Part shown: positions 1 to 64,000 of the stretch, one piece after another
How the letters are laid out: every line of letters starts with the position of its first letter
Numbering within the stretch: position 1 is the first letter of the stretch
Assembly: GCA_030625885.1 (NCBI GenBank)
Contig: DAOUPZ010000009.1
Coordinates: forward strand, 1-64,000
Origin: Clostridia bacterium
GTDB taxonomy: Bacteria > Bacillota > DAOUPZ01
Length of the DNA stretch: 64,000 nt
Reading direction: 5' to 3'
The notes under the pieces: generated by a model
What the model was told of the DNA's origin: nothing
The model's database searches: none
Seen by the model: only the letters and a program-made list of their open reading frames with translations
Program-made: the position numbers and the translations under genes

Positions 1-790
1 CCATGGCCGTACTTATGGTGCTGCTTCCGCTACTGGTCAACCAGAAAGCGTTATCCAAGTTGGTTTCAAACCAATGTTAGAAGGATTCAAATATGTTGAA
101 TACAACAACTTAAAAGCTTGGGAAGATGCAATTGATGAAAATACTGCATTCTTAATGGTTGAACCTGTACAAGGTGAAGGCGGTGTTAAACCTGGTACTC
201 AGGAATTCATCCAAGGTTTAAGAGACTTAGCTGACAAACATGATTTAGCATTAATCTTTGACGAAGTACAAACAGGTGCTGGTCGTACAGGTACTTTCTG
301 GTGCTGGCAAGGTCTTGGCATAGCGCCAGACATTATGACTTTCGCTAAAGGTACTGGCGGTGGTGTACCATTCGGTGGTTTAATGGCAAATGATGATAAA
401 GCTGCTGCATTCGGACCTGGTGCTCATGGTACAACTTACGGTGGAAGCATCATGTGTTGTGCTGCTGCATTAGCTCAATGTCAAGAAATTATTGACCGCA
501 AACTTCCTGCAAATGCAGAAAAAGTTGGTGCGTACTTCAGAGATAAATTAGCAACATTACCTCATATCAAAGAAGTTAGAGGTAAAGGTTTATTAGTGGG
601 TGCAGAATTTGATTTCCCAGGCGCTGCTAAAATTAAAGGTATTGCTATTGCTAACAAATTATTAACAACTGCTATTGGAACTTCCATCATTCGTATGGTA
701 CCTCCATTGATTGTTACTGAAGCTGATTGTGATAAAGCATTCGATATCTTAAAAGTTGCTGTTGAGCAAGCTTACGCTGAAACTAAATAA
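1..790 (+). CDS. argD: Acetylornithine aminotransferase-like class III PLP enzyme, 5' truncated
   Basis: The reading frame is open from the window edge (base 2), so the N-terminus lies outside; an internal ATG at 74 is not the true start. The visible part holds HGRTYGAASATGQ, the PLP-binding DEVQTGAGRTG and the Schiff-base lysine motif FAKGTGGGVPFGG, followed by RGKGLLVGAEFD and RMVPPLIVTEAD near the end. This order is that of ArgD-type fold-I class III transaminases, which exchange an amino group between N-acetylornithine and 2-oxoglutarate in arginine synthesis. Related enzymes acting on other omega-amines share these motifs, so the substrate is inferred from overall similarity. A strong terminator follows, so it ends its operon. 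Confidence 0.8.
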   Translation, partial: HGRTYGAASATGQPESVIQVGFKPMLEGFKYVEYNNLKAWEDAIDENTAFLMVEPVQGEGGVKPGTQEFIQGLRDLADKHDLALIFDEVQTGAGRTGTFWCWQGLGIAPDIMTFAKGTGGGVPFGGLMANDDKAAAFGPGAHGTTYGGSIMCCAAALAQCQEIIDRKLPANAEKVGAYFRDKLATLPHIKEVRGKGLLVGAEFDFPGAAKIKGIAIANKLLTTAIGTSIIRMVPPLIVTEADCDKAFDILKVAVEQAYAETK

Positions 791-847
791 TTAGCCGTAT
801 AGGAAAATTTATTTAGAGTTTATTAAAGATATATTTGTCTTAAAAGG

Positions 848-875
848 CCACCCAAATTCTTTGGGTGGTTTTTTG
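848..875 (+). terminator. Rho-independent terminator after the argD-like gene
   Basis: A 9-bp stem (CCACCCAAA / TTTGGGTGG) with a 3-nt loop is followed at once by a run of six T. It lies 58 bases after the stop codon. Confidence 0.9.
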
Positions 876-1159
876 TTTTCTTTTTGTTGTTTTATGGATA
901 TAATATGTTAGTATATAGCTTGTAATAAAAATACTACAAATTAGATGGTTTGACTCAAATATAAAGGCTGAAGTTTAGGTATTGGTTATTAGCTAGCAGC
1001 TTAAAGGAAAAGATAAAAAGATTAGACGAAAGCCAAAAGAATGAAAAACATTTATTGCAAATCATATAGTTAAAAAATCTAAAGAAGATAAATGTTTGTA
1101 AATATTGTAAAAGTATTGTAAAATTAAGTGTAAATGAATTATCAAAAAGGAGTTTAGAT
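876..1159 (+). other. Intergenic spacer with decayed repeats
   Basis: No gene is visible. Around 964-1008 are fragments resembling the H2 and H1 heptamer repeats (AAAGGCTGAAG, TTAGCTAGCAG), and 1039-1069 matches the end of the dispersed repeat also seen at 20571 and 62651. The segment just before 1160 is AT-rich with repeated TTGTAAA and TGTAAAAT words that could be a promoter, but no clear -35/-10 pair can be fixed. Confidence 0.5.
1039..1069 (+). repeat. Partial copy of dispersed repeat R (3' end only)
   Basis: GAATGAAAAACATTTATTGC and the following bases match 62738-62768 with few differences, including the AATCATATA/AAGCATATA tail. Only the 3' third of the element is present here. Confidence 0.5.
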
Positions 1160-2290
1160 ATGCCGGATGTGATAAAAGGTATTGCTAAAATTGATGCAAA
1201 AACTAAGGATCTAGTGAAACGATTACAGCCAGGGGATATTGCGATTATATCTCATCGAGATATTGATGCGGTTGCAGCGGAATCCCTTATACAAACGGGT
1301 ATTAAGGTTGTTATTAATGCCGATAAATCTATGAGTGGGGTGTATCCTAATCCAGGCCCTCAGATTTTAATGAATGCGGGTATATCTATTATTGATGTTA
1401 CTACGGATGACGTTATAATAAAACAGTTCAAAGAAGGCGACCCTATTACAATTATTGAAGAGAAGATTTACTGCAATGATGAACTAATTGTTAAAGGACA
1501 TATGTTGACATCGGAAGATATTGATGAGAAAATGGCAGAGGCTAAAGGAAACTTAGAAGGGCAATTGGAAAAGTTTGTACAAAACACCCTGGATTATGCC
1601 AAGCGTGAGAAAGATATCATCCTTGGAAAATTAGATATGCCTCAGACAAATACGCATTTCAAGGGAAAACAGGTGTTAGTTGTTGTTAGAGGAAAGAATT
1701 ATCGGGAAGATTTGCACACCATTCGTTCTTATATAAGAGACGTAAAACCAATATTAATTGGCGTTGATGGTGGAGCGGATGCCTTGGTAGAATTTGGGTA
1801 TCAACCTGATATGGTTGTAGGCGATATGGACAGTATTTCTGATAAAACGTTAGCGAGCGGTGCAGAAATTATTGTACATGCTTATCCTAATGGAAAGGCG
1901 CCTGGATTACAGCGGGTGGAAGAATTGGGATTAGAGGCTAAAGTATTTCCAGCTCCTGGGACCAGTGAGGATATTGCTATGTTATTAGCTTTTGAAGAGG
2001 GAGCCGATTTAATTGTAGCCGTAGGCACACATTCTAATATGATTGATTTTTTGGAAAAAGGGCGTAAAGGGATGTCCAGTACTTTTTTGGTGCGTTTGAA
2101 GGTAGGTGCTATTTTGGTCGATGCCAAAGGTGTGAGCCGTTTGTACCGAACACGTATGAAATTCAAATATGTCATACTCATCGGAATGGCAGCAACGATT
2201 CCTTTGATGATTCTTTTGTCTACGTCTCCCATAGCCAAACAATATTTAACGCTTTTATGGATGAAAATGAGGATTATTTTTGGAGTTTAG
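1160..2290 (+). CDS. steA: SteA-like cytokinetic protein (thiamine pyrophosphokinase-like fold)
   Basis: 376 residues; ATG preceded by AAAGGAG at a good distance. The middle of the protein carries GVDGGADALVEFGYQPD followed by VVGDMDSISD (about residues 195-222), the nucleotide-binding signature of the thiamine pyrophosphokinase fold, then PGTSEDIAMLLAFEEGA. A single hydrophobic helix near residues 336-356 should anchor the C-terminus in the membrane. This is the layout of the SteA family, described in corynebacteria as a division-site protein acting with SteB. The next gene 9 bases downstream is a SteB-like membrane protein, which supports the pairing. Thiamine kinase activity is unlikely since the family is used in cell separation; the exact role in this organism is not known. 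Confidence 0.8.
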   Translation: MPDVIKGIAKIDAKTKDLVKRLQPGDIAIISHRDIDAVAAESLIQTGIKVVINADKSMSGVYPNPGPQILMNAGISIIDVTTDDVIIKQFKEGDPITIIEEKIYCNDELIVKGHMLTSEDIDEKMAEAKGNLEGQLEKFVQNTLDYAKREKDIILGKLDMPQTNTHFKGKQVLVVVRGKNYREDLHTIRSYIRDVKPILIGVDGGADALVEFGYQPDMVVGDMDSISDKTLASGAEIIVHAYPNGKAPGLQRVEELGLEAKVFPAPGTSEDIAMLLAFEEGADLIVAVGTHSNMIDFLEKGRKGMSSTFLVRLKVGAILVDAKGVSRLYRTRMKFKYVILIGMAATIPLMILLSTSPIAKQYLTLLWMKMRIIFGV

Positions 2291-2299
2291 GAGGATAAA

Positions 2300-3178
2300 A
2301 TGATTATTGATATTAAATATCATATTGCTTCTTTAGTAGCCGTTTTTTTAGCATTGGGTATAGGTATATTAGTTGGAACGAGTATTATTGGTAACGATGG
2401 TATGGCTGAACGTCAACAACAAATTATTACAGTATTAGAACAGGATTTTGCTCATTTAAGGAAAGATAATGCTAAAAAGAATGAAGAGATTAAAGTCTTA
2501 TCTGAAGAAATTCAGCAAAGTGAAAGTTTTGAAGAAGAACTATTACCTGCGTTAGTACCTGGTCGATTAGTAGGAAGAAGTATAGTTGTTGTTGAAACAG
2601 GCAATAATTTTATGACAAAAGAAATAAAAGACCTAATTAAATCTGCTGGCGGTGATATTCGATCTCGGGTTGCAATTTCTCCTAAGATTGCAGATGTAAA
2701 TGAATTGAACCAGGAACAAATATTGGCAGTGTTAGGACAAGAACTAGGAGAAAATGAATCTTTATCACAGGTAATAAGTCGTAAAATAGGGAATGCTATT
2801 ATTACTACGGAAAATATGGATTTGCTTATGTTATTGAAAGATTTAGATTTAATAAAAATTGAAGGCGATTTTTCAAAACCGCCTGAAACGGTTGTTGTGA
2901 TGGGTGGCAGTGAAAAGGAAGATGATGAAAAGATTGCACGTATAGATTTACCTCTTATTCGTACGCTAAAAGAAAAGGATATAAGAGTTATTGGTGCAGA
3001 ATTTTCTACAGATCGCTATTCTTACATGAGAAGTTATCAAAAAGAAAATATGACGACAATTGATCATCTTGATACAATCCCCGGGCAACTGGCTTTGATA
3101 TTGACATTGCAAGGGGAAGAAGGTCATTTTGGAAATAAGAAAACAGCGGAAAAATTGATACCCGAATTGAAATGGTAG
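2300..3178 (+). CDS. steB: SteB / MctB-like membrane protein (DUF3186, 'copper transporter' family)
   Basis: 292 residues, beginning MIIDIKYHIASLVAVFLALG: a short cytoplasmic start, one transmembrane helix (about 8-28) and then a charged coiled-coil (about 38-75) before a soluble domain. The single-helix plus coiled-coil layout and the IKYHIASLVAVFLALGIGI start are typical of the family annotated as copper transporter MctB/SteB. It lies 9 bases after the SteA-like gene with its own GGAGG, so the two are co-transcribed. In actinobacteria the homologue is an outer-envelope or division factor; metal transport has not been shown generally. Function here is inferred as an envelope or division partner of the SteA-like protein. 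Confidence 0.75.
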   Translation: MIIDIKYHIASLVAVFLALGIGILVGTSIIGNDGMAERQQQIITVLEQDFAHLRKDNAKKNEEIKVLSEEIQQSESFEEELLPALVPGRLVGRSIVVVETGNNFMTKEIKDLIKSAGGDIRSRVAISPKIADVNELNQEQILAVLGQELGENESLSQVISRKIGNAIITTENMDLLMLLKDLDLIKIEGDFSKPPETVVVMGGSEKEDDEKIARIDLPLIRTLKEKDIRVIGAEFSTDRYSYMRSYQKENMTTIDHLDTIPGQLALILTLQGEEGHFGNKKTAEKLIPELKW

Positions 3179-3180
3179 TT

Positions 3181-3234
3181 GCATCCTGCAATTGCAGGAT
3201 GCAGCAGGTAGCTCTTAGCAGGTAGGAGGTAGGG
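3181..3234 (+). repeat. 22-bp perfect palindrome joined to H1 heptamer repeats
   Basis: 3181-3202 reads GCATCCTGCAATTGCAGGATGC, a perfect palindrome (11-bp arms), and is followed by H1 units (GCAGGTAG, TTAGCAGGTAGGAGGTAGG). The segment 3220-3270 also resembles 47925-47965 (TTTGAGGATTTA shared), so the repeat extends past the heptamers. The palindrome begins 2 bases after the steB stop and could act as a terminator, but it has no T-run. Confidence 0.7.
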
Positions 3235-3345
3235 TATTACTTGATGATTTGAGGATTTACAATAAAGTCTGGTTGAAATTTGAGGTGTTGCAGGTACTTT
3301 ATTTTTAAATATATTCAATAAGTTGTGATGGAAGGGAAGATAATT

Positions 3346-4026
3346 GTGATGCAAGATAAGATCATTTCAGTCATTGTACCTGCGTATAATGAAGAAGCAC
3401 ATATTAAAGATACAGTAGAAGCCATATTATCTATTCCTGAGGTGACAGAACTGATTGTGATTGATGATGCTTCTTGTGATCGGACAGGACAGTCGGCAAA
3501 AGAGAGTGGCGCCGAATTGATTTCTTTACCATTTAATCAAGGAAAAGGCGGGGCGCTTAATACGGGTTTGAAACGTGCCAAAGGGGAAATCATTGTTCTA
3601 TTAGATGGTGATTTGGGAAAAACAGCATCCTATGCGCGGCAGCTCATGCTGCCGATCTTAGCAGGGAAGGCAGATATGACAATTGCTAAATTTCCAAAAC
3701 CACAGAAAAAGGGCGGTTTTGGGTTAGTAAAAGGTTTAGCGCGTAGGGGAATCTATCATTTCACAAGTTTAACAGTAGAGGCACCATTATCGGGGCAAAG
3801 AGCGATGACAAGAGAAGTGGTGGAATATATCGGTGAGTTTGCTTCGGGTTATGGTGTGGAAGTAGGCCTGACGATTGATGTTGCTCGAAATGGGTTTCGT
3901 ATTCAAGAAGTGGAATTACCGATGACGCATGCAGAAACAGGAAGAGATTTAAAAGGATTTTTGCATCGAGGGAAACAGTTTATTCATGTTGCCCGTATTT
4001 TATTCCAAAAAGCTGTAAAGAGGTGA
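3346..4026 (+). CDS. Family 2 glycosyltransferase
   Basis: About 226 residues. The frame is open from a GTG at 3325, but GGAAGGGA at 3330-3337 lies 8 bases before GTG 3346, so this start (or ATG 3349) is preferred. The protein opens with SVIVPAYNEEAHI, the nucleotide-sugar-binding strand of GT2 enzymes, and has VIDDASCD and a metal-binding LLDGDLG. It lacks obvious membrane helices, unlike dolichyl-phosphate mannose synthases with C-terminal anchors. It sits four bases before a MraY-like gene and after steA/steB, suggesting a role in building a cell-envelope polymer. Donor and acceptor sugars cannot be read from the sequence. Confidence 0.75.
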   Translation: MMQDKIISVIVPAYNEEAHIKDTVEAILSIPEVTELIVIDDASCDRTGQSAKESGAELISLPFNQGKGGALNTGLKRAKGEIIVLLDGDLGKTASYARQLMLPILAGKADMTIAKFPKPQKKGGFGLVKGLARRGIYHFTSLTVEAPLSGQRAMTREVVEYIGEFASGYGVEVGLTIDVARNGFRIQEVELPMTHAETGRDLKGFLHRGKQFIHVARILFQKAVKR

Positions 4027-4030
4027 GGGT

Positions 4031-4897
4031 ATGCTGTGGCTGACTTTTAGTATGGGAGCAGTGTTCACTTTGGTTTTACTTTTTTTTATTCTCCATATGT
4101 TACAGGATAGCGGTCTGATACGTTCAAATTATTGTGGCGAACAAATTCCCCTTTGTATGGGGATTGTTTTCGTTTTAGGCAGTACTGCTGCCAATGGGTT
4201 GATTTTGCTTTTAAAAGAGATGTTTTTATGGTATGGGCGTTATCCATCGTGGCACGGACGTGTTATTCCTATTGATAGTAAGGCAGGACTATTACTTATG
4301 ATAGCTGTTATCACTATGGGTTTATTAGGGTTGATTGACGATTTGTTGGGAACTCGGGCGGCTAGTGGATTGAAAGGTCATTTTGTTATGCTCTTAAGAG
4401 AAAGAAAGCTAACGACAGGTGCATTAAAAGCCTTAATGGGTGGGTTTATCGCTTTGTTTTTTAGTTCTTTCTACTCGGATTGTATAATGATTTGGGTTAT
4501 GAATGCATTGATATTAGCATTAAGCACCAATGCACTCAATCTTTTAGATTTAAGGCCCGGAAGAGCAATGAAGTTTTATATTTTAAGCATGGCTATGATT
4601 TTTTTGGTAGGATTGGGACGTGCGGAACTTTTGTTTTTAGCACCTATAGTTGGCAGTGTTTTAGTTTGCTTTCCATTTGATTTACGTGCACGAGCGATGA
4701 TGGGGGATGTAGGATCAAATGTTTTGGGGATTTCTATGGGTATAGGGATTATTTGGACGTTTTCACCATGGCTTCGGTTTATCTTTCTGATCTTGCTGAT
4801 TGTCTTTCATATTTTCACTGAATTGTATTCTTTAAGTGAGATGATTGCTAACAATAAATTCTTAAATAAGATTGATCAAATAGGAAGAAGAAAATGA
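4031..4897 (+). CDS. MraY/WecA-family membrane phosphosugar transferase (glycosyltransferase 4)
   Basis: 288 residues, highly hydrophobic with roughly eight membrane spans. Family motifs are LGLIDDLLGTR (about 96-106; Mg-binding aspartates), TNALNLLDLRPGRA (about 164-177) and MMGDVGSNVLG (about 222-232). These place it with polyprenyl-phosphate N-acetylhexosamine-1-phosphate transferases. The usual NALNLTDG of MraY is NALNLLDL here, so it is a paralogue and not MraY itself. It is the last gene of the steA-steB-GT2-GT4 set; all four probably act at the cytoplasmic membrane. Confidence 0.75.
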   Translation: MLWLTFSMGAVFTLVLLFFILHMLQDSGLIRSNYCGEQIPLCMGIVFVLGSTAANGLILLLKEMFLWYGRYPSWHGRVIPIDSKAGLLLMIAVITMGLLGLIDDLLGTRAASGLKGHFVMLLRERKLTTGALKALMGGFIALFFSSFYSDCIMIWVMNALILALSTNALNLLDLRPGRAMKFYILSMAMIFLVGLGRAELLFLAPIVGSVLVCFPFDLRARAMMGDVGSNVLGISMGIGIIWTFSPWLRFIFLILLIVFHIFTELYSLSEMIANNKFLNKIDQIGRRK

Positions 4898-4916
4898 TAA
4901 AAAAGGGATTTATTAC

Positions 4917-4946
4917 TTGACAAATGAATGGTGGTTTGGGTATACT
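4917..4946 (+). promoter_or_regulatory. SigA-type promoter of the buk-ptb-vor operon
   Basis: TTGACA at 4917-4922 and TATACT at 4941-4946 with an 18-base spacer. The start point would fall near 4953, just before the T-box leader. Confidence 0.75.
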
Positions 4947-4952
4947 AACTGT

Positions 4953-5240
4953 TAAATACATATCTTCAAAGCAATGAAGGGAAAAGGATGCATTATAAAG
5001 TGTTACAGAGAGCTGGGATGGCTGTGAACCAGTACACGAGATGTTATCTTCTCCTCCCTGAGTACAGAGCTGATACATTTTCGTGAGTAGGTTCTGGCGG
5101 TGTAAACCCGTTATCGTGTTAGGTATGAAGTGTTATACCTATTGAGGCTGCTTTTGTGAGACTGCAGCAAAAAAGGGTGGTACCGTGAGAAGCGTTAATA
5201 ATTTCTCGCCCCTGCATCAGCAGTGGGTGAGTTTTTTTAT
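4953..5240 (+). promoter_or_regulatory. T-box riboswitch leader, probable Leu specifier
   Basis: The conserved T-box AGGGTGGTACCG is at 5174-5185, and a terminator stem (CTCGCCCCTG / CAGTGGGTGAG) with seven T is at 5205-5239. Stem I has the AG bulge CAGAGAG and the distal loop ending GTGAACCAG. Folding the base of Stem I by hand (AGGGA with TCCCT; GATGCAT with ATGTTATC) leaves TTCTCC as the 3' strand of the specifier loop, so the best specifier reading is CTC (Leu, 5051-5053); TTC or TCC cannot be fully excluded. The UGGT bulge expects a tRNA with discriminator A73, which fits tRNA-Leu. It should let the operon be read when the tRNA is uncharged. Confidence 0.85.
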
Positions 5241-5298
5241 GCTTTTTAATGAAATTTTATGATTTGGTTATACTGAAAATATTATAGGAGGATCAACC

Positions 5299-6378
5299 AT
5301 GGGAAAAGATTTTCGAGTTTTAGCCATTAATCCGGGAGGAACATCGACCAAAATTGCTGTATTTGATGGGGAACATATTCTTTTTCGAGAAGTTTTGCGT
5401 CATTCAGCGGTCGAGCTCAGTGAATATGAACATTTTCTGGAACAATATGATTTTCGTGAGAAAATGATTTTGGATACGTTAGAAAAGAGAGGTATTGCGC
5501 TTAATACCCTGGATGCGGTAGTGGGAAGAGGGGGATTAGTAAAGCCCATGGAAGGGGGCACATATCTTGTCAATGAGGCAATGCTTGAGCATTTGCGGAT
5601 TGGTTATTTAGGGGAGCATGTTTGTAACCTAGGTGCTATTCTTGCTGAAGATATCGCTAAACGAATGGGTGTTTCTGCTTTTATTGTGGATCCTGTTGTT
5701 GTTGATGAGTTGGATGATTTGGCACGCATTTCAGGTATACCTGAAATACAGAGACAACCCAAATATCATGCGTTAAATCAGCGGGCAATGGGTAGACGAG
5801 CTGCCAGGGATATGGGAAAAAGATATGATGAAATGAATTTTATAGTAGCTCATTTGGGGACGGGCATAACCGTTGGGGTACATCAAAAGGGAAGAATTAT
5901 AGATGTTAATAATGGTCTGGATGGTGAAGGGCCTTATTCTACTGAACGCTCAGGGGGGGTTCCGGTAGGTGATTTAGTTAAGATGTGTTTTTCTGGAAAG
6001 TATACTTATAAAGAAGTAAAGAAAAAAATAAATGGTAAAGGCGGAATGGTTGGTTATATTGATACCAACGATATTCGGGAAGTGAAACGACGAATAGCTA
6101 ATGGTGATCAACAAGCAGGATTGGTATTTGAAGGGATGGCGTATCAGATTAGTAAAGAAATCGCGTCTTGCTCTGCTGTATTAAAGGGAGATGTAGATGC
6201 TGTTATTCTTACTGCGGGCATGGCATATGATGAACAACTTACAGATTGGATTAAAGAACGGGTTGAATTTATCGCTCCGGTTAAGGTTTATCCAGGTGAA
6301 GATGAGTTGTTAGCACTCACTGAAGGGGCACTCAGGGTACTACGAGGCGAGGAAGAAGCAAAGATATATAAACAGTGA
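5299..6378 (+). CDS. buk: Butyrate / branched-chain fatty acid kinase
   Basis: 359 residues, usual for the family. The ASKHA-fold phosphate-1 motif is LAINPGGTSTKIAVFDG near the start; AHLGTGITVGVHQKGRIID (about 195-213) and ILTAGMAYDE (about 307-316) are the other nucleotide-binding parts. It converts acyl-phosphate plus ADP to free acid plus ATP, or the reverse. GGAGG precedes the ATG. It is the first gene behind the T-box and is followed after one base by ptb. Linkage to a branched-chain oxoacid oxidoreductase suggests isobutyrate, isovalerate and 2-methylbutyrate as substrates more than butyrate; this is inference. Confidence 0.9.
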   Translation: MGKDFRVLAINPGGTSTKIAVFDGEHILFREVLRHSAVELSEYEHFLEQYDFREKMILDTLEKRGIALNTLDAVVGRGGLVKPMEGGTYLVNEAMLEHLRIGYLGEHVCNLGAILAEDIAKRMGVSAFIVDPVVVDELDDLARISGIPEIQRQPKYHALNQRAMGRRAARDMGKRYDEMNFIVAHLGTGITVGVHQKGRIIDVNNGLDGEGPYSTERSGGVPVGDLVKMCFSGKYTYKEVKKKINGKGGMVGYIDTNDIREVKRRIANGDQQAGLVFEGMAYQISKEIASCSAVLKGDVDAVILTAGMAYDEQLTDWIKERVEFIAPVKVYPGEDELLALTEGALRVLRGEEEAKIYKQ

Positions 6379-6388
6379 GGTGAAAGTA

Positions 6389-7291
6389 GTGATAAAAGAT
6401 TTAGATGAACTATTAGAACGTGCCAAACAAAAAGAAGCAAAGAAGATCGCCGTAGCTGTCGCTCAAGATGATGATGTTTTAGCTGCTATTAAAGCGGCTA
6501 AAGAAGCAGGTATTGCTGATGCGGTTTTAGTAGGAGATGAGGATAAGATTACTTCTATTGCAAAAGACTTAGCGATGGATCTCAGTGATTATGAGGTGAT
6601 TCATGAACCGAATGAAAAGTTGGCAGCTAAAAAAGCAGTAGAGTTAGTCAGCTCTGGTAAAGCAGGCGCTGTGATGAAAGGGTTATTGGGTACGGCAGGT
6701 ATATTGCGTGCTGTTCTTGATAAAGAAAAAGGGTTGCGTAAGGGTAAACTTTTAAGCCATGCAGCAGTAGCTAAAATACCGGGACGAGAAGGGCTTGTTG
6801 TTTTAACAGATCCAGCAATGAATATTGCGCCTGATTTAATGCAAAAAGTAGAGATTATTAAAAATGCAATGGAAGTTACAGCTGCTTTAGGGATTGAAAA
6901 GCCCAAAGTGGCAGCGCTGGCGGCCATAGAAAAAGTTAATCCGGATATGCCAGCTACGATGGATGCAGCCGTACTAGCAAAAATGGCTGATCGTGGGCAA
7001 ATCAAAAATGCGATCATTGATGGCCCTTTGGCATTGGATAATGCAATTTCTTTAGAAGCTGCCAACGATAAAGGTATTAAAAGTGCTGTTGCAGGTGTTG
7101 CTGATATTTTATTGGCTCCGGATATTGAAGTGGGAAATGTCCTTTATAAATCTTTAGTCTATTTTGCTGGCTTAGATATTGCCGGGGTGCTGTTGGGAGC
7201 CAAAGCGCCTGTTATATTAACTTCGAGAGCAGATACAGCTCGTACAAAATTACTTTCCATTGCATTGGCAACTGTAATGGAAAAAGAGTAA
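6389..7291 (+). CDS. ptb: Phosphate butyryltransferase (branched-chain phosphotransacylase)
   Basis: About 300 residues. The frame is open from GTG 6380, overlapping the ribosome site; AGGTGA at 6378-6383 is spaced 5 bases from GTG 6389, which I take as start. Family motifs include KGLLGTAGILRAVLDKE (about 90-108) and KMADRGQIKNAIIDGPLALDNAIS in the second half. It interconverts acyl-CoA plus phosphate and acyl-phosphate plus CoA, the partner reaction of the kinase encoded just upstream. The two together join free short-chain acids with their CoA esters. Cytoplasmic. Confidence 0.9.
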   Translation: MIKDLDELLERAKQKEAKKIAVAVAQDDDVLAAIKAAKEAGIADAVLVGDEDKITSIAKDLAMDLSDYEVIHEPNEKLAAKKAVELVSSGKAGAVMKGLLGTAGILRAVLDKEKGLRKGKLLSHAAVAKIPGREGLVVLTDPAMNIAPDLMQKVEIIKNAMEVTAALGIEKPKVAALAAIEKVNPDMPATMDAAVLAKMADRGQIKNAIIDGPLALDNAISLEAANDKGIKSAVAGVADILLAPDIEVGNVLYKSLVYFAGLDIAGVLLGAKAPVILTSRADTARTKLLSIALATVMEKE

Positions 7292-7293
7292 AA

Positions 7294-7472
7294 GACAATT
7301 CACAATTCATAATTCACAATTGATAATTAAAAGGATTAAAAATTAAAAGGATTAAAAATTCAAAAGATAAGCTTAAATGCAAAATCTTTTTGTTAGTAGT
7401 ATTAAGCTTTACGCCTTGGGTTTTTATAATTTTAAATTTTATATTTTTAATTTTCCATTTTGCCGTAGGCAA
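7294..7472 (+). repeat. H4 heptamer array, 16-bp tandem duplication and mini-hairpin inside the buk operon
   Basis: 7295-7330 holds H4 units (AATTCAC, AATTCAT, AATTCAC, AATTGAT). 7327-7358 is a 16-bp unit (TTAAAAGGATTAAAAA) repeated twice in tandem. After a spacer with AAGCTT words in inverted order, AT-rich sequence resembling the complement follows, and TTGCC-GTA-GGCAA at 7460-7472 is a mini-hairpin just before the ribosome site of the next gene. The array lies between co-directional operon genes, so it is transcribed. Confidence 0.7.
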
Positions 7473-7487
7473 GAAGGTGGTGTTACA

Positions 7488-8162
7488 GTGGAATTTAAAT
7501 CGCGCATTATAATCATAACGGGTAATTTTGGCAGTGGTAAAACTGAGATTGCTATCAATTTAGCGCGTAAGTTAAACGAAGAGGGGAAGAAAATTGCTTT
7601 AGTGGATTTAGATATTGTTAATCCTTATTTCCGTTCCCGGGAGATGAAAGAAGAATTGGAGAAAGAAGGAATTCGCGTTGTTGCGCCTCGCGGTGCTTTA
7701 GCGCAGGCAGATCTTCCTGCTATATCTCCTGAGATTATGGGTGTGTTAGAAGATGCCTCCTATCATGTCATTATGGATGTGGGAGGGGATGATCTAGGTG
7801 CTGTTGCACTGGGAAGATTCCATGGTTATTTATCTACTCATTCGTATGAAATGTATATGGTGGTTAATGCTTTTCGTCCCTTTACTCGTGATGAAGGCGG
7901 ATTTGTAGAAATGATGCAAGGGATAGAGCAATCTTCGCGTTTAAATATTGATGCATTAATTAGCAATCCTAATTTGGGGGCTGAAACACAAAAAGATCAT
8001 ATCATTCAAGGGCACCAGAAAGTATTAACAATGGCACAGCAAAATCATTTAGATATAAAATTTTTAGCAGTTGAAGAAGGATTATCTCAAGAAATAATTG
8101 AATTGTATAAAGATATACCTATTTTTCCAATCAAATTGTATATGTTACCACCTTGGTGTTAG
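7488..8162 (+). CDS. P-loop nucleotide-binding protein of the vor operon
   Basis: About 224 residues. The open frame reaches back to 7377 through repeat sequence, but GAAGGTGG at 7473-7480 points to GTG 7488. It begins SRIIIITGNFGSGKTEIAINLA, a Walker A motif (GNFGSGKT), and has a VDLDIVNPYFRSRE segment and VIMDVGGDD (Walker B-like), as in MinD/CobQ-type ATPases. Its place between ptb and vorD suggests it helps mature or regulate the oxidoreductase, for example by handling Fe-S clusters, but nothing in the sequence proves this. Confidence 0.7.
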   Translation: MEFKSRIIIITGNFGSGKTEIAINLARKLNEEGKKIALVDLDIVNPYFRSREMKEELEKEGIRVVAPRGALAQADLPAISPEIMGVLEDASYHVIMDVGGDDLGAVALGRFHGYLSTHSYEMYMVVNAFRPFTRDEGGFVEMMQGIEQSSRLNIDALISNPNLGAETQKDHIIQGHQKVLTMAQQNHLDIKFLAVEEGLSQEIIELYKDIPIFPIKLYMLPPWC

Positions 8163-8207
8163 TTGTAAATAAGGTGAGTGACAGATTATTAGAAGGAGGC
8201 GAACAAT

Positions 8208-8438
8208 ATGGCAAAAGGAAGACCAGTATTTAATGAAGATAGATGTAAGGGTTGTCAGCTTTGTACGACTGTTTGTCCTGTGGACATTGTTCATATGTCA
8301 GAACGCATTAATTCACGGGGTTATTATACAGCTGAAGTTACAGATCCGGATAAGTGCATTACCTGTATGAAGTGTGCGCGCATATGTCCCGATGTCGTTA
8401 TTGAAATATTGCGTGAAGCAACAAAGGAGGAAAAATAA
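8208..8438 (+). CDS. vorD: 2-oxoacid:ferredoxin oxidoreductase, delta (ferredoxin-like) subunit
   Basis: 76 residues with two 4Fe-4S motifs, CKGCQLCTTVCP (about 13-24) and CITCMKCARICP (about 51-62). It passes electrons between the TPP catalytic subunits and ferredoxin. AGGAGG precedes the ATG, and its stop overlaps the start of vorB by one base, which implies tight coupling. Confidence 0.9.
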   Translation: MAKGRPVFNEDRCKGCQLCTTVCPVDIVHMSERINSRGYYTAEVTDPDKCITCMKCARICPDVVIEILREATKEEK

Positions 8439-9493
8439 TGGGTGAAAAAATATTGATGAAAGGTGCGGAAGCACTGGGTGAAGCGGCTATTAAAGCTGGA
8501 TGCCGTTTTTTCTTTGGTTATCCCATTACACCGCAGAATGAAGTACCGGAATATATGTCAAAACGGCTTCCAAAAGAAGGCGGCGTTTTTTTACAGGCTG
8601 AGAGTGAAGTAGCAGCCATTAATATGGTATATGGTGCTGCAGGGGCTGGAGCACGGGTTATGACGTCTTCTTCCAGTCCGGGAATCAGTTTAAAAATGGA
8701 AGGTATTTCTTATATTGCGGGTGCAAAACTACCTTGTGTTATTGTGAATATTGTTCGTGGCGGTCCTGGTCTTGGTGGGATTCAACCTGCTCAATCTGAT
8801 TATTTCCAAGCAACAAAAGGCGGCGGTCATGGAGATTATCGCATGATTGTTCTTGCACCATCGTCAGTGCAAGAAATGGTTGACCTAATGGGTGATGCCT
8901 TTGATTTAGCTGATTTATATCGGATGCCAACTATGATTTTAGGTGATGGGATGCTGGGGCAAATGATGGAACCTGTTGAATTTAAAGAAAGAAAGCCGAT
9001 CGCATTACCACCAAAGGATTGGGCAACAACTGGGAAAAAAGGACGCGGTAAGCAGAATATCATTAATTCGCTCTTCTTAATAGCGGAAGAATGTGAAGAA
9101 CATAACTTCGAGTTGAAAAAACGTTATAATGAAATAGAAAAAAATGAAGTTAAATTTGAAAGTTATAATATGGAAGATGCAGATGTTGCAATCATTGCAT
9201 ATGGTACGACAGCTAGAATTGTTAAGACGGCCATTAAAAGGGCGGAATCTAAGGGGATGAAAGTCGGTTTAATTCGTCCGATTACACTTTGGCCTTTCCC
9301 CGAAAAGGTAATTGCTGCTGCTGCCGAAAAAGTAAAGGCATTTTTAACGGTAGAAATGAGTACTGGACAAATGGTAGAAGATGTGCGGTTAGCTGTTAAC
9401 GGTCAAAAGCCGGTTTATTTCTATGGCCGTACAGGAGGAATGGTGCCTTCTCCAGAGGAAATGGTAGCAGAAGTAGAAAAAATTTTAGGATAA
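8438..9493 (+). CDS. vorB: 3-methyl-2-oxobutanoate (2-oxoisovalerate):ferredoxin oxidoreductase subunit VorB
   Basis: 351 residues. The sequence [20 protein letters not shown], then [32 protein letters not shown] and [22 protein letters not shown] is the hallmark of the alpha subunit annotated VorB. Together with the delta, beta and gamma subunits it catalyses reversible oxidative decarboxylation of branched-chain 2-oxoacids to acyl-CoA with ferredoxin. 2-Oxoglutarate oxidoreductase (KorA) is the closest alternative, but the presence of ptb and buk in the operon favours branched-chain substrates. Confidence 0.85.
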
Positions 9494-9509
9494 AGAGGAG
9501 GGAAAAGGC

Positions 9510-10256
9510 ATGAAAAAAGTATTTGAAAGACCAAAATCATTAACAGATGTACCCTTTAGTTATTGTCCTGGATGTACCCATGGAATTGCACACCGTTTAG
9601 TAGCGGAAGTGATAGATGAATTAGGTATTCAAGAACGGACGATTGGTATTGCACCTGTTGGATGTTCCGTTTTATGTTATGATTTTTTTGATGTTGATAT
9701 GCAAGAAGCGGCTCACGGACGTGCACCTGCTGTAGCAACGGGGATAAAACGGGTTCATCCGGATTCTATTGTTTTCTCTTATCAAGGAGATGGGGACTTA
9801 GCTTCGATTGGGACCGCAGAAATTGTGCATGCTGCTAACCGAGGGGAAAAGATCACCGTTATATTCATTAACAATGCAATATATGGGATGACAGGGGGTC
9901 AAATGGCTCCTACGACGTTGCCGGGTCAAAAAACAACAACCTCTCCTTATGGTCGTGATACAGAGGCGTGTGGCTATCCCATCCGTATTTCAGAAATGCT
10001 TTCAACTTTGGATGGTCCTGCTTATATCGCGCGTGCATCACTGCATGATCCTCAAAATATTGTCAAAGCTAAATCTGCGATTCGTAAGGCTTTCCAAGCA
10101 CAAGTTGACGGGTTAGGTTTCTCTTTAGTCGAATTACTTTCTACTTGTCCTACTAACTGGGGGATGACGCCTGTTGAATCTTTGAAATGGTTGGAAGATA
10201 ATATGATTCCACGATATCCATTAGGTGAATATAAAGTAATTGAGGGGGTGAAATAA
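9510..10256 (+). CDS. vorA: 2-oxoacid:ferredoxin oxidoreductase, TPP-binding beta subunit
   Basis: 248 residues. It has [13 protein letters not shown] at the start (conserved cysteines), the TPP/Mg motif [20 protein letters not shown] ending in [13 protein letters not shown] (about 91-134), and [15 protein letters not shown]. This is the thiamine-diphosphate subunit of the four-part oxidoreductase. AGGAGG lies upstream, 17 bases after vorB. The stop abuts the start of the next gene. Confidence 0.88.
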
Positions 10257-10790
10257 ATGGCTCAAGAAATTATCTTAGCTGGTTTTGGAGGCCAGGGAAT
10301 TATGCTGGCTGGTAAATTATTAACTTATACAGGGATGCTCGAAGGTAAAAATGTAACTTGGCTGCCTTCCTATGGGCCTGAAATGCGGGGAGGAACAGCA
10401 AACTGTACGGTTATTATTTCGGACGAAGAAATTGGTTCCCCCATTGTTACGAATCCTTCAGTTGCTTTAGTATTTAATAATCCGTCTTTGGAAAAGTTCG
10501 AGCCATTAGTAAAAACAGGTGGAACGCTGATTGTGAATACTTCCTTAGTTACAATAAAATCTAAGCGAACTGATATCAATATTATTAATATTCCTGCTAA
10601 TGATATTGCAATTGAACTTGGAGAAGTGAAAATTACCAATATGGTCATGATGGGTGCTTTTGTGGCAGCAACAAAAGCTGTATCATTTGAAGGGGTTATG
10701 GATGCTTTAAAGAAAACGTTACCGGCTCATCGACAAAATTTATTGCCACTAAATGAAAAAGCCTTAAAGAAAGGTTCTGAATTAGTATAA
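10257..10790 (+). CDS. vorC: 2-oxoacid:ferredoxin oxidoreductase, gamma subunit
   Basis: 177 residues starting with EIILAGFGGQGIMLAGKLL, the conserved GFGGQG motif of gamma subunits, then WLPSYGPEMRGGTANC. It completes the VorDBAC complex. It begins directly at the end of vorA, and a terminator follows, marking the operon's end. Confidence 0.88.
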   Translation: MAQEIILAGFGGQGIMLAGKLLTYTGMLEGKNVTWLPSYGPEMRGGTANCTVIISDEEIGSPIVTNPSVALVFNNPSLEKFEPLVKTGGTLIVNTSLVTIKSKRTDINIINIPANDIAIELGEVKITNMVMMGAFVAATKAVSFEGVMDALKKTLPAHRQNLLPLNEKALKKGSELV

Positions 10791-10813
10791 GAGGATGAAT
10801 AATGTTGATTTTA

Positions 10814-10840
10814 AGCCGGGGAAGGTATCCCCGGCTTTTT
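10814..10840 (+). terminator. Terminator of the buk-ptb-vor operon
   Basis: AGCCGGGGA / TCCCCGGCT stem (9 bp) with a 5-nt loop and TTTTT, 23 bases after the vorC stop. Confidence 0.9.
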
Positions 10841-10856
10841 GGCAACATGAGTCGAT

Positions 10857-11098
10857 AGGAGTTAGTAGTTAGCAGTTAGTAGTTAGGACTATAAAGGGCA
10901 GAAAGTTAAAGGCTTAAGGCTAAAAATTAAATAATAACTAATGTTCTCAGTTCCCGGCTCTCAGTTCTCAGCACTAAGTGAGAAAATTAATACTTTGCTC
11001 TTGGGTCTGAGAACTGAGAACCGAGAACGTTTTTAAATCTTTCAGCCTTCAGCTAGTATTTTTTTCCCAACTGCTAACTGCTGTTCTCTAACTGTTAT
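10857..11098 (+). repeat. Nested inverted heptamer arrays, order H1-H2-H3 ... H3'-H2'-H1'
   Basis: H1 (GTTAGTA/GTTAGCA units) is at 10859-10887, H2 (AAGGCTTAAGGCTAA) at 10905-10925, H3 (TTCTCAG units) at 10943-10972. The complements follow in mirror order: H3' (CTGAGAACTGAGAACCGAG) at 11006-11029, H2' (TTTCAGCCTTCAGCT) at 11038-11054, H1' (AACTGCTAACTGCTG) at 11068-11095. The whole 240-bp spacer can fold into three concentric stems. No coding capacity is seen. Confidence 0.85.
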
Positions 11099-11138
11099 CT
11101 AATAAATACTTTAGAGGTTTGTAAGAGGAGGTGTAGGG

Positions 11139-12248
11139 GTGATTAATCGACAACGCTTAATAAAGGAATTTTTGCACTTAGTAGAAATAGATAGTCCATC
11201 CAAGTGCGAAACTGCCATTGCAAAGTATTTAAAAGAAAAATTACGTTCATTGGGGTGTGACGTATTTGAAGATGATTGCGGTTCGAAAATGGGTGGCAGT
11301 GCTGGCAATATTATTGGCAGAAAAATAGGGAAAAGTGAACAGAAAAACACCATTTTTTTTAGTGCCCATATGGATACCATTGAATCTAATTTTGGTATGA
11401 AGCCTTGTATTAAAGAGGACATTATTTATAGTGATGGTACGCATATTTTAGGTGGGGATGATAAAGGTGGAATTGCAGCGATATTGGAAATGTTGCAAGT
11501 TCTTCAGGAAAATAATATAAACCATCGACCATTGGAAATCGTGTTTACAATTAGTGAAGAAACTGGGTTGGATGGGGCAAAAAACCTTGACATGGGTTTG
11601 ATTACATCAGAGTATGGTTATGTTTTGGACGTCGGAGGGGATATTGGAACCATTGTCAATAAAGCAGCAGGACGGAACCGAATTGAAGCCGTTATTTGTG
11701 GGCAGGCAGCTCATGCGGGATTTGAACCTGAAAAAGGAATTAACGCGATTCAGATCGCAGGTAAGGCCTTGGCCCAGATGGAACTGGGAAGGATTGATGA
11801 TGAGACAACGGCCAATATTGGTCGTATAGAAGGTGGGAAAGTAACCAATATTATTCCCGATATGGTTCACCTCATTGGTGAAGCACGGAGTTGCGATAAG
11901 GAAAAATTGTGTGCTCAAACCAATCATATGACTCATATCATAGAGAAAACATCACAAGAAAATGGAGCCTGGTGTAAAGTTAATATTAAAAATTTATATT
12001 TACCTTTTGCCATTGAACCACATGAAGCGGTGATTTTAGATGCGGTAGAAAGTGCACATTCAATCCATATTAATCCAATATTAGCGACAAGTGGTGGAGG
12101 GAGTGATGCCAATATATTCAATCAATACAATATCCCTACAGCTAATCTTTCAATGGGGATGGAAAAAGCGCATACAAATGAAGAATATATTAAAATTGGT
12201 GATCTGGTAAAGATTACGCAATTACTAGTTGCAATTGCTCAGGGATAA
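11139..12248 (+). CDS. M20-family metallopeptidase, PepT-like
   Basis: 369 residues; GTG start with AGAGGAGGTG upstream. Zinc-binding pattern of M20 exopeptidases: SAHMDTIE (about 75-82), GGDDKGGIAAILEM (about 105-118), the catalytic ISEETGLDGAKN and later VLDVGGDIG; HAGFEPEKGINAI is the dimerisation-domain insertion and AHTNEEY the last ligand. It should cleave di- or tripeptides, or a related amide, in the cytoplasm with two metal ions. The start ERLI...VEIDSPS is like the PepT-like subgroup (YqjE type) and less like true PepT. It is transcribed alone. Confidence 0.85.
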   Translation: MINRQRLIKEFLHLVEIDSPSKCETAIAKYLKEKLRSLGCDVFEDDCGSKMGGSAGNIIGRKIGKSEQKNTIFFSAHMDTIESNFGMKPCIKEDIIYSDGTHILGGDDKGGIAAILEMLQVLQENNINHRPLEIVFTISEETGLDGAKNLDMGLITSEYGYVLDVGGDIGTIVNKAAGRNRIEAVICGQAAHAGFEPEKGINAIQIAGKALAQMELGRIDDETTANIGRIEGGKVTNIIPDMVHLIGEARSCDKEKLCAQTNHMTHIIEKTSQENGAWCKVNIKNLYLPFAIEPHEAVILDAVESAHSIHINPILATSGGGSDANIFNQYNIPTANLSMGMEKAHTNEEYIKIGDLVKITQLLVAIAQG

Positions 12249-12286
12249 GAAAAAAATAGCTTCATAGTTATTTTTTTCTTATCCCT
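12241..12286 (+). terminator. AT-rich terminator hairpin overlapping the peptidase stop
   Basis: An 18-bp perfect inverted repeat (AGGGATAAGAAAAAAATA and complement) around a 10-nt loop, starting within the last codons. The T-run is part of the right arm, so it could work in either direction. Confidence 0.7.
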
Positions 12287-12374
12287 CAACGAGATTACTA
12301 GAAACACTTGCATTTTGTTTGTAGAAAAGTTGAAAAAACCTAAACGATAAATTTAATATTTGGAGGAATTTATG

Positions 12375-13559
12375 ATGAGTATTCAATTTGCTAAACGTAT
12401 GGAAAATCTTGCAGCATCCGAAATACGTGAGATATTAAAACTGACAGAAAGATCGGAAGTCATTTCATTTGCAGGCGGTTTGCCAGCTCCTGAACTATTT
12501 CCTGTTGAAGAGATGAAAAAGGTAGCCGTTCAAGTACTGGAGGAAGATGGCAGACGTGCTTTGCAGTATGCTACCACGGAAGGATTCGGCCCTTTGAGAG
12601 AAGCAATTGCTGCGAGAATGAATAGAATATTTCAAACGAATGCTTCTGCTCAAGAAATTTTGATAACCAGTGGTTCTCAGCAGGGGTTAGACTTTTCCGG
12701 GAAAGTATTTCTAAATGAAGAAGATGTTGTATTGTGTGAAAGCCCTTCATATTTAGGCGCGATCAACGCATTTAAAGCCTATAATCCGCGGTTTATTGAG
12801 GTACCTACAGATGAAAATGGGATGATAATAGATGAATTGGAGAAAATTTTAGCAGCGACTGATCATGTAAAGATGATCTATGTAATTCCGGATTTTCAAA
12901 ATCCTACAGGGATATCATGGTCCTTAGAGCGGCGGGAAAAATTTATGGAAGTCATTAATAAGTATGAAATACCTGTTATTGAAGATAATCCATATGGTGA
13001 ATTGCGATTTGAGGGTGAAATATTGCCTTCATTAAAATCTTTGGATAAAAATGGATTAGTGATATATTTAGGTTCTTTTTCTAAGATTTTTTGTCCAGGA
13101 TTTAGAATTGCATGGGTGGCAGCAAATCAGGAAATTTTAGAAAAGTATATATTTGTCAAACAAAGTGCTGATTTACAAACATCTACCATAGGGCAAAGAG
13201 AAGTAGCAAAATTTATAGAAATGTATGATTTAGATGCGCATGTAGAAAAAATTAAAGATGTTTATAGAAAGCGAAGAGATTTAGCAATTAGTACCATGAA
13301 AGAGAATTTCCCTGACGGTGTAAAATTTACATATCCACAGGGTGGATTATTTACTTGGGTAGAATTACCACCTCATATTAATTCAAGGGATGTATTAATT
13401 AAAAGCTTGGAGTATGATGTGGCGTTTGTACCCGGGGAATCATTCTATCCGGATGGGAAGACGTACAATACATTCCGGTTAAATTATTCTAGTATGCTGG
13501 AAGAGAAAATTGTGGAAGGTCTTGAGCGGTTAGGTAAAGTTTTAAAGGAATTTGTATAG
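12375..13559 (+). CDS. Class I/II PLP aminotransferase (LysN/2-aminoadipate aminotransferase-like)
   Basis: About 394 residues. TTG 12360 is too close to the ribosome site; GGAGGA at 12362-12367 points to ATG 12372 or 12375. Motifs: ISFAGGLPAPELFP, GFGPLREAIAARM, IPDFQNPTGISW, the cofactor-aspartate segment VIEDNPYGELRF, the lysine in LGSFSKIFCPGFRIAW, and the C-terminal FRLNYSS arginine. This is the fold-I subgroup with LysN and MocR-type domains, acting on aromatic, branched or 2-aminoadipate substrates. It could aminate the 2-oxoacids made by the nearby Vor system, but this is inference. No DNA-binding N-terminal domain is present. Confidence 0.8.
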   Translation: MSIQFAKRMENLAASEIREILKLTERSEVISFAGGLPAPELFPVEEMKKVAVQVLEEDGRRALQYATTEGFGPLREAIAARMNRIFQTNASAQEILITSGSQQGLDFSGKVFLNEEDVVLCESPSYLGAINAFKAYNPRFIEVPTDENGMIIDELEKILAATDHVKMIYVIPDFQNPTGISWSLERREKFMEVINKYEIPVIEDNPYGELRFEGEILPSLKSLDKNGLVIYLGSFSKIFCPGFRIAWVAANQEILEKYIFVKQSADLQTSTIGQREVAKFIEMYDLDAHVEKIKDVYRKRRDLAISTMKENFPDGVKFTYPQGGLFTWVELPPHINSRDVLIKSLEYDVAFVPGESFYPDGKTYNTFRLNYSSMLEEKIVEGLERLGKVLKEFV

Positions 13560-13589
13560 AATTATAAAAAGAGTGGAAAGAAAAAAATA

Positions 13590-13767
13590 AAAGATAGCAG
13601 TTAGGAGCTAGCAGTTAGAAAAAGATACTGGCTGAAGGCTGAAAGCTAAAGGCTAAAGGCTTAAGCAAATGACAAATATAAAAGGCTTTTTGATCTTTGG
13701 TTTTAATCCTTAGCCTTTAGTGTCTTCTAATCTTTTCCTACCTGCTAACTGCTGGTTGCTACCTGCC
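13590..13767 (+). repeat. Nested inverted heptamer arrays, order H1-H2 ... H2'-H1'
   Basis: H1 (AGCAGTTAGGAGCTAGCAG) at 13592-13618, H2 (GGCTGAAGGCTGAAAGC and following AGGCTAA units) at 13629-13664, then H2' (CCTTAGCCTTTAG) at 13706-13720 and H1' (CCTACCTGCTAACTGCTGG) at 13737-13767. The flank GAAAAAGAT beside H1 is mirrored by ATCTTTTCC beside H1'. Same layout as 10857-11098 but without the H3 core. Confidence 0.85.
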
Positions 13768-13798
13768 GAAAAACCCAAAATGGGTTTTTCTTTTTTTG
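13768..13798 (+). terminator. Mini-hairpin with T-run, probable terminator of the aminotransferase gene
   Basis: GAAAAACCCA-AAA-TGGGTTTTTC (10-bp stem, 3-nt loop) followed by seven T. It lies at the outer edge of the heptamer array. Confidence 0.7.
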
Positions 13799-13875
13799 TG
13801 TTATTTTTTTGTATGGAGATGAATATGATTTATTAAGTAGTCCCGCATTCTATTTTGAGGAGGGAACGGAAAAAT

Positions 13876-15216
13876 ATGTTTTCAAAATGGTTGCCATCTA
13901 CATATAAAAGCCGCAAAAAAAAAATAGATACGACGCAAGCTTATGATGAGATATGGGTAGAAATACCACTCGTGTTAGGAACGGATACAATTCAACAGAT
14001 TGTAGAAACAAGAATAGATTTGGAAGAATCAGCTCAAAAGATTAGAGATATTTCTGTAGAAATAAAACAACTACAAAAAGAAATGTTACTAGAGCAAATT
14101 ATTATCAGCGGCTGGTTAGTCCATCATATTTTCTATGTTGGAGATGATCATACCATTCATCACAAGCTCCAGGAAACGCCTTTTAGATTTAATATGGAAT
14201 TTGTAAATGCAAAACCAGAATATGATTTAATGGTTTCAGCTACACTGGGATATATGGATTATCAATTAAAATCGGAACGATGGTTGGAAATAAGAAATGG
14301 GGTAGAATTTTTCATACAAGTAACGGAGATAAGAGATGGATTGATGCCTGTTGGAGGGGAAAAGAAGTATCGAATTTTAAACTTATTACATGATCAGGAA
14401 AAAAAAGTTATCAGTAAATATCATTTTGAATTTGAAGAACAGGTACAAGAAATTGAAAATATTAATGGGGAATTTATACTTAAAGAAATTAATGTGTTGA
14501 AAGATCAAGTGTTTATTGAAGGCGATATCAGCTTAGAAATCTATTATACAGGTCAGAATAATCGAAGTCTTTTTTTAAGAGAAGAGGTCCCTGTAGAAGT
14601 AGCTATTGATGTACCCGGTTTGGTAGATGGAAATCATTTGCTTACACATGGAAAAGGGCAGATTTCATTTATAGAACCCAAAATAGTAGATCAAAAACAC
14701 CTTGCGTTAGATATAGGTGTTAACGTGAATGTGCGTATTGGGGAGGTAAAAAATTCTCGAGTGGTTGTAAATAAGGGGAAAGACCGGGTGGTTTTATCAG
14801 AGGTTTTAGGGGAAACGAATGAGCCCTATTTTATTGAAAGCGTTTTTGAAATACCTCAGGGCATTCCTAACATTTATCAGATTAAGGAAATAAAAAATAA
14901 TATTCTCAATTATAAGGGAACCATCGTAAAAGATAATGTTTTGGTAGAAGGTACTTTGAAACAAGAAGTATTCTATATTGGTAATGATTTTACGGAGTAT
15001 AGTTTCGAAAGAGAGATGAATTTTGATTATTATATTCCCTTTCTAGATGCTGAGGTTGATCATTTGGGGGAAGTGATAGTGGAAGTGAGTTATTGTAAAG
15101 GGGAAATAAGAGATAAACGGGAAATTCTAGAGCGTTTGATACTCAAGAACAACGTATATTTAACACAACAGGTGCAAGTGGAAGTTCTTATTAAAGATAG
15201 AAATAGGCAGCTTTAA
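13876..15216 (+). CDS. SPOCS/DUF3794 repeat protein, probable spore-coat protein
   Basis: About 446 residues; TTG 13855 opens the frame but GAGGAGG at 13857-13863 lies before ATG 13876. The protein contains repeated units of about 130 residues with the SPOCS pattern: IPLVLGTDTIQQIVETR, then IIISGWLVHHIFYVGDD, then PFRFNMEF; related units recur (VFIEGDISLEIYYTGQN ... REEVPVEVAIDVP; VLVEGTLKQEVFYIGND ... REMNFDYYIPF). Such beta-rich domains occur in SpoVID/SafA-like and other spore-assembly proteins of Bacillota. No signal peptide. It stands beside two more such genes and a CotE-like gene. Confidence 0.75.
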   Translation: MFSKWLPSTYKSRKKKIDTTQAYDEIWVEIPLVLGTDTIQQIVETRIDLEESAQKIRDISVEIKQLQKEMLLEQIIISGWLVHHIFYVGDDHTIHHKLQETPFRFNMEFVNAKPEYDLMVSATLGYMDYQLKSERWLEIRNGVEFFIQVTEIRDGLMPVGGEKKYRILNLLHDQEKKVISKYHFEFEEQVQEIENINGEFILKEINVLKDQVFIEGDISLEIYYTGQNNRSLFLREEVPVEVAIDVPGLVDGNHLLTHGKGQISFIEPKIVDQKHLALDIGVNVNVRIGEVKNSRVVVNKGKDRVVLSEVLGETNEPYFIESVFEIPQGIPNIYQIKEIKNNILNYKGTIVKDNVLVEGTLKQEVFYIGNDFTEYSFEREMNFDYYIPFLDAEVDHLGEVIVEVSYCKGEIRDKREILERLILKNNVYLTQQVQVEVLIKDRNRQL

Positions 15217-15232
15217 CAGCTACCTATTTCTT
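15198..15232. terminator. Convergent-gene hairpin (weak)
   Basis: GAAATAGG-C-AGCT and AGCT-A-CCTATTTC form a 12-bp stem with one mismatch across the end of the upstream gene. It separates two convergent genes but lacks a clear T-run. Confidence 0.5.
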
Positions 15233-15281
15233 ATGAAACGTATTGCCTGCAGAGCGCTCTTATACTAGCAATATAACCTAA

Positions 15282-15827
15282 TTAGCAATCATTATCGCAG
15301 TCATCTTCTGGCTCAGGGCAGAAAAAATCTTGGCAGGCATTGTTGCAAGGGTCAACCTTAACAGAAATTTGTTGCTCTCTAGTTACTTTAATGCATACGG
15401 TAACGATAGCTTTTTCCTGTACTTTTTCGTTATCGTCTATTAACATCGTAAATTCACAGTCGTCATCAATTTCAGCTACTTCTACTTGAGCATCATCATC
15501 AGGACATGCACCATCTACCAGCACAAAGCCGTCAAATGGGATATCCACGGATACATGGCGTACAGGACCCCGTGTAATATTGCAGTTTTCATGAGTTTCA
15601 TCTTCTTTAAAAATGATTTCCTTGTGTAGCGTGGCATTAAAGATAACTTTTCCTTTACAAATGTGGAGCGAATCAATTTTTACGTCGGTTATGACATCTA
15701 AAATATCTAGTGCGGTAGCGCCAAGCTCAATTTCGTTCACCAATAAACATTGCGTTTGGCCAACACCTACAACAACAGGGACTTTAATACATTTGTAATC
15801 ACATCTGTAATCTTTTGAACAGGTCAT
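15282..15827 (-). CDS. SPOCS/DUF3794 domain protein with Cys-rich acidic tail
   Basis: 181 residues. The frame extends upstream to 15926, but AAAGGGGGT is placed before the ATG at 15827, giving an MTCSKDYRCDYKCIKVPVVV start. One SPOCS-type unit is visible: VPVVVGVGQTQCLLVNEI, HICKGKVIFNATLHKEIIF, HVSVDIPFDGFV, then KAIVTVCIKVTREQQISV. The C-terminus is rich in Cys, Asp and Glu (CNNACQDFFCPEPEDDCDND), suggesting disulfide cross-linking or metal binding in the coat. Co-directional with the CotE-like gene upstream of it. Confidence 0.75.
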   Translation of the reverse strand: MTCSKDYRCDYKCIKVPVVVGVGQTQCLLVNEIELGATALDILDVITDVKIDSLHICKGKVIFNATLHKEIIFKEDETHENCNITRGPVRHVSVDIPFDGFVLVDGACPDDDAQVEVAEIDDDCEFTMLIDDNEKVQEKAIVTVCIKVTREQQISVKVDPCNNACQDFFCPEPEDDCDNDC

Positions 15828-15880
15828 GAGATTACCCCCTTTCATAATTTTACTTACACTCTCCTTTCCCATACAGGAAT

Positions 15881-16513
15881 TTATTTGGAGTTTGCTGCTT
15901 GTGCAGCAAAACTTTTGCCATTGCAATAGAAAACAGTAGAAGTTTTTATACCGGGTGTGTTTAGTTGACGGTTGCCTCCGGGACGGAAATAACCCATCAT
16001 TTGTTCAAATTGTTGTAATGGTCTTTCATTTCCCAACATTTTATTTATTGTTTTTTCATAAGCAGAATAAAGTATTTTTGCTTCTAATTCTGCTTCAATG
16101 ATTAGTTCGATTTCATATTCAGTATCATTACTGGATGCAATTATTTCAGCACTCATACATTGAAGCGGTTTAATAAAGGCGACAACTGGTTTTGTATCTA
16201 TATTGAAATCTGTATAATTAATTTCATCAGGTACGTTTTGAATAACGGGAATCGTTATGCATTGACCGAATTTTTTTGTTTCCTGAGTTAGTTTATATTT
16301 AAGATGCTTTTTTTTATCGTTTGCAGCATAGCAAAGGATAATATCATATGTTCCTGATAGAACAATATTTTTTTCTTCATTGATGATATTTTTCCACTTA
16401 ATATTACTGATTTTATAACTCATAATTTCAGATATTTTTTCCGGGAAACTTAATATATGTTTTTCAGTAAAATATTTATGCCCTTGTTCAGTAGCGAATG
16501 AATAAGATGCCAT
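15881..16513 (-). CDS. CotE-like outer spore coat protein
   Basis: 210 residues; AAAGGAGGTGT precedes the ATG by 9 bases. The stretch IVLSGTYDIILCYAANDKKK, then KFGQCITIPVIQNVPDEIN, PLQCMSAEIIASSND and EYEIELIIEAELEAKIL follows the CotE pattern (GTYDVNVWYSY ... PNC..A ... E.EFLAEVVGET). CotE is the morphogenetic protein that recruits the outer coat in Bacillus. Similarity is in pattern only, and SPOCS proteins share a comparable beta-rich fold, so a divergent SPOCS protein is the alternative. The tail (RQLNTPGIKTSTVFYCNGKS) is unlike Bacillus CotE. Confidence 0.6.
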   Translation of the reverse strand: MASYSFATEQGHKYFTEKHILSFPEKISEIMSYKISNIKWKNIINEEKNIVLSGTYDIILCYAANDKKKHLKYKLTQETKKFGQCITIPVIQNVPDEINYTDFNIDTKPVVAFIKPLQCMSAEIIASSNDTEYEIELIIEAELEAKILYSAYEKTINKMLGNERPLQQFEQMMGYFRPGGNRQLNTPGIKTSTVFYCNGKSFAAQAANSK

Positions 16514-16695
16514 CTTGGCTTTGACACCTCCTTTTCAATAATATGCAAGGGGAATAAAATTGGTGAATCAAATTTTTCTTTTAAGGATTTTTTGACTTTT
16601 GAAATTTAGTTTATTATATGAGAAGCAATTGTTTATGGTGATGGTTAAGGGAACAATATTAAAAATTTGTTTTGGTAAAGGAGTTTTATAATGGT

Positions 16696-18198
16696 ATGAA
16701 ACTTAAATCCCTTCCAAATGATATGTCGTTAGCAGTGAACGTTCATCAGGACCATTCTCAGAAAGAAACGCTGTTATTAGAACAAATGATAGGAGAAAAT
16801 TTTAAAGTATTAACCATAGAAAAAGATATTGTTTTCAAAGATAATCCCTTAAAAATTAGTAGGGTACAGGGAACGATTAAGGAAACTAATTCCTATTTAA
16901 AACAAGATAAAATTATTTACAAAGGAAAATTTGAAGGTCATATTGCATATTTCAATAAAAATGACAATCTATGTTATCAACCTTTTCAAATCTACTTTCG
17001 AGATTTCATGGTTATGCCTGGAACTACGCCTAATATGAACGGATTTATTGAAGGGGAAGTCATTCAAATATTTAAAAAACACTTTTTAAATGTAAAAGAT
17101 GATGTTGTGGATTTGGGAAAATTAAGAATTAAGATATGTTTAAGATTTAAGGCGAAAGTTTCTCAGTATCATTATTATCCTGTTGTCATGGGAGTTCCGT
17201 GTTTATCCCCTTTTGTTAAACCTGTATTGGTATTAACTCATTTTTTTCAGGGATTTCGTGAAAAGGATGTTGTATTTCAAAAAGAAATATCTCTTTCGCT
17301 TCCTATGAAGCAAATAAAAAGTATCAAGGGAAAAATCAATGGTTATTCTACTCGAACTGTCAAAAATAAGGTCATCATTAAGGGGAACATCCAACAGCAA
17401 ATCTGTAGTATTCGAGATGAAGAACGGCCCTATGCTAGTATAGAAGATGTTCCCTTTGAGACAATAATAGAAATCAAAAATCTTAGTGAAATATCTGAAG
17501 TAACAGTTAATCTTAACTTATTGGCACTTAACTGGCGATATAATACATGTGAAAACATATTATCAGAAGAATTCTTATTCCATGTTGCCGTTACTGGTTT
17601 TGAAAAAAGGCTTTGTTTTTTGCTTGCTGCTTTTGAAGAACAGGAACAATTTAATGAAGGAAAAGAAATTCTTAAAAAAACGTTTTTAGTTAATGAAGTT
17701 AAGGGACTTAATACGGTTTTGCTTCAAAAACAGCTGTCATTTTCAATTGGTCGATATGTAACAAAAATTCTAGATCATGATTCCAAGATTGTAACCCAAA
17801 GAATATCCGTTGTGAGCGATGGTGTGTTTTGGGAAGGGGAGTTACAGCAACGATTTGTCTTTTTAACAGTGAATAATGAATTATATGGGAAATCAGTTAG
17901 AAGGGTTCTTAATACCTTTATTTCATTAAAAGGTGTGCTTGAGGATCATGATATTAAAATAATTGCTAAAATTGAAGATTTACAGACTAGATTTAATTAT
18001 GATAGAGATGGTTTATTTGAAGATATTGATATTGATATTTTTGTTGTAGCTACCCAAAAAAGTAAAGCGGATATTGTTATAGGTATTAAGGAAGCGGGTG
18101 GAATGATTAGGACGACGAGATGGTTGCACAATATGTATTATAAAGCGGGCGATATCGTAACGAAGCGAGTAAATGAACGTTTATTTTGGAAAAGATAA
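16696..18198 (+). CDS. SPOCS/DUF3794-like repeat protein, probable spore-coat protein
   Basis: About 500 residues. TTG 16672 opens the frame; AAAGGAG at 16676-16682 lies upstream of ATG 16696, with a rather long gap, so the start is uncertain. Repeated units with beta-strand patterns such as IIYKGKFEGHIAYFNKND, VIIKGNIQQQICSIRDEE ... VPFETIIEI, and VFWEGELQQRFVFLTVNN ... VLNTFISL match the SPOCS repeat spacing. Cytoplasmic and basic. It is divergent from the CotE-like gene, sharing a 180-base control region, as expected for co-expressed sporulation genes. Confidence 0.65.
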   Translation: MKLKSLPNDMSLAVNVHQDHSQKETLLLEQMIGENFKVLTIEKDIVFKDNPLKISRVQGTIKETNSYLKQDKIIYKGKFEGHIAYFNKNDNLCYQPFQIYFRDFMVMPGTTPNMNGFIEGEVIQIFKKHFLNVKDDVVDLGKLRIKICLRFKAKVSQYHYYPVVMGVPCLSPFVKPVLVLTHFFQGFREKDVVFQKEISLSLPMKQIKSIKGKINGYSTRTVKNKVIIKGNIQQQICSIRDEERPYASIEDVPFETIIEIKNLSEISEVTVNLNLLALNWRYNTCENILSEEFLFHVAVTGFEKRLCFLLAAFEEQEQFNEGKEILKKTFLVNEVKGLNTVLLQKQLSFSIGRYVTKILDHDSKIVTQRISVVSDGVFWEGELQQRFVFLTVNNELYGKSVRRVLNTFISLKGVLEDHDIKIIAKIEDLQTRFNYDRDGLFEDIDIDIFVVATQKSKADIVIGIKEAGGMIRTTRWLHNMYYKAGDIVTKRVNERLFWKR

Positions 18199-18221
18199 TA
18201 AAGTAGAGTACCAAGAATAAG

Positions 18222-18259
18222 AAAAGAGAATCCTGTTTAAGCTAAGGATTCTCTTTTTT
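18222..18259. terminator. Bidirectional terminator between convergent genes
   Basis: AGAGAATCCT / AGGATTCTCT with a 10-nt loop; T-runs on both strands (AAAA before, TTTTTT after). Confidence 0.85.
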
Positions 18260-18665
18260 GATGTAAATTTATATTAAATATTGCAGCTTTTTCTCCTTGT
18301 TGATTATATGCCTCAAAATGAAGAAGCGTTTTATAAAAATATTTTTTAGGGAGAGTAAAGAGATGATACATGTTCTTTGTGGTTTCTCCTAACAGTGTTA
18401 TTTTATTGCCGCGGTATGCAATTTCGTTCACGTTAAAGTTAAGTGTTCCTACAAATAGGATATCGTCTTCAGTTAGTTTATTTGTTGGTAGTTTAATATT
18501 ATAGGAAGCTAATTTTTTAATAAAGTATTCCTGCTGTTCATAAACAATAATCATTTCTTCCTCAATAGGGTAACGCCAATCATATCGCTTACGAATGGTT
18601 GTTAAATATAAAGGGATATATTCTACGGCTGGATACTTAAAAATACTTTTCATTTTAAAGTCCAT
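18237..18665 (-). CDS. Hypothetical protein of the spore-coat locus
   Basis: 142 residues starting MDFKMKSIFKYPAVEYIPLY; AAAGGAGTG precedes the ATG. I do not recognise a family. The sequence alternates hydrophobic and polar residues (beta-rich) with DDILFVGTLNFNVNEIAYRG and ITLLGETTKN, and no signal peptide or membrane span is seen. It is convergent with the SPOCS gene, and the last residues lie within the shared terminator. Its place next to coat genes suggests sporulation, but the function is unknown. Confidence 0.6.
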   Translation of the reverse strand: MDFKMKSIFKYPAVEYIPLYLTTIRKRYDWRYPIEEEMIIVYEQQEYFIKKLASYNIKLPTNKLTEDDILFVGTLNFNVNEIAYRGNKITLLGETTKNMYHLFTLPKKYFYKTLLHFEAYNQQGEKAAIFNINLHQKRESLA

Positions 18666-18685
18666 ATTTTCACTCCTTTGGTATT

Positions 18686-18831
18686 AGGCATATTCCAAAA
18701 AAATAATAAGTGAGTATGCTAGTCTATTTTGCGTCATACTACATCAATAGAACTCGCTGATAGAACCAACTATTTTCTCTGACACAAAATATTCCTTGCA
18801 TCTTTGACTCTTTATTCTTTCTCATAAACCT
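18686..18831 (+). repeat. MITE-like palindromic element, copy 1
   Basis: About 146 bp. It begins AGGCATATTC and ends CTCATAAACCT, imperfect inverted ends. The inner arms ATTTTGCGTCA and TGACACAAAAT are also complementary apart from one wobble, so the whole can fold into one long hairpin. It is about 80% similar by eye to the element at 32441-32600. No transposase lies near. Confidence 0.75.
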
Positions 18832-18892
18832 TAATTGAAGGTAGAAATTTAGTAATAAGTAGTTAAGTAATACAGGTGGTATGTGATTTTAT

Positions 18893-18932
18893 GTTTTCCT
18901 ACCTGCTACCTACTGTTTGTTACCTGCTTTTA
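18893..18932 (-). repeat. H1' heptamer array
   Basis: CCTACCTGCTACCTACTGTT and TTACCTGC units, the complement of H1. A degenerate partner (GTAATAAGTAGTTAAGTAA) at 18850-18870 may be its other arm. Confidence 0.65.
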
Positions 18933-18963
18933 GTATCATATGTTTTTTTTAAGAGGGCATGAT

Positions 18964-19116
18964 ATGAAGGAAGTTTTTTCTATCATTAAAATTTTGGCAG
19001 GGCAGGGAAAAGACGACTTGCTTGTGAAGGAAGTTATACACATTGAGCAGGACTTTTTTAGACGACATGGAATAAGAAAGAGGGAAATCTTTGTGTGGAG
19101 GTTATCAAATGATTAA
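18964..19116 (+). CDS. Small protein coupled to the DUF3866 gene
   Basis: 50 residues: starts MKEVFSIIKILAGQGKDDLL and ends RKREIFVWRLSND. AAGAGGG lies 6 bases before the ATG. Its stop overlaps the start of the next gene by eight bases (ATGATTAA), the usual sign of translational coupling. Amphipathic, basic C-terminal half, no membrane span. I do not recognise the family. The start, ribosome site and overlap support it as a real small gene. Confidence 0.6.
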   Translation: MKEVFSIIKILAGQGKDDLLVKEVIHIEQDFFRRHGIRKREIFVWRLSND

Positions 19117-20203
19117 GATAGAACGTGGGGTTATTGTAGAAATCAAAAATCAAAGAGAGGGAATGCAAGAAGTTTTAGTTAATATTAATGGGCAAACTGA
19201 AAAAGCAATTAATTATTCAGACTTAACAGGTCGCGTTGATATAGGAGATGAGGTTAGTTTAAATACCACAGCTGTAGATTTAAAATTGGGAACCGGAGGA
19301 TATCATTTTGTTATGTCGAATTTAAATGAACCCCGGCATGAGGCTATAGGAAAGGGGCATATCATGAAAATGCGATATTCTCCATGTCAGGTTAAGTGTA
19401 TGAGTGTAGAAGAACAGGATAGCCCCTATCATGAAATGGTTAAAAATTTTGAAAGCTTGGGTGGGATGCCAGTTGTTGTAGGGACATTGCACAGTATGTT
19501 ACCGGCCATTGTAGCTGCTTTACGACAGAAATGCGGTGAAAAGATTTCTATTGCTTACATAATGACGGATGGTGCAGCGCTTCCTTTGGCTCTTAGTCAC
19601 ATGGTTTCAGGTTTGAAACAAAAGGGATGGATTGATCATACGATTACAGTAGGACATTCATTTGGTGGCGATTTAGAGGCGATCAATTGTTACACGGGCT
19701 TAATTGCTGCTAAAGAAGTGCTTCATGCAGATGTGGCAGTGGTTACGATGGGGCCGGGTATTGTTGGGACAGGAACCACCTTTGGATTTACAGGGATTGA
19801 GCAGGGAGAAATCATTAATGCAGTCAGTATTTTAGGGGGGATACCGATTAGCGTTATTCGGATGAGTTTTGCTGATGTACGAGAACGGCATCAAGGAATT
19901 AGCCACCATTCACTGACTGTGTTGGAACGGATTGCGCTTCGTGAAGCCATCGTTCCGATTCCTGTTCTAGTAGAAGAGAAGATGCATTTTATTAAAAAAC
20001 AATTATTAAATCATCATATTGGAGAACGTCATCAAATCATAATCGAGAGTGGTGAAAATGCACTGGAATTCTTACAACAAAATGAAGTAAGAGTCAAAAC
20101 AATGGGCAGAACAGTCGATGAGGATCGGGCGTTTTTCTTAGCTGCGGGTGCTGCAGGAAATGTAGCGGCGCACTTAGTGAAAAATCAATGGAGTCTGGAT
20201 TGA
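19109..20203 (+). CDS. DUF3866 family protein
   Basis: 364 residues. ATG 19109 has GGAGG 7 bases upstream; the longer frame from 19091 is not needed. The N-terminus IERGVIVEIKNQREGMQEVLVNING and the body GTLHSMLPAIVAALRQKCGEK, then HSFGGDLEAINCYTGL and MGPGIVGTGTTFGFTGIEQG are characteristic of DUF3866, an uncharacterised Bacillota family usually found near nudF and spoIIM, as here. Glycine-rich loops suggest a nucleotide- or phosphate-binding fold, but no function is known. Its last 19 bases overlap a convergent small ORF. Confidence 0.85.
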   Translation: MIKIERGVIVEIKNQREGMQEVLVNINGQTEKAINYSDLTGRVDIGDEVSLNTTAVDLKLGTGGYHFVMSNLNEPRHEAIGKGHIMKMRYSPCQVKCMSVEEQDSPYHEMVKNFESLGGMPVVVGTLHSMLPAIVAALRQKCGEKISIAYIMTDGAALPLALSHMVSGLKQKGWIDHTITVGHSFGGDLEAINCYTGLIAAKEVLHADVAVVTMGPGIVGTGTTFGFTGIEQGEIINAVSILGGIPISVIRMSFADVRERHQGISHHSLTVLERIALREAIVPIPVLVEEKMHFIKKQLLNHHIGERHQIIIESGENALEFLQQNEVRVKTMGRTVDEDRAFFLAAGAAGNVAAHLVKNQWSLD

Positions 20204-20313
20204 ATAAGTTCTGCGATTGTTGGGTACTCTTTAGCTAAATTGGCAAGCGCATTAACAATATCTTTACCTTTACCAACGAGACAGATGCCATTTTTTAATG
20301 TAATTGTTTTCAT
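20185..20313 (-). CDS. Small conserved-looking hypothetical protein
   Basis: 42 residues: starts MKTITLKNGICLVGKGKDIV and ends YPTIAELIQSRLH. A strong AAAGGGGG lies about 10 bases before the ATG. It is convergent with DUF3866 and overlaps its 3' end by 19 bases. Codons are balanced and the composition looks like a real soluble peptide (a beta start and an amphipathic helix). Family not recognised. Confidence 0.55.
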   Translation of the reverse strand: MKTITLKNGICLVGKGKDIVNALANLAKEYPTIAELIQSRLH

Positions 20314-20640
20314 AAATGGTTAACCCCCTTTAGTATAGTCATATTTTATGTATTATCTTCCATAATATTCATGATTGAGGAAGATTAAAGGGGAAAGCAG
20401 GTGGCAGGTAGCAGGTAGGGAAAGATAAATAATTAAAAGATCGAGGAAAGATCGCTCCCTTCGTTCGCTGAAAGAGGAACGACCGCTTCATTTGGTCGCT
20501 GAACGAAAAAAATAAAGGGAAAAAGCTAACAGCTAATTATTTAATTTGTATGTTATGCAATAAAGAACTTACATTGCAGGTTTGCAGGAAAAGCGAAGGA
20601 AGGATGGGGCAATTCTAAATGTAAAAACTTTAATGCAACT
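20314..20640 (+). repeat. Repeat-filled spacer: H1 array, GAAGGGA modules and dispersed repeat R
   Basis: 20396-20426 is an H1 array (GCAGGTGGCAGGTAGCAGG) with the usual GGGAAAGATA tail. 20449-20515 carries two copies of the AGCGA..GAAGGGAGCGATCT module in opposite orientations (GATCGCTCCCTTCGTTCGCT; GGTCGCTGAACGA). 20571-20640 is repeat R (GCAGGTTTGCAGGAAAAGCG then GGGGCAATTCTAAATG), also found at 62651. No gene is seen. Confidence 0.7.
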
Positions 20641-20685
20641 TATATAGATAGACTATCAAACAAATAAAACAAGGAAGTGACGAGT

Positions 20686-21240
20686 ATGCGCGATTTAACA
20701 GAAAAAACAATATCTTCAGAAGTCATATACGAAGGACATATTTTGACTTTAAGAAAAGATAAGGTGAAACTGCCTGATGATCATATTTCATTTCGAGAAG
20801 TAGTAGAGCACCCGGGAGCAGTAGGTGTTGTTGCTGTGAATGATAAAAATGAGGTGTTAATGGTTTGTCAATATCGTAAACCGGTAGAAGAAATGCTCTG
20901 GGAGATTCCGGCAGGGAAACTGGATAAGAATGAAGAGCCTTTGGTCTGTGCAAAACGAGAGTTGGAAGAAGAAACGGGCTATAAAGCGAATCAATGGGAG
21001 AAAATTTTTTCGTTCTATACAACTCCCGGATTTAGTAATGAACGGATGCATATGTTTTTTTGTGAGGATTTAGTTGAAGGACATGTTCATCCGGATGAAG
21101 ATGAATTTGTAGAAGCAAAATGGTTTTCTTATGAAGGATTAATGGAAAAAGTACAACAGGGTGAAGTCCGGGATGGGAAGACCATTGTGGGATTGTTGGC
21201 GGTAAGGGACAAGATAGCAGGTAGGAAAAACAGCAGGTAG
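20686..21240 (+). CDS. nudF: ADP-ribose pyrophosphatase (NUDIX hydrolase)
   Basis: About 184 residues; ATG 20686 is spaced 8 bases from AAGGAAG. The Nudix box reads GKLDKNEEPLVCAKRELEEETGY and neighbours (about 90-112) with the catalytic REL-EE-TG. The pattern VEHPGAVGVVAVND and YRKPVEEMLWEIPAGK is that of NudF-type ADP-ribose pyrophosphatases, which split ADP-ribose to AMP and ribose-5-phosphate. The last eight residues (IAGRKNSR) and the stop codon are encoded by H1 heptamer repeat DNA, so the natural C-terminus has been replaced or lengthened. Confidence 0.88.
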   Translation: MRDLTEKTISSEVIYEGHILTLRKDKVKLPDDHISFREVVEHPGAVGVVAVNDKNEVLMVCQYRKPVEEMLWEIPAGKLDKNEEPLVCAKRELEEETGYKANQWEKIFSFYTTPGFSNERMHMFFCEDLVEGHVHPDEDEFVEAKWFSYEGLMEKVQQGEVRDGKTIVGLLAVRDKIAGRKNSR

Positions 21241-21254
21241 CAGGTAGGAAGAGA
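21216..21254 (+). repeat. H1 heptamer array overlapping the nudF 3' end
   Basis: ATAGCAGGTAGGAAAAACAG, then CAGGTAGCAGGTAGGAAGAG. The TAG of a heptamer serves as the nudF stop codon. Confidence 0.85.
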
Positions 21255-21284
21255 TTGCTGAAGTCTGAAGAGAGGAAGGATGAA

Positions 21285-21956
21285 ATGCCGGGAAATGTAA
21301 CGATTGCAACAAATGCCAGCGGGGCTGCGGAGGCAGGGCGTCGAGGAGATGTGGTAGTGATCGTGGATGTAATCAGTATGTCTACATCTGCTGAAGCTTT
21401 GCTGGAAGCAGGTGCTTTAGCTGTTTTTGGAGCGAGTCCTGATATGACCAGAGCTCCTGTAGAGGTGAATCCAGAAAAGATGGGTTATATGGCAGGGAAC
21501 TTTGCCCTAGAAAAACAAACAGAAGTTATTTTAGTAGCTGAACCTCGTATTGGATCAGATGCAGAAAGACTGAGATTTTCACAGAAAGCTTATAACGGTG
21601 TAAAAAAGAGCGGAAGTGACTTTGGGGGTATTATACCCAATATTGGTGCAGAAACGCCTAAAATTTTGGACGTAAAGGAAAAAGTAGTCCTATTGGTTTC
21701 TGATACAGGTGGTGTTGCGTTTGATGCAGCCTGGCAGGGAGGCGCAGCGGCTGTCATTACTGGAACGATTGCGAGGACGTTGGGCAAAAAAGGAGAAGAG
21801 CCTGCGCGTTGTGCTGCGGAGCGAGCCATTCAGGCAGCAACGGAGAAAGATGCTAATATTACCATTGTTGCTGCAAGTGGTAATTCTTTGGAAGATGTTT
21901 TGGCAGCAGAATATGTTGGGCGTTTAATTTTGATGAGAGGGTTTGCTCATTTATAA
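21285..21956 (+). CDS. ComB-like protein (2-phosphosulfolactate phosphatase family)
   Basis: 223 residues; AGAGGAAGGA lies before ATG 21285, while the upstream TTG 21255 is embedded in repeat sequence. DVVVIVDVISMSTSAEALLEAGA resembles the VVVIDVLRASTT start of ComB, and the later EVILVAEPRIG, IPNIGAETPKIL, VVLLVSDTGGVAFDAAWQGGAAAVITG and AASGNSLEDVLAAEYVGRLI follow the ComB order. ComB removes phosphate from 2-phosphosulfolactate in coenzyme M synthesis, but bacterial relatives are mostly uncharacterised and a coenzyme M role is not implied. Its neighbour is a sulfonate/nitrate-type ABC transporter, which may hint at a sulfonate link. Confidence 0.55.
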   Translation: MPGNVTIATNASGAAEAGRRGDVVVIVDVISMSTSAEALLEAGALAVFGASPDMTRAPVEVNPEKMGYMAGNFALEKQTEVILVAEPRIGSDAERLRFSQKAYNGVKKSGSDFGGIIPNIGAETPKILDVKEKVVLLVSDTGGVAFDAAWQGGAAAVITGTIARTLGKKGEEPARCAAERAIQAATEKDANITIVAASGNSLEDVLAAEYVGRLILMRGFAHL

Positions 21957-22006
21957 TTCACAATTGACAATTCATAATTGACAATTAAAAGATAAAAGAC
22001 TCAAAG
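21952..22006 (+). repeat. H4 heptamer array
   Basis: Starts at the stop codon of the ComB-like gene: AATTCAC, AATTGAC, AATTCAT, AATTGAC units, then AAAAGATAAAAGACTCAAAGA. Lies between the ComB-like gene and the ABC operon. Confidence 0.75.
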
Positions 22007-22106
22007 ATAAATTTAAAAAAAATTCAAAATACCCCTTTACTTTACTTAGATAAAGTGCTAAAATAATAAACAACAGGAAGGACAAGAAAAGAAAGAGGGG
22101 GATATG

Positions 22107-23132
22107 ATGAGAAAATTAAGTTACTTACAAAAAATTATGGTGGTTGGATTAGTTTTAGTGATGGCTAGTGCCATGCTATTGAGTGGTTGTGGCAGCAGTA
22201 ATGAGCAAGCAGCACCAGCTGGTGATGAATTAACCAAGGTGACGCTGGGGTTTGATTCCTGGATTGGGTATGGACCAATGTATATTGCTCAAGATAAAGG
22301 CTTTTTCGAAAAATATGGTATTGATATTGACATTAAGACAATTGAAGATTCTACGCAGTATACAACTTTAATGAAATCTGGTAAACTAGATGCATTAGCT
22401 AATGTAGCAGATCGTGATCTTATCTACTATCAAAAAGGATTGCCGGGGAATCTTATTTTGGGGTTAGATGATTCTTATGGGGCTGATGGATTGGTAGTCA
22501 GTCCGGAAATTAAACAAGTAAGTGACTTAAAAGGAAAAACGATCGCTTTAAATAAAAATGCCAGCAGCTACTATTTCTTCTTATCTATTCTAGATAAATA
22601 TGGGTTAAAAGAAGAGGATGTAACCATAAAAGATATGGGTGCAGGTGATGCTGGAAAAGCGTTTATCAGTGAAAAGGTAGATGCGGCGATTACTTGGGAA
22701 CCTTGGCTTGGAAAAGCGAAAGAACGTGAAGGCGGTCAGGTACTGGTTTATAGTGACGAATTGCCAGGTGTTATCGTCGATGTGGTATTAATGCGGGATG
22801 AGCTTGTTAAAGAAAATCCAGAACTAGCCCAAGGTGTTGTTAATGCTTGGATGGATGCAGTTGCATTTTATAAAGATAATGTAGAAGAAGGTAATCAAAT
22901 TATGGCCGATGGCTTTGGTTATGAACTGGCGGATGTAACTGAAGGGGCTAAAGGGGTACGGTTCTACGGGGTAGAAGAAAACAAACAATTTATGAGTAAA
23001 GACAGTGATATCTCAATTTTTAAGATGCTGGAAAAAGCACAGGGATATTGGCTGGAACGGGGTTTAATGGATGAAGAAGTTAACCTAGATGAATTTATCA
23101 ATCCGCAATTTGTCGAAAACGCTGGAAAATAA
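22107..23132 (+). CDS. ABC transporter substrate-binding lipoprotein (NitT/TauT, SsuA/NMT1-like)
   Basis: About 341 residues; ATG 22107 is better spaced from AGAGGGGG than ATG 22104. A signal peptide ends in the lipobox LLSGC (Cys about 27), so the mature protein is a lipoprotein. The mature part begins VTLGFDSWIGYGPMYIAQDKG and has DAAITWEPWLGKA, typical of periplasmic-fold proteins for nitrate, sulfonates, taurine or thiamine precursors. Specificity cannot be told. It is followed by its permease and ATPase genes. Confidence 0.88.
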   Translation: MRKLSYLQKIMVVGLVLVMASAMLLSGCGSSNEQAAPAGDELTKVTLGFDSWIGYGPMYIAQDKGFFEKYGIDIDIKTIEDSTQYTTLMKSGKLDALANVADRDLIYYQKGLPGNLILGLDDSYGADGLVVSPEIKQVSDLKGKTIALNKNASSYYFFLSILDKYGLKEEDVTIKDMGAGDAGKAFISEKVDAAITWEPWLGKAKEREGGQVLVYSDELPGVIVDVVLMRDELVKENPELAQGVVNAWMDAVAFYKDNVEEGNQIMADGFGYELADVTEGAKGVRFYGVEENKQFMSKDSDISIFKMLEKAQGYWLERGLMDEEVNLDEFINPQFVENAGK

Positions 23133-23152
23133 TAAACTGATTTGATATACTG

Positions 23153-23200
23153 GGAAGGAGGAACCCGGCTCTTCATAATAATGAAGGGCCGGTATTTGTG
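23153..23200 (+). promoter_or_regulatory. Shine-Dalgarno separated from the permease start by a hairpin
   Basis: GGAAGGAGG (23153-23161) lies 36 bases before GTG 23198, too far for normal use. Between them CCGGCTCTTCAT (23165-23176) and ATGAAGGGCCGG (23181-23192) form a 12-bp stem with one G-U pair. Folding it out leaves about 8 bases between SD and start. The stem may also protect the upstream lipoprotein message. Confidence 0.65.
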
Positions 23201-23995
23201 ATGAAAAAATATTTCCAATTAATGACGCCAATTCCAAGAAAAACATATTTAATGGTATCTGTAGGATCATTGTTAGCCTTATTTACCATATGGTGTATAC
23301 TGACCTATGGGAAAATTGTGGATCCTTTTTATTTGCCGTCACCGACTGAAGTGTGGCAGGCAGGGGTAAAAGCGGTTCAGGATGGAACGCTGGCTTTCCA
23401 TGTGGGGGCAAGTGTTTTCCGTGTTGGGGTTGGTTTTGTTCTTGCTGCTGCTATTGCTATTCCTTTAGGAATATTGATGGGAAGTTTAAAGATTGCAGAG
23501 GCTGTTTTTGAACCGATTGTTGATTTTGTTCGTTACTTGCCTGTAAGTGCATTATTAGGATTATTACTTGTTTATTTTGGCATTGATGAATTAGAGAAAA
23601 TTTCTGTTGTTTTTATTGGGACTTTCTTTCAATTGGTATTAATGGTAGCGGATGTTACGGCTCATGTATCAAAAGATCTGCTTAAAACAGCATATACTCT
23701 AGGAGCAAATGGTAAGGAAACGTTTATGCGCGTATTGATTCCAGCGACCCTGCCTGGTATTTTTGATAATTTACGGATTACGTTAGGATGGGCATGGACT
23801 TATGTCGTTTTAGCCGAATTGATTGCAGCGGATCGAGGGTTAGGCCATATGATTATGACCGCCGGACGGTTTAATGAAATGGGCAAAATTTTTATGGGTT
23901 TGGTAGTGATCGGTTCCTTAGGTTTTTTAAGTGATTACTTATTTAAAATTGCTTACCGAATCTATTTGCCATGGAGTGAGAAGATGGAGGGGTAA
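23198..23995 (+). CDS. ABC transporter permease (NitT/TauT type)
   Basis: 265 residues (GTG 23198, or ATG 23201). About six membrane spans with the inner-membrane permease signature, here ELIAADRGLGHMIMTAGRFNEMG (about 207-229), matching the EAA loop that contacts the ATPase in SsuC/TauC-type permeases. It sits between the binding protein and the ATPase genes of the same operon. Confidence 0.88.
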   Translation: MMKKYFQLMTPIPRKTYLMVSVGSLLALFTIWCILTYGKIVDPFYLPSPTEVWQAGVKAVQDGTLAFHVGASVFRVGVGFVLAAAIAIPLGILMGSLKIAEAVFEPIVDFVRYLPVSALLGLLLVYFGIDELEKISVVFIGTFFQLVLMVADVTAHVSKDLLKTAYTLGANGKETFMRVLIPATLPGIFDNLRITLGWAWTYVVLAELIAADRGLGHMIMTAGRFNEMGKIFMGLVVIGSLGFLSDYLFKIAYRIYLPWSEKMEG

Positions 23996-23998
23996 GGT

Positions 23999-24787
23999 TT
24001 GGCAAAGCTTGAAATAAAGAAGGTAAACAAGGTTTTTGAAACCAAAAAAAACAGAAAATTAAAAGCATTGGATGACATTTCGTTTACAGTGGCTGATAAT
24101 GAATTTGCGGTTATTGTTGGACCGAGTGGTTGCGGCAAGTCCACATTACTTAATATTATTGCGGGTTTGGATACGGCTTCGGACGGCGAAGTTCTAATGG
24201 ATGGAAAACGCATCGAAGGACCTGGGGCGGAGCGTGGTATGGTTTTTCAGACTTATACGCTTTTTCCTTGGCTTTCTGTTCAGAAGAATATTGAGTTTGG
24301 TTTGCAGATCAAGAAGATGACCAAGCAAGAGCGAGAAGAGCGTGCAAAGCAATTTTTAGATTTGGTTCAATTATCTAAGTTTGGAGATGTTTATCCGAAA
24401 GAGTTGTCTGGTGGTATGAAACAAAGGGTCGCTATTGCACGTGCTTTGGCTAATGATCCGGAAATTCTGTTAATGGACGAGCCCTTCGGGGCGTTAGATG
24501 CACAAACTCGTGTTGTAATGCAAGAATTATTGTTAGAGATTTGGAATGAATCGCAAAAAACCGTTGTTTTTATAACGCATGATATTGATGAAGCCATTCT
24601 TTTAGCTGATAATATTTATATTATGAGTCGTTTGCCGGGAAGGATTAAAGAAATACTTCATGTTGATATTTCAAGGCCGCGCAGTCATAAATCTTTATAT
24701 ACACCGGAATTCTTAAAACTTAAGACACGAATTACAGAAGCAATTTGGGAAGAAAGTAAAGCAGCAGCAACAGAAATTAGAAAGTAA
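23999..24787 (+). CDS. ABC transporter ATP-binding protein (NitT/TauT type)
   Basis: 262 residues from TTG 23999, three bases after the permease stop. Walker A is GPSGCGKST (about 41-49), signature LSGGMKQRVAIARAL (about 139-153), Walker B ILLMDEPFGALD (about 159-170) and the switch histidine in FITHDIDEA. It resembles SsuB/TauB/NrtD ATPases and powers import by the lipoprotein-permease pair upstream. Confidence 0.9.
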   Translation: MAKLEIKKVNKVFETKKNRKLKALDDISFTVADNEFAVIVGPSGCGKSTLLNIIAGLDTASDGEVLMDGKRIEGPGAERGMVFQTYTLFPWLSVQKNIEFGLQIKKMTKQEREERAKQFLDLVQLSKFGDVYPKELSGGMKQRVAIARALANDPEILLMDEPFGALDAQTRVVMQELLLEIWNESQKTVVFITHDIDEAILLADNIYIMSRLPGRIKEILHVDISRPRSHKSLYTPEFLKLKTRITEAIWEESKAAATEIRK

Positions 24788-24790
24788 TGA

Positions 24791-24824
24791 AAACCTCGGA
24801 AAATAATTTTCCGAGGTTTTTTTG
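24791..24824 (+). terminator. Terminator of the ABC transporter operon
   Basis: AACCTCGGAAAA / TTTTCCGAGGTT stem with a TAA loop, followed by TTTTT, four bases after the ATPase stop. Confidence 0.9.
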
Positions 24825-24898
24825 TCGCTTCATGGAAAAATGTTCTAAATTTTATTCATTAACATATGATGTAATGAAGTATATAGAGGGGGATGTAT

Positions 24899-25537
24899 AT
24901 GAAAAGGCGAAAAATTCAAGAAGCGATTATTGAATATATTCGAGATCATATAGGGATTTTTGTTTTATTAGGGGTATTATTTGTTATAGGTGTTGTGACC
25001 GGGGCTATTGCAGTTAATTCATTAGGATATACTTTGAAAGGCGAATTACTCGGTTATCTTAAAGAATTCCTAACTGTTTTAACACAACCAGATAAAGTTC
25101 AACCTACTGTTGCTTTGAGGAATGCGCTGTGGAATAATGGACGGTTGATACTGGTTATTTGTCTTTCTGGGTTGATTGTTGTTGGTATTCCGTTTATTTT
25201 GGCCTCAGTTGTATTCAAGGGGTTTATAATTGGTTTTACAGTTGCATTCTTAGTTCAAGAAATGGGTATAAAAGGTGTGATTTTAGCATTTGCTGCTGTA
25301 TTGCCACAAAATTTATTTGCAGTTCCTATTTTGCTTATTATAAGTTCAGCAGCTTTATCGTTTGCTTTATTGATTATTCGTAAGCGTTTTTTTGACAAGA
25401 CAAGACGTATTCGAGTTAATATAGGCTATTATCTTATTGTAGAAACGTTATTGGGGATATTATTAATGGCAACAAGTTTGATTGAAGTGTATATATCTCC
25501 TGTATTTATGAAGGTTCTGGCACAATTTATTTCTTAA
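24899..25537 (+). CDS. spoIIM: Stage II sporulation protein M
   Basis: About 212 residues. GAGGGGG ends at 24892, so ATG 24899 is preferred over ATG 24893. Five or so hydrophobic segments; VLFVIGVVTGAIAVNSLG at the first span and MGIKGVILAFAAVLPQNLFAVP in the middle are typical of SpoIIM. With SpoIID and SpoIIP it forms the peptidoglycan-remodelling complex that drives engulfment in the mother cell membrane. Its stop lies 8 bases from a convergent thioesterase gene. It supports endospore formation in this organism. Confidence 0.88.
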   Translation: MKRRKIQEAIIEYIRDHIGIFVLLGVLFVIGVVTGAIAVNSLGYTLKGELLGYLKEFLTVLTQPDKVQPTVALRNALWNNGRLILVICLSGLIVVGIPFILASVVFKGFIIGFTVAFLVQEMGIKGVILAFAAVLPQNLFAVPILLIISSAALSFALLIIRKRFFDKTRRIRVNIGYYLIVETLLGILLMATSLIEVYISPVFMKVLAQFIS

Positions 25538-25545
25538 TCAGCGCC

Positions 25546-25974
25546 TTAGTACGTTAAGTCACCCGTTACATAGAAGGTAGCACGTGTTTTGGCAATTAAT
25601 TTACGAGCTTGATTCTTTATTTCTGATTCAGCTACAATTATTCTATTTCCATATTTCAAAATAGAGGCATAACCATAAAGTGTATCCCCATTTTCCCCAG
25701 GAGACATAAAGTTGATGTTCAGATCAACTGTAACTGCATTCTTGCCACATGAGCGAATGGCAAGGCCCATAGAAGCATCTGCAAGGGAAGCTATAGCCCC
25801 TCCGTGAGCAATACCAATCCCGTTGGTAAGTTCGGGAATAATACCCATCTTGATGATACAATGCTGACAAGCCAATTGTTCAATTGTCATACCTAAATGT
25901 TTATAATACCGTGTTGTTTGCCATTGCTTATGTTGAGAGTCAAAAAGTTTTTGTTGTTCTTGTTCATTAAGCAT
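25546..25974 (-). CDS. PaaI-family hotdog thioesterase
   Basis: 142 residues. The hotdog core IAHGGAIASLADASMGLAIRS (about 54-74) holds the HGG and the catalytic acidic residue; VDLNINFMSPGENGDTLYGYASILKYGNRI is the following strand pattern. Family members cleave acyl-CoA esters such as phenylacetyl-CoA intermediates. AAGGGG precedes the ATG. It is divergent from fumA and convergent with spoIIM. Confidence 0.8.
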   Translation of the reverse strand: MLNEQEQQKLFDSQHKQWQTTRYYKHLGMTIEQLACQHCIIKMGIIPELTNGIGIAHGGAIASLADASMGLAIRSCGKNAVTVDLNINFMSPGENGDTLYGYASILKYGNRIIVAESEIKNQARKLIAKTRATFYVTGDLTY

Positions 25975-26030
25975 ATTATGATACCCCTTTCGTTTTGGAG
26001 AATATTAAAAAACATATTACTACTTACCTC

Positions 26031-26052
26031 AAAACAGCCGCAGGCTGTTTTT
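26031..26052 (+). repeat. Mini-hairpin module (loop GCA)
   Basis: AAAACAGCC-GCA-GGCTGTTTT. It lies between divergent genes, so it is not a terminator for either; the same stem with a TAT loop occurs at 48188-48214. Confidence 0.7.
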
Positions 26053-26142
26053 ATTGATTCTATCAATTATTTCATTATGGTACAAGCTTCTATATGTATT
26101 TTATGCCATTTATGCGCTATAATATTCAAAGGAGGTGGCAGC

Positions 26143-26988
26143 ATGCGAAAAATTTCTGCAAAGGATATTACGTCACAAGTAGAAAAGTTGTGTATTGATG
26201 CAAATCACAACTTGAATGAAGATATAAAGGACGCCTTAAAGAAAGCTTTGGGAGAAGAAAAATCTTCACTAGGCAAAGAAATATTAGAACAGATTTTGGA
26301 AAATGCGAGAATTGCCCACGAAGAAAAGATGCCTATGTGTCAGGATACCGGAATGGCTGTTGTGTTTTTAGAAATAGGACAAGATGTTTCTATCGTAGAT
26401 GGTGATTTGTATGAGGCGATTAATCAGGGTGTGCGTCAGGGGTATCAGAAAGGCTATTTGCGTAAATCTGTCGTTGATGATCCTTTCATTCATCGTATCA
26501 ATACGGGAGATAATACACCAGCTATCATGCATACGACAATCGTGCCAGGAGAAAGATTAAAAATTGTTATAGCGCCTAAAGGCTTTGGTAGTGAAAACAT
26601 GAGTACTTTGAAAATGTTAAAACCAGCTGATGGCGTGAAAGGTATTAAGGATTTTGTTATAGATACGGTTAAAAAAGCAGGTCCTAATCCCTGTCCCCCT
26701 ATTGTTGTTGGGGTGGGTATTGGAGGCACTATGGAAAAAGCGGCTTATCTAGCTAAAAAATCATTAATTAGATCACTTGGGCAACATCATGAAAATGATG
26801 AAGTAGCCGGTTTAGAAAAGGAATTATTAGAAGAAATAAATAGATTGAATATTGGACCACAAGGATTAGGGGGTAATACCACGGCTTTAGGTGTTCATAT
26901 TGAAACGTTTCCTACTCATATTGCAGGAATGCCGGTAGCAGTTAATATTAATTGTCATGCAACGCGTCATGCAGAAGCAATTCTTTAG
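26143..26988 (+). CDS. fumA: Class I fumarate hydratase, alpha subunit
   Basis: 281 residues from ATG 26143, with AAAGGAGGTGG upstream; the frame reaches back to 25897 without a plausible start. EKMPMCQDTGMAVVFLEIG holds the first Fe-S cysteine, CPPIVVGVGIGGTMEKAAYLAKKS the second (about residue 187), and a further Cys is near the end (NINCHATRH). It binds a 4Fe-4S cluster and hydrates fumarate to malate, linking to the malic enzyme further on. L(+)-tartrate dehydratase is the alternative. It is followed by the beta subunit. Confidence 0.88.
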   Translation: MRKISAKDITSQVEKLCIDANHNLNEDIKDALKKALGEEKSSLGKEILEQILENARIAHEEKMPMCQDTGMAVVFLEIGQDVSIVDGDLYEAINQGVRQGYQKGYLRKSVVDDPFIHRINTGDNTPAIMHTTIVPGERLKIVIAPKGFGSENMSTLKMLKPADGVKGIKDFVIDTVKKAGPNPCPPIVVGVGIGGTMEKAAYLAKKSLIRSLGQHHENDEVAGLEKELLEEINRLNIGPQGLGGNTTALGVHIETFPTHIAGMPVAVNINCHATRHAEAIL

Positions 26989-27036
26989 GAGTTAGCAGGT
27001 AGCTCGTTCTCTTCGGTCACTTGTAGCAGGTAGGAA
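26989..27036 (+). repeat. H1 array with GAAGGGA-type module inside the fumarase operon
   Basis: TAGCAGGTAGCTCGTTCTCT, then TCGGTCACTTGTAGCAGG and TAGGAAAAGATAG. The inner CTCGTT..TCGGTCACT part is the reverse complement of the module at 48159-48180. It begins directly after the fumA stop and lies between two subunit genes. Confidence 0.8.
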
Positions 27037-27100
27037 AAGATAGTGGCTGTTATCTGCCATATTAGTGCGAATAGAGAATTATCAGTAAGGAGGAAAATTT

Positions 27101-27631
27101 GTGGAGAAGAAAAAAATTGTGACACCTTTAACGGCTGAGATAGCTGAAAACCTTCATGCAGGGGATAAAGTGTTGCTTTCCGGTATCATTTATACAGGGC
27201 GGGATGCAGCGCATAAACGGATGATTGAGACCTTGCAAATGGGAAACCCTTTACCAATAGATTTTACAGATCAAGTCATTTATTATGTAGGACCATGCCC
27301 GGCACCTCCGGGAAAAGTGATTGGTTCAGCAGGGCCTACGACAAGCGGCCGTGTGGATTCCTATACCCCTGCTCTCCTTGATAAGGGTTTAAAAGGGATG
27401 ATTGGGAAAGGATTACGTGATCAACAAGTCATTGATTCTATGAAAGAAAATAAGGCGGTATATTTTACGGCTGTGGGTGGAGCGGCAGCTTTGATTGCTA
27501 AATGTATTAAAACAATGGAAGTCGTCGCGTATCCGGATTTAGGGCCGGAAGCCATTCACAAGTTGGTGGTAGAAAATATGCCTGTTACGGTTACCATTGA
27601 TTGTTATGGAAATAATTTATACGAGAGGTAA
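27101..27631 (+). CDS. fumB: Class I fumarate hydratase, beta subunit
   Basis: 176 residues; GTG with AAGGAGGAAA upstream. Conserved [17 protein letters not shown] (about 28-44), [30 protein letters not shown] and GKGL... segments are those of the C-terminal domain of Fe-S fumarases. It forms the second part of the active site with the alpha subunit. Confidence 0.9.
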
Positions 27632-27714
27632 TCAGACTAGCAGTCAGGATAAAAACATATTATTATTGTTATACTATAATTTGCAATAATTATTTATATT
27701 CAGGGAGGTATTAT

Positions 27715-28437
27715 ATGAAACGGATTGATGCAAGAAATAATGATGAACTAAGACCAATAAAAATAACACGCAATTATATTAAACATGCAGAAGGATCTGT
27801 TCTTATTGAAGTAGGGCAAACAAAGGTTATTTGTACGGCAACAGTAGAAGAAAGAGTACCTCCATTTTTAAAAGGCGCGGGAAAAGGGTGGGTAACAGCT
27901 GAATATTCTATGTTGCCTCGGGCGACAACGATTCGTAACCACCGTGAAGCAGCACGGGGTAAGCAGGGTGGTAGAACATTAGAAATTCAGCGTTTAATTG
28001 GCAGAGCATTACGTTCATGTATAGATATGAAAAAATTAGGGGAAAGAACGATTACGTTGGATTGTGACGTGATTCAGGCTGACGGGGGAACACGTACAGC
28101 ATCTATTACAGGGGCTTTTGTGGCCTTAATGGATGCCATTCATTCTATGGAGGCTGCAGAGATTATTTCTCAGAATCCAATCATTCATTATTTGGCAGCT
28201 ATTAGTGTAGGGGTGGTTAAGGGTGAAACCGTTTTGGACCTTTGTTTTGAAGAAGATTCTCAAGCGGATGTAGATATGAATGTTGTGATGAATGATAAAG
28301 GGGAATTTATTGAGATTCAAGGTACTGCTGAAGGGATTTCTTTCTCTTACAATGAAATGGAAGGTATGCTAAGCTATGCGCAAAAAGGGATTAGTGAGTT
28401 GATTGAAGCGCAAAAAAGTGTGTTGGCAGAAGGTTAG
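27715..28437 (+). CDS. rph: Ribonuclease PH
   Basis: 240 residues. Starts [15 protein letters not shown] and has [49 protein letters not shown] and [20 protein letters not shown], all diagnostic. It trims the 3' ends of tRNA precursors with phosphate. GGGAGG precedes the ATG. It leads the rph-rdgB pair common in Bacillota. Confidence 0.95.
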
Positions 28438-28473
28438 TTATATTTCATAGTATTAGGTTATTGAAAGTATGTT

Positions 28474-28640
28474 CTTAGGCATGGTTATGCTTCCAGCCAC
28501 CTTCTAAGCTAAAGAACTTTGTACAATATAGGAAGGTGATACTCATGAAGTATGGTGGTTAATATTTGATGTTGAGTAATCCACCGACGCAATAAGCTGT
28601 TTTCCAGCATAACCATGCCCAGCGTATTTGTGGCTCTTTT
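28474..28640 (+). ncRNA. Candidate structured RNA between rph and rdgB
   Basis: A 14-bp perfect stem closes the region: GGCATGGTTATGCT (28478-28491) with AGCATAACCATGCC (28606-28619). Inside are two more helices: CACCTTC (28498-28504) with GAAGGTG (28532-28538), and GGTGGTTA (28554-28561) with TAATCCACC (28577-28585). The result is a three-way-junction shape of about 140 nt. The second helix would hide the ribosome site of a five-codon ORF (ATG 28545, MKYGG). GTGGCTC followed by T-rich sequence comes after. I do not recognise a known riboswitch or 6S RNA with certainty. Confidence 0.5.
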
Positions 28641-28691
28641 TATTCTTTTATATTACTTAGAAATAAGAACAAATAACAGCATGGAGGGAAT

Positions 28692-29300
28692 ATGCAAACA
28701 ATCGTATTGGCAACGAAGAATAAAGGTAAAGTAGCAGAATTTAAAGAAATGCTGCGGGATTATCCCGTGCAGATTTTATCGATTTGTGATTTTGATAAGG
28801 AATTTAACATTGTTGAAGATGGCGAGAGCTTTGCAGAAAATGCTCTGAAAAAGGCCCGCGTTATCGCAGAAGAAACAGGGTATATGGCGGTGGCAGATGA
28901 TTCTGGTTTGGAAGTGGATGCGTTAGATGGAAAACCGGGTATCTATTCGGCACGTTTTGCGGGTGAGAACGCTACAGATAAAGATAATAATGATAAACTA
29001 CTTAAGCTTCTACATGGAATTGAAAGAGAGGGGCGTACAGCACGTTTTCAGTGTGCTATTGCACTTATCCCTCCTCAAGGCGATTCGTATGTATTTGAAG
29101 GTAAATGTGAAGGTTTAATTGGGTTTAGATTACAGGGTGAGGCGGGGTTTGGTTACGATCCCTTATTTATTATACCAGCGTATGGCAAAACATTTGCTGA
29201 GCTGGGTTCTGATATTAAGAATACGATCAGCCATAGAGCCAAAGCAATGCAAAAAGCAAAAGAAGTTATCATATCCTTAGTTAGAGATAGTAATATGTAG
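28692..29300 (+). CDS. rdgB: XTP/dITP diphosphatase
   Basis: 202 residues. Family motifs: LATKNKGKVAEFKEML (about 6-21), DGESFAENALKKA, VADDSGLEVDALDGKPGIYSARFAG (about 66-90), GEAGFGYDPLFIIP and KNTISHRAKA. It removes inosine and xanthosine triphosphates from the nucleotide pool. GGAGG lies before the ATG. Confidence 0.95.
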   Translation: MQTIVLATKNKGKVAEFKEMLRDYPVQILSICDFDKEFNIVEDGESFAENALKKARVIAEETGYMAVADDSGLEVDALDGKPGIYSARFAGENATDKDNNDKLLKLLHGIEREGRTARFQCAIALIPPQGDSYVFEGKCEGLIGFRLQGEAGFGYDPLFIIPAYGKTFAELGSDIKNTISHRAKAMQKAKEVIISLVRDSNM

Positions 29301-29370
29301 TAAATGCGAGTAATTTCGACAAAATATCATGTAATCGTAATAATAAAGGAATTGTGGTTAATTTTAACCT

Positions 29371-29399
29371 TTGACCAAATGAGCAATATGAGGTACAAT
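29371..29399 (+). promoter_or_regulatory. Consensus SigA promoter of the tRNA cluster
   Basis: TTGACC (29371-29376), a 17-base spacer, and TACAAT (29394-29399), about 44 bases before the first tRNA. Confidence 0.85.
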
Positions 29400-29442
29400 A
29401 TTCCTTGTCAGTCAAATGGGACAGACAAACAAAGTCAGTTAT

Positions 29443-29519
<77 letters not shown>

Positions 29520-29533
29520 ACAGACATAAAGAT

Positions 29534-29610
29534 GCGGGAGTAGCTCAATTGGCTAGAGTACCAGCCTTCCAAGCTGGGTGTTGCGGGTTCGAGTCCCGTT
29601 TCCCGCTCCA
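29534..29610 (+). tRNA. tRNA-Gly (TCC)
   Basis: Acceptor GCGGGAG / TTCCCGC, anticodon loop CTTCCAA with TCC, TTCGAGT loop, encoded CCA. Confidence 0.97.
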
Positions 29611-29614
29611 ATAA

Positions 29615-29691
29615 GCGCCCGTAGCTCAGGTGGATAGAGCAACGGACTTCTAATCCGTGTGCCGGAGGTTCGAGTCCCCCCGGGCGCGCCA
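29615..29691 (+). tRNA. tRNA-Arg (TCT)
   Basis: Acceptor GCGCCCG / CGGGCGC, anticodon loop CTTCTAA with TCT, encoded CCA. Only four bases after the Gly gene. Confidence 0.97.
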
Positions 29692-29724
29692 TATTGTTTT
29701 AGTACCATAGGATGTATAAACTAT

Positions 29725-29801
29725 GGTGGGTGTAGCCAAACGGTTAAGGCGCTGGATTGTGGTTCCAGTATTCGTGGGTTCGATTCCCATCACTCACCCC
29801 A
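29725..29801 (+). tRNA. tRNA-His (GTG)
   Basis: Includes the encoded G(-1) pairing with C73; acceptor GTGGGTG / CACTCAC, anticodon loop TTGTGGT with GTG, CCA. Confidence 0.97.
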
Positions 29802-29813
29802 TTATAAATTTTT

Positions 29814-29890
29814 GCGCCTGGAGCTCAATTGGATAGAGTGCCGGACTTCGAATCCGTAGGTTGGAGGTTCAAGCCCTCTCAGGCGTACCA
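29814..29890 (+). tRNA. tRNA-Arg (TCG)
   Basis: Starts GCGCCTGGAGCTCAATTGG; anticodon loop CTTCGAA with TCG, TTCAAGC loop, encoded CCA. Position 8 is G in place of the usual T, which is atypical. Confidence 0.9.
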
Positions 29891-29925
29891 TTTATTGATA
29901 TTTATTGCGAGAGTTTCATATTTGT

Positions 29926-30001
29926 TGGGGCGTCGCCAAGTTGGTAAGGCACCAGATTTTGATTCTGGCATCCGTAGGTTCGAGTCCTGCCGCCCCAGCC
30001 A
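29926..30001 (+). tRNA. tRNA-Gln (TTG)
   Basis: Acceptor TGGGGCG / CGCCCCA, anticodon loop TTTTGAT with TTG, discriminator G, CCA. Confidence 0.97.
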
Positions 30002-30016
30002 AATTTTTTCATATAT

Positions 30017-30092
30017 GGGCCATTAGCTCAGTCGGCAGAGCACCTGACTTTTAATCAGGGTGTCCCGCGTTCGAGTCGCGGATGGCTCACCA
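30017..30092 (+). tRNA. tRNA-Lys (TTT)
   Basis: Acceptor GGGCCAT / ATGGCTC, anticodon loop CTTTTAA with TTT, CCA. Confidence 0.97.
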
Positions 30093-30098
30093 TCTTAT

Positions 30099-30183
30099 GC
30101 GAGGGTGGCGGAATTGGCAGACGCGCTAGACTTAGGATCTAGTGGGGTATCCTGTGCGGGTTCAAGTCCCGCCCTTCGCACCA
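30099..30183 (+). tRNA. tRNA-Leu (TAG)
   Basis: 85 nt with long variable arm; acceptor GCGAGGG / CCTTCGC with one wobble, anticodon loop CTTAGGA with TAG, CCA. Confidence 0.97.
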
Positions 30184-30207
30184 AGTGAAAAATATTTTAG
30201 CTAACAT

Positions 30208-30282
30208 GCGGAAGTGGCTCAGTGGTAGAGCATCGCCTTGCCAAGGCGAGGGTCGCGGGTTCAAATCCCGTCTTCCGCTCCA
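30208..30282 (+). tRNA. tRNA-Gly (GCC)
   Basis: Acceptor GCGGAAG / CTTCCGC, anticodon loop TTGCCAA with GCC, CCA. Last of the cluster. Confidence 0.97.
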
Positions 30283-30293
30283 TTTTTTTTATT

Positions 30294-30337
30294 TAATCTT
30301 AATGGTTTTTGACGGAAGCCTATTAAGATTATTTTTG
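30294..30337 (+). terminator. Terminator of the tRNA cluster
   Basis: TAATCTTAAT / ATTAAGATTA (10 bp) with an 18-nt loop and TTTTTG after it. Confidence 0.75.
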
Positions 30338-30402
30338 TTTGTTCAAGTTTTTTTTTATGAAAAGGAAGGAATAAAGATAATATTGTGGAATAATAGGTCA
30401 AA

Positions 30403-30455
30403 AGGTACATTTATAAAATAACTTAGGTACATTTAGAAAATAACTTACATATAAT
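30403..30455 (+). promoter_or_regulatory. 22-bp tandem repeat next to the tig promoter
   Basis: The unit AGGTACATTTATAAAATAAC+TT (30403-30424) is repeated at 30425-30446 with a single change. TATAAT at 30450-30455 follows directly and is the probable -10. The 22-bp period (about two helical turns) places both copies on one face of the DNA, as for a regulator site. Confidence 0.55.
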
Positions 30456-30478
30456 TAAGTGTGATAAGGAGGAGCAAA

Positions 30479-31801
30479 ATGAAGACAAATGTGGAAAAAT
30501 TAGAAAAAAGTATGATAGCTGTGGAGGTAGAAGTTGAGGTAGAAAAGGTCAAAATAGCTTTTGATAAGGCTTATCGTCAGTTAGCCAAAAAAGTTAATAT
30601 TCCGGGTTTTCGGAAAGGAAAAGCTCCGAAGAATATTATTCAATCATATTATGGTAAAGAAGTTGTATATGAAGATGTGGCACATGATTTAATTGAAACG
30701 ACCTATCCAGAAGTAGTTAACCAGGAAGCACTTGACGTAGTAGATAAGCCGGATGTTGAGGTCATCAAAATCGAAGAGAATGAACCATTTGTTTACAAAG
30801 TAAAAGTAGCTGTTAGACCTGATGTGAAATTGGGTAATTATAAAGAGATTACAGTAGAAAAAAGAGAAGTTGAAGTGACAGATGAAGATGTTGCTGAGCA
30901 ATTAGAAAGAATGCGTGATGTACATGCTGAATTAATAGCGGTAGAAGAGGGTGAAATCCAACAAGAAGATCATGTCTTTATTGATTTCAAAGGATATATT
31001 GATGATGAAGCTTTTGAAGGCGGTGAAGGCAGTAACTATGAGTTAAAAGTGGGTTCCAAAACATTTATTCCAGGTTTTGAAGAACAGTTAATTGGAATAA
31101 AAACAGGGGAAGAAAAAGATATTGTGGTTACTTTCCCAGAAGATTATCATGCCGAACAGTATGCGGGAAAAGAAGCAACTTTTCATGTTAAAATCAATGA
31201 AGTTAAGCGTAAAGAGCTTGCGCCTTTGGATGATGATTTTGCTAAAGAGGTCACTGATTTTGACACACTAGATGAATTAAAAGTAGATTTAAAAGGAAAG
31301 ATGGAAGAAGCTGAAGTTGAAAAAGTAAATAAGGAACAAAAAGATCAGTTTGCCAAAGAAGTACTGGCACAGGCTGAAGTAGAGATTCCTGATGCAATGA
31401 TTAATGCTCGGACTGAAGAAATGATTGATACGTTTGGTCAGCAATTAGAACAACAAGGGACAGCATTAGACGGTTATTTAGAGTATACTAAAACGACACG
31501 GGATGATCTTAAAGAAAATTTCCGTGAAACAGCTATCGAATCGGTAAAACATGATTTAGTATTTACTGCTATCGCTGAAGAAGAAAAGATTGAAATAGAT
31601 AAAGAACGATTGGAAGAAGAAATAGAAAAACTTGCTAAAGCATATCAGAAAGATAAAGAAGAAATGAGAATGATGCTTGCTCAAACAGGCGGAATTACAT
31701 TTATTGTCCAAGATTTATTAATAGAAAAGACATTAGATATGCTTTTAGGGAATAATAATAACAATAACGAAGATAATAAGGAAGAACAGCCTCAAGCATA
31801 A
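30479..31801 (+). CDS. tig: Trigger factor (ribosome-associated chaperone/PPIase)
   Basis: 440 residues from ATG 30479, with AAGGAGGAGC upstream. The N-terminal ribosome-binding part has the signature NIPGFRKGKAPKNII (about 37-51); the FKBP-like PPIase domain follows (DHVFIDFKGYIDDEAFEGGEG at about 163-183); a long charged helical C-terminal domain ends in an Asn-rich, acidic tail. It binds nascent chains at the ribosome exit. It heads the tig-clpP-clpX cluster. Confidence 0.95.
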   Translation: MKTNVEKLEKSMIAVEVEVEVEKVKIAFDKAYRQLAKKVNIPGFRKGKAPKNIIQSYYGKEVVYEDVAHDLIETTYPEVVNQEALDVVDKPDVEVIKIEENEPFVYKVKVAVRPDVKLGNYKEITVEKREVEVTDEDVAEQLERMRDVHAELIAVEEGEIQQEDHVFIDFKGYIDDEAFEGGEGSNYELKVGSKTFIPGFEEQLIGIKTGEEKDIVVTFPEDYHAEQYAGKEATFHVKINEVKRKELAPLDDDFAKEVTDFDTLDELKVDLKGKMEEAEVEKVNKEQKDQFAKEVLAQAEVEIPDAMINARTEEMIDTFGQQLEQQGTALDGYLEYTKTTRDDLKENFRETAIESVKHDLVFTAIAEEEKIEIDKERLEEEIEKLAKAYQKDKEEMRMMLAQTGGITFIVQDLLIEKTLDMLLGNNNNNNEDNKEEQPQA

Positions 31802-31834
31802 AAATAGCAAACAAAATAGTGAGGTGAAGTGTAC

Positions 31835-32440
31835 ATGAATAACTTTTTAGTTCCTATGGTAGTGGAACAAACCAATCGGGGAGAACGATCCTATGATATC
31901 TATTCCCGTCTGTTAAAAGACCGAATTATTTTTCTTGGGACTCAAGTAACAGATGAGACAGCTAACTTAGTGATTGCGCAAATGTTATTTTTAGAAGCTG
32001 AGAATCCAGATCAAGATATTTACCTTTATATTAATTCTCCCGGAGGGTCTGTAACTGCAGGGTTGGCAATTTATGATACCATGCAATACGTTAGACCTGA
32101 TGTGTCAACCATTTGTTTAGGGCAGGCTGCAAGCATGGGGGCTGTATTGCTGGCTGCAGGAGCAAAGGAAAAACGGTTTGCCCTTCCCTATTCTAGAATA
32201 ATGATTCATCAACCCCTTGGTGGTGCTCAAGGTCAAGCCGTTGATATTGACATTCAGGCTAAAGAAATTCTACGCATGAAGCAAATTTTGAATGAGATAT
32301 TAGCCAAGCATACTGACCAACCCATAGAAAAAATCGAACGGGATACTGATCGAGATAATTTCATGAGTGCTGTTGAAGCAAAAGGATATCACCTGGTTGA
32401 TGATGTGTTTACTTCCCATAATGACTTGAGAAAGAAGTAA
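31835..32440 (+). CDS. clpP: ATP-dependent Clp protease proteolytic subunit
   Basis: 201 residues; GAGGTGA is spaced 8 bases from ATG 31835. Catalytic Ser is in [14 protein letters not shown] (about residue 98), His in [10 protein letters not shown] (about 123) and Asp in RDTDRDNFM (about 172). It forms the tetradecameric chamber that works with ClpX, encoded next, and other Clp ATPases. Confidence 0.96.
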
Positions 32441-32600
32441 AGGCATATTCAAGAAATAATAAGTCATTATGCTAGTCTATTTTGCGCCATACTGCATCAA
32501 CAGAACCCGTTGATAGAACCAACTATCAACGGAACCTATTTCTTTGTCTGACACAAAATATCCGTCGTATCTTTGACTTGTTATTTCTTTTCATAAGCCT
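32441..32600 (+). repeat. MITE-like palindromic element, copy 2 (between clpP and clpX)
   Basis: 160 bp. The left end AGGCATATTCAAGAAATAAT+AAGTCA and the reverse complement of the right end, AGGCTTATGAAAAGAAATAA+CAAGTCA, are near-identical terminal inverted repeats. The arms continue to pair imperfectly inward (TCTATTTTGCG with CACAAAATA), with GTTGATAG/CTATCAAC at the centre. It starts directly after the clpP stop. Confidence 0.8.
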
Positions 32601-32622
32601 AAAGTTGCAAAGAGGTGGTTAA

Positions 32623-33891
32623 ATGTTTAAATTTAATGATGATAAGGAACAGTTAAAATGTTCCTTCTGTGGGAAATCTCAAGAACAAGTAAGAAAGCTT
32701 GTTGCAGGACCTGGTGTATATATCTGTGATGAGTGTATTGAATTATGTAACGAGATTATTGAAGAAGAATTAAATGAAGATGTAGATTTTGAAATTCAGG
32801 ACATTCCTAAACCTAAAGAAATAAAAGAAATTCTTGCTCAGTATGTTGTTGGTCAGGAAGGTGCCAAAAAAAATCTAGCTGTTGCTGTGTATAATCATTA
32901 CAAGCGGATTAATTCAGGCATGAAGGTTGATGATGTTGAACTTCAAAAGAGTAACATTGTCATGTTAGGCCCTACTGGAAGTGGGAAGACTTTGTTGGCA
33001 CAGACTTTAGCTAAAATTCTTAATGTACCCTTTGCTATTGCTGACGCGACTTCCCTTACAGAAGCAGGTTATGTTGGCGAAGATGTTGAAAACATTCTGC
33101 TTAAATTAATACAGGCAGCTAATTATGATGTGGAAAAAGCCGAACATGGAATCGTTTATATCGACGAGATTGATAAAATTGCCCGTAAATCTGAGAATCC
33201 TTCAATTACGCGCGATGTTTCCGGTGAAGGTGTGCAACAAGCTCTTTTGAAAATCCTTGAGGGAACCATTGCTAGTGTACCACCTCAAGGCGGGCGTAAG
33301 CATCCGCATCAAGAATTTATCCAGATTGATACAACCAATATCCTTTTTATTTGTGGTGGTGCTTTTGCGGGAATTGAAAAAATTATTGAATCTCGTACAG
33401 GCAAAAAAACGATGGGTTTTGGTTCTGAAATTAAGACAAAAGAAGAGAAAAAGATTGGTGAAATATTAGATAATATTTTACCTGAAGATTTGGTTAGATT
33501 TGGTTTGATTCCTGAATTTGCAGGGCGGGTACCTGTTATTGTTACCCTAGATTCGCTGGATAAAGAAGCAATGATTGAGATTTTGACAAAACCACGAAAT
33601 GCGTTAGTTAGACAATACGAAAAGTTATTTGAATTAGATGATGTGGAATTAGAATTTACAGATGATGCTTTAGGGGCTATTGCTGATGAAGCATTAAGAC
33701 GTAATACAGGGGCGAGAGGTCTGCGTGCCATTATTGAAGATATTCTACTTGATATTATGTATGAAACGCCTTCAGATAATGAAATAACACGTTGTATTAT
33801 AACAAAAGATGTTGTTTTGAAGGTCGCTGAGCCGTTGTTAGAAAAGGGTATACGTCCTAAAGATAAGAAAAGCAATGAAGAATCTGCTTAA
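32623..33891 (+). CDS. clpX: ATP-dependent Clp protease ATP-binding subunit ClpX
   Basis: 422 residues. N-terminal C4 zinc finger [11 protein letters not shown] ... CDECIELC (about 13-40), Walker A GPTGSGKT (about 116-123), Walker [10 protein letters not shown], the IGF-like loop region [14 protein letters not shown] for ClpP docking, and sensor residues in [10 protein letters not shown]. It unfolds substrates for ClpP. AAGAGGTGG precedes the ATG. Confidence 0.96.
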
Positions 33892-33899
33892 ATCCATTA

Positions 33900-33937
33900 A
33901 AGCACAGGGTTTTCCAAACCCTGTGCTTCTTTTTTAT
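33900..33937 (+). terminator. Terminator after clpX
   Basis: AAGCACAGGGTTT / AAACCCTGTGCTT stem with a TCC loop, then TTTTTT. Confidence 0.92.
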
Positions 33938-34040
33938 TTCCAAATAATAGAGGAATCTATAAAAGGATAAAAAAAGTTTTCTCGGAGATAATATAAATGA
34001 ACTTGAACTTGGAAATAAGAAAGGGGGAAATTGCAGCAAT

Positions 34041-35720
34041 ATGGGTTTTGCAGCAAATTTTTTTAACTTGATTCAAGTATTCTTTGCAATAGTGATTGGA
34101 CTATATTTTTGGAACCTTTTAAAAAATCAGCAAAGTAGCAAGGTAGTTGTTGAAAAAGAATCTAAAAAAGAAATGGCTAAATTAAAAGAAATGCGCAGTA
34201 TTTCTCTTACAGAGCCTTTATCTGAAAAAACGCGTCCAAAATCCTTTGATGAAATTATCGGACAGAAAGAAGGTGTAAAAGGTTTAAAAGCGGCTTTGTG
34301 CAGTACTAATCCGCAGCATGTGTTGATATATGGACCGCCTGGAATAGGTAAAACGGCAGCGGCACGTTTAATATTAGAAGAAGCAAAGAAGAATGAAGAC
34401 TCGCCGTTTAAAGAAAAATCTAAATTTGTGGAAGTTGATGCGACAACTGCTCGCTTTGATGAACGCGGGATAGCAGATCCCTTGATGGGGTCTGTTCATG
34501 ATCCAATTTATCAGGGCGCGGGGCACTTAGGTGTTGCGGGTATTCCACAGCCTAAACCAGGCGCGGTAACAAAAGCCCATGGTGGGATTTTGTTTATTGA
34601 TGAGATTGGTGAGCTTCATCCTATTCAGATGAATAAACTTTTAAAAGTATTAGAAGATCGCAAAGTGTTTTTGGATAGTGCTTATTATAATAGTGAAGAC
34701 CCTAAAATGCCACAACACATAAAAGATATATTTGATAATGGGCTTCCGGCTGATTTTCGTTTGGTTGGGGCAACCACTAGAATGCCTCAGGATATTCCCC
34801 CTGCGATTCGCTCACGATGTGTAGAGATATTTTTCCGTTCTTTAATGCCGGATGAGATTGAAATCATTGCTACAAATGCTATGGCTGGGATTGGCCTTTC
34901 TTTAGAGGATAAAGCATTGGAAAAAGTAAAACGTTATGCAACCAATGGGCGTGATACAGTTAATTTGATTCAAATGGCAGCTGGAATAGCCCTTACAGAA
35001 AAAAGGGAAGAAATATTATGTGGTGATGTGGAGTGGGTTGTTAATAGTGGGCAATACTCACCACGATCAGAAAAAAAGATACATCAGGAGCCCCAGATCG
35101 GTGTTGTCAATGGGCTTGCAGTTTCTGGGCCTAACTTGGGGGTTATGTTGGAGATTGAAGCAGATGTTCATCCGTCTTCAGTTTACCCGGGTAAGCTAAC
35201 AGTAACCGGCGTTATTGAGGAAGAAGAAATGGGAAACGGTAATAGGAAAATGCGTCGTAAGAGTATGGCCAAGGGATCTGTTGAAAATGTTATTACTGCA
35301 TTACGTAAGAATTTTGAGGATATTGATCCGTCTAAATATGATATTCATGTTAATTTTCCTGGTGGAACGCCAATTGATGGTCCGTCTGCGGGTGTAACGA
35401 TGGCGACAGCAATTTATTCTGCAATAAAAAGTATACCCATCGATAATGAGATAGCGATGACCGGTGAAGTATCTATTCGAGGGGGCGTTAAGCCGATTGG
35501 CGGGGTTATCGCTAAAGTAGAAGCAGCTCGTCTTTCCGGTGTGAAAAAAGTGTTGGTTCCTGCTGAAAATTGGCAGGAGATATTTTCAAAGGATCATGAT
35601 ATTGAAGTGATTGCTGTAAATAATATCCATGAGGTTTTTAAACATGCTTTAATGGATGAAAAAGATAGTCATGAAGTTGTTGTTTCTAATGAAGTAGATG
35701 TTCTTAGTGCTTCTAGTTAA
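34041..35720 (+). CDS. lonB: ATP-dependent protease LonB
   Basis: 559 residues. A hydrophobic helix at about 8-26 should tether it to the membrane, as in Bacillus LonB. Walker A GPPGIGKTAAA, Walker B GGILFIDEIGEL, sensor-1 region LVGATTRMP, then the Lon protease domain with catalytic Ser in GPSAGVTMATA (about 454) and Lys in VIAKVEAARL (about 497). The large Lon N-domain is missing, which is usual for LonB. In Bacillus it is a forespore-associated protease. Followed by lonA. Confidence 0.93.
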   Translation: MGFAANFFNLIQVFFAIVIGLYFWNLLKNQQSSKVVVEKESKKEMAKLKEMRSISLTEPLSEKTRPKSFDEIIGQKEGVKGLKAALCSTNPQHVLIYGPPGIGKTAAARLILEEAKKNEDSPFKEKSKFVEVDATTARFDERGIADPLMGSVHDPIYQGAGHLGVAGIPQPKPGAVTKAHGGILFIDEIGELHPIQMNKLLKVLEDRKVFLDSAYYNSEDPKMPQHIKDIFDNGLPADFRLVGATTRMPQDIPPAIRSRCVEIFFRSLMPDEIEIIATNAMAGIGLSLEDKALEKVKRYATNGRDTVNLIQMAAGIALTEKREEILCGDVEWVVNSGQYSPRSEKKIHQEPQIGVVNGLAVSGPNLGVMLEIEADVHPSSVYPGKLTVTGVIEEEEMGNGNRKMRRKSMAKGSVENVITALRKNFEDIDPSKYDIHVNFPGGTPIDGPSAGVTMATAIYSAIKSIPIDNEIAMTGEVSIRGGVKPIGGVIAKVEAARLSGVKKVLVPAENWQEIFSKDHDIEVIAVNNIHEVFKHALMDEKDSHEVVVSNEVDVLSASS

Positions 35721-35799
35721 TCGTAGGAATGGGTTGTAAAGATTTTGGGTAATGTGTAAAGTAGAAATTAAAAGTGTATATAGATAGATGATGAAATAT

Positions 35800-35888
35800 A
35801 GGCTTAATGCTAAAAGCTGAAGGCTCAAAGCTAAAGATAATTTGTGAAGCATCTTTTGCCTTAAGCCTTTAGCATTTAGCTTTAAGCC
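35800..35888 (+). repeat. H2 ... H2' inverted heptamer pair
   Basis: GGCTTAATGCTAAAAGCTGA, AGGCTCAAAGCTAAAG (35800-35836) and, after 18 bases, GCCTTAAGCCTTTAGCATTT, AGCTTTAAGCC (35855-35888). A single-family hairpin with no H1 or H3 layer. Lies between lonB and lonA; no gene in the 270-bp spacer. Confidence 0.8.
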
Positions 35889-35993
35889 ATTTTTTACATA
35901 AATTTTATAATTATTCTTGCGTCTACTTTGTTTTACATATAAAATAAATATTAGTTTAAAATATATGATAAAATTTGGTAAAGAGGTGTTCGT

Positions 35994-38324
35994 ATGAACC
36001 AAAATAATAAACGTGTCTTATCCTTACTTCCGTTAAGAGGGGTTATTGTTTTCCCATATACAGTGATTCATCTTGATGTTGGACGTGAAAAATCCATTAA
36101 AGCTTTAGATGAAGCAATGGTTAATGATCAAGTTATTTTCTTGGCAAGTCAAAAAGAAGCATTAACTGAAGATCCAACAGTAGAAGATGTTTTTCCTATT
36201 GGTACGATTGCAGAGGTTAAGCAACTACTGAAATTACCGGGTGGCACCATTCGTGTTCTTGTAGAAGGTATTAGAAGAGGGAAAATTATTGAATTTAATG
36301 ATGATAAAGCGTTTATACAAGTCTTATTGGAAGAAACAGAAGAAGATATTGAAAAAACACCTGAGGTAGAAGCTCTGATGCGTAATGCTGCTTTTCAGTT
36401 TGAGCAGTACGTTAAGATTAGTAAAAAGATACCATTAGAAACGCTTACGGCTATAACCGAAATGGAAGATCCGGGAAGACTGGCGGATTCTATTGCTTCT
36501 CACCTCATTTTAAAAGTTAAATCCAAGCAGGCACTTTTGGAAGCCATTAATCCTAAAGAACGATTACAAAAGCTATGTGAGATTTTACGAAAAGAAATTG
36601 AGATTTTAGAAGTTGAAAAGAAGATTAATGTTCATGTCAGACGGCAAATGGATAAAAATCAAAAAGAATATTATTTGAGAGAGCAAATGAAGGCGATTAA
36701 AAAAGAGCTGGGAGAAAAAGATGAAGTAGAAGTAGAAGCAGAACAGCTTCAGCAGAAAGCGCAAGAATTGGATCTTCCTAAGGATGTTAAAGAACGGCTT
36801 TTAAAAGAAATTAAAAGATTAGAAAAAATGCCTCCTATGGCTGCGGAAGCGGTTGTTGTGAGAAATTATGTGGATTGGTTACTCAATTTACCATGGCGAG
36901 TGAAGACGGATGAACGGCTGGATGTTGAAGCGGCGGAGGCTATACTCAATAAGGATCATTATGGACTGGAAAAAGTTAAAGAGCGTATTTTAGAACATAT
37001 TGCGGTTCGGAAACTAGCGCCTGACCATCTTGGGACGATTCTAATGCTGGTAGGTCCGCCTGGCGTTGGTAAGACATCTTTAGCTCAGTCTATTGCACGT
37101 GCTATGGAACGGCAGTTTGTGCGGGTATCTTTGGGTGGCGTACGAGATGAAGCGGAAATTCGGGGGCACCGTCGTACTTACGTGGGTGCATTACCGGGAC
37201 GAATTATGCAGGGAATGCGGCAAGCAAAATCACGAAACCCTGTTTTCTTGCTGGATGAAATTGATAAGATGAGTATGGATTTTCGGGGAGATCCGTCTGC
37301 TGCATTATTGGAAGTATTAGACCCAGAGCAAAATCATGCTTTTTCGGATCATTTTGTAGAATTGCCATTTGATCTTTCTGATGTTATGTTTATTACCACG
37401 GCCAATAATGTTGAAAATGTCCCGCGACCTCTTTTGGATCGTATGGAAATGATAGATATAGCGGGTTATACTGAAGAAGAAAAAATTAATATAGCAAAAC
37501 AATATTTATGGCCAAAACAATTGAAAAAACATGGTTTAGATATCTATAAAGTTAGTTTATCAGAAACAGTCATTGGTAAAATCATTCGTGAATATACAAG
37601 GGAATCAGGTGTCCGCAATCTAGAGCGTAATCTGGCAACCCTTTGTCGTAAAAGTGCGAAGAAAATTGTAAGCGGTGTAGAAAAACAAATTAAGATTTCA
37701 TTGCAGAATTTACATCAATTCTTGGGGACAGAAAAATTTCGTTATGGCGTTGCAGAAAAGAAAGATGAAATTGGAACGGCTACTGGATTGGCTTGGACAC
37801 CTGTCGGTGGGGATGTATTAAGCATTGAAGTAAGTGTGATGCCTGGAAAAGGAAAATTAACGCTGACGGGTCAGCTGGGTGAGGTTATGCAAGAATCTGC
37901 TCAAGCGGGATATAGTTATGTTCGCGCGAATGCACCTGCAATGGGGATTGAACTTGACTTCTATGAAAACAAAGATATTCATATTCATGTACCTGAAGGA
38001 GCGATTCCAAAAGATGGACCGTCAGCAGGGATTACGATGGCGACAGCTCTAGCATCTGCTTTATCTAATAAATCAATACGGTGCGATGTGGCTATGACAG
38101 GTGAAATAACGTTACGAGGTAAGGTTTTACCCGTAGGAGGCATTAAGGAAAAGGTTCTTGCTGCTCATCGTGCCGGAATTAAGAAGATTATTTTATCCGC
38201 ACGAAACAAACGGAATTTTGAGGATATACCCATTAACATTAGACGTAAGCTGGAATTTGTTTGGGTAGAGAGTTTAGAAGAAGTATTGAAAGAAGCATTA
38301 GTGGAGGAAACACATGAATATTAA
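35994..38324 (+). CDS. lon: ATP-dependent protease LonA
   Basis: 776 residues. N-terminal LON domain ([20 protein letters not shown]), long coiled-coil, Walker [12 protein letters not shown] (about 356-366), Walker [13 protein letters not shown], and the protease domain with Ser in [14 protein letters not shown] (about 680) and Lys in [14 protein letters not shown] (about 723). It degrades damaged and regulatory proteins in the cytoplasm. Its end overlaps engB by 11 bases. Confidence 0.95.
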
Positions 38325-38895
38325 TAACGCAGAATTTATCATTAGTGCGGTTGGGCCGCAGCAATATCCAGACGGTCAACTTCCTGAATTTGCATTTATT
38401 GGTCGTTCCAATGTAGGGAAATCATCCTTTATCAATACATTAATTAATCGAAAAAACCTTGCGCGTACGAGCAGTCATCCGGGAAAGACACAGACCATTA
38501 ATTATTACTTAATTGAAAACACTTTTTATTTTGTAGATTTGCCGGGATACGGATTTGCAAAAGTATCAAAAACGATGCGGGCAAAGTGGGGTAAATTTAT
38601 TGAAGCGTATTTGAGTAAACGGAATCAACTACAATGTGTTTTTCATCTTATTGATATTCGGCATGTGCCTACCCATGACGATGTACTAATGTTTCAATGG
38701 TTACAACATTTAGGTATTCCAACTATTATTATTGCAACAAAGTTGGATAAAATTCCCCGTGGTAAGCGCCAGCAGCACATTGCTCAGATTAAAAAAGCAT
38801 TAAATATTAAAGAAGGATTAATTATCCCCTTTTCATCTGTAAGTAGAGAAGGAAAAGATGAGGTTTTGGCGTTGCTGGATGAAATGTTAGGGTAA
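38314..38895 (+). CDS. engB: Ribosome biogenesis GTPase EngB (YihA/YsxC)
   Basis: 193 residues. G1 [12 protein letters not shown] (about 30-41), G2 region [15 protein letters not shown]3 DLPGYG, G4 ATKLDK, G5 SSVS. It is needed for late assembly of the large ribosomal subunit. The lon-engB overlap is typical in Bacillota. Confidence 0.95.
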
Positions 38896-38900
38896 AAAAC

Positions 38901-38939
38901 AAAAAGATGTAGGTTAAACTATAACCCACATCTTTTTTA
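38901..38939. terminator. Terminator after engB
   Basis: AAAAAGATGT-AGGTTA / TAACCC-ACATCTTTTT with a short loop and a T-run; may also serve the convergent exporter gene. Confidence 0.85.
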
Positions 38940-39033
38940 TGCTGCATATCATTCGAAGAACATACAATGATGTTAAGCTAAATGGTCTTCGAGAATAATC
39001 ATGTCTAAGAAGCTATGTTCTATTGCCTTTTAA

Positions 39034-39918
39034 TTATTGTGCATTGTCAATCTTCAATTTCTTGCGCTTCCCTGGCGTTATTTCAGCTAAAATCATGCCC
39101 AGGAAAACGAGCATACAACCTGTAATTGTGCGGATTGTTAGGTGTTCATGAAGATAAAAATAGGAAAAAAGAGCAGAAAATACAGGTTCCATAGATAAAA
39201 TCAGAGCTGTACGAGTTGCTGTTGTACACTTTTGCATGGCACTTTGAATGACTAAAGCAAGAGAAGTGGCAAGTGGCGCCGTGATGATCAATGCCCAAAT
39301 AACTTTTGGGTTAAAATCAAAAGCTATGGATTTGGTGCCACAGGAGAAGGCACCGCTCACAATACTAACCGTTATGATTTGGATCAAAGAGAATAGTACG
39401 GGATCTACATGAGGCGTGAATTTACTTACCGCTAAGATGTGAATTGCAAAGGCAAAAGCACAACCTAAAATGATGGCATCACCTTTTTCTAGAGAAAAAT
39501 GTTGATTAAGTGATAGTAATGCCAGGCCAATAGTAGCGCACACAACACCGGCTATTGCGCCTGTTGTTGGCGGCTTTTTCATTAAAATGGTTGCCAGTAT
39601 GGGAACGATGATTACGCTAAGACCTGTAATAAAACCTGCTTTAGAAGCAGTCGTATATTGCAAACCAATGGTTTGAAAGGCGTAACCTGTAAAAAATATT
39701 AATCCTACAATCGTTCCGCTTACAAAGGTAAACGTATTCAGTTGAAGCAGTTTTTTTGGGAACAATAAGGCTAAGACGATTGCGGCTAAGAAAAAACGTA
39801 AGGCTAGGAAAGTAAACGGCGGGACAATCGCAATGGCGTCTTTAACAATAGCAAAGGTTGTCCCCCAAATAAACGCTATGAAAAGTAATGACAGGTCCGC
39901 GATTTGTTGTTTGTTCAT
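39034..39918 (-). CDS. EamA/DMT-family transporter
   Basis: 294 residues, about ten membrane spans in two EamA repeats; first repeat begins LLFIAFIWGTTFAIVKDAI, with LALRFFLAAIVLALLF, and the second repeat starts GDAIILGCAFAFAIHILAV with EPVFSALFSYFYLHEHL near the end. Such proteins export amino acids or other metabolites. Substrate unknown. AAAGGA precedes the ATG; the gene stands alone and is divergent from valS. Confidence 0.82.
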   Translation of the reverse strand: MNKQQIADLSLLFIAFIWGTTFAIVKDAIAIVPPFTFLALRFFLAAIVLALLFPKKLLQLNTFTFVSGTIVGLIFFTGYAFQTIGLQYTTASKAGFITGLSVIIVPILATILMKKPPTTGAIAGVVCATIGLALLSLNQHFSLEKGDAIILGCAFAFAIHILAVSKFTPHVDPVLFSLIQIITVSIVSGAFSCGTKSIAFDFNPKVIWALIITAPLATSLALVIQSAMQKCTTATRTALILSMEPVFSALFSYFYLHEHLTIRTITGCMLVFLGMILAEITPGKRKKLKIDNAQ

Positions 39919-39954
39919 ATTTGTTTTGTCCTTTCAAGAAAGTATTTTACCTTT

Positions 39955-40027
39955 TTCCCACTTGCCACTTGCCACAAGCGACTAGAGGGAGCGTACCACT
40001 TACCCAAAGACAGCTTTGCTGTCTTTC
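39955..40027 (+). repeat. H5 heptamers, GAAGGGA-type module and mini-hairpin
   Basis: CCCACTTGCCACTTGCCACA (H5, unit CACTTGC), then AGCGACTAGAGGGAGCGTAC (a variant of the GAAGGGA module), then AAAGACAGC-TTT-GCTGTCTTT at 40007-40027. Confidence 0.7.
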
Positions 40028-40092
40028 TAATGATATCATATAATATTTTTTGTACAATATATTTTTACAATACTTTGTTTAATTGTGAATAA

Positions 40093-40121
40093 TTGACGTG
40101 GTTATTAAGAAAAGATATAAT
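40093..40121 (+). promoter_or_regulatory. SigA promoter of valS
   Basis: TTGACG (40093-40098), 17-base spacer, TATAAT (40116-40121). Only 54 bases separate it from the start codon, so there is no room for a T-box. Confidence 0.85.
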
Positions 40122-40175
40122 AATAAGAAATGATTGAGAATGAATAGATATATTATAATTGAGGAGGAAAAATAG

Positions 40176-42830
40176 ATGACGCAAGGAGAGAATATATCGA
40201 CTACGTATGATCCAAAAGTAGTTGAAGATAAGTGGTATCATTATTGGTTGGAGCATAGTTGTTTTCGGGCTGAAGTTGAACCGGATAAGAAGCCCTTTAC
40301 GATTGTTATTCCACCACCAAATGTAACGGGTGCGTTACATATGGGACATGCTTTAGATAATACATTACAAGATATTCTTATTCGTTGGAAGCGGATGAAA
40401 GAGGATTCTTCTGCTCTATGGGTACCTGGTACGGATCATGCAGGAATAGCCACTCAAATTAAAGTTGAAGAACAGCTGCGTGGGGAAGGACTAACCCGGT
40501 ATGATTTGGGAAGAGATGATTTTATTGATCGGGTTTGGGGATGGAAGAACAGATTTGGTAATCGAATCATCAATCAATTGACGAAACTGGGTACGTCTTG
40601 TGATTGGTCTCGGGAACGTTTTACAATGGATGAAGGATGCTCCAAATCAGTACGCGAAGTATTTGTAAGACTATATGAAAAAGGACTTATTTATCAGGGA
40701 CATTATATTATTAACTGGTGTCCTAGCTGTCAAACAGCGCTTTCTGATGTCGAAGTAGAGCATGAAGATATGCCAGGTTATTTTTGGAATATTAAATACC
40801 CGATCAAGGATAGTGATGAATTTATAATTATTGCGACCACGCGGCCTGAAACCTTATTAGGGGATACGGCTGTAGCGGTTCATCCTGAAGATGAACGTTA
40901 CAAACATTTGATTGGGAAAAAGCTCGTATTACCGCTTGTCAATCGTGAGATTCCTATTATTTCGGATGAATATGTAGATCCTGAATTTGGTACTGGCGCT
41001 GTAAAAGTAACGCCTGCCCATGATCCTAATGATTTCTTAATGGGACAACGTCATGATTTAGAACAAATTGTTGTTATGAATGATGATGGAACCATGAACA
41101 ATAAAGCAGGTAAATATGAGAGTATGGATCGCTATGAATGTCGTAAGCAAATTGTAGAAGATTTAAAGGGATTAGATTTGCTTCTTAAGATAGAAGAACA
41201 CAGCCATGCAGTAGGGCATTGTCAGCGCTGTCATACGGTTGTAGAACCGCTTCTTTCCAAACAATGGTTTGTTAAAATGGAGCCGTTAGCTAAGCCGGCG
41301 ATTGAAGCCGTTAAAGAAGGGAAAATACGCTTCGTACCCGAACGTTTTACCAAGACCTATCTTAACTGGGTAGAAAACGTAAGAGATTGGTGTATCTCAC
41401 GTCAAATCTGGTGGGGACATCGTATTCCTGTATGGTATTGCCAGGATTGTGGGGAAGTTATTGTTTCCCGAGAAGATCCTTCGTGCTGTTCTAAGTGCAA
41501 CAGTGAGAAATTAGTTCAAGATCCTGATGTATTGGATACTTGGTTTAGTTCGGCATTATGGCCATTCTCTACATTAGGTTGGCCTGAAAAAACAGAAGAT
41601 TTAAGTTATTTCTTCCCTACATCGGTACTGGTAACAGGGTACGATATTATTTACTTTTGGGTTGCCCGTATGATCTTCATGTCATTGGAGTTTATGGATG
41701 AAATTCCTTTTCAAGATGTACTTATTCATGGTTTGGTCAGAGATTCTCAAGGCAGAAAAATGAGTAAATCTTTAGGTAATGGTATCGATCCTTTAGAGAT
41801 TATCGAAAATTATGGTGCTGATACGTTGCGTTTTACGCTTATTATGGGAAATACACCGGGGAATGATATGCGTTTTTATCAAGAAAGAGTAGAATCAAGC
41901 CGGAACTTTGCTAATAAGATTTGGAACGCTTCCCGGTTTGTATTGATGAATCTTGAGGATTATGATTCTGGAAAGCAAGTGGATGTTAAGGAACTGAAAT
42001 TAGCCGATCGTTGGATTATGAGCCGGTTTAATCAGACCGTAAAAGATGTTGATCGGTTTATGGAAAAATATGAACTAGGAGAAGCGGCTCGCGTTATTCA
42101 AGATTTTATTTGGAATGAATTTTGTGATTGGTATATTGAATTAGTGAAACCACGTCTATATGGAAAGGAAACCAATGAAAGCCGTATAGCCGCACAATAT
42201 GTTCTAACCCATGTATTAGAAGGTACGATGCAGTTGCTGCATCCCTTTATGCCATTTATTACGGAAGAAATATGGCAGCATTTACCACACGAAGGATTTA
42301 GCATTGTTTTATCTCAGTGGCCGCGATATGATGAAAAGCAGAATGATTTGGAAGCTGAGAAGGCTTTGAAATTGATTATGGATACGGTGCGTTCCATTCG
42401 TAATATTCGCAGTGAAATGAATGTCTCGCCTGGAAGAAAAATAATGGCTGTTTTCCAGGTAGATCAAGAGGTAAAACCTGTATTAGAAAGTAGCTTGTCC
42501 TATATTAAAAACTTAGCCAATATTGAAGAAGTAACCATTGAGCAGGTATCTGAAGTGAAGCCTCAACAAGCGGCTACAGCGATTGTGAGTGGCATAGAAA
42601 TATACCTTCCTTTGAAAGGTCTCATTGATTTTGACAAAGAAATTGAACGTTTAGAAAAAGAATTAAAGAAGTTGAATCAAGAAGTAGAACGAATTGACAA
42701 AAAATTATCAAATGAAGGGTTTATTAAGAAAGCACCTGAAGTGGTTGTACAACAAGAAAGAGAAAAGCAGGAAGATTATTTGTCTAAACGCGATAAAGTA
42801 CAAGAACAACTGGCACGGTTGAAAATGTAA
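40176..42830 (+). CDS. valS: Valyl-tRNA synthetase
   Basis: 884 residues, full length. Class Ia motifs: [18 protein letters not shown] (HIGH version HMGH, about 46-50) and [14 protein letters not shown] (KMSKS, about 525-538); editing domain with [19 protein letters not shown] and [16 protein letters not shown]-terminal coiled-coil arm. Charges tRNA-Val. GAGGAGG precedes the ATG. Followed by folC, an arrangement common in Bacillota. Confidence 0.96.
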
Positions 42831-42839
42831 ATCAAGCTG

Positions 42840-42862
42840 AGGCATATTCGAAAAATAAGCCT
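42840..42862 (+). repeat. Stump of the MITE-like element
   Basis: AGGCATATTCG-AAAAATAAGC+CT: the two terminal ends of the 160-bp element joined directly, without the internal part. It fits an internal deletion or a minimal solo form. Confidence 0.6.
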
Positions 42863-42863
42863 A

Positions 42864-42900
42864 AACCGGGAAGGTTACTGCCTTCCCGGTTGTTGTTTTT
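42864..42900 (+). terminator. Terminator after valS
   Basis: AACCGGGAAGG / CCTTCCCGGTT stem with a short loop, followed by TGTTGTTTTT. Confidence 0.88.
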
Positions 42901-42903
42901 GAT

Positions 42904-43060
42904 AGTTCTCAGTTGTTAGTTCCCAGTTCTAAACATAGAATGTATATTATTCTAGAATTGGTTATAAACTATAAAAAGTTTACTTGCCTTTAAATTTTGA
43001 AATTGAAAACAAACATGATCTATCAGTGATTTTTTTCTGAGAACTGAGAACCGAGAACGT
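42904..43060 (+). repeat. H3 ... H3' inverted heptamer pair
   Basis: GTTCTCAGTTGTTAGTTCCC+AGTTCT (42905-42931) and CTGAGAACTGAGAACCGAGA+ACG (43037-43059), about 105 bases apart. H3' is identical to the copy at 11007. The AT-rich loop holds no gene. It ends 16 bases before the folC ribosome site. Confidence 0.85.
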
Positions 43061-43084
43061 CTTTATAATAGTGAGGTGATTGTA

Positions 43085-44377
43085 TTGGAATATCAAGAAG
43101 CGTTAGATTATATTCATAGCTTATTCCGTTTTGGTGTTGATTTAGGGCTGGAGCGAATGGAGCAATTACTGGAGAAATTAAATAATCCTCATAAAGATTT
43201 GAAAGTCATCCATGTTGGGGGAACAAATGGTAAAGGATCTGTAGCAACAATGATGAGTCAAATCCTTCAAGTGCAAGGTTATCGAGTGGGGTTGTTTATT
43301 TCCCCCCATTTACAGCATTTTCAGGAAAGGATTATGATTAATGGTTGTGGAATTGAGGAGAAGATGGTGGTAGAACTGGTTGAAAAAATCAGGCCTATGG
43401 TCGAAGATTGTGCTTTGAAATCATCTGCAGGTCAACCTACCGAATTTGAAGTCGTTACGGCCATGGCACTGGCCTATTTTGCAATGAAAAAAGTGGATTA
43501 CGTGGTTTTGGAAGTGGGATTGGGTGGAAGATTGGATGCCACTAATGTGGTTGAACCACTTGTTTCTGTGATTACCAATGTAGGACATGACCATATGGAT
43601 CGTTTGGGCGAAACGATTAGTAAAGTAGCTTTTGAGAAAGCCGGTATTATTAAGGAAAATGGTTATTGTGTCACAGCTTCTCATTTACAAGAAGCCCAAT
43701 ACGTGCTTCAAAGGGTTTGTCAGGAAAGGCATGCCAGACTGATAAATGTCAATCAGGATTATTTATGGGAAGGTTTAGAAGCGACCCTTAAAGGACAAAA
43801 CATTCATATTCGCTCCCCTAAAAGAGAATACCAAGATATATTTTTACCTTTGTTAGGCAATCATCAGCAGATTAATGCCGCTGTGGCTATTGCTGTGGTT
43901 GAAGTATTACAAGAGCAGGGAATAAAAATTTCTCATGAAAGTATAAACCGAGGTATGGCACAGGTAAAATGGCCTGGACGTATGGAAGTCATGCAAGAGC
44001 AGCCATTGGTTATTTTAGATGGTGCCCATAATATAGAAGGTGTTCAGGCATTGGTAAAGACACTTAAAGATAATTTTAAAGATAAAAGGCTCATATTTGT
44101 TGCTGGGTTTCTTAAAGATAAAGATATTGAAGAAATGATGCGGATGACGATGCCTTTAGCAGATCAGGTGATATTGACGATGCCTTCCGGTCATCGTGCT
44201 GCTGGAACAGATGAAATGAAAGCGTATGCTTTAAAATATGTAAAGGATGTTGTAAGTGAGCCCGATGTTGGTAAAGCTGTAGAAAAAGCATTGCAGCAAG
44301 CAAAGGTTGAGGACTTAGTTTGTGTTTTTGGCTCTCTATACATGATTGCCGATGCAAGGAACTATTTTATTAAGTAA
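43085..44377 (+). CDS. folC: Folylpolyglutamate / dihydrofolate synthase
   Basis: About 430 residues. GTGAGGTGA at 43071-43079 is best spaced for TTG 43085, which gives the usual start (MEYQEALDYIHSL). Mur-ligase fold: P-loop HVGGTNGKGSVATM (about 42-55), FISPHLQHFQERI, VVLEVGLGGRLDATNVV, GHDHMDRLG and LDGAHN (about 318). It adds glutamate to folates and may also make dihydrofolate. Confidence 0.92.
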   Translation: MEYQEALDYIHSLFRFGVDLGLERMEQLLEKLNNPHKDLKVIHVGGTNGKGSVATMMSQILQVQGYRVGLFISPHLQHFQERIMINGCGIEEKMVVELVEKIRPMVEDCALKSSAGQPTEFEVVTAMALAYFAMKKVDYVVLEVGLGGRLDATNVVEPLVSVITNVGHDHMDRLGETISKVAFEKAGIIKENGYCVTASHLQEAQYVLQRVCQERHARLINVNQDYLWEGLEATLKGQNIHIRSPKREYQDIFLPLLGNHQQINAAVAIAVVEVLQEQGIKISHESINRGMAQVKWPGRMEVMQEQPLVILDGAHNIEGVQALVKTLKDNFKDKRLIFVAGFLKDKDIEEMMRMTMPLADQVILTMPSGHRAAGTDEMKAYALKYVKDVVSEPDVGKAVEKALQQAKVEDLVCVFGSLYMIADARNYFIK

Positions 44378-44420
44378 TATTTTAATTGTATTTATGAGGT
44401 AACCAATAATGAGTAAAAAG

Positions 44421-44449
44421 ATTGACACCTTTGGTATGTTTTGCTATAG
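44421..44449 (+). promoter_or_regulatory. Consensus SigA promoter of the malic enzyme gene
   Basis: TTGACA (44421-44426), 17-base spacer, TATAGT (44444-44449). Confidence 0.85.
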
Positions 44450-44488
44450 TGGCCTTAAAGATGCATGAAACGGGAAAGGGTGGAAAAA

Positions 44489-45715
44489 ATGTCACTTAAT
44501 GAAGATGCTTTAAAGATGCATAAGGAAAACGAAGGTAAAATTGAAGTGATTAGTAAGGTACCTGTTAAGACAAAAATGGATTTGAGTCTTGCTTATACCC
44601 CTGGTGTTGCAGAACCTTGTCGCCATATTCACAAGGATACACAAAAGGTTTATGACTATACTTCTCGTGGAAATTTAGTTGCGGTTGTTTCAGACGGTAC
44701 AGCTGTATTAGGTTTAGGCAATATTGGTCCAGAAGCTGCGCTTCCAGTTATGGAAGGTAAATCAGTGCTGTTTAAAACATTTGGGGGTGTAGATGCATTT
44801 CCTATCTGTTTAGATACAACTGATCCTGATGAAATTATTCGAACGGTAAGTCTTTTAGTACCGACCTTCGGTGGTATTAATTTAGAAGATATTGCTGCAC
44901 CGAACTGCTTTTATATTGAGCAAGAACTAAAAAAACGATTAGACATTCCTGTTTTTCATGATGATCAACATGGGACAGCTGTTGTTGTTATGGCAGGACT
45001 AATGAATGCATTAAAGGTAGTTAATAAAAAAATGGAACAAATTACAGTCGTTGTTAATGGTGCTGGATCTGCTGGTATTGCGATTACAAAATTACTTCTT
45101 AAAGCTGGCGCGGGAGATGTTATTCTTTGTGATAAAGAAGGTGCTTTATTTGAAGGTGCTGAGTATATGAATCCTCGTCAGGCTGAAATGGCATCCATTA
45201 CCAATAAACACCAACAAAAAGGTGCGTTATCTGATATTTTAAAAGGTTCCGATGTTTTTATTGGTGTTTCTGCGCCAGGAATTGTGACTCAAGATATGGT
45301 CGCTTCAATGGCAACGGATGCGATTGTATTTGCCATGGCAAATCCTACGCCTGAAATTATGCCTGATTTAGCATTAACTGGTGGTGCTCGGGTTGTAGGA
45401 ACAGGTCGTTCTGATTTTCCAAATCAAGTGAATAATGTACTGGCTTTCCCTGGCATTTTTAGAGGTGCATTGGATGTACGAGCTAGTGATATTAATGAAG
45501 AAATGAAGATTGCCGCAGCACGAGCTATTTCTGAATTAATTTTACCAGAAGAATTAAATGAAGAATATGTCATTCCTAACTCATTGGACAAACGAGTCGT
45601 TCCTAAAGTTGCTATGGCTGTAGCTCAAGCAGCACAACGCAGTGGTGTTGCGCAACTTGATTATACTGAAGAGGAAATTCAGGAGCGGATGCGTAAGTTC
45701 TTACCCGAAGAATAA
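44489..45715 (+). CDS. NAD(P)-dependent malic enzyme (short bacterial type)
   Basis: About 408 residues from ATG 44489 with AAAGGGTGG upstream; ATG 44465 would start close to the transcript start. Motifs: DLSLAYTPGVAEPCR, SDGTAVLGLGNIGPEAALPVMEGK, the metal-binding DIAAPNCFYIE and HDDQHGTAVVV, and NAD-binding VVNGAGSAGIAI. It decarboxylates malate to pyruvate (or runs backward). With the fumarase it forms a fumarate-malate-pyruvate route. Cofactor choice cannot be fixed. Confidence 0.9.
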   Translation: MSLNEDALKMHKENEGKIEVISKVPVKTKMDLSLAYTPGVAEPCRHIHKDTQKVYDYTSRGNLVAVVSDGTAVLGLGNIGPEAALPVMEGKSVLFKTFGGVDAFPICLDTTDPDEIIRTVSLLVPTFGGINLEDIAAPNCFYIEQELKKRLDIPVFHDDQHGTAVVVMAGLMNALKVVNKKMEQITVVVNGAGSAGIAITKLLLKAGAGDVILCDKEGALFEGAEYMNPRQAEMASITNKHQQKGALSDILKGSDVFIGVSAPGIVTQDMVASMATDAIVFAMANPTPEIMPDLALTGGARVVGTGRSDFPNQVNNVLAFPGIFRGALDVRASDINEEMKIAAARAISELILPEELNEEYVIPNSLDKRVVPKVAMAVAQAAQRSGVAQLDYTEEEIQERMRKFLPEE

Positions 45716-45731
45716 GAGAGAGGTGTAAGAA

Positions 45732-45962
45732 ATGGAATATAAACAAATTAATGGTGACTATGTTACTATAAAAGCGTTAGAAAATGGTGTAACGATTTTT
45801 GGCTTAACCCGAGGTCGTGATACAAAATTTCATCATACTGAAAAATTAGATAAGGGAGAAGTCCTTATTTTACAATTCACAGAAATAACATCAGCCATGA
45901 AAATTCGTGGGAAAACTCAAATATTAACAAGATATGGTACAGTAGAATCAGGAAATGATTAA
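45732..45962 (+). CDS. mtrB: trp RNA-binding attenuation protein (TRAP)
   Basis: 76 residues. [20 protein letters not shown], then [20 protein letters not shown] and [15 protein letters not shown] match Bacillus MtrB almost through its length, including the Thr/Gly/His residues lining the tryptophan pocket and the KFHH-EKLDKGE RNA-binding face (Lys and Arg of the KKR motif). It forms an 11-subunit ring that, with tryptophan bound, wraps (G/U)AG repeats in trp leaders. It is 16 bases after the malic enzyme gene and is not next to folE or trp genes here. AGGTG lies before the ATG. Confidence 0.92.
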
Positions 45963-45968
45963 TGTTTT

Positions 45969-45995
45969 AAATCCCCTCATAGAGGGGATTTTTGT
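45969..45995 (+). terminator. Terminator after mtrB
   Basis: AAATCCCCTC / GAGGGGATTT stem with a 3-4 nt loop and a T-run, just after the mtrB stop. Confidence 0.9.
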
Positions 45996-46037
45996 CATGT
46001 GAAAGACGTAAACGGTTTTCATATCAAAGGAGGAAAA

Positions 46038-46613
46038 ATGGAAAATATTAGAGCGTTTATTGGGATTGATATTCCCGATACCATTAAAAACAAAATAGGT
46101 ATTATTACGCAGAGCTTGAAAGAAACAGGTCATGATGTGAAATGGGTAGATAATAAAAATATTCATCTTACGTTACAGTTTCTGGGGGATATCCCAGTTG
46201 ATGATATTCCTGATATCGTATGCGGCTTAAAAAGGATTAGAAAAAAGAACAAGCCTATAAACATTAAATTGGCAGGGTTAGGTGTATTTCCAAACTTTTA
46301 TCATATTAAAGTGATATGGATGGGATTAAAAAAAGGAAAAAAAGAGTTGGAGGATCTTCATCAGGAATTACAACATCCATTAAAACAGTTAGGGATTGAA
46401 GGAGAACAACGAAAGTTTTCTCCGCATTTAACTTTAGGGAGAAAGAAAAGCCAAATGGTGAATCCTGAACTCGTTAAACACATTAAGGAATTTCCCGGAG
46501 ATGTCATTGGAGAGTTTTCAGTTAATGAATTGGTATTATATAAGAGTATCCTCTTACCGAGAGGACCCAAGTATATTCCCTTAGAAAAAATAAGTCTGCT
46601 AAAAAATGGATAA
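46038..46613 (+). CDS. thpR: RNA 2',3'-cyclic phosphodiesterase (ThpR/LigT)
   Basis: 191 residues from ATG 46038 (AAAGGAGG upstream). Two HxTx motifs, HLTLQFLGDIP (about 45-55) and HLTLGRKKS (about 133-141), define the 2H phosphoesterase fold. Starts IRAFIGIDIPDTIK. It opens 2',3'-cyclic RNA ends or joins 2'-5' linkages. Precedes recA, as cinA or thpR often do in Bacillota. Confidence 0.9.
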   Translation: MENIRAFIGIDIPDTIKNKIGIITQSLKETGHDVKWVDNKNIHLTLQFLGDIPVDDIPDIVCGLKRIRKKNKPINIKLAGLGVFPNFYHIKVIWMGLKKGKKELEDLHQELQHPLKQLGIEGEQRKFSPHLTLGRKKSQMVNPELVKHIKEFPGDVIGEFSVNELVLYKSILLPRGPKYIPLEKISLLKNG

Positions 46614-46658
46614 AAAAGAGGGATAAGGAAATAAGTGGAGAAATAGATAGCGGATGTA

Positions 46659-46712
46659 TTGACAAGAAACATTGAAAAGGGTATAATAATCAGGTAATCG
46701 AACAAATGTTCG
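46659..46712 (+). promoter_or_regulatory. recA promoter with LexA/SOS box
   Basis: TTGACA (46659-46664), 17 bases, TATAAT (46682-46687). CGAACAAATGTTCG at 46699-46712 fits the Gram-positive LexA consensus CGAAC-N4-GTTCG exactly and sits over the start point and first bases of the message, where bound LexA would block transcription. Confidence 0.93.
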
Positions 46713-46738
46713 TAACTCTTTGAAGGATGGTGAACATT

Positions 46739-47803
46739 GTGGCTGAAAGAAAAGAAGAAGCTAAGAAAGAAAATAGAAATACAGGTAAAGAAGAAGCGTT
46801 GAAAAGTGTTCTTGCCAATATAGAACGACAATTTGGAAAAGGTTCTATTATGAAGTTAGGAGAATCTGCTGCTCGATTTAATGTAGAGGCTATACCAAGT
46901 GGTTGTTTAGCGATTGATATTGCTTTAGGGATAGGCGGGTATCCCCGCGGAAGAGTTGTAGAAATTTATGGACCGGAATCCTCTGGGAAAACGACGCTGG
47001 CATTACATGCCATTGCTGAAGCACAGAAAATGGGTGGGTTAGTGGCATTTATTGATGCAGAACATGCAATGGATCCTGTTTATGCTAAAAAACTAGGTGT
47101 TGATGTGGAGAATCTTTTGATATCTCAACCTGACACCGGTGAGCAGGCGTTGGAAATTGCCGAAGCGTTGGTGCGTAGTGGTGCAATTGATGTCATTGTG
47201 GTTGATTCAGTAGCAGCCTTGGTTCCTAAAGCAGAAATTGATGGTGATATGGGTGACTCTCATGTAGGGTTGCAGGCCCGGTTGATGTCTCAAGCGTTAC
47301 GTAAGTTGACAGGGATTATTAGTAAGTCTAAAACCTTGGCAATTTTTATTAATCAATTGCGGGAAAAAGTAGGAGTTGTCTATGGGAACCCTGAGGTAAC
47401 AACAGGTGGTCGAGCTTTAAAATTTTATTCATCTGTTAGAATCGAAGTACGCCGTACAGAAACACTTAAGCAAGGGGACGCAATGATTGGGAATCGCACG
47501 CGTGTTAAGGTTGTGAAGAATAAGATTGCGCCACCATTTAAATTGGCTGAATTTGATATTATGTATGGAGAAGGTATTTCTAAAGAAGGCAGTATTCTTG
47601 ATGTAGCTACAGAACAGAAAATCGTACAGCGTAGTGGTGCATGGTATTCATATGGCGATACGCGTTTGGGGCAAGGAAGGGAAAATGCGAAACAATTCTT
47701 TAAAGATCACCGGGATGTGATGGATGAAATTGAACAAAAAGTATTACAAAAAATAAAAGACGTTAAATCTGAAGAGCAAAAAAAAGCTGCAAAAGCGGAA
47801 TAG
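46739..47803 (+). CDS. recA: Recombinase RecA
   Basis: About 354 residues from GTG 46739 (AAGGATGGTGA upstream; ATG 46727 overlaps the ribosome site). Walker [14 protein letters not shown] (about 70-82), IDAEHAMDP, Walker [17 protein letters not shown]1 loop [21 protein letters not shown]2 region [25 protein letters not shown]. It pairs homologous DNA and triggers LexA cleavage. A charged tail ([10 protein letters not shown]) closes it. Confidence 0.97.
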
Positions 47804-47821
47804 AATTTATAGTAAAGTAAA

Positions 47822-47945
47822 GAGGCAGGTAGCAATCAGTAGGTAGGGAAAGATTTTTTAGTTGATAGTTGATAGTTGACAATTGACAGTTAAAGGATTA
47901 AAAGAAGCAGGTAGGAGTTAGCAGGTAGTAGGTAGGGGATGACTA
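47822..47945 (+). repeat. H1-H4-H1 heptamer array downstream of recA
   Basis: GGCAGGTAGCAATCAGTAGG with a GGGAAAGAT tail, then H4 units (TTGATAGTTGATAGTTGACA, ATTGACAGTT), then H1 again (GCAGGTAGGAGTTAGCAGG, TAGTAGGTAGG). The complementary H1' is at 48106-48185. The 424-bp recA-recX spacer holds no gene. Confidence 0.8.
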
Positions 47946-48105
47946 GATAGTTTGAGGATTTATGGTAAATGTTCGTAAAAGGTTGAAGGACAAGTGAATA
48001 GTGATTTTTTAATAATACGTGATAGGTATTAGAAATTTTCTAAAATCCATTAATGGTTAGAAGATAACTTTACTGAAAAAAGTACGGAATATCACAATAA
48101 GACAT

Positions 48106-48185
48106 ACCTCCTACCTGCTGTTTGCTACCTGCAACAACGAAGTTGTTCTTACCTACTAAAAGTGACCGAAGGGAACGAGCTACCT
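48106..48185 (-). repeat. H1' array with mini-hairpin and GAAGGGA module
   Basis: CCTCCTACCTGCTGTTTGCT+ACCTGC, then AACAAC-GAA-GTTGTT (48133-48147), TTACCTAC, AGTGACCGAAGGGAACGAGC (48160-48179) and TACCTGC. The modules sit exactly between heptamer units, as if inserted there. Confidence 0.8.
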
Positions 48186-48187
48186 GC

Positions 48188-48214
48188 AAAAAACAGCCTA
48201 TGGCTGTTTTTTTT
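48188..48214 (+). terminator. Mini-hairpin with T-run just before recX
   Basis: AAAAAACAGCC-TAT-GGCTGTTTTTT and two more T. By shape it is a Rho-independent terminator, ending one base before the recX ribosome site, so it could attenuate recA-recX read-through. Confidence 0.65.
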
Positions 48215-48227
48215 AGGAGTGATCATG

Positions 48228-48695
48228 ATGAATGACAAAGAATTACAAAGTGCAAAAGCTGCTGCATATCGGTTACTTTCTTTTCGTGATCGAAGTTGCC
48301 ATGAAATTCAGTCTCGATTATGTCAGAAGGGTTATTGTGAAGAAGTGATTGATAATGTGTTAGAAGGTTTAAAGTATTATAATTATATAAATGATGAACG
48401 ATTTGCATGTCAGTGGATTAGATATCGACTAGAAACAAAACCCATGGGGGAATTTAGATTACGCCAGGAGTTAAAAGAAAAAGGGATTATGCCTTCTGTT
48501 ATTGATACAGCTTTTGAACATGAGTTTCCTTTCCAATCTCAAGAAGAAATGGCGCTGGCACTCTTAAAACAACGTTATGGGAATGAAGAAGATTATGATA
48601 AAACGATGAAACGACGTATGGGAGGCTTCTTGCAGAGAAGGGGATTTTCATATCGTGTCATTCATAAAGTGATTACACAGTATATGAAGAAATAG
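48228..48695 (+). CDS. recX: Regulatory protein RecX
   Basis: About 155 residues (ATG 48228 or 48225; AGGAG upstream). The frame extends back to 48162 through repeat DNA. AAAYRLLSFRDRSCHEIQSRL and LEGLKYYNYINDERFACQWI, then GEFRLRQELKEKGI are the three-helix repeats of RecX, which caps and dampens RecA filaments. Placed after recA as usual. Confidence 0.88.
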   Translation: MNDKELQSAKAAAYRLLSFRDRSCHEIQSRLCQKGYCEEVIDNVLEGLKYYNYINDERFACQWIRYRLETKPMGEFRLRQELKEKGIMPSVIDTAFEHEFPFQSQEEMALALLKQRYGNEEDYDKTMKRRMGGFLQRRGFSYRVIHKVITQYMKK

Positions 48696-48711
48696 ATATG
48701 AATTGATATTC

Positions 48712-48740
48712 TTGACATCGTTTGGGAAAAGATATAAAAT
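48712..48740 (+). promoter_or_regulatory. SigA promoter upstream of rny
   Basis: TTGACA (48712-48717), 17 bases, TAAAAT (48735-48740). Confidence 0.75.
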
Positions 48741-48746
48741 GAGAAA

Positions 48747-48837
48747 GAGCAGGAATACTTATCGTCTTATTAGGCCTTATGATAATGACTTCATGACTTA
48801 TTGGGCTTGGTATTGCCCCTAGGTAAGTATTTTTTTG
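48747..48837 (+). ncRNA. Short leader or small RNA with terminator-like end, upstream of rny
   Basis: From the promoter at 48712 a transcript would start near 48747. AATACTTATC (48754-48763) pairs with GGTAAGTATT (48822-48831), and seven T follow. Inside, GGGC...GCCC near 48803-48818 can form a small hairpin, and ATGACTT is repeated. It could be a terminated RNA of about 90 nt or an attenuator of rny. No known RNA family was recognised. Confidence 0.5.
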
Positions 48838-48902
48838 TTTTTATGGCTTTTTAAATGTAAAATATAATATGGATTATACAAAAAAACAGGAGGTGAAGGT
48901 GG

Positions 48903-50438
48903 TTGGAGCATATTCTTTTAGCTAGTGTAATTTCCCTAATCGGTGGATTAGGTATAGGATATATTATTAGAAAATATATTGCGGAAGCGAAAATTGCTTC
49001 AGCAGAAACAGCATCAAAGAAAATCATCGATGATGCTGAAAAAGAGGCAGAAGCCAAAAAGAGAGAAGCAATATTAGAAGCAAAAGAAGAAGTGCATCGT
49101 TTAAGACATGAAGTAGAAAGAGAAAGCAGGGATAGACGTAATGAACTTCAACGTCATGAAAGACGTCTAGTTCAAAAGGAAGAAACATTAGATAAAAAAA
49201 CGGATTCACTAGACAGAAAAGAAAATGAATTAAGGAAAAAAGATAGTACAATTGATAAGATGAAGGTTGAATTAGAGAATGTATATGAGCAACAAGTTTC
49301 AGAACTTGAACGGCTGTCTAATTTGACTTCTGAAGAAGCTCGTACAATTCTGCTTACCAATACTGAAAATGAAATTAAGCACGAAAAAGCAATGCTGATT
49401 AAAGATTTAGAACACAAAGCCAAAGATGAAGCAGAAAAACGTTCGCGAGAAATAATTTCTACTGCAATTCAACGCTTTGCTGCTGATCATGTTGCAGAGA
49501 CAACAGTATCTGTTGTTTCATTACCTTCAGACGATATGAAAGGAAGAATAATTGGACGTGAAGGTAGAAATATTCGGACGTTAGAAACATTAACTGGTAT
49601 TGATCTTATTATTGATGACACGCCCGAAGCGGTTATCCTTTCTGGTTTTGATCCAATTCGTCGCGAAGTGGCCCGTATTGCTTTAGAAAAATTGATTGCT
49701 GATGGGCGAATACATCCTGCAAAAATTGAAGAAATGGTAGAAAAAGCGCAAAATGAAGTTCAGGTACAAATTAGAGAGCAAGGCGAACAAGCCACTTTTG
49801 AAACAGGTGTATTTGGCATTCATCCGGAGATGATTAAATACTTGGGTCGGCTCAAATATCGGACAAGCTATGGCCAAAATGTTTTAAAGCACTCTATTGA
49901 AGTTGCTCAGTTAGCAGCAACTATGGCGTCTGAGTTGGGCGTAGATGTACAATTAGCTAAACGAGCAGGTCTTTTACATGATATTGGTAAAGCAACCAGT
50001 CATGAGATGGAGGGCCCTCACGTAACTCTTGGGGCAGAGTTAGCAAAAAAATATGGGGAATCACCAGAAATCATTCATGCGATTGCAGCACATCATGGTG
50101 ATATTGAACCTGAAACAATTGAAGCTGTTTTAGTACAAGCAGCTGACGCTATTTCAGCGGCGCGGCCAGGTGCGCGTCGAGAAACATTAGAAGCATATAT
50201 TAAACGACTTCAAAAACTAGAAGAAATTGCAGATTCTTTTGAAAGTGTGGAAAAAGCTTTTGCTATTCAGGCAGGGCGAGAAATTCGCATAATGGTCAAG
50301 CCTGAAAAGGCAAATGATGAAGGCGCTGTTATTTTAGCACGGGATATTTCCAAGAAAGTAGAAGCAGAATTGGAATATCCAGGGCAAATAAAGGTAATGG
50401 TTATTCGTGAAACAAGAGCGGTTTCTTTTGCTAAGTAA
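48903..50438 (+). CDS. rny: Ribonuclease Y
   Basis: 511 residues from TTG 48903 with AGGAGGTGA upstream. N-terminal membrane helix (about 3-22), long charged coiled-coil (about 25-195), KH domain ([20 protein letters not shown]) and HD domain with [20 protein letters not shown] and AAHHGD. It is the membrane-bound endonuclease that starts mRNA decay. Confidence 0.96.
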
Positions 50439-50447
50439 GGAAATATT

Positions 50448-50475
50448 GCCAGGATTTATAAATCCTGGCTTTTTT
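50448..50475 (+). terminator. Terminator after rny
   Basis: GCCAGGATTT / AAATCCTGGC (10 bp), tiny loop, six T. Confidence 0.92.
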
Positions 50476-50653
50476 GCTACTTTTTTAAAAATAATAGAAA
50501 TGACACCATGCTTGCTTAGTCGACATAATATAATAGATAAAATATCATAAAAGGCAGGAAAATATTTATCAGAAGAAGAATAATAAAGCACAATTGTTTT
50601 TCTTGATAAATTTTTGGAAAAGAGGATACAGTTGATGGGGAGAGTGAGTAATA

Positions 50654-51175
50654 ATGGGTTATAGTTATGAGAATGAAGTCATATTGGATAGTACGAATTT
50701 ATTAATAACCATTCTTGTAAGGTACCCGGCAATAGGAACAGTTCAACTCGACCAAAAACATGATCAGTTGAAATTTACGTTTATGCTAAAATCTTTGCTT
50801 GAAGAGGATGCGTTTTCTCAATTTGTTTGTTTTATGCAAAGGTACTTGGATGGGTTAAACTATATTGAAAACAAAACCCCTTCTGAATTAAAAATTCAAA
50901 AAAGCCATTTTGGAGATATTACAATTATTGAAGTGATTCGAGATGTTGATACATTGACTCAAAATGAAATCGCTTTAATTATGGAATTAATTTATCAGAA
51001 GTTTCAGAAGCAATTAATTACGGACTCCGATCAATCCAATGTATTTATCGAAGAGGAATTGATTTTCCAGGATGAAGTGATCAAACACAGTTTGGAAACG
51101 ATTAAAAAACATAAAGAAGAAAAAAAAATCATTGCTTTTCGTGAAAATGGTAGAGTATTAGTTTTTGACAGATGA
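50654..51175 (+). CDS. Hypothetical protein between rny and ymdB
   Basis: 173 residues starting MGYSYENEVILDSTNLLITI; GGGGAGAGTGAG lies upstream. I do not recognise a domain. An alpha/beta pattern (LITILVRYPAIGTVQLDQKH; DITIIEVIRDVDTLTQNEI) leads to a charged helical tail (LETIKKHKEEKKIIAFRENG). No signal or membrane span. It is 17 bases before ymdB and so is co-transcribed with a gene tied to biofilm and RNA turnover, giving only a contextual hint. Confidence 0.7.
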   Translation: MGYSYENEVILDSTNLLITILVRYPAIGTVQLDQKHDQLKFTFMLKSLLEEDAFSQFVCFMQRYLDGLNYIENKTPSELKIQKSHFGDITIIEVIRDVDTLTQNEIALIMELIYQKFQKQLITDSDQSNVFIEEELIFQDEVIKHSLETIKKHKEEKKIIAFRENGRVLVFDR

Positions 51176-51192
51176 AATGAGGTGTCTTTGGC

Positions 51193-51987
51193 TTGAATGT
51201 TTTACTGATTGGAGATATTGTAGGGAGTCCAGGACGAAAGATTATTGAAGAATTGCTTGAATCACTTAAAAGAGAGTTCTCTGTTGAGCTAGTCATTGCA
51301 AATGGTGAGAATGCTGCAGGCGGGGTTGGTATAACACGTGAAATTGCTAAAGAGCTTTTTGCAATAGGGATTGATGTGCTAACGATGGGGAATCATGTAT
51401 GGGATAAACGAGAGGCATTTTCTTTATTAGAAGATGAAGAGAACATGGTTCGTCCGGCAAATTATCCGTCTGGAGCGCCTGGAAGAGGGGCAACCGTGTT
51501 CCATATGAACGATGGATTGAAGGTAGGGATTATTAATATTAGTGGACGGATCTTTATGCCACCGCTAGATTGCCCATTTCAAACGGTGGAGAAAGAATTG
51601 GACTGGCTTAGAAAAGAAACCTTAAATATTATTGTAGATTTTCATGCAGAAGCCACATCTGAAAAAATTGCTATGGGGTGGTTTCTTGATGGGAAGGTCA
51701 GTGCAGTTGTGGGTACCCATACGCATGTTCAAACAGCTGATGAAACCATATTGCCTAATGGTACAGCTTATTTATCAGACTTAGGAATGACGGGTCCTAT
51801 TCAATCGGTGCTTGGTGTGGAAAAGAGTATGGTGATTGATAAGATGCTGACACAGTTACCGGTTCGTTTTAAAGTTGCAAAAGGGCCAGCTCAATTATGT
51901 GGAGCGGTTATCAATATTGATGAAAAAACAGGGAAAGCTGTCTCTATTCAGCGTATTTGGCGTACGCTTAAGGAGGAAAAGAAGTAA
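51193..51987 (+). CDS. ymdB: YmdB-type metallophosphoesterase (2',3'-cyclic nucleotide phosphodiesterase)
   Basis: 264 residues from TTG 51193 (GAGGTGT upstream). LLIGDIVGSPGRKIIEELL, NGENAAGGVGIT, GIDVLTMGNHVWDKRE, VDFHAEATSEKIA and VVGTHTHVQTADE provide the metal ligands of this family. In Bacillus it controls biofilm and motility choices and works in concert with RNase Y, encoded just upstream. Confidence 0.93.
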   Translation: MNVLLIGDIVGSPGRKIIEELLESLKREFSVELVIANGENAAGGVGITREIAKELFAIGIDVLTMGNHVWDKREAFSLLEDEENMVRPANYPSGAPGRGATVFHMNDGLKVGIINISGRIFMPPLDCPFQTVEKELDWLRKETLNIIVDFHAEATSEKIAMGWFLDGKVSAVVGTHTHVQTADETILPNGTAYLSDLGMTGPIQSVLGVEKSMVIDKMLTQLPVRFKVAKGPAQLCGAVINIDEKTGKAVSIQRIWRTLKEEKK

Positions 51988-53025
51988 ATGGAATATAATA
52001 GGAAACTTGGTTTCAAAATGGCTGTTATACTTGTTACGTTATTAGGCGTATTTCTTTTCAGCGGATGTGGGAGAAAAGAAGAACAACAAACGATTAATGC
52101 TATTTCACATTCTGTAGAAGATATTGTTGCTTTAGAAGAGCAAACGCAACAGGTGATTTGCCCGCTTGATCATGTTTCTGTTGAGAACTTAACATACCAG
52201 CGCCCTATTGCTGTCATGATTGAAAATAGTCCTGCCGCAAGACCCCAAGATGGTCTTGCAGCAGCTGAACTGGTTTTTGAAATTCCTGCTGAGGGAGGAA
52301 TTACACGTTTTATGGCTCTATACCAACATACCATTCCTGAACGTATTGGACCCATTCGCAGTGCCCGAGATTATTTTATTCGAAGAGCTTTAGAGTTTGA
52401 CGGTATCTATGTGCATTGTGGGCAAAGCCCTCAAGCGGAAAAGATGTTTCGAGCAGGAAAAGTGGATCATCTTAATGAAATGGGGTTAGGGAAGTTTTTT
52501 TGGCGCATAAAAGATCGAAGGGCGCCACATAACTTGTATAGCAGCATGGAAAAACTCTGTTCTGCTGCATCCTATAAAGGGTATGGTAAAGATTGCGATT
52601 TTGAATCGTATGATTTTTCTTCTGTTTCAATGCAAGGCGGGATTCCAGAAGAAGCCATTAGGATTACTTATCCGAATAGATATTATGTTTCCTATGATTA
52701 TCATGCTGAAGATGATGAATATACGCGCATTATGAATGGCAAACTGCATGCAGACAAAACAACAGGTCAACAGATTAAACCGAAAAATATTGTGGTTCAA
52801 TACGTCTCTATGGCTGTCATTGATTCTGAAGGGCGATTAAAAGTTGATATGGTGGGTAAAGGAAAAGGTATTCTTTTTCAAGGTGGCAAACAATATACGA
52901 TTACCTGGGTGAAACAATCGGAATCAGGATTAACTCGATATTATCAGGAAACAGGAGAACCAGTTACCTTGATGCCGGGTAAAACATGGATTCATGTCGT
53001 GGATCGAAATACGATCGTAAATTGA
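51988..53025 (+). CDS. DUF3048 lipoprotein (YerB-like)
   Basis: 345 residues; signal peptide with lipobox LFSGCG (Cys about 27). DUF3048 features: RPIAVMIENSPAARPQDGL, GGITRFMALYQHTIPERIGPIRSARDYFI, HCGQSPQAE. It should be anchored on the outer face of the membrane. It begins directly at the ymdB stop. Function unknown. Confidence 0.88.
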   Translation: MEYNRKLGFKMAVILVTLLGVFLFSGCGRKEEQQTINAISHSVEDIVALEEQTQQVICPLDHVSVENLTYQRPIAVMIENSPAARPQDGLAAAELVFEIPAEGGITRFMALYQHTIPERIGPIRSARDYFIRRALEFDGIYVHCGQSPQAEKMFRAGKVDHLNEMGLGKFFWRIKDRRAPHNLYSSMEKLCSAASYKGYGKDCDFESYDFSSVSMQGGIPEEAIRITYPNRYYVSYDYHAEDDEYTRIMNGKLHADKTTGQQIKPKNIVVQYVSMAVIDSEGRLKVDMVGKGKGILFQGGKQYTITWVKQSESGLTRYYQETGEPVTLMPGKTWIHVVDRNTIVN

Positions 53026-53038
53026 TAGGCAGAGAGTG

Positions 53039-53095
53039 AACAGCAGGTAGCAGGTAGGGAAAGATTAGAAGACTACTTATACCTGCATTTTTTTG
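53039..53095 (+). repeat. H1 heptamer array
   Basis: AACAGCAGGTAGCAGGTAGG with tail GGAAAGATTAG, and a lone complementary TACCTGC at 53090. Lies between the DUF3048 and DUF1015 genes. Confidence 0.8.
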
Positions 53096-53152
53096 TTCTT
53101 TAGTTTAAATTTCAATTATTTTTGAATATTAATCATTGGAGGGATGAGAGAA

Positions 53153-54400
53153 ATGCCGATTATTAAACCGTTTAAAGCTTATCGGCCTAAGGTGTCTTTG
53201 GCAGGTGAAGTAGCTGCCTTACCTTATGATGTGTTAAATAGTGATGAAGCGCGAAAAATTGTAAGGGAAAATCCATATTCATTTCTGCGAATTGATAAGG
53301 CTGAAGTGGATTTGGAGCCGGAAGTAGACCTATATGATAAAAGGGTTTATAGTAAAGCAAAAGAAAACTTGCATAATATGATCGTTGAGGGCATACTTGT
53401 ACAAGATCATAAGGAAAACTTTTATATTTATCGTCAAATCATGAACGGAACGGTGCAGACAGGATTGGTTGCGTGCACGTCTATTGATGATTATATCAAT
53501 AATCGTATTAAGAAGCACGAATATACCCGTGCTGATAAAGAACTGGATCGAATAAACCACATTGATACTTGTAATGCGAATACAGGCCCAATTTTTCTTG
53601 TATATAAAGAATCAGAAGATGTTAATCGATTGATTACCCAATGGATGAATCATGTACAACCTGTTTATGATTTTAAAGCAGATGATGAGGTTCAACATAC
53701 GGTATGGGTTATTGATGATAAGCAGATGATAGAGCAATTGGTTCATTATTTTGCGTTAATCGATAATTTTTATATTGCTGATGGGCATCATCGGACGGCT
53801 TCAACAGTGAAAGTGGGTCAAAAAAGAAGAGAACAAAATCCCAACTACACGGGGGAAGAAGAATATAACTATTTCTTATCTGTAATATTTCCCCATAATC
53901 AACTAAAAATAATGGATTATAACCGGGTGGTAAAAGATTTAAATGGTTTTTCAAATGATCAGTTCTTAGAAAAAATAGGGGAAAACTTTAATGTGGAACG
54001 TTACATGGATGAAGGACCCTATCAACCAGAAGTGCAATATTCATTTGGTATGTATTTAGAGCATCAATGGTATAAATTAACCGCTAAACCCGGTTCTTTT
54101 TCTCAAGATGATCCTGTTGAAGGATTAGATGTATCCATTTTGCAGAAAAATCTTTTGGAACCCATATTAGGTATAAAAGATCCACGAACCGATAAACGGA
54201 TAGATTTTGTTGGTGGTATTCGCGGACTGAAAGAATTAGAATTAAGAGTTGAAAAAGGAATGAAAGTGGCCTTTTCGATGCATCCTACGACTATAGATGA
54301 TATTATGACCATTTCTGATATTGGAAAAGTAATGCCACCGAAATCAACATGGTTTGAGCCGAAATTAAGGAGTGGGTTATTCATACACTTTTTAGATTAA
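53153..54400 (+). CDS. DUF1015 family protein
   Basis: 415 residues from ATG 53153, with GGAGGGA 8 bases upstream. PIIKPFKAYRPK, VAALPYDVLNSDEAR, YIYRQIMNGTVQTGLVACTSIDDY, KKHEYTRADKELDR, YIADGHHRTASTV and PKSTWFEPKLRSGLFIH are the DUF1015 hallmarks. Cytoplasmic. In other Bacillota such genes occur near D-3-phosphoglycerate dehydrogenase genes, as here (about 3 kb upstream of serA). Activity unknown; a kinase-like role in serine synthesis has been proposed for some members but is not shown here. Confidence 0.85.
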   Translation: MPIIKPFKAYRPKVSLAGEVAALPYDVLNSDEARKIVRENPYSFLRIDKAEVDLEPEVDLYDKRVYSKAKENLHNMIVEGILVQDHKENFYIYRQIMNGTVQTGLVACTSIDDYINNRIKKHEYTRADKELDRINHIDTCNANTGPIFLVYKESEDVNRLITQWMNHVQPVYDFKADDEVQHTVWVIDDKQMIEQLVHYFALIDNFYIADGHHRTASTVKVGQKRREQNPNYTGEEEYNYFLSVIFPHNQLKIMDYNRVVKDLNGFSNDQFLEKIGENFNVERYMDEGPYQPEVQYSFGMYLEHQWYKLTAKPGSFSQDDPVEGLDVSILQKNLLEPILGIKDPRTDKRIDFVGGIRGLKELELRVEKGMKVAFSMHPTTIDDIMTISDIGKVMPPKSTWFEPKLRSGLFIHFLD

Positions 54401-54609
54401 AGGTGCAGGTATGCAATTATCATATAGAACGCATTAAATATTTTCCATTGATTTTAATATTAGGATAAAGTTGGTTAGTTAGAAGTAAAGAACTAAAAAA
54501 TAGTTAAAAATTTATTTATTTCATTTTTCACTATAAAGTTCAAGTAATATATTTAGTATGTTTCATATAGTTGCAGTTTTGTTTTTATCTCTTAATGTTT
54601 TTATCTTTT

Positions 54610-54650
54610 AACTGACAATTGTCAACTAAAAACAACGAAGTTGTTTTTCC
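54610..54650 (+). repeat. H4 remnant and mini-hairpin before cdd
   Basis: AACTGACAATTGTCAACT (H4 palindrome) followed by AAAAACAAC-GAA-GTTGTTTTT at 54628-54648, the same hairpin as at 48133. The rest of the 270-bp spacer is AT-rich with no gene. Confidence 0.7.
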
Positions 54651-54670
54651 GACCGGAGGGAGGTTATTAT

Positions 54671-55066
54671 ATGCTTGAACCTCAAACGTTAATGGCAAAA
54701 GCAAAAGAAGCGCGCTTACACGCCTATGCACCTTATTCAAAATTTAAAGTAGGCGCAGCGCTTGAAGGCAAAAGCGGTCAAATTTACACCGGTTGTAATA
54801 TTGAAAACCAGGCATATGGATCTACAATGTGTGCTGAACGAGTATCACTTTTTAAAGGGATATCTGAAGGGGAAAAAGAATTTGTTCAGTTAGCAATCGT
54901 AGCTGATGTTCCGGATTACTGTTACCCTTGCGGAAATTGCCGTCAGGTACTTATGGAATTTTCACCACAACTAAAAGTTATTATGGGAAATTTAGAGGGT
55001 AAACTTATTGTACGCACGATTGCCGAGCTTTTACCACTCGCTTTTGATTGGAAAGGAGATTTATGA
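54671..55066 (+). CDS. cdd: Cytidine deaminase
   Basis: 131 residues from ATG 54671 (GGAGGGAGG upstream). Zinc site TMCAERVSLFK (about 52-62) and YPCGNCRQVLMEF (about 85-97); AYAPYSKFKVGAAL and GCNIENQAYG bind substrate. It deaminates cytidine and deoxycytidine. Its TGA overlaps the era ATG (ATGA). Confidence 0.95.
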   Translation: MLEPQTLMAKAKEARLHAYAPYSKFKVGAALEGKSGQIYTGCNIENQAYGSTMCAERVSLFKGISEGEKEFVQLAIVADVPDYCYPCGNCRQVLMEFSPQLKVIMGNLEGKLIVRTIAELLPLAFDWKGDL

Positions 55067-55965
55067 TTAATAGAAAAGAACATTATAAATCAGGATTCGT
55101 TTCACTGATTGGACGGCCTAATGTCGGAAAGTCAACGCTCATTAATCAGTTTATGGGGCAAAAATTATTAATTATGTCCGATAAACCGCAAACGACTCGT
55201 AATAAAATTCAATGTATCTATACACAAGATGATGCTCAAATTATTTTTTTAGATACGCCAGGTGTTCATAAACCACAGCACCGGTTAGGAACCTATATGG
55301 TTGACGTAGCAGTTAATACTTTACGTGAAGTGGATGTTATCTTATTTTTAGTAGATGTGACGGCACCTCTGGGTAAGGGAGATCAGTATATTGTAGAAAA
55401 ACTAAAAGGGATGAAAACACCCGTTATTTTAGTACTTAATAAAATTGATTTGCTGAGTCAAGAAAAATTTGAGAAGCAAAAGGCTATTTATGAAACATTA
55501 CATTCGTTTGAAAAAATTATCAGCATATCTGCTCTGGAAAAAACGAATACGAATTTACTCTTAGAAGAAATCATAACTTTATTACCAGAGGGACCACAAT
55601 ACTATCCGGAAGACATGATAACAGATCGTCCAGAACGTTTTATTGTGGGAGAGATGATCCGCGAAAAAGCCCTTCTCCAGACTCGTGATGAGATTCCTCA
55701 TTCTGTTGCTGTAGAAGTTGAAGAAATGAAGGAAAGAGAAGGGCACGACACTGTTTTCGTACGGGCAACAATTTATGTGGAACGGGAGTCTCAAAAAGGG
55801 ATTGTCATTGGTAAGAAAGGTAAATTATTACGTGTTATTGGGGCTGAGGCACGTCAGGAAATTGAAGCTTTATTGGGAACAAAAATATATTTGGAGTTGT
55901 GGGTAAAAGTAAGTAAAGATTGGCGTAATAAGGAACGCACATTGCGAAATTTAGGGTATGAATAG
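55063..55965 (+). CDS. era: GTPase Era
   Basis: 300 residues from ATG 55063 (AAAGGAG upstream). G1 GRPNVGKSTLIN, G2 KPQTTRNKIQ, G3 DTPGVHKP, G4 LNKIDL, G5 ISALEKTN; C-terminal KH domain with VIGKKGKLLRVIGAEARQEIE (about 251-271). It binds 16S rRNA in small-subunit assembly. Confidence 0.96.
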   Translation: MINRKEHYKSGFVSLIGRPNVGKSTLINQFMGQKLLIMSDKPQTTRNKIQCIYTQDDAQIIFLDTPGVHKPQHRLGTYMVDVAVNTLREVDVILFLVDVTAPLGKGDQYIVEKLKGMKTPVILVLNKIDLLSQEKFEKQKAIYETLHSFEKIISISALEKTNTNLLLEEIITLLPEGPQYYPEDMITDRPERFIVGEMIREKALLQTRDEIPHSVAVEVEEMKEREGHDTVFVRATIYVERESQKGIVIGKKGKLLRVIGAEARQEIEALLGTKIYLELWVKVSKDWRNKERTLRNLGYE

Positions 55966-55989
55966 TAAAAATAATTACCTTAAGAAACC

Positions 55990-56018
55990 TTGACAAAGCA
56001 AATATTTTACTATAATAT
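55990..56018 (+). promoter_or_regulatory. Promoter of the serine operon
   Basis: TTGACA at 55990-55995 with overlapping -10 candidates: TATAAT at 56011 (15-base spacer) or TAATAT at 56013 (17-base spacer). Confidence 0.7.
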
Positions 56019-56039
56019 ATACAAAAATAGTAAAATAAT

Positions 56040-56316
56040 AGATATATAGACTGTGAACAGGAATAGTAAAGTATGTACTTTTCTTTAGAGAGCCAATGGA
56101 AGGTGGAAATTGGTGGAAAGTCGTCTTGAATCCGCCTGGGAGTTTGATCAGTGAAACATGAATAGCTGATCACGGATGAATAGTCCGTTATGATATGATT
56201 AGACCTAAATGATGTATTAGGACTAAAGAGACTAAAACAATAATGTTTTAGTGAAACAAGGTGGCACCGCGTGAGATTATTCCCGCCCTTGAAAATTCAA
56301 GGGCGGGATATTTTTA
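56040..56316 (+). promoter_or_regulatory. Serine T-box riboswitch
   Basis: T-box AAGGTGGCACCGCG at 56258-56271 and terminator CCCGCCCTTGAA / TTCAAGGGCGGG with a T-rich end at 56282-56316. Stem I shows the AGTA turn, AGAGAG bulge and distal loop; the specifier loop reads GAA-TCC-G just above the CAGG/CCTG base stem, so the codon is TCC (Ser, 56131-56133). The UGGC bulge expects discriminator G73, as tRNA-Ser has. Both agree with the serine genes downstream. Confidence 0.92.
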
Positions 56317-56363
56317 TTCAAATTAGGCACATGTGCCTTATGAAACTGAAGGGAGGCTTACTA

Positions 56364-57509
56364 GTGATTGATGGAAAACTATTAATGATTCCAGGACCGA
56401 CAATGGTACCTGAGAGAGCACTTCAAGAAGGTAGTAAACAAGTTTTATTTCATCGTTCAACCGAATTTGGAAAGTTATTTGCCGAAGTAAATGAAGGTCT
56501 TCAATATGTTTTTCAGACTCAAAATCCAGTGTTAACTTTTCCTGCTGTGGGAACAGGTGGGTTGGAGGCAACGGTAGCGAATTTGTTTTCACCTGGGGAT
56601 ACGATATTATCTGTGACTACAGGCGTTTTTGGAGAACGTTTTGCTACGATTGCCAAGAACTTCGGCCTTAATGTCTATAAACTTGATTTCCCTTGGGGAC
56701 AAGCAATAGAGCCGGATATGATAAAAAAACAACTGGAACAGCACTCAGAAATAAAAGCCGTTTTTGTAACACATAATGAAACATCTACGGGTGTTGTGAA
56801 TGATCTTGTGGCTATTGGCAAAATCTTGCGTCAATTTAATGTCTTATATGTTGTTGATGCGGTCAGTTCTCTAGGCGGTATTGATTTACAAACAGATGTA
56901 TGGGATATTGATGTAGTGATTACAGCCTCCCAAAAAGCACTAATGAGTCCACCAGGACTTACCTTTATAAGTGTTGGGCCTAGGGCATGGGAAGCGGTGG
57001 AAAAGGCGAAATTACCAAAATATTATTGGGATTTCATTAATGCGAGGAAGTATTTAGAGAAAAAACTACCTCAAAACCCGTATACCCCTGCAGTAACCTT
57101 GATTGCTTCCTTAAATGAAGCTTTAAAAATGATGCGTGAGGAAGGAATGGACGTGATTTTTAATCGTCATCAACGTTTGGCGCATGCCGTTCGTAAGGGT
57201 GTTGAGGGAATGGGGCTTAATTTATTTGCTGCGTCAAATTGTTATTCTAATACCGTAACAGCCATTACGGTTCCCGAAGGGATAGATGGTGATGCTGTAC
57301 GAAAGATCATGAGTGAGCAATATAATGTGGTGGTTGCAGGTGGTCAGGCAAGTTTAAAAGGGAAAATTATTCGAATGGGGCATATGGGATATGTCAATGA
57401 AGATAATGTTTTGACAGCATTACAAGCGTTAGCAGCAGCACTGCAGGATGTTGGTTATAAAGGTCATGTAGAAGACGGTTTAACAAAAGCTAAAGAGATA
57501 TTAGGATAG
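56364..57509 (+). CDS. Class V aminotransferase (serine-pyruvate / phosphoserine type)
   Basis: About 381 residues. GGGAGG at 56350-56356 points to GTG 56364; the frame upstream runs through the T-box terminator. LMIPGPTMVPERALQ, FHRSTEFGKLFAEV, TGGLEATVANLFSPGD, VTHNETSTGV, VVDAVSSLGGIDL and ITASQKALMSPPGL (PLP lysine) are those of the alanine-glyoxylate/serine-pyruvate group. Behind a Ser T-box and before serA, it most likely makes phosphoserine or serine, in place of a normal SerC. Confidence 0.88.
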   Translation: MIDGKLLMIPGPTMVPERALQEGSKQVLFHRSTEFGKLFAEVNEGLQYVFQTQNPVLTFPAVGTGGLEATVANLFSPGDTILSVTTGVFGERFATIAKNFGLNVYKLDFPWGQAIEPDMIKKQLEQHSEIKAVFVTHNETSTGVVNDLVAIGKILRQFNVLYVVDAVSSLGGIDLQTDVWDIDVVITASQKALMSPPGLTFISVGPRAWEAVEKAKLPKYYWDFINARKYLEKKLPQNPYTPAVTLIASLNEALKMMREEGMDVIFNRHQRLAHAVRKGVEGMGLNLFAASNCYSNTVTAITVPEGIDGDAVRKIMSEQYNVVVAGGQASLKGKIIRMGHMGYVNEDNVLTALQALAAALQDVGYKGHVEDGLTKAKEILG

Positions 57510-57530
57510 TGGACGAAAGGAGTGTTAGTT

Positions 57531-59111
57531 ATGAGAGTAATTATTACTGAGCTAATATGTGAAGCAGGTCAAAAAATGCTTCAAAAAGAGGCGCAAGTTG
57601 ATTTAAAGCTTGGGATAGAACGCAAAGAATTATTGAAAATCATTAAAGATTATGATGCAATTATTGTTCGCAGTGCAACTTTAATTGACGAAGAATTTAT
57701 GGAAAAAGCAGAAAATTTGAAGATTGTAGGGCGAGCAGGAACGGGAACTGACAATATTGATGTACCAGCGGCAACTCGAAGAGGGATTATTGTTGCCAAT
57801 ACACCGGAAAGTAACAGTACTTCTGCTGCGGAGCATGCAGTTGCATTAATGATGGCTACCAGTCGAAATATACCACAAGCAAATTCATTTATAAAAGGTG
57901 GAAAGTGGGAGCGTAATCAATTTAAAGGATCAGAATTATATGGCAAAACAGTAGGGATTATTGGTTTAGGCCGGGTGGGGTCAAGAGTAGCAACCCGTCT
58001 AAAAGGGATGGGAATGCGTGTCATCTCCTATGATCCATACATTTCAGAGGAGCGTTTCCGACGTTTTGGGGCAGAGAAAATGGAAAAATTAGAACAACTT
58101 GTTAAAGAGGCGGATTATATTACAGTTCATACGCCTAAAACCGAAGAAACATTTGGCATGATCGGTGAGGAACAATTTGCTATAGCTAAGAAAGGTGTAC
58201 GTGTGGTTAATTGTGCGCGGGGAGGCATTATCAATGAAGACGCTTTATATCAAGCAATTAAAGCAGGCATTGTAGCGAGCGCTGGTATAGACGTTTTTGT
58301 TAAGGAGCCTTCTTGTGGTAATCCTTTATTTGAATTTGATAATGTGATTGTCACCCCGCATTTAGGTGCATCAACTGAGGAAGCCCAAGATCGTGTGGGG
58401 ATTATGATTGCTTCTCAGGTATTGAGTGGATTAAGGGGAGAAATTGTTCCAAATGCACTTAATATGCCGACTTTAATTGATGACGAACTCATTAAGTTAA
58501 AACCGTATTTAACCCTAGCGGAAAAGATGGGTCGGCTCTATTTTCAACTAGAAAAAGAATCCATTGAACGAGTAGAATTAAGTTATAATGGTCCCATTTC
58601 GAATGAAGCAGTAGAAATGATTACCATTTCCTTCTTAAAAGGTTTATTAGAAACTGTTTTATGTGAACGGGTTAATTATGTCAATGCACCACTTTTAGCT
58701 AAGAACAGGGGTGTTAAAGTTTATGAGACCAAAAAGGAAACAACTGAACGGGGATTTATCAATGTAATTGAAGCGAAAATTGTCAATAAGTATGGGGGAG
58801 TGGTTATTGCAGGAACACTCTATGGAGAAAAAGAACCTCGTATTATTCAATTGTATGATTACGGTGTTGATTTTCCCCCTACAGAAAATATGCTGATTAT
58901 AGAAAATATTGATCAACCTGGTATGATTGGAAAAATGGGCATGTTGTTAGGTGAAGAAAATGTCAATATTGCTTCTATGCAGGTTGGAAGAAACTACAAA
59001 GGTAAATTAGCAATGATGAGTATTAATATTGACAATGAAGTGAGTAATGAGACATTAGAGAAAGTTTCTCAATCTGAAGGGATTACCAGTGTGAAGTTTG
59101 TAAAGCTTTAG
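57531..59111 (+). CDS. serA: D-3-phosphoglycerate dehydrogenase
   Basis: 526 residues from ATG 57531 (AAAGGAG upstream). Catalytic domain with VGRAGTGTDNIDVPAA; NAD-binding GIIGLGRVGSRVATRLKGMG (about 146-165); NCARGGIINEDAL; HLGASTEEAQDRVG with the catalytic His; then the intervening domain and a C-terminal ACT domain (IENIDQPGMIGKMGMLLGEE). The long form is feedback-inhibited by serine through ACT. First step of serine synthesis. Confidence 0.95.
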   Translation: MRVIITELICEAGQKMLQKEAQVDLKLGIERKELLKIIKDYDAIIVRSATLIDEEFMEKAENLKIVGRAGTGTDNIDVPAATRRGIIVANTPESNSTSAAEHAVALMMATSRNIPQANSFIKGGKWERNQFKGSELYGKTVGIIGLGRVGSRVATRLKGMGMRVISYDPYISEERFRRFGAEKMEKLEQLVKEADYITVHTPKTEETFGMIGEEQFAIAKKGVRVVNCARGGIINEDALYQAIKAGIVASAGIDVFVKEPSCGNPLFEFDNVIVTPHLGASTEEAQDRVGIMIASQVLSGLRGEIVPNALNMPTLIDDELIKLKPYLTLAEKMGRLYFQLEKESIERVELSYNGPISNEAVEMITISFLKGLLETVLCERVNYVNAPLLAKNRGVKVYETKKETTERGFINVIEAKIVNKYGGVVIAGTLYGEKEPRIIQLYDYGVDFPPTENMLIIENIDQPGMIGKMGMLLGEENVNIASMQVGRNYKGKLAMMSINIDNEVSNETLEKVSQSEGITSVKFVKL

Positions 59112-59151
59112 AAAACTGAAATGGTCTTTATGATCAAAGGAGTTGAACAAT

Positions 59152-59979
59152 GTGGAAAAGTATCCACTATTGATACAGCGACTAGGATATGCTGCAGGTG
59201 TGGGTGAAAAAGACATAAAAGGTGCCATTGATTATGCCGTTTGCAAGGGGTTAAATGTTGTAGAACTAAATATGAATATGCCATATTTCTTTCCAGAGAA
59301 TTATTCATTAGAAGAACGGCAAAAGATAAAGGCATATGCGGCAGAGCAGAAAGTAGAGTTGTCTATACATGCTCCTGAAGATATATCCCTTTTACATCTA
59401 CATGATATTGTCCGTGAAGCAGGGATACTTCGGCTTAAAGAGGTGATCCATTTTGGTGAGGATATTGGTGCGAATCGGATGACGCTGCATATTGGAAATA
59501 GTGTTTGTTTTATGTTTACGGATCATATGCAATATATGCATGAAGTTTTTCCTGAACGCTATAAAGAAATTCTATGTCAGTCTTTAATAGAATTAAGAGA
59601 TTATGCTAAAGGAAAAATGATGATTTGTGTTGAAAATGTAGGCGCTTTTACTCAGAGTGTCGTACAAGAAGTCCTAGATGAATTATTACCTCAAGGGGGG
59701 CTTTATTTAACATGGGACATTGGTCATTCTTATGGTAATCAATTTAAAGAAGATGACTTTTTCCGTAAGCATTTAGACAAAATACGTAATGCTCATATTC
59801 ATGACCATACTGGAACCAAAGATCATCAGGTTTTTGGAGAAGGCATGATTGACTTTGATTATTATTTTGACTTATTTAAGGAATTAGATATCAATCTTAT
59901 TTTTGAAGTACGACCACGAGAAAAAGCCATCGAAAGCATTAATCGATTTAGAGAATTCAATCAAACAGAAGAAGAATAA
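59152..59979 (+). CDS. Sugar phosphate isomerase/epimerase-like TIM-barrel protein
   Basis: About 275 residues; AAGGAG at 59137-59142 is spaced 9 bases from GTG 59152, while TTG 59143 is too close. Xylose-isomerase-like TIM barrel: GLNVVELNMNMPYFFPENYS, ELSIHAPEDISLLHL, MTLHIGNS, ICVENVG, LTWDIGHSYG and NAHIHDHTGTKDHQVFGEG with metal-binding His, Asp and Glu. Substrate not known. It is third behind the serine T-box and may act on a serine-related or one-carbon intermediate; this is inference. Confidence 0.75.
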   Translation: MEKYPLLIQRLGYAAGVGEKDIKGAIDYAVCKGLNVVELNMNMPYFFPENYSLEERQKIKAYAAEQKVELSIHAPEDISLLHLHDIVREAGILRLKEVIHFGEDIGANRMTLHIGNSVCFMFTDHMQYMHEVFPERYKEILCQSLIELRDYAKGKMMICVENVGAFTQSVVQEVLDELLPQGGLYLTWDIGHSYGNQFKEDDFFRKHLDKIRNAHIHDHTGTKDHQVFGEGMIDFDYYFDLFKELDINLIFEVRPREKAIESINRFREFNQTEEE

Positions 59980-60028
59980 AGGGAAGGTCTCATAGTTATA
60001 ACTATGAGACCTTCCCTTTATTCTTCTT
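59969..60028. terminator. 60-bp perfect palindrome spanning the stop codon
   Basis: Two 30-base arms without a loop: 59969-59998 and 59999-60028. The left arm holds the last codons and stop of the isomerase gene (GAAGAATAAAGGGAAGG), and the right arm mirrors them. It would make a very stable terminator-type stem on both strands. Confidence 0.8.
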
Positions 60029-60119
60029 TATAATCAGCTTCATTTTCCTCTACATCAAATGTTTCAAATCAAAGTACAGAATCTTAATGATGAAATAGGG
60101 ATATATTCGTTGTTTTTTA

Positions 60120-60172
60120 ATTGTGAATTATGAATTGTAAATTGTACATTAAAACAGCGTCAGCTGTTTAAT
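60120..60172 (-). repeat. H4' heptamer array and mini-hairpin
   Basis: AATTGTGAATTATGAATTGT+AAATTGTAC (complement of H4) and AAACAGC-GTCA-GCTGTTT at 60152-60169. It touches the stop codon of the stress-protein gene. Confidence 0.75.
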
Positions 60173-60669
60173 TATACTTCATACAATTCGTGAGTTTGTG
60201 TATGGAAAGCACCATATTGTTTGAAACTCTGTATAACAGGATCAATAAATACTTCATCTGTTTCTGCGCCTACAAGAATTTTACCTTCTCGAATAGCATA
60301 TTCATAATATTGGCTTTGTTCTTCTGGAATACCCCAATCAATTAAGGCACCACTTACAGTACCAATGGCTGCACCGGTTAAAACGGCTGTGATGGGGCCG
60401 GCAGCTAATAAAGGACCAATTCCGGGAATAGCAACCAAGCTGGCGCCTAAAGTTAGTCCGGCAATCGCACCGATTAAACCGCCTGCACCTGCTCCCTCTT
60501 TGATTGGGTCACGACCAACATCTTTTCCCGTATCGCCTTCTCTACGATTTATTCCATCCAATGATAAAATTGAAACATCTGTATGATCTAGTTGCATTCC
60601 TTGTACATAACGAACAGCGTCCAGTGCTTCTTGTGTTGTATTGAAGATACCAATTACACGTTTAGTCAT
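60172..60669 (-). CDS. YflT/DUF1269-like general stress protein
   Basis: 165 residues. Starts VIGIFNTTQEALDAVRYVQG, as in the general stress protein 17M/YflT domain, followed by a Gly/Ala-rich hydrophobic region (GAGAGGLIGAIAGLTLGASL and IPGIGPLLAAGPITAVLTGA) that may enter the membrane, then EYAIREGKILVGAETDE. Such proteins rise under stress; biochemical role unknown. GGAGGG precedes the ATG. Confidence 0.8.
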   Translation of the reverse strand: MTKRVIGIFNTTQEALDAVRYVQGMQLDHTDVSILSLDGINRREGDTGKDVGRDPIKEGAGAGGLIGAIAGLTLGASLVAIPGIGPLLAAGPITAVLTGAAIGTVSGALIDWGIPEEQSQYYEYAIREGKILVGAETDEVFIDPVIQSFKQYGAFHTQTHELYEV

Positions 60670-60729
60670 TTAAAATACCCTCCTTTTTAGATTTATATAA
60701 GCAGTTTTGGGTAAATTTCGTTCCTTGTT

Positions 60730-60780
60730 CAGCGGCCGTAGGCTGCGATCTTTCAAGGACAGCAAAGCGATCCTTCTAAT
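60730..60780 (+). repeat. Mini-hairpin and GCGATC-type modules
   Basis: GCGGCC-GTA-GGCTGC and GCGATCTTTCAAGGACAGCA+AAGCGATCCTT. Words resemble the module at 20449-20515. Spacer between a stress gene and a CotS-like gene. Confidence 0.5.
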
Positions 60781-60891
60781 CTAGTTTCTGCAAAAGTATG
60801 GTTACTATTCATTTCTTTTTGCTAGTCTCTAATTCAGTCATATATTTATACTAAATTGATATATATATATAAGTGTAGAGGGGGTCATGAT

Positions 60892-61914
60892 TTGGATACT
60901 AAAATTTTAGAAAAGGTTTTACATGGTTATGATTGGAATGTTAAAGAGGTAAAAGAAATACAAAAGGGTGTCCTTAGAGTTGAAACATCTTTAGAAACGG
61001 TATGCCTTAAGTGTATACCTCAAGGAAATCCGGCAAAATTACTTTTTGTTTATGATATGATGGCTCATTTATGGGAAAATGGCTTTAACAAGATGCCTAT
61101 TTTTGTACCGGCTAAAAAAGGAAAGTTATTTATAAGGCAGGGGGGGAATTTATATTATGCAATGACGTGGATAGAAGGAAGACATGGCGATTTTAGAAGA
61201 CCATATGATATTCAAGGTGCTGCACGTACTTTGGCAAAGTTGGATAGGGCATCACAAAATTTTGAGCCGCCTGAAGGGGTCATTATCAGAGAAAGGTGGG
61301 GGGAATGGCCAGATCAATTTGCAAAGAAAGCGAAGGAAATGATGAGACTGAAGAAGTTTGCTCAGGATAGAGTAGAGAAGACGCCTTTTGATGAGGTTTT
61401 TATTAAAAATGTTGATGTATTTTATCACCAAGCCTTAAGGGCTATTCAAATGCTTGCACAAACGGAGTATGATGATTTAGTTAAATGGGGGGAAAAGAAA
61501 AAGTTTTTTTGTCATCATGATTATACCTATCATAATTTGATAGTCGATGGGAACCAAGAAATAAATGTTATTGATTTTGAGCTGGGATGTTATGAAATAC
61601 GTGCTTATGATATTGCAGATTTGATTCGGCGTGTTTCACAGCAAAATCATTGGGATATTTTTTGGACAGAGTGCATTTTGAAAAATTATCACAACATATA
61701 TCCTTTGAAGGAGAACGAATTACCCGTAATATTAGCTCTTATTCAATTTCCTCAACTTTTCTGGCGTACGTCATATGACTATTATTTAAAAAAGGACAAA
61801 GGAAAAGAGGAAATACTTTATAAACGATTACAATACGCTATTTTACAAGCAGAAGAAAAAGAAGAATATATTAACTCATTTGAGAAAGAAATTGGATTTT
61901 CTCTTACAAATTAA
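60892..61914 (+). CDS. CotS-family spore coat kinase-like protein
   Basis: About 340 residues; AGAGGGGG is spaced 7 bases from TTG 60892. APH/CotS fold: VETSLETVCLKCIPQGN (nucleotide-binding Lys), YYAMTWIEGRHGDF, FFCHHDYTYHNLIVDG (catalytic HxDxxxxN, about 218-227) and NVIDFELGCYEIRAYDIADLIRR (metal-binding Asp). CotS, YtaA and YsxE are spore-coat members of this family. Expected in sporulation; kinase substrate unknown. Confidence 0.85.
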   Translation: MDTKILEKVLHGYDWNVKEVKEIQKGVLRVETSLETVCLKCIPQGNPAKLLFVYDMMAHLWENGFNKMPIFVPAKKGKLFIRQGGNLYYAMTWIEGRHGDFRRPYDIQGAARTLAKLDRASQNFEPPEGVIIRERWGEWPDQFAKKAKEMMRLKKFAQDRVEKTPFDEVFIKNVDVFYHQALRAIQMLAQTEYDDLVKWGEKKKFFCHHDYTYHNLIVDGNQEINVIDFELGCYEIRAYDIADLIRRVSQQNHWDIFWTECILKNYHNIYPLKENELPVILALIQFPQLFWRTSYDYYLKKDKGKEEILYKRLQYAILQAEEKEEYINSFEKEIGFSLTN

Positions 61915-61949
61915 AATTTACTTAGCTTTTCGCTAAGTAAATTTTTTTA
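61914..61949 (+). terminator. Terminator after the CotS-like gene
   Basis: AAATTTACTTAGC / GCTAAGTAAATTT (13 bp), TTTTC loop, T-run. Confidence 0.9.
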
Positions 61950-62100
61950 TGTAACATAAAAAACCTTAATACTACATAAAGACAAAATATTGTTTAAATT
62001 CTGACAAATCTGATATAATAATGATGAAAGTTCCTTAAGGAAACAATTTTTAAAAGGGCTGCTTAAGGGAAAATAATTAGTCTTAAGGGGGAATTGACTA

Positions 62101-62550
62101 GTGGCTGGAGAACAATGGTTTGCAATGGAATGTGCATCAAAATTAGAAGGTGGCTGTAAAAATTCAATATCTGTGAGAGATTTTTCTTTCTTAACAGATG
62201 AACCAGAAGCATTAGGTGGTACTGATTCTGGCTCTAATCCAGTGGAATATGTTCTTGCTGGTTTAGCTGGCTGTACTTCTATTACTGCTCATGTTGTTGC
62301 TGGTGAAATGAGTCTTAATATTGAAGAATTTGATACAAAAATCACAGGTACGATTGATGTAAGAGGATTAATGGGACAACCTGGTATCAATCCTGGTATT
62401 CAAAAAGCAACAGTAGATGTTAAAATCAAAACTGATGCATCTCAAGCACAGGTGGATGCATTAAAAGAAGCTGTTGAAAATCGCTGCCCTGTAGCAGCTA
62501 TGTTTAAGGCAGCTAATGTAGACATGGAAGTTAATTGGGTTAAGCTGTAA
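62101..62550 (+). CDS. OsmC-family protein
   Basis: 149 residues; GTG with AGGGGG about 10 bases upstream. GTDSGSNPVEYVLAGLAGCTSIT carries the first conserved Cys (about 57), and AVENRCPVAAMF the second (about 126), the peroxidatic pair of OsmC/Ohr folds. It may reduce organic peroxides with thiols. A TATAAT at 62014-62019 is the likely -10. Single-gene transcript with terminator. Confidence 0.88.
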   Translation: MAGEQWFAMECASKLEGGCKNSISVRDFSFLTDEPEALGGTDSGSNPVEYVLAGLAGCTSITAHVVAGEMSLNIEEFDTKITGTIDVRGLMGQPGINPGIQKATVDVKIKTDASQAQVDALKEAVENRCPVAAMFKAANVDMEVNWVKL

Positions 62551-62576
62551 GATATGATTTAAACAAATTATTATAG

Positions 62577-62606
62577 AAAATGCCTTCACAGTGAAGGCAT
62601 TTTTAA
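62577..62606 (+). terminator. Terminator after the OsmC gene
   Basis: AAAATGCCTTCAC / GTGAAGGCATTTTT, very short loop. Confidence 0.88.
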
Positions 62607-62650
62607 TTGAAAAGTTTTTAGATGTATGATTTGTAATATTGAATTTATAT

Positions 62651-62768
62651 TGCGGATTTGCAGGAAAAGTGAAGGCAAGATGGGGGACATTCCACGAGGT
62701 ACGAGTGGTGTGTCCCCGTGTTGCAAGGGCAATTCTGAATGAAAAATTTTTATTGCAAAGCATATAAA
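62651..62768 (+). repeat. Dispersed repeat R with inserted hairpin
   Basis: GCGGATTTGCAGGAAAAGTG, AAGGCAAGATGGGG and later CAATTCTGAATGAAAAATTT match 20571-20640. Between them a 40-base insert absent at 20571 forms GGGGACATTCCAC / GTGGTGTGTCCCC with one mismatch and a GTAC centre. The rest of the 325-bp spacer is AT-rich without a gene. Confidence 0.75.
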
Positions 62769-62875
62769 TATATAGGCATTATTTTGATTCTATTTAGGGT
62801 TGAACAAAATAGGGGTTTGTTTTTTTATGGGAAATTGCACAGGAAAGCATTAAAACCATAAAGGGGGATTCTTTA

Positions 62876-64000
62876 ATGATAAAAAATATAGAAATGCCGA
62901 AATTAGCGCCAACAATGAGTGCGGGTGAAGTAGTTAAATGGCATAAACAAGCAGGAGATGTGGTTCAAGCAGAAGAAGTGCTGCTTGAAGTTTCTACAGG
63001 TAAAGTAACCATGGAAGTGGAAGCTCAGGAAAGTGGCATACTTAAGGAAATTTTAGTTCAGGAAAAAGAGAAAGTTGATATTGGAACAGCAATAGCCTGT
63101 TTTGAAGTAAGTGCTGAAACAGCAGAGGCAATGGATATATCACAGCAAGGGGGAAGTGTTTCTATTCGAGAAATTACAATGCCCAAGTTAGCGCCGACAA
63201 TGAGTGCGGGTGAAGTAGTTAAATGGCATAAACAAGCAGGGGATCAGGTTCAAGCGGAAGAAGTTTTGCTTGAAGTTTCTACTGGCAAAGTAACCATGGA
63301 AGTAGAATCTCAAGAAACGGGTGTGTTGAAGGAAATTTTGGTTCAAGAAAAAGAGAAAGTTGATGTGGGTGCACTGATCGCTGCGATAGAAGTCAATACA
63401 ACAGATGCGGATAAACCTGAAATGGCTGAGATTAGTAAAAAAATTGAAAACATGTCACTTAATAATAGTTTTGATATTGTAGTGATTGGGGGTGGACCCG
63501 GTGGCTATGTAGCTGCCATTCATGCTGCACAGGCGGGGGCAAAAACAGCAGTTATTGAAATGGACAGCTTAGGCGGTACTTGTTTAAATCGAGGTTGTAT
63601 TCCTACTAAGGCTTTAGTTTATAGTGCAGACGTTTATCATAAAATAGAACATGCTTCAGAGTTTGGTGTTGATATAACGGATTACAAAGTAAATTATGCA
63701 AGAATGGCTCAACGTAAAGGAGAAGTGGTTTCTCAATTGGTAGGCGGTATTGGTGCCTTAATGGAAAGTAATGGTGTTGAGGTCTTTAATGGTAGAGGAA
63801 AAATGATTTCACCCAACCAAATAGAAATCGATATGGATGGTCAAAAAAGAACCATTGATGCCGAAAAAATCATTATTGCTACAGGGTCTCGCCCTGCTCG
63901 AATTCCAATTCCGGGTATAGATGAACCAGGTGTTATGAATAGTGATGATGCCTTGGAATTAACAGAATTACCCAAAAGCATCGTGATTATTGGTGGTGGT
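62876..64000 (+). CDS. Dihydrolipoamide dehydrogenase with two N-terminal lipoyl domains (3' truncated)
   Basis: Open frame from ATG 62876 (AAAGGGGGAT upstream) to the window edge, 375 residues seen. Two lipoyl domains of about 80 residues (MPKLAPTMSAGEVVKWHKQA at about 7 and again at about 102), each with the lipoylation segment EVSTGKVTMEVE. Then the FAD-binding IVVIGGGPGGYVAAIHAAQAG, the redox disulfide GGTCLNRGCIPTKAL and IIIATGSRPARIPIPG. This is E3 of a 2-oxoacid, acetoin or glycine-cleavage complex; lipoyl-fused E3 occurs in several Bacillota. The two lipoyl units are nearly identical in DNA, so the duplication is recent or kept alike. Confidence 0.9.
   Translation, partial: MIKNIEMPKLAPTMSAGEVVKWHKQAGDVVQAEEVLLEVSTGKVTMEVEAQESGILKEILVQEKEKVDIGTAIACFEVSAETAEAMDISQQGGSVSIREITMPKLAPTMSAGEVVKWHKQAGDQVQAEEVLLEVSTGKVTMEVESQETGVLKEILVQEKEKVDVGALIAAIEVNTTDADKPEMAEISKKIENMSLNNSFDIVVIGGGPGGYVAAIHAAQAGAKTAVIEMDSLGGTCLNRGCIPTKALVYSADVYHKIEHASEFGVDITDYKVNYARMAQRKGEVVSQLVGGIGALMESNGVEVFNGRGKMISPNQIEIDMDGQKRTIDAEKIIIATGSRPARIPIPGIDEPGVMNSDDALELTELPKSIVIIGGG

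Follow-up and report, generated by a model that had tools for sequence, protein, structure and literature searches.

Nested inverted heptamer arrays in an intergenic spacer of a Clostridia bacterium: probable, mostly S23-less relatives of IVS-type mobile elements

The window analysed here, a stretch of 64,000 nucleotides from the draft genome of a Clostridia bacterium, contains a spacer between a 2-oxoacid oxidoreductase gamma gene (10257-10790) and an M20 peptidase gene (11139-12248), names which we take from reading of the translations. In this spacer six heptamer arrays follow each other in the order H1-H2-H3-H3'-H2'-H1' (10854-11099). The arrays, their composite and two further spacers of the window are as follows:

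10856..10888, + strand: H1, outer 5' arm, (AGTTAGN)4, family A
10909..10926 (about), + strand: H2, middle 5' arm, AAGGCTTAAGGCT, family I
10943..10971, + strand: H3, inner 5' arm, GTTCTCAGTTCCCGGCTCTCAGTTCTCAG, GTTCTCA units, family C
10972..11006, strand not given: innermost core, 3' end TACTTTGCTCTTGGG
11007..11028, + strand: H3', inner 3' arm, CTGAGAACTGAGAACCGAGAAC, CTGAGAA units
11039..11054 (about), + strand: H2', middle 3' arm, CTTTCAGCCTTCAGC, weak
11069..11099, + strand: H1', outer 3' arm, AACTGCTAACTGC..TAACTGTTATC, also written AACTGCTAACTGC..CTAACTGTTATC
10925..11052, + strand: H2[H3] (I[C]) composite in the focal spacer
13591..13751, + strand: H1-family (A) arms around H2-family (I) arrays, without H3
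47804..48161, + strand: dispersed element with AGCAGGT arms (family B), in a related spacer

A cluster of nine tRNA genes (29443-30279) and a T-box leader (56044-56293) also lie in the window.

The nested order, which the initial annotation had reported, is real. H1 and H1' are complementary at 74% over 35 nt and H3 and H3' at 83% over 29 nt; H2 and H2' match by eye at 12 of 15 positions and H2' was not picked up by the automatic family label at two mismatches, so that a middle layer exists but is weak. The strand folds into one long hairpin, both as RNA (-106.8 kcal/mol, z -5.6, none of 100 shuffles as good) and as DNA (z -5.7, none of 200 shuffles as good). The ends of the element are inverted, complementary and long-stem-forming, as in S23/IVS-type elements, and its body consists of intergenic tandem copies of degenerate 7-bp units, as in the short tandem repeats (STRRs) of cyanobacteria. 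Rfam returned no match to a known RNA family in the spacer. A promoter and terminator scan of the spacer found none, which is a weak test because it missed a GC-rich, terminator-like hairpin with a T run that is visible at 10812-10840. An origin of the pattern by chance, in the focal spacer or genome-wide, is excluded by the shuffles and by the genome-wide counts.

These counts come from 1.26 Mb (41%), surveyed in stretches, of a 3.1-Mb genome in 39 contigs. Counted with crude ORF calling and inflated by related copies, the period-7 arrays number 156 in intergenic and 17 in genic DNA; period 7 is an outlier, with 4-27 intergenic arrays at periods 5, 6 and 8-11 in the same 1.26 Mb. Period 8 shows a smaller intergenic excess as well (27 intergenic vs 7 genic). 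About 12 unit families, which grade into one another within arrays, can be told apart (units AGTTAGC, AGCAGGT, AGTTCTC, AGTTATC, AGTTGAC, AATTGAC, AAGTGGT, AAGGCTT, AGGTAGA, GAACGAG and AAAGATT). An inverted partner within 400 nt, matching at at least 14 of 16 positions, accompanies 57 of the 156 arrays; direct partners were found for 14 and partners in other-locus controls for 11. Density is uneven, with 89 heptamer labels per 100 kb on contig C38 and 10.8 on C12 (L031-L042), and most observed B copies are located on C38 (L043-L050, L087-L088).

The orientation of the arrays follows a strict rule. Within families the order is plus before minus in 82 spacers and the reverse in one, a ratio that measures consistency inside each family, the sign having been set from the same data. 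Between families, 72 unique architectures give plus before minus 115 times and minus before plus 9 times; permutation of signs within architectures gave a mean of 68 and a minimum of 36 for the latter. Where a spacer holds complete hairpins of two different families, a strict count found them nested in seven cases, crossing in one and side by side in none; four of the seven are B[F] and possibly of shared descent. Polarity, nesting and permutation counts together rule out a side-by-side or random-orientation arrangement, and the nesting thus withstood the genome-wide check of order and orientation that the initial annotation had proposed. The same polarity was seen by eye in three other genomes (G289, G161 and G018), where the AGT unit of the paired hairpins stays in the 5' arm in 11 of 11 cases, with units including AGTGCTC, AGTGCCC, AGTTGTC and AGTTCTC.

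Each layer of the focal element also occurs in other company. The A family is found with a short loop (C28b:168367), around L arrays only (C38:25463, C4:74960), around I arrays without H3 (at 13591..13751) and, in the focal spacer, around I[C]. A copy of I[C] without A lies at G000:C27:66351-66471, with 88% identity over 121 bp, and C has a short loop at C7:1680. In several C hairpins the 3' arm is bordered on its inner side by a common motif, TTTTGCYCTTAGG, and the TACTTTGCTCTTGGG motif of the focal core recurs at this border in other C hairpins. Copies of the B family are dispersed and have conserved arms; their cores are variable, 23 to about 250 nt long, and the guests in them include F and H hairpins, K arrays and REP hairpins of 35 nt (GGGGACA..TGTCCCC). 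A further type of guest is a GC-rich imperfect palindrome, GACCGCTCCATTCGGTCGCTG and variants, which interrupts arrays of several families (20443-20503 in the window, also B and K arrays elsewhere). Dispersed, gene-free copies with inverted ends, as in MITEs, are thus present. In UBA2595 and a Thermincola sp. the order korB-korC-M20 is conserved, with a heptamer-free spacer of about 100 nt, although an empty site at close range was not found for the focal spacer.

These data bear on the two explanations offered in the initial annotation, of which the first, insertion of hairpin cassettes into one another, has good support: the families behave as parentheses, host hairpins are empty or hold different guests, the relatives' spacers are short and lack the insert, and on a named Nostoc plasmid an S23 element with heptamer arms has a heptamer hairpin exactly inside it. 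The second, selection for a concentric structure, would make the spacer a functional RNA or DNA fold (a regulator, an mRNA stabiliser or a recombination site); it is backed by the strong folding, by the position between stop and start, and by the scarcity of paired hairpins in divergent spacers (4 of 67 vs 72 of 371, p=0.005). Against it, 28 of 31 changed positions in the arms of 26 B copies are changed on one side and three on both, and no compensatory covariation was found in these arms beyond one of the 31. Differing guests at one place in one host, and the absence of the structure from the orthologous spacers of relatives, likewise argue against a selected fold, which we regard as very improbable. 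The one-sided arm changes and the avoidance of divergent spacers agree better with insertions that are tolerated than with a regulatory fold that is conserved.

A candidate for the agent of such insertions is encoded in the genome itself, a RAYT-like Y1 transposase gene (G000 C10:17541-17879, L157), and some of the heptamer hairpins contain REP hairpins, about 29 of which were seen in the sample as conserved 35-nt GGGGACATTCC..GGTGTGTCCCC structures. If the RAYT moved the heptamer hairpins, its own gene might be expected to carry them; its flanks are formed instead by GGGACAGTCCC-type hairpins, which do not fit and led us to reject it as the mover. The REPs, moreover, lie mostly outside heptamer hairpins, and the arms hold S23 genes rather than RAYTs. 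We therefore consider mobilisation by the RAYT extremely unlikely.

The association with S23 genes was opened by one locus in which a gene between inverted J/L arrays encodes an S23/IVS four-helix-bundle protein (PF05635, TIGR02436; weak match to Avd). Of the genes between unpaired arrays (12 in the order plus-gene-minus, 5 in the reverse) most belong to ordinary operons and one is this S23 gene, and S23 is the sole gene found repeatedly inside arms. The S23 protein is kin of Avd, a protein of diversity-generating retroelements (DGRs), and of the 23S rRNA intervening-sequence protein; structures of relatives have been solved (2GSC, Xanthomonas XCC0516; 2RLD), and we know of no catalytic activity. 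In this genome each of the four S23 genes is enclosed by inverted arrays, with arms of B (17/18), J/L (17/18), AATTCAT (17/18) and 11-mer (15/18) type. Across Bacillota S23 loci, flanking inverted arms match at at least 15 of 18 positions in 33 of 39 cases and at at least 16 of 18 in 24; for 149 other small genes, all taken from this heptamer-rich genome, the figures are 18 and 4 (Fisher 3e-16 for at least 16 of 18). Among 22 Bacillota S23 loci chosen regardless of heptamers, 18 reach the lower and 12 the higher threshold. Conversely, S23 is present in 8 of 10 heptamer-rich genomes vs 72 of 399 in the phylum sample (p=3e-5). Of 17 S23 genes on named plasmids, almost all of which are cyanobacterial, 16 have bracketing arms that match at at least 15 of 18 positions, for example AGGGAACAGGGAACAGGG/CCCTGTTCCCTGTTCCCT in Nostoc C052. 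Good arms were absent at 6 of the 39 loci, and a few S23 loci of Bacillota and plasmids have 8-, 10- or 11-mer arms in place of heptamers; the 11-mer arrays around S23 at L176 and L212 are of the AATGGTTAAAC type. On cyanobacterial plasmids some S23 elements lie amid CRISPR genes (L215, L219, L222), as cas10-S23-cmr3 in Picosynechococcus and as cas6-S23-cas4 in Pseudanabaena and Anabaena.

The focal arm families themselves touch S23 at one point. In G018 an S23 gene whose frame has one stop (L180) is flanked on both sides by H3-family arms; H1 and H2 were not seen around any S23 gene examined. No S23 ORF lies between the ends of the focal element, which is therefore filed as an S23-less relative and not as an S23 element, though the type of arm is shared. 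S23 remnants were found in none of the S23-less cores of this genome, so that descent from S23 elements by deletion is unsupported.

Insertion as such can be read on cyanobacterial plasmids. An S23 element of 428/414 bp is present in plasmid C of Trichormus variabilis and in Scytonema NIES-4073, and the corresponding empty site was found in Nostoc linckia NIES-25, with flanks identical at 148-150 of 150 positions on each side. GTAAT (5 bp) is duplicated at the insertion, and pC052_E of Nostoc C052 carries a shortened copy of the element at that site. In Nostoc 'Peltigera membranacea cyanobiont' N6 an S23 gene is interrupted by an S23-less heptamer hairpin, a 182-bp insert with arms AATTCAGAAGTCAG../..CTGACTCCTGAATTC, and the host S23 element is itself heptamer-armed; its uninterrupted form exists in Nostoc ATCC 53789 (flanks 149/150 and 148/150). 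This insertion, with a target duplication of at most 1 nt, shows the very step of nesting in a named organism. Further empty sites (Microchaete, Nostoc C057, ATCC 53789 pNsp_b) agree and are more diverged; none of them gave a readable target duplication, and a clean one was read at the Trichormus/Scytonema site alone.

The clean insertions of 414-428 bp and 182 bp with intact flanks also weigh against a local birth of the hairpins, in which slippage would make the arrays and template switching would copy them inverted, the hairpin itself being immobile and S23 genes and REPs landing later in ready-made hairpins. Several features are as such a process would leave them: the two arms differ in copy number and variants, unit families intergrade within arrays, and, as PMC4679880 relays from Mrazek 2007, heptamers are more frequent in many genomes than other long simple repeats. 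Dispersed copies that have asymmetric cores as well as arms in common, and the strict polarity, are harder to reconcile with it, and we consider local birth unlikely.

The focal spacer is thus probably a stack of relatives of IVS-type mobile elements, nested and mostly without S23. Each layer would be a pair of inverted heptamer arrays, the arms, around a core, with arms of the kind that brackets S23/IVS protein genes (PF05635, TIGR02436), and those at 10854-11099 most likely belong to this class as non-autonomous, MITE-like members that lack S23 and were inserted in each other's core. The outermost layer would have come first and later ones would have entered existing cores, after which slippage may have lengthened, shortened and drifted the arms. 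The layers of the window would have been moved by the same process as the plasmid S23 elements, possibly with the preference for hairpin loops that rRNA IVSs suggest by analogy, and trimming of the transcribed hairpin by RNase III may make insertions between co-oriented genes tolerable. The kinship with Avd hints at a reverse transcriptase as partner; the reverse transcriptase gene at G000 C23:745-1365 (L241), whose matched stretch contains one in-frame TGA, proves nothing in this respect.

A wider reading, which we put forward tentatively and hold to be somewhat doubtful, is that tandem heptamers across bacteria (cyanobacterial STRRs, Xanthomonas GGGAATC, Beggiatoaceae TAACTGA and the present Bacillota families) are arms, or remains of arms, of one S23-based mobile class, which may use a reverse transcriptase and prefers hairpin loops as targets and therefore stacks concentrically. 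Heptamer repeats and S23 proteins, the latter with solved structures and unexplained function, are both widespread in genomes; if heptamer arrays were the ends of S23-type elements, the two puzzles would become one testable system, rRNA intervening sequences would form one particular case within it, and spacers with nested heptamers would record successive insertions. In the literature searched, which covered few subscription journals, heptamer repeats of Bacillota are undescribed and a general link between heptamers and S23 is unreported. The repeats themselves are not confined to this genome: the initial annotation knew of no counterpart in spore-forming Bacillota, and arrays of the same kind are carried by G018, G161, G289 and others. 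The reversed control pattern AGTCAAGAGTCAAGAGTC has up to 45 matches in G279 (noted with G011 and G131), which indicates that G279 has a heptamer family of its own. The interpretation given in the initial annotation therefore holds for the insertion of cassettes inside each other, and neither for the selected fold nor for the lack of a Bacillota counterpart.

Several known systems share features with these elements. The P6b stem of the Nostoc trnL intron consists of heptamers of one or the other of two classes, and insertions have given it side hairpins at one position, but this is a single locus inside a group I intron (PMC4476775). Geobacter metallireducens has multicopy tandem-heptamer elements, some of them self-folding, which were interpreted as binding sites for regulators or as regulatory RNA elements and for which nesting is undescribed (PMC2700814). 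The 70-75 inverted array pairs of Xanthomonas GGGAATC are always convergent and thus resemble our arrays in their fixed polarity, but they belong to a single G-rich family, were given a G-quadruplex reading, and nesting or an S23 link is unstated (PMC4692102). The comparison with cyanobacterial STRRs made in the initial annotation is apt, since both STRRs and the focal arrays are tied to the S23 gene. STRRs and the TAACTGA repeats of Beggiatoaceae, which also occur in cyanobacteria and Bacteroidetes, are likewise intergenic tandem heptamers, and AGTTATC of the present genome is the reverse complement of the Beggiatoaceae TAACTGA; they differ in being described as direct repeats, with no nested inverted order and no S23 link (PMC4679880). 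With MITEs and REP/REPIN sequences our elements have in common that they are small, dispersed intergenic hairpins and that S23-less copies outnumber S23-bearing ones, but no transposase or IS ends could be tied to the heptamer arms, and the hairpins around the RAYT gene of this genome are of another kind. The IVSs of 16S and 23S rRNA in Coxiella and Leptospira are hairpins that take the place of tetraloops, may encode S23p and are cut out by RNase III (PMC4990558). The present elements lie between protein genes, are mostly S23-less, have longer heptamer arms and are nested, and the focal one, being intergenic and outside rRNA genes, is not a classical rRNA IVS. Like the S23 elements, however, rRNA IVSs have an S23 four-helix-bundle ORF and complementary, long-stem ends, and the likeness extends to their size of about 430 bp, their seats in hairpin loops, their patchy distribution and, in the 23S IVS of Coxiella, GACAGAT heptamers ahead of the S23p ORF (PMC4990558).
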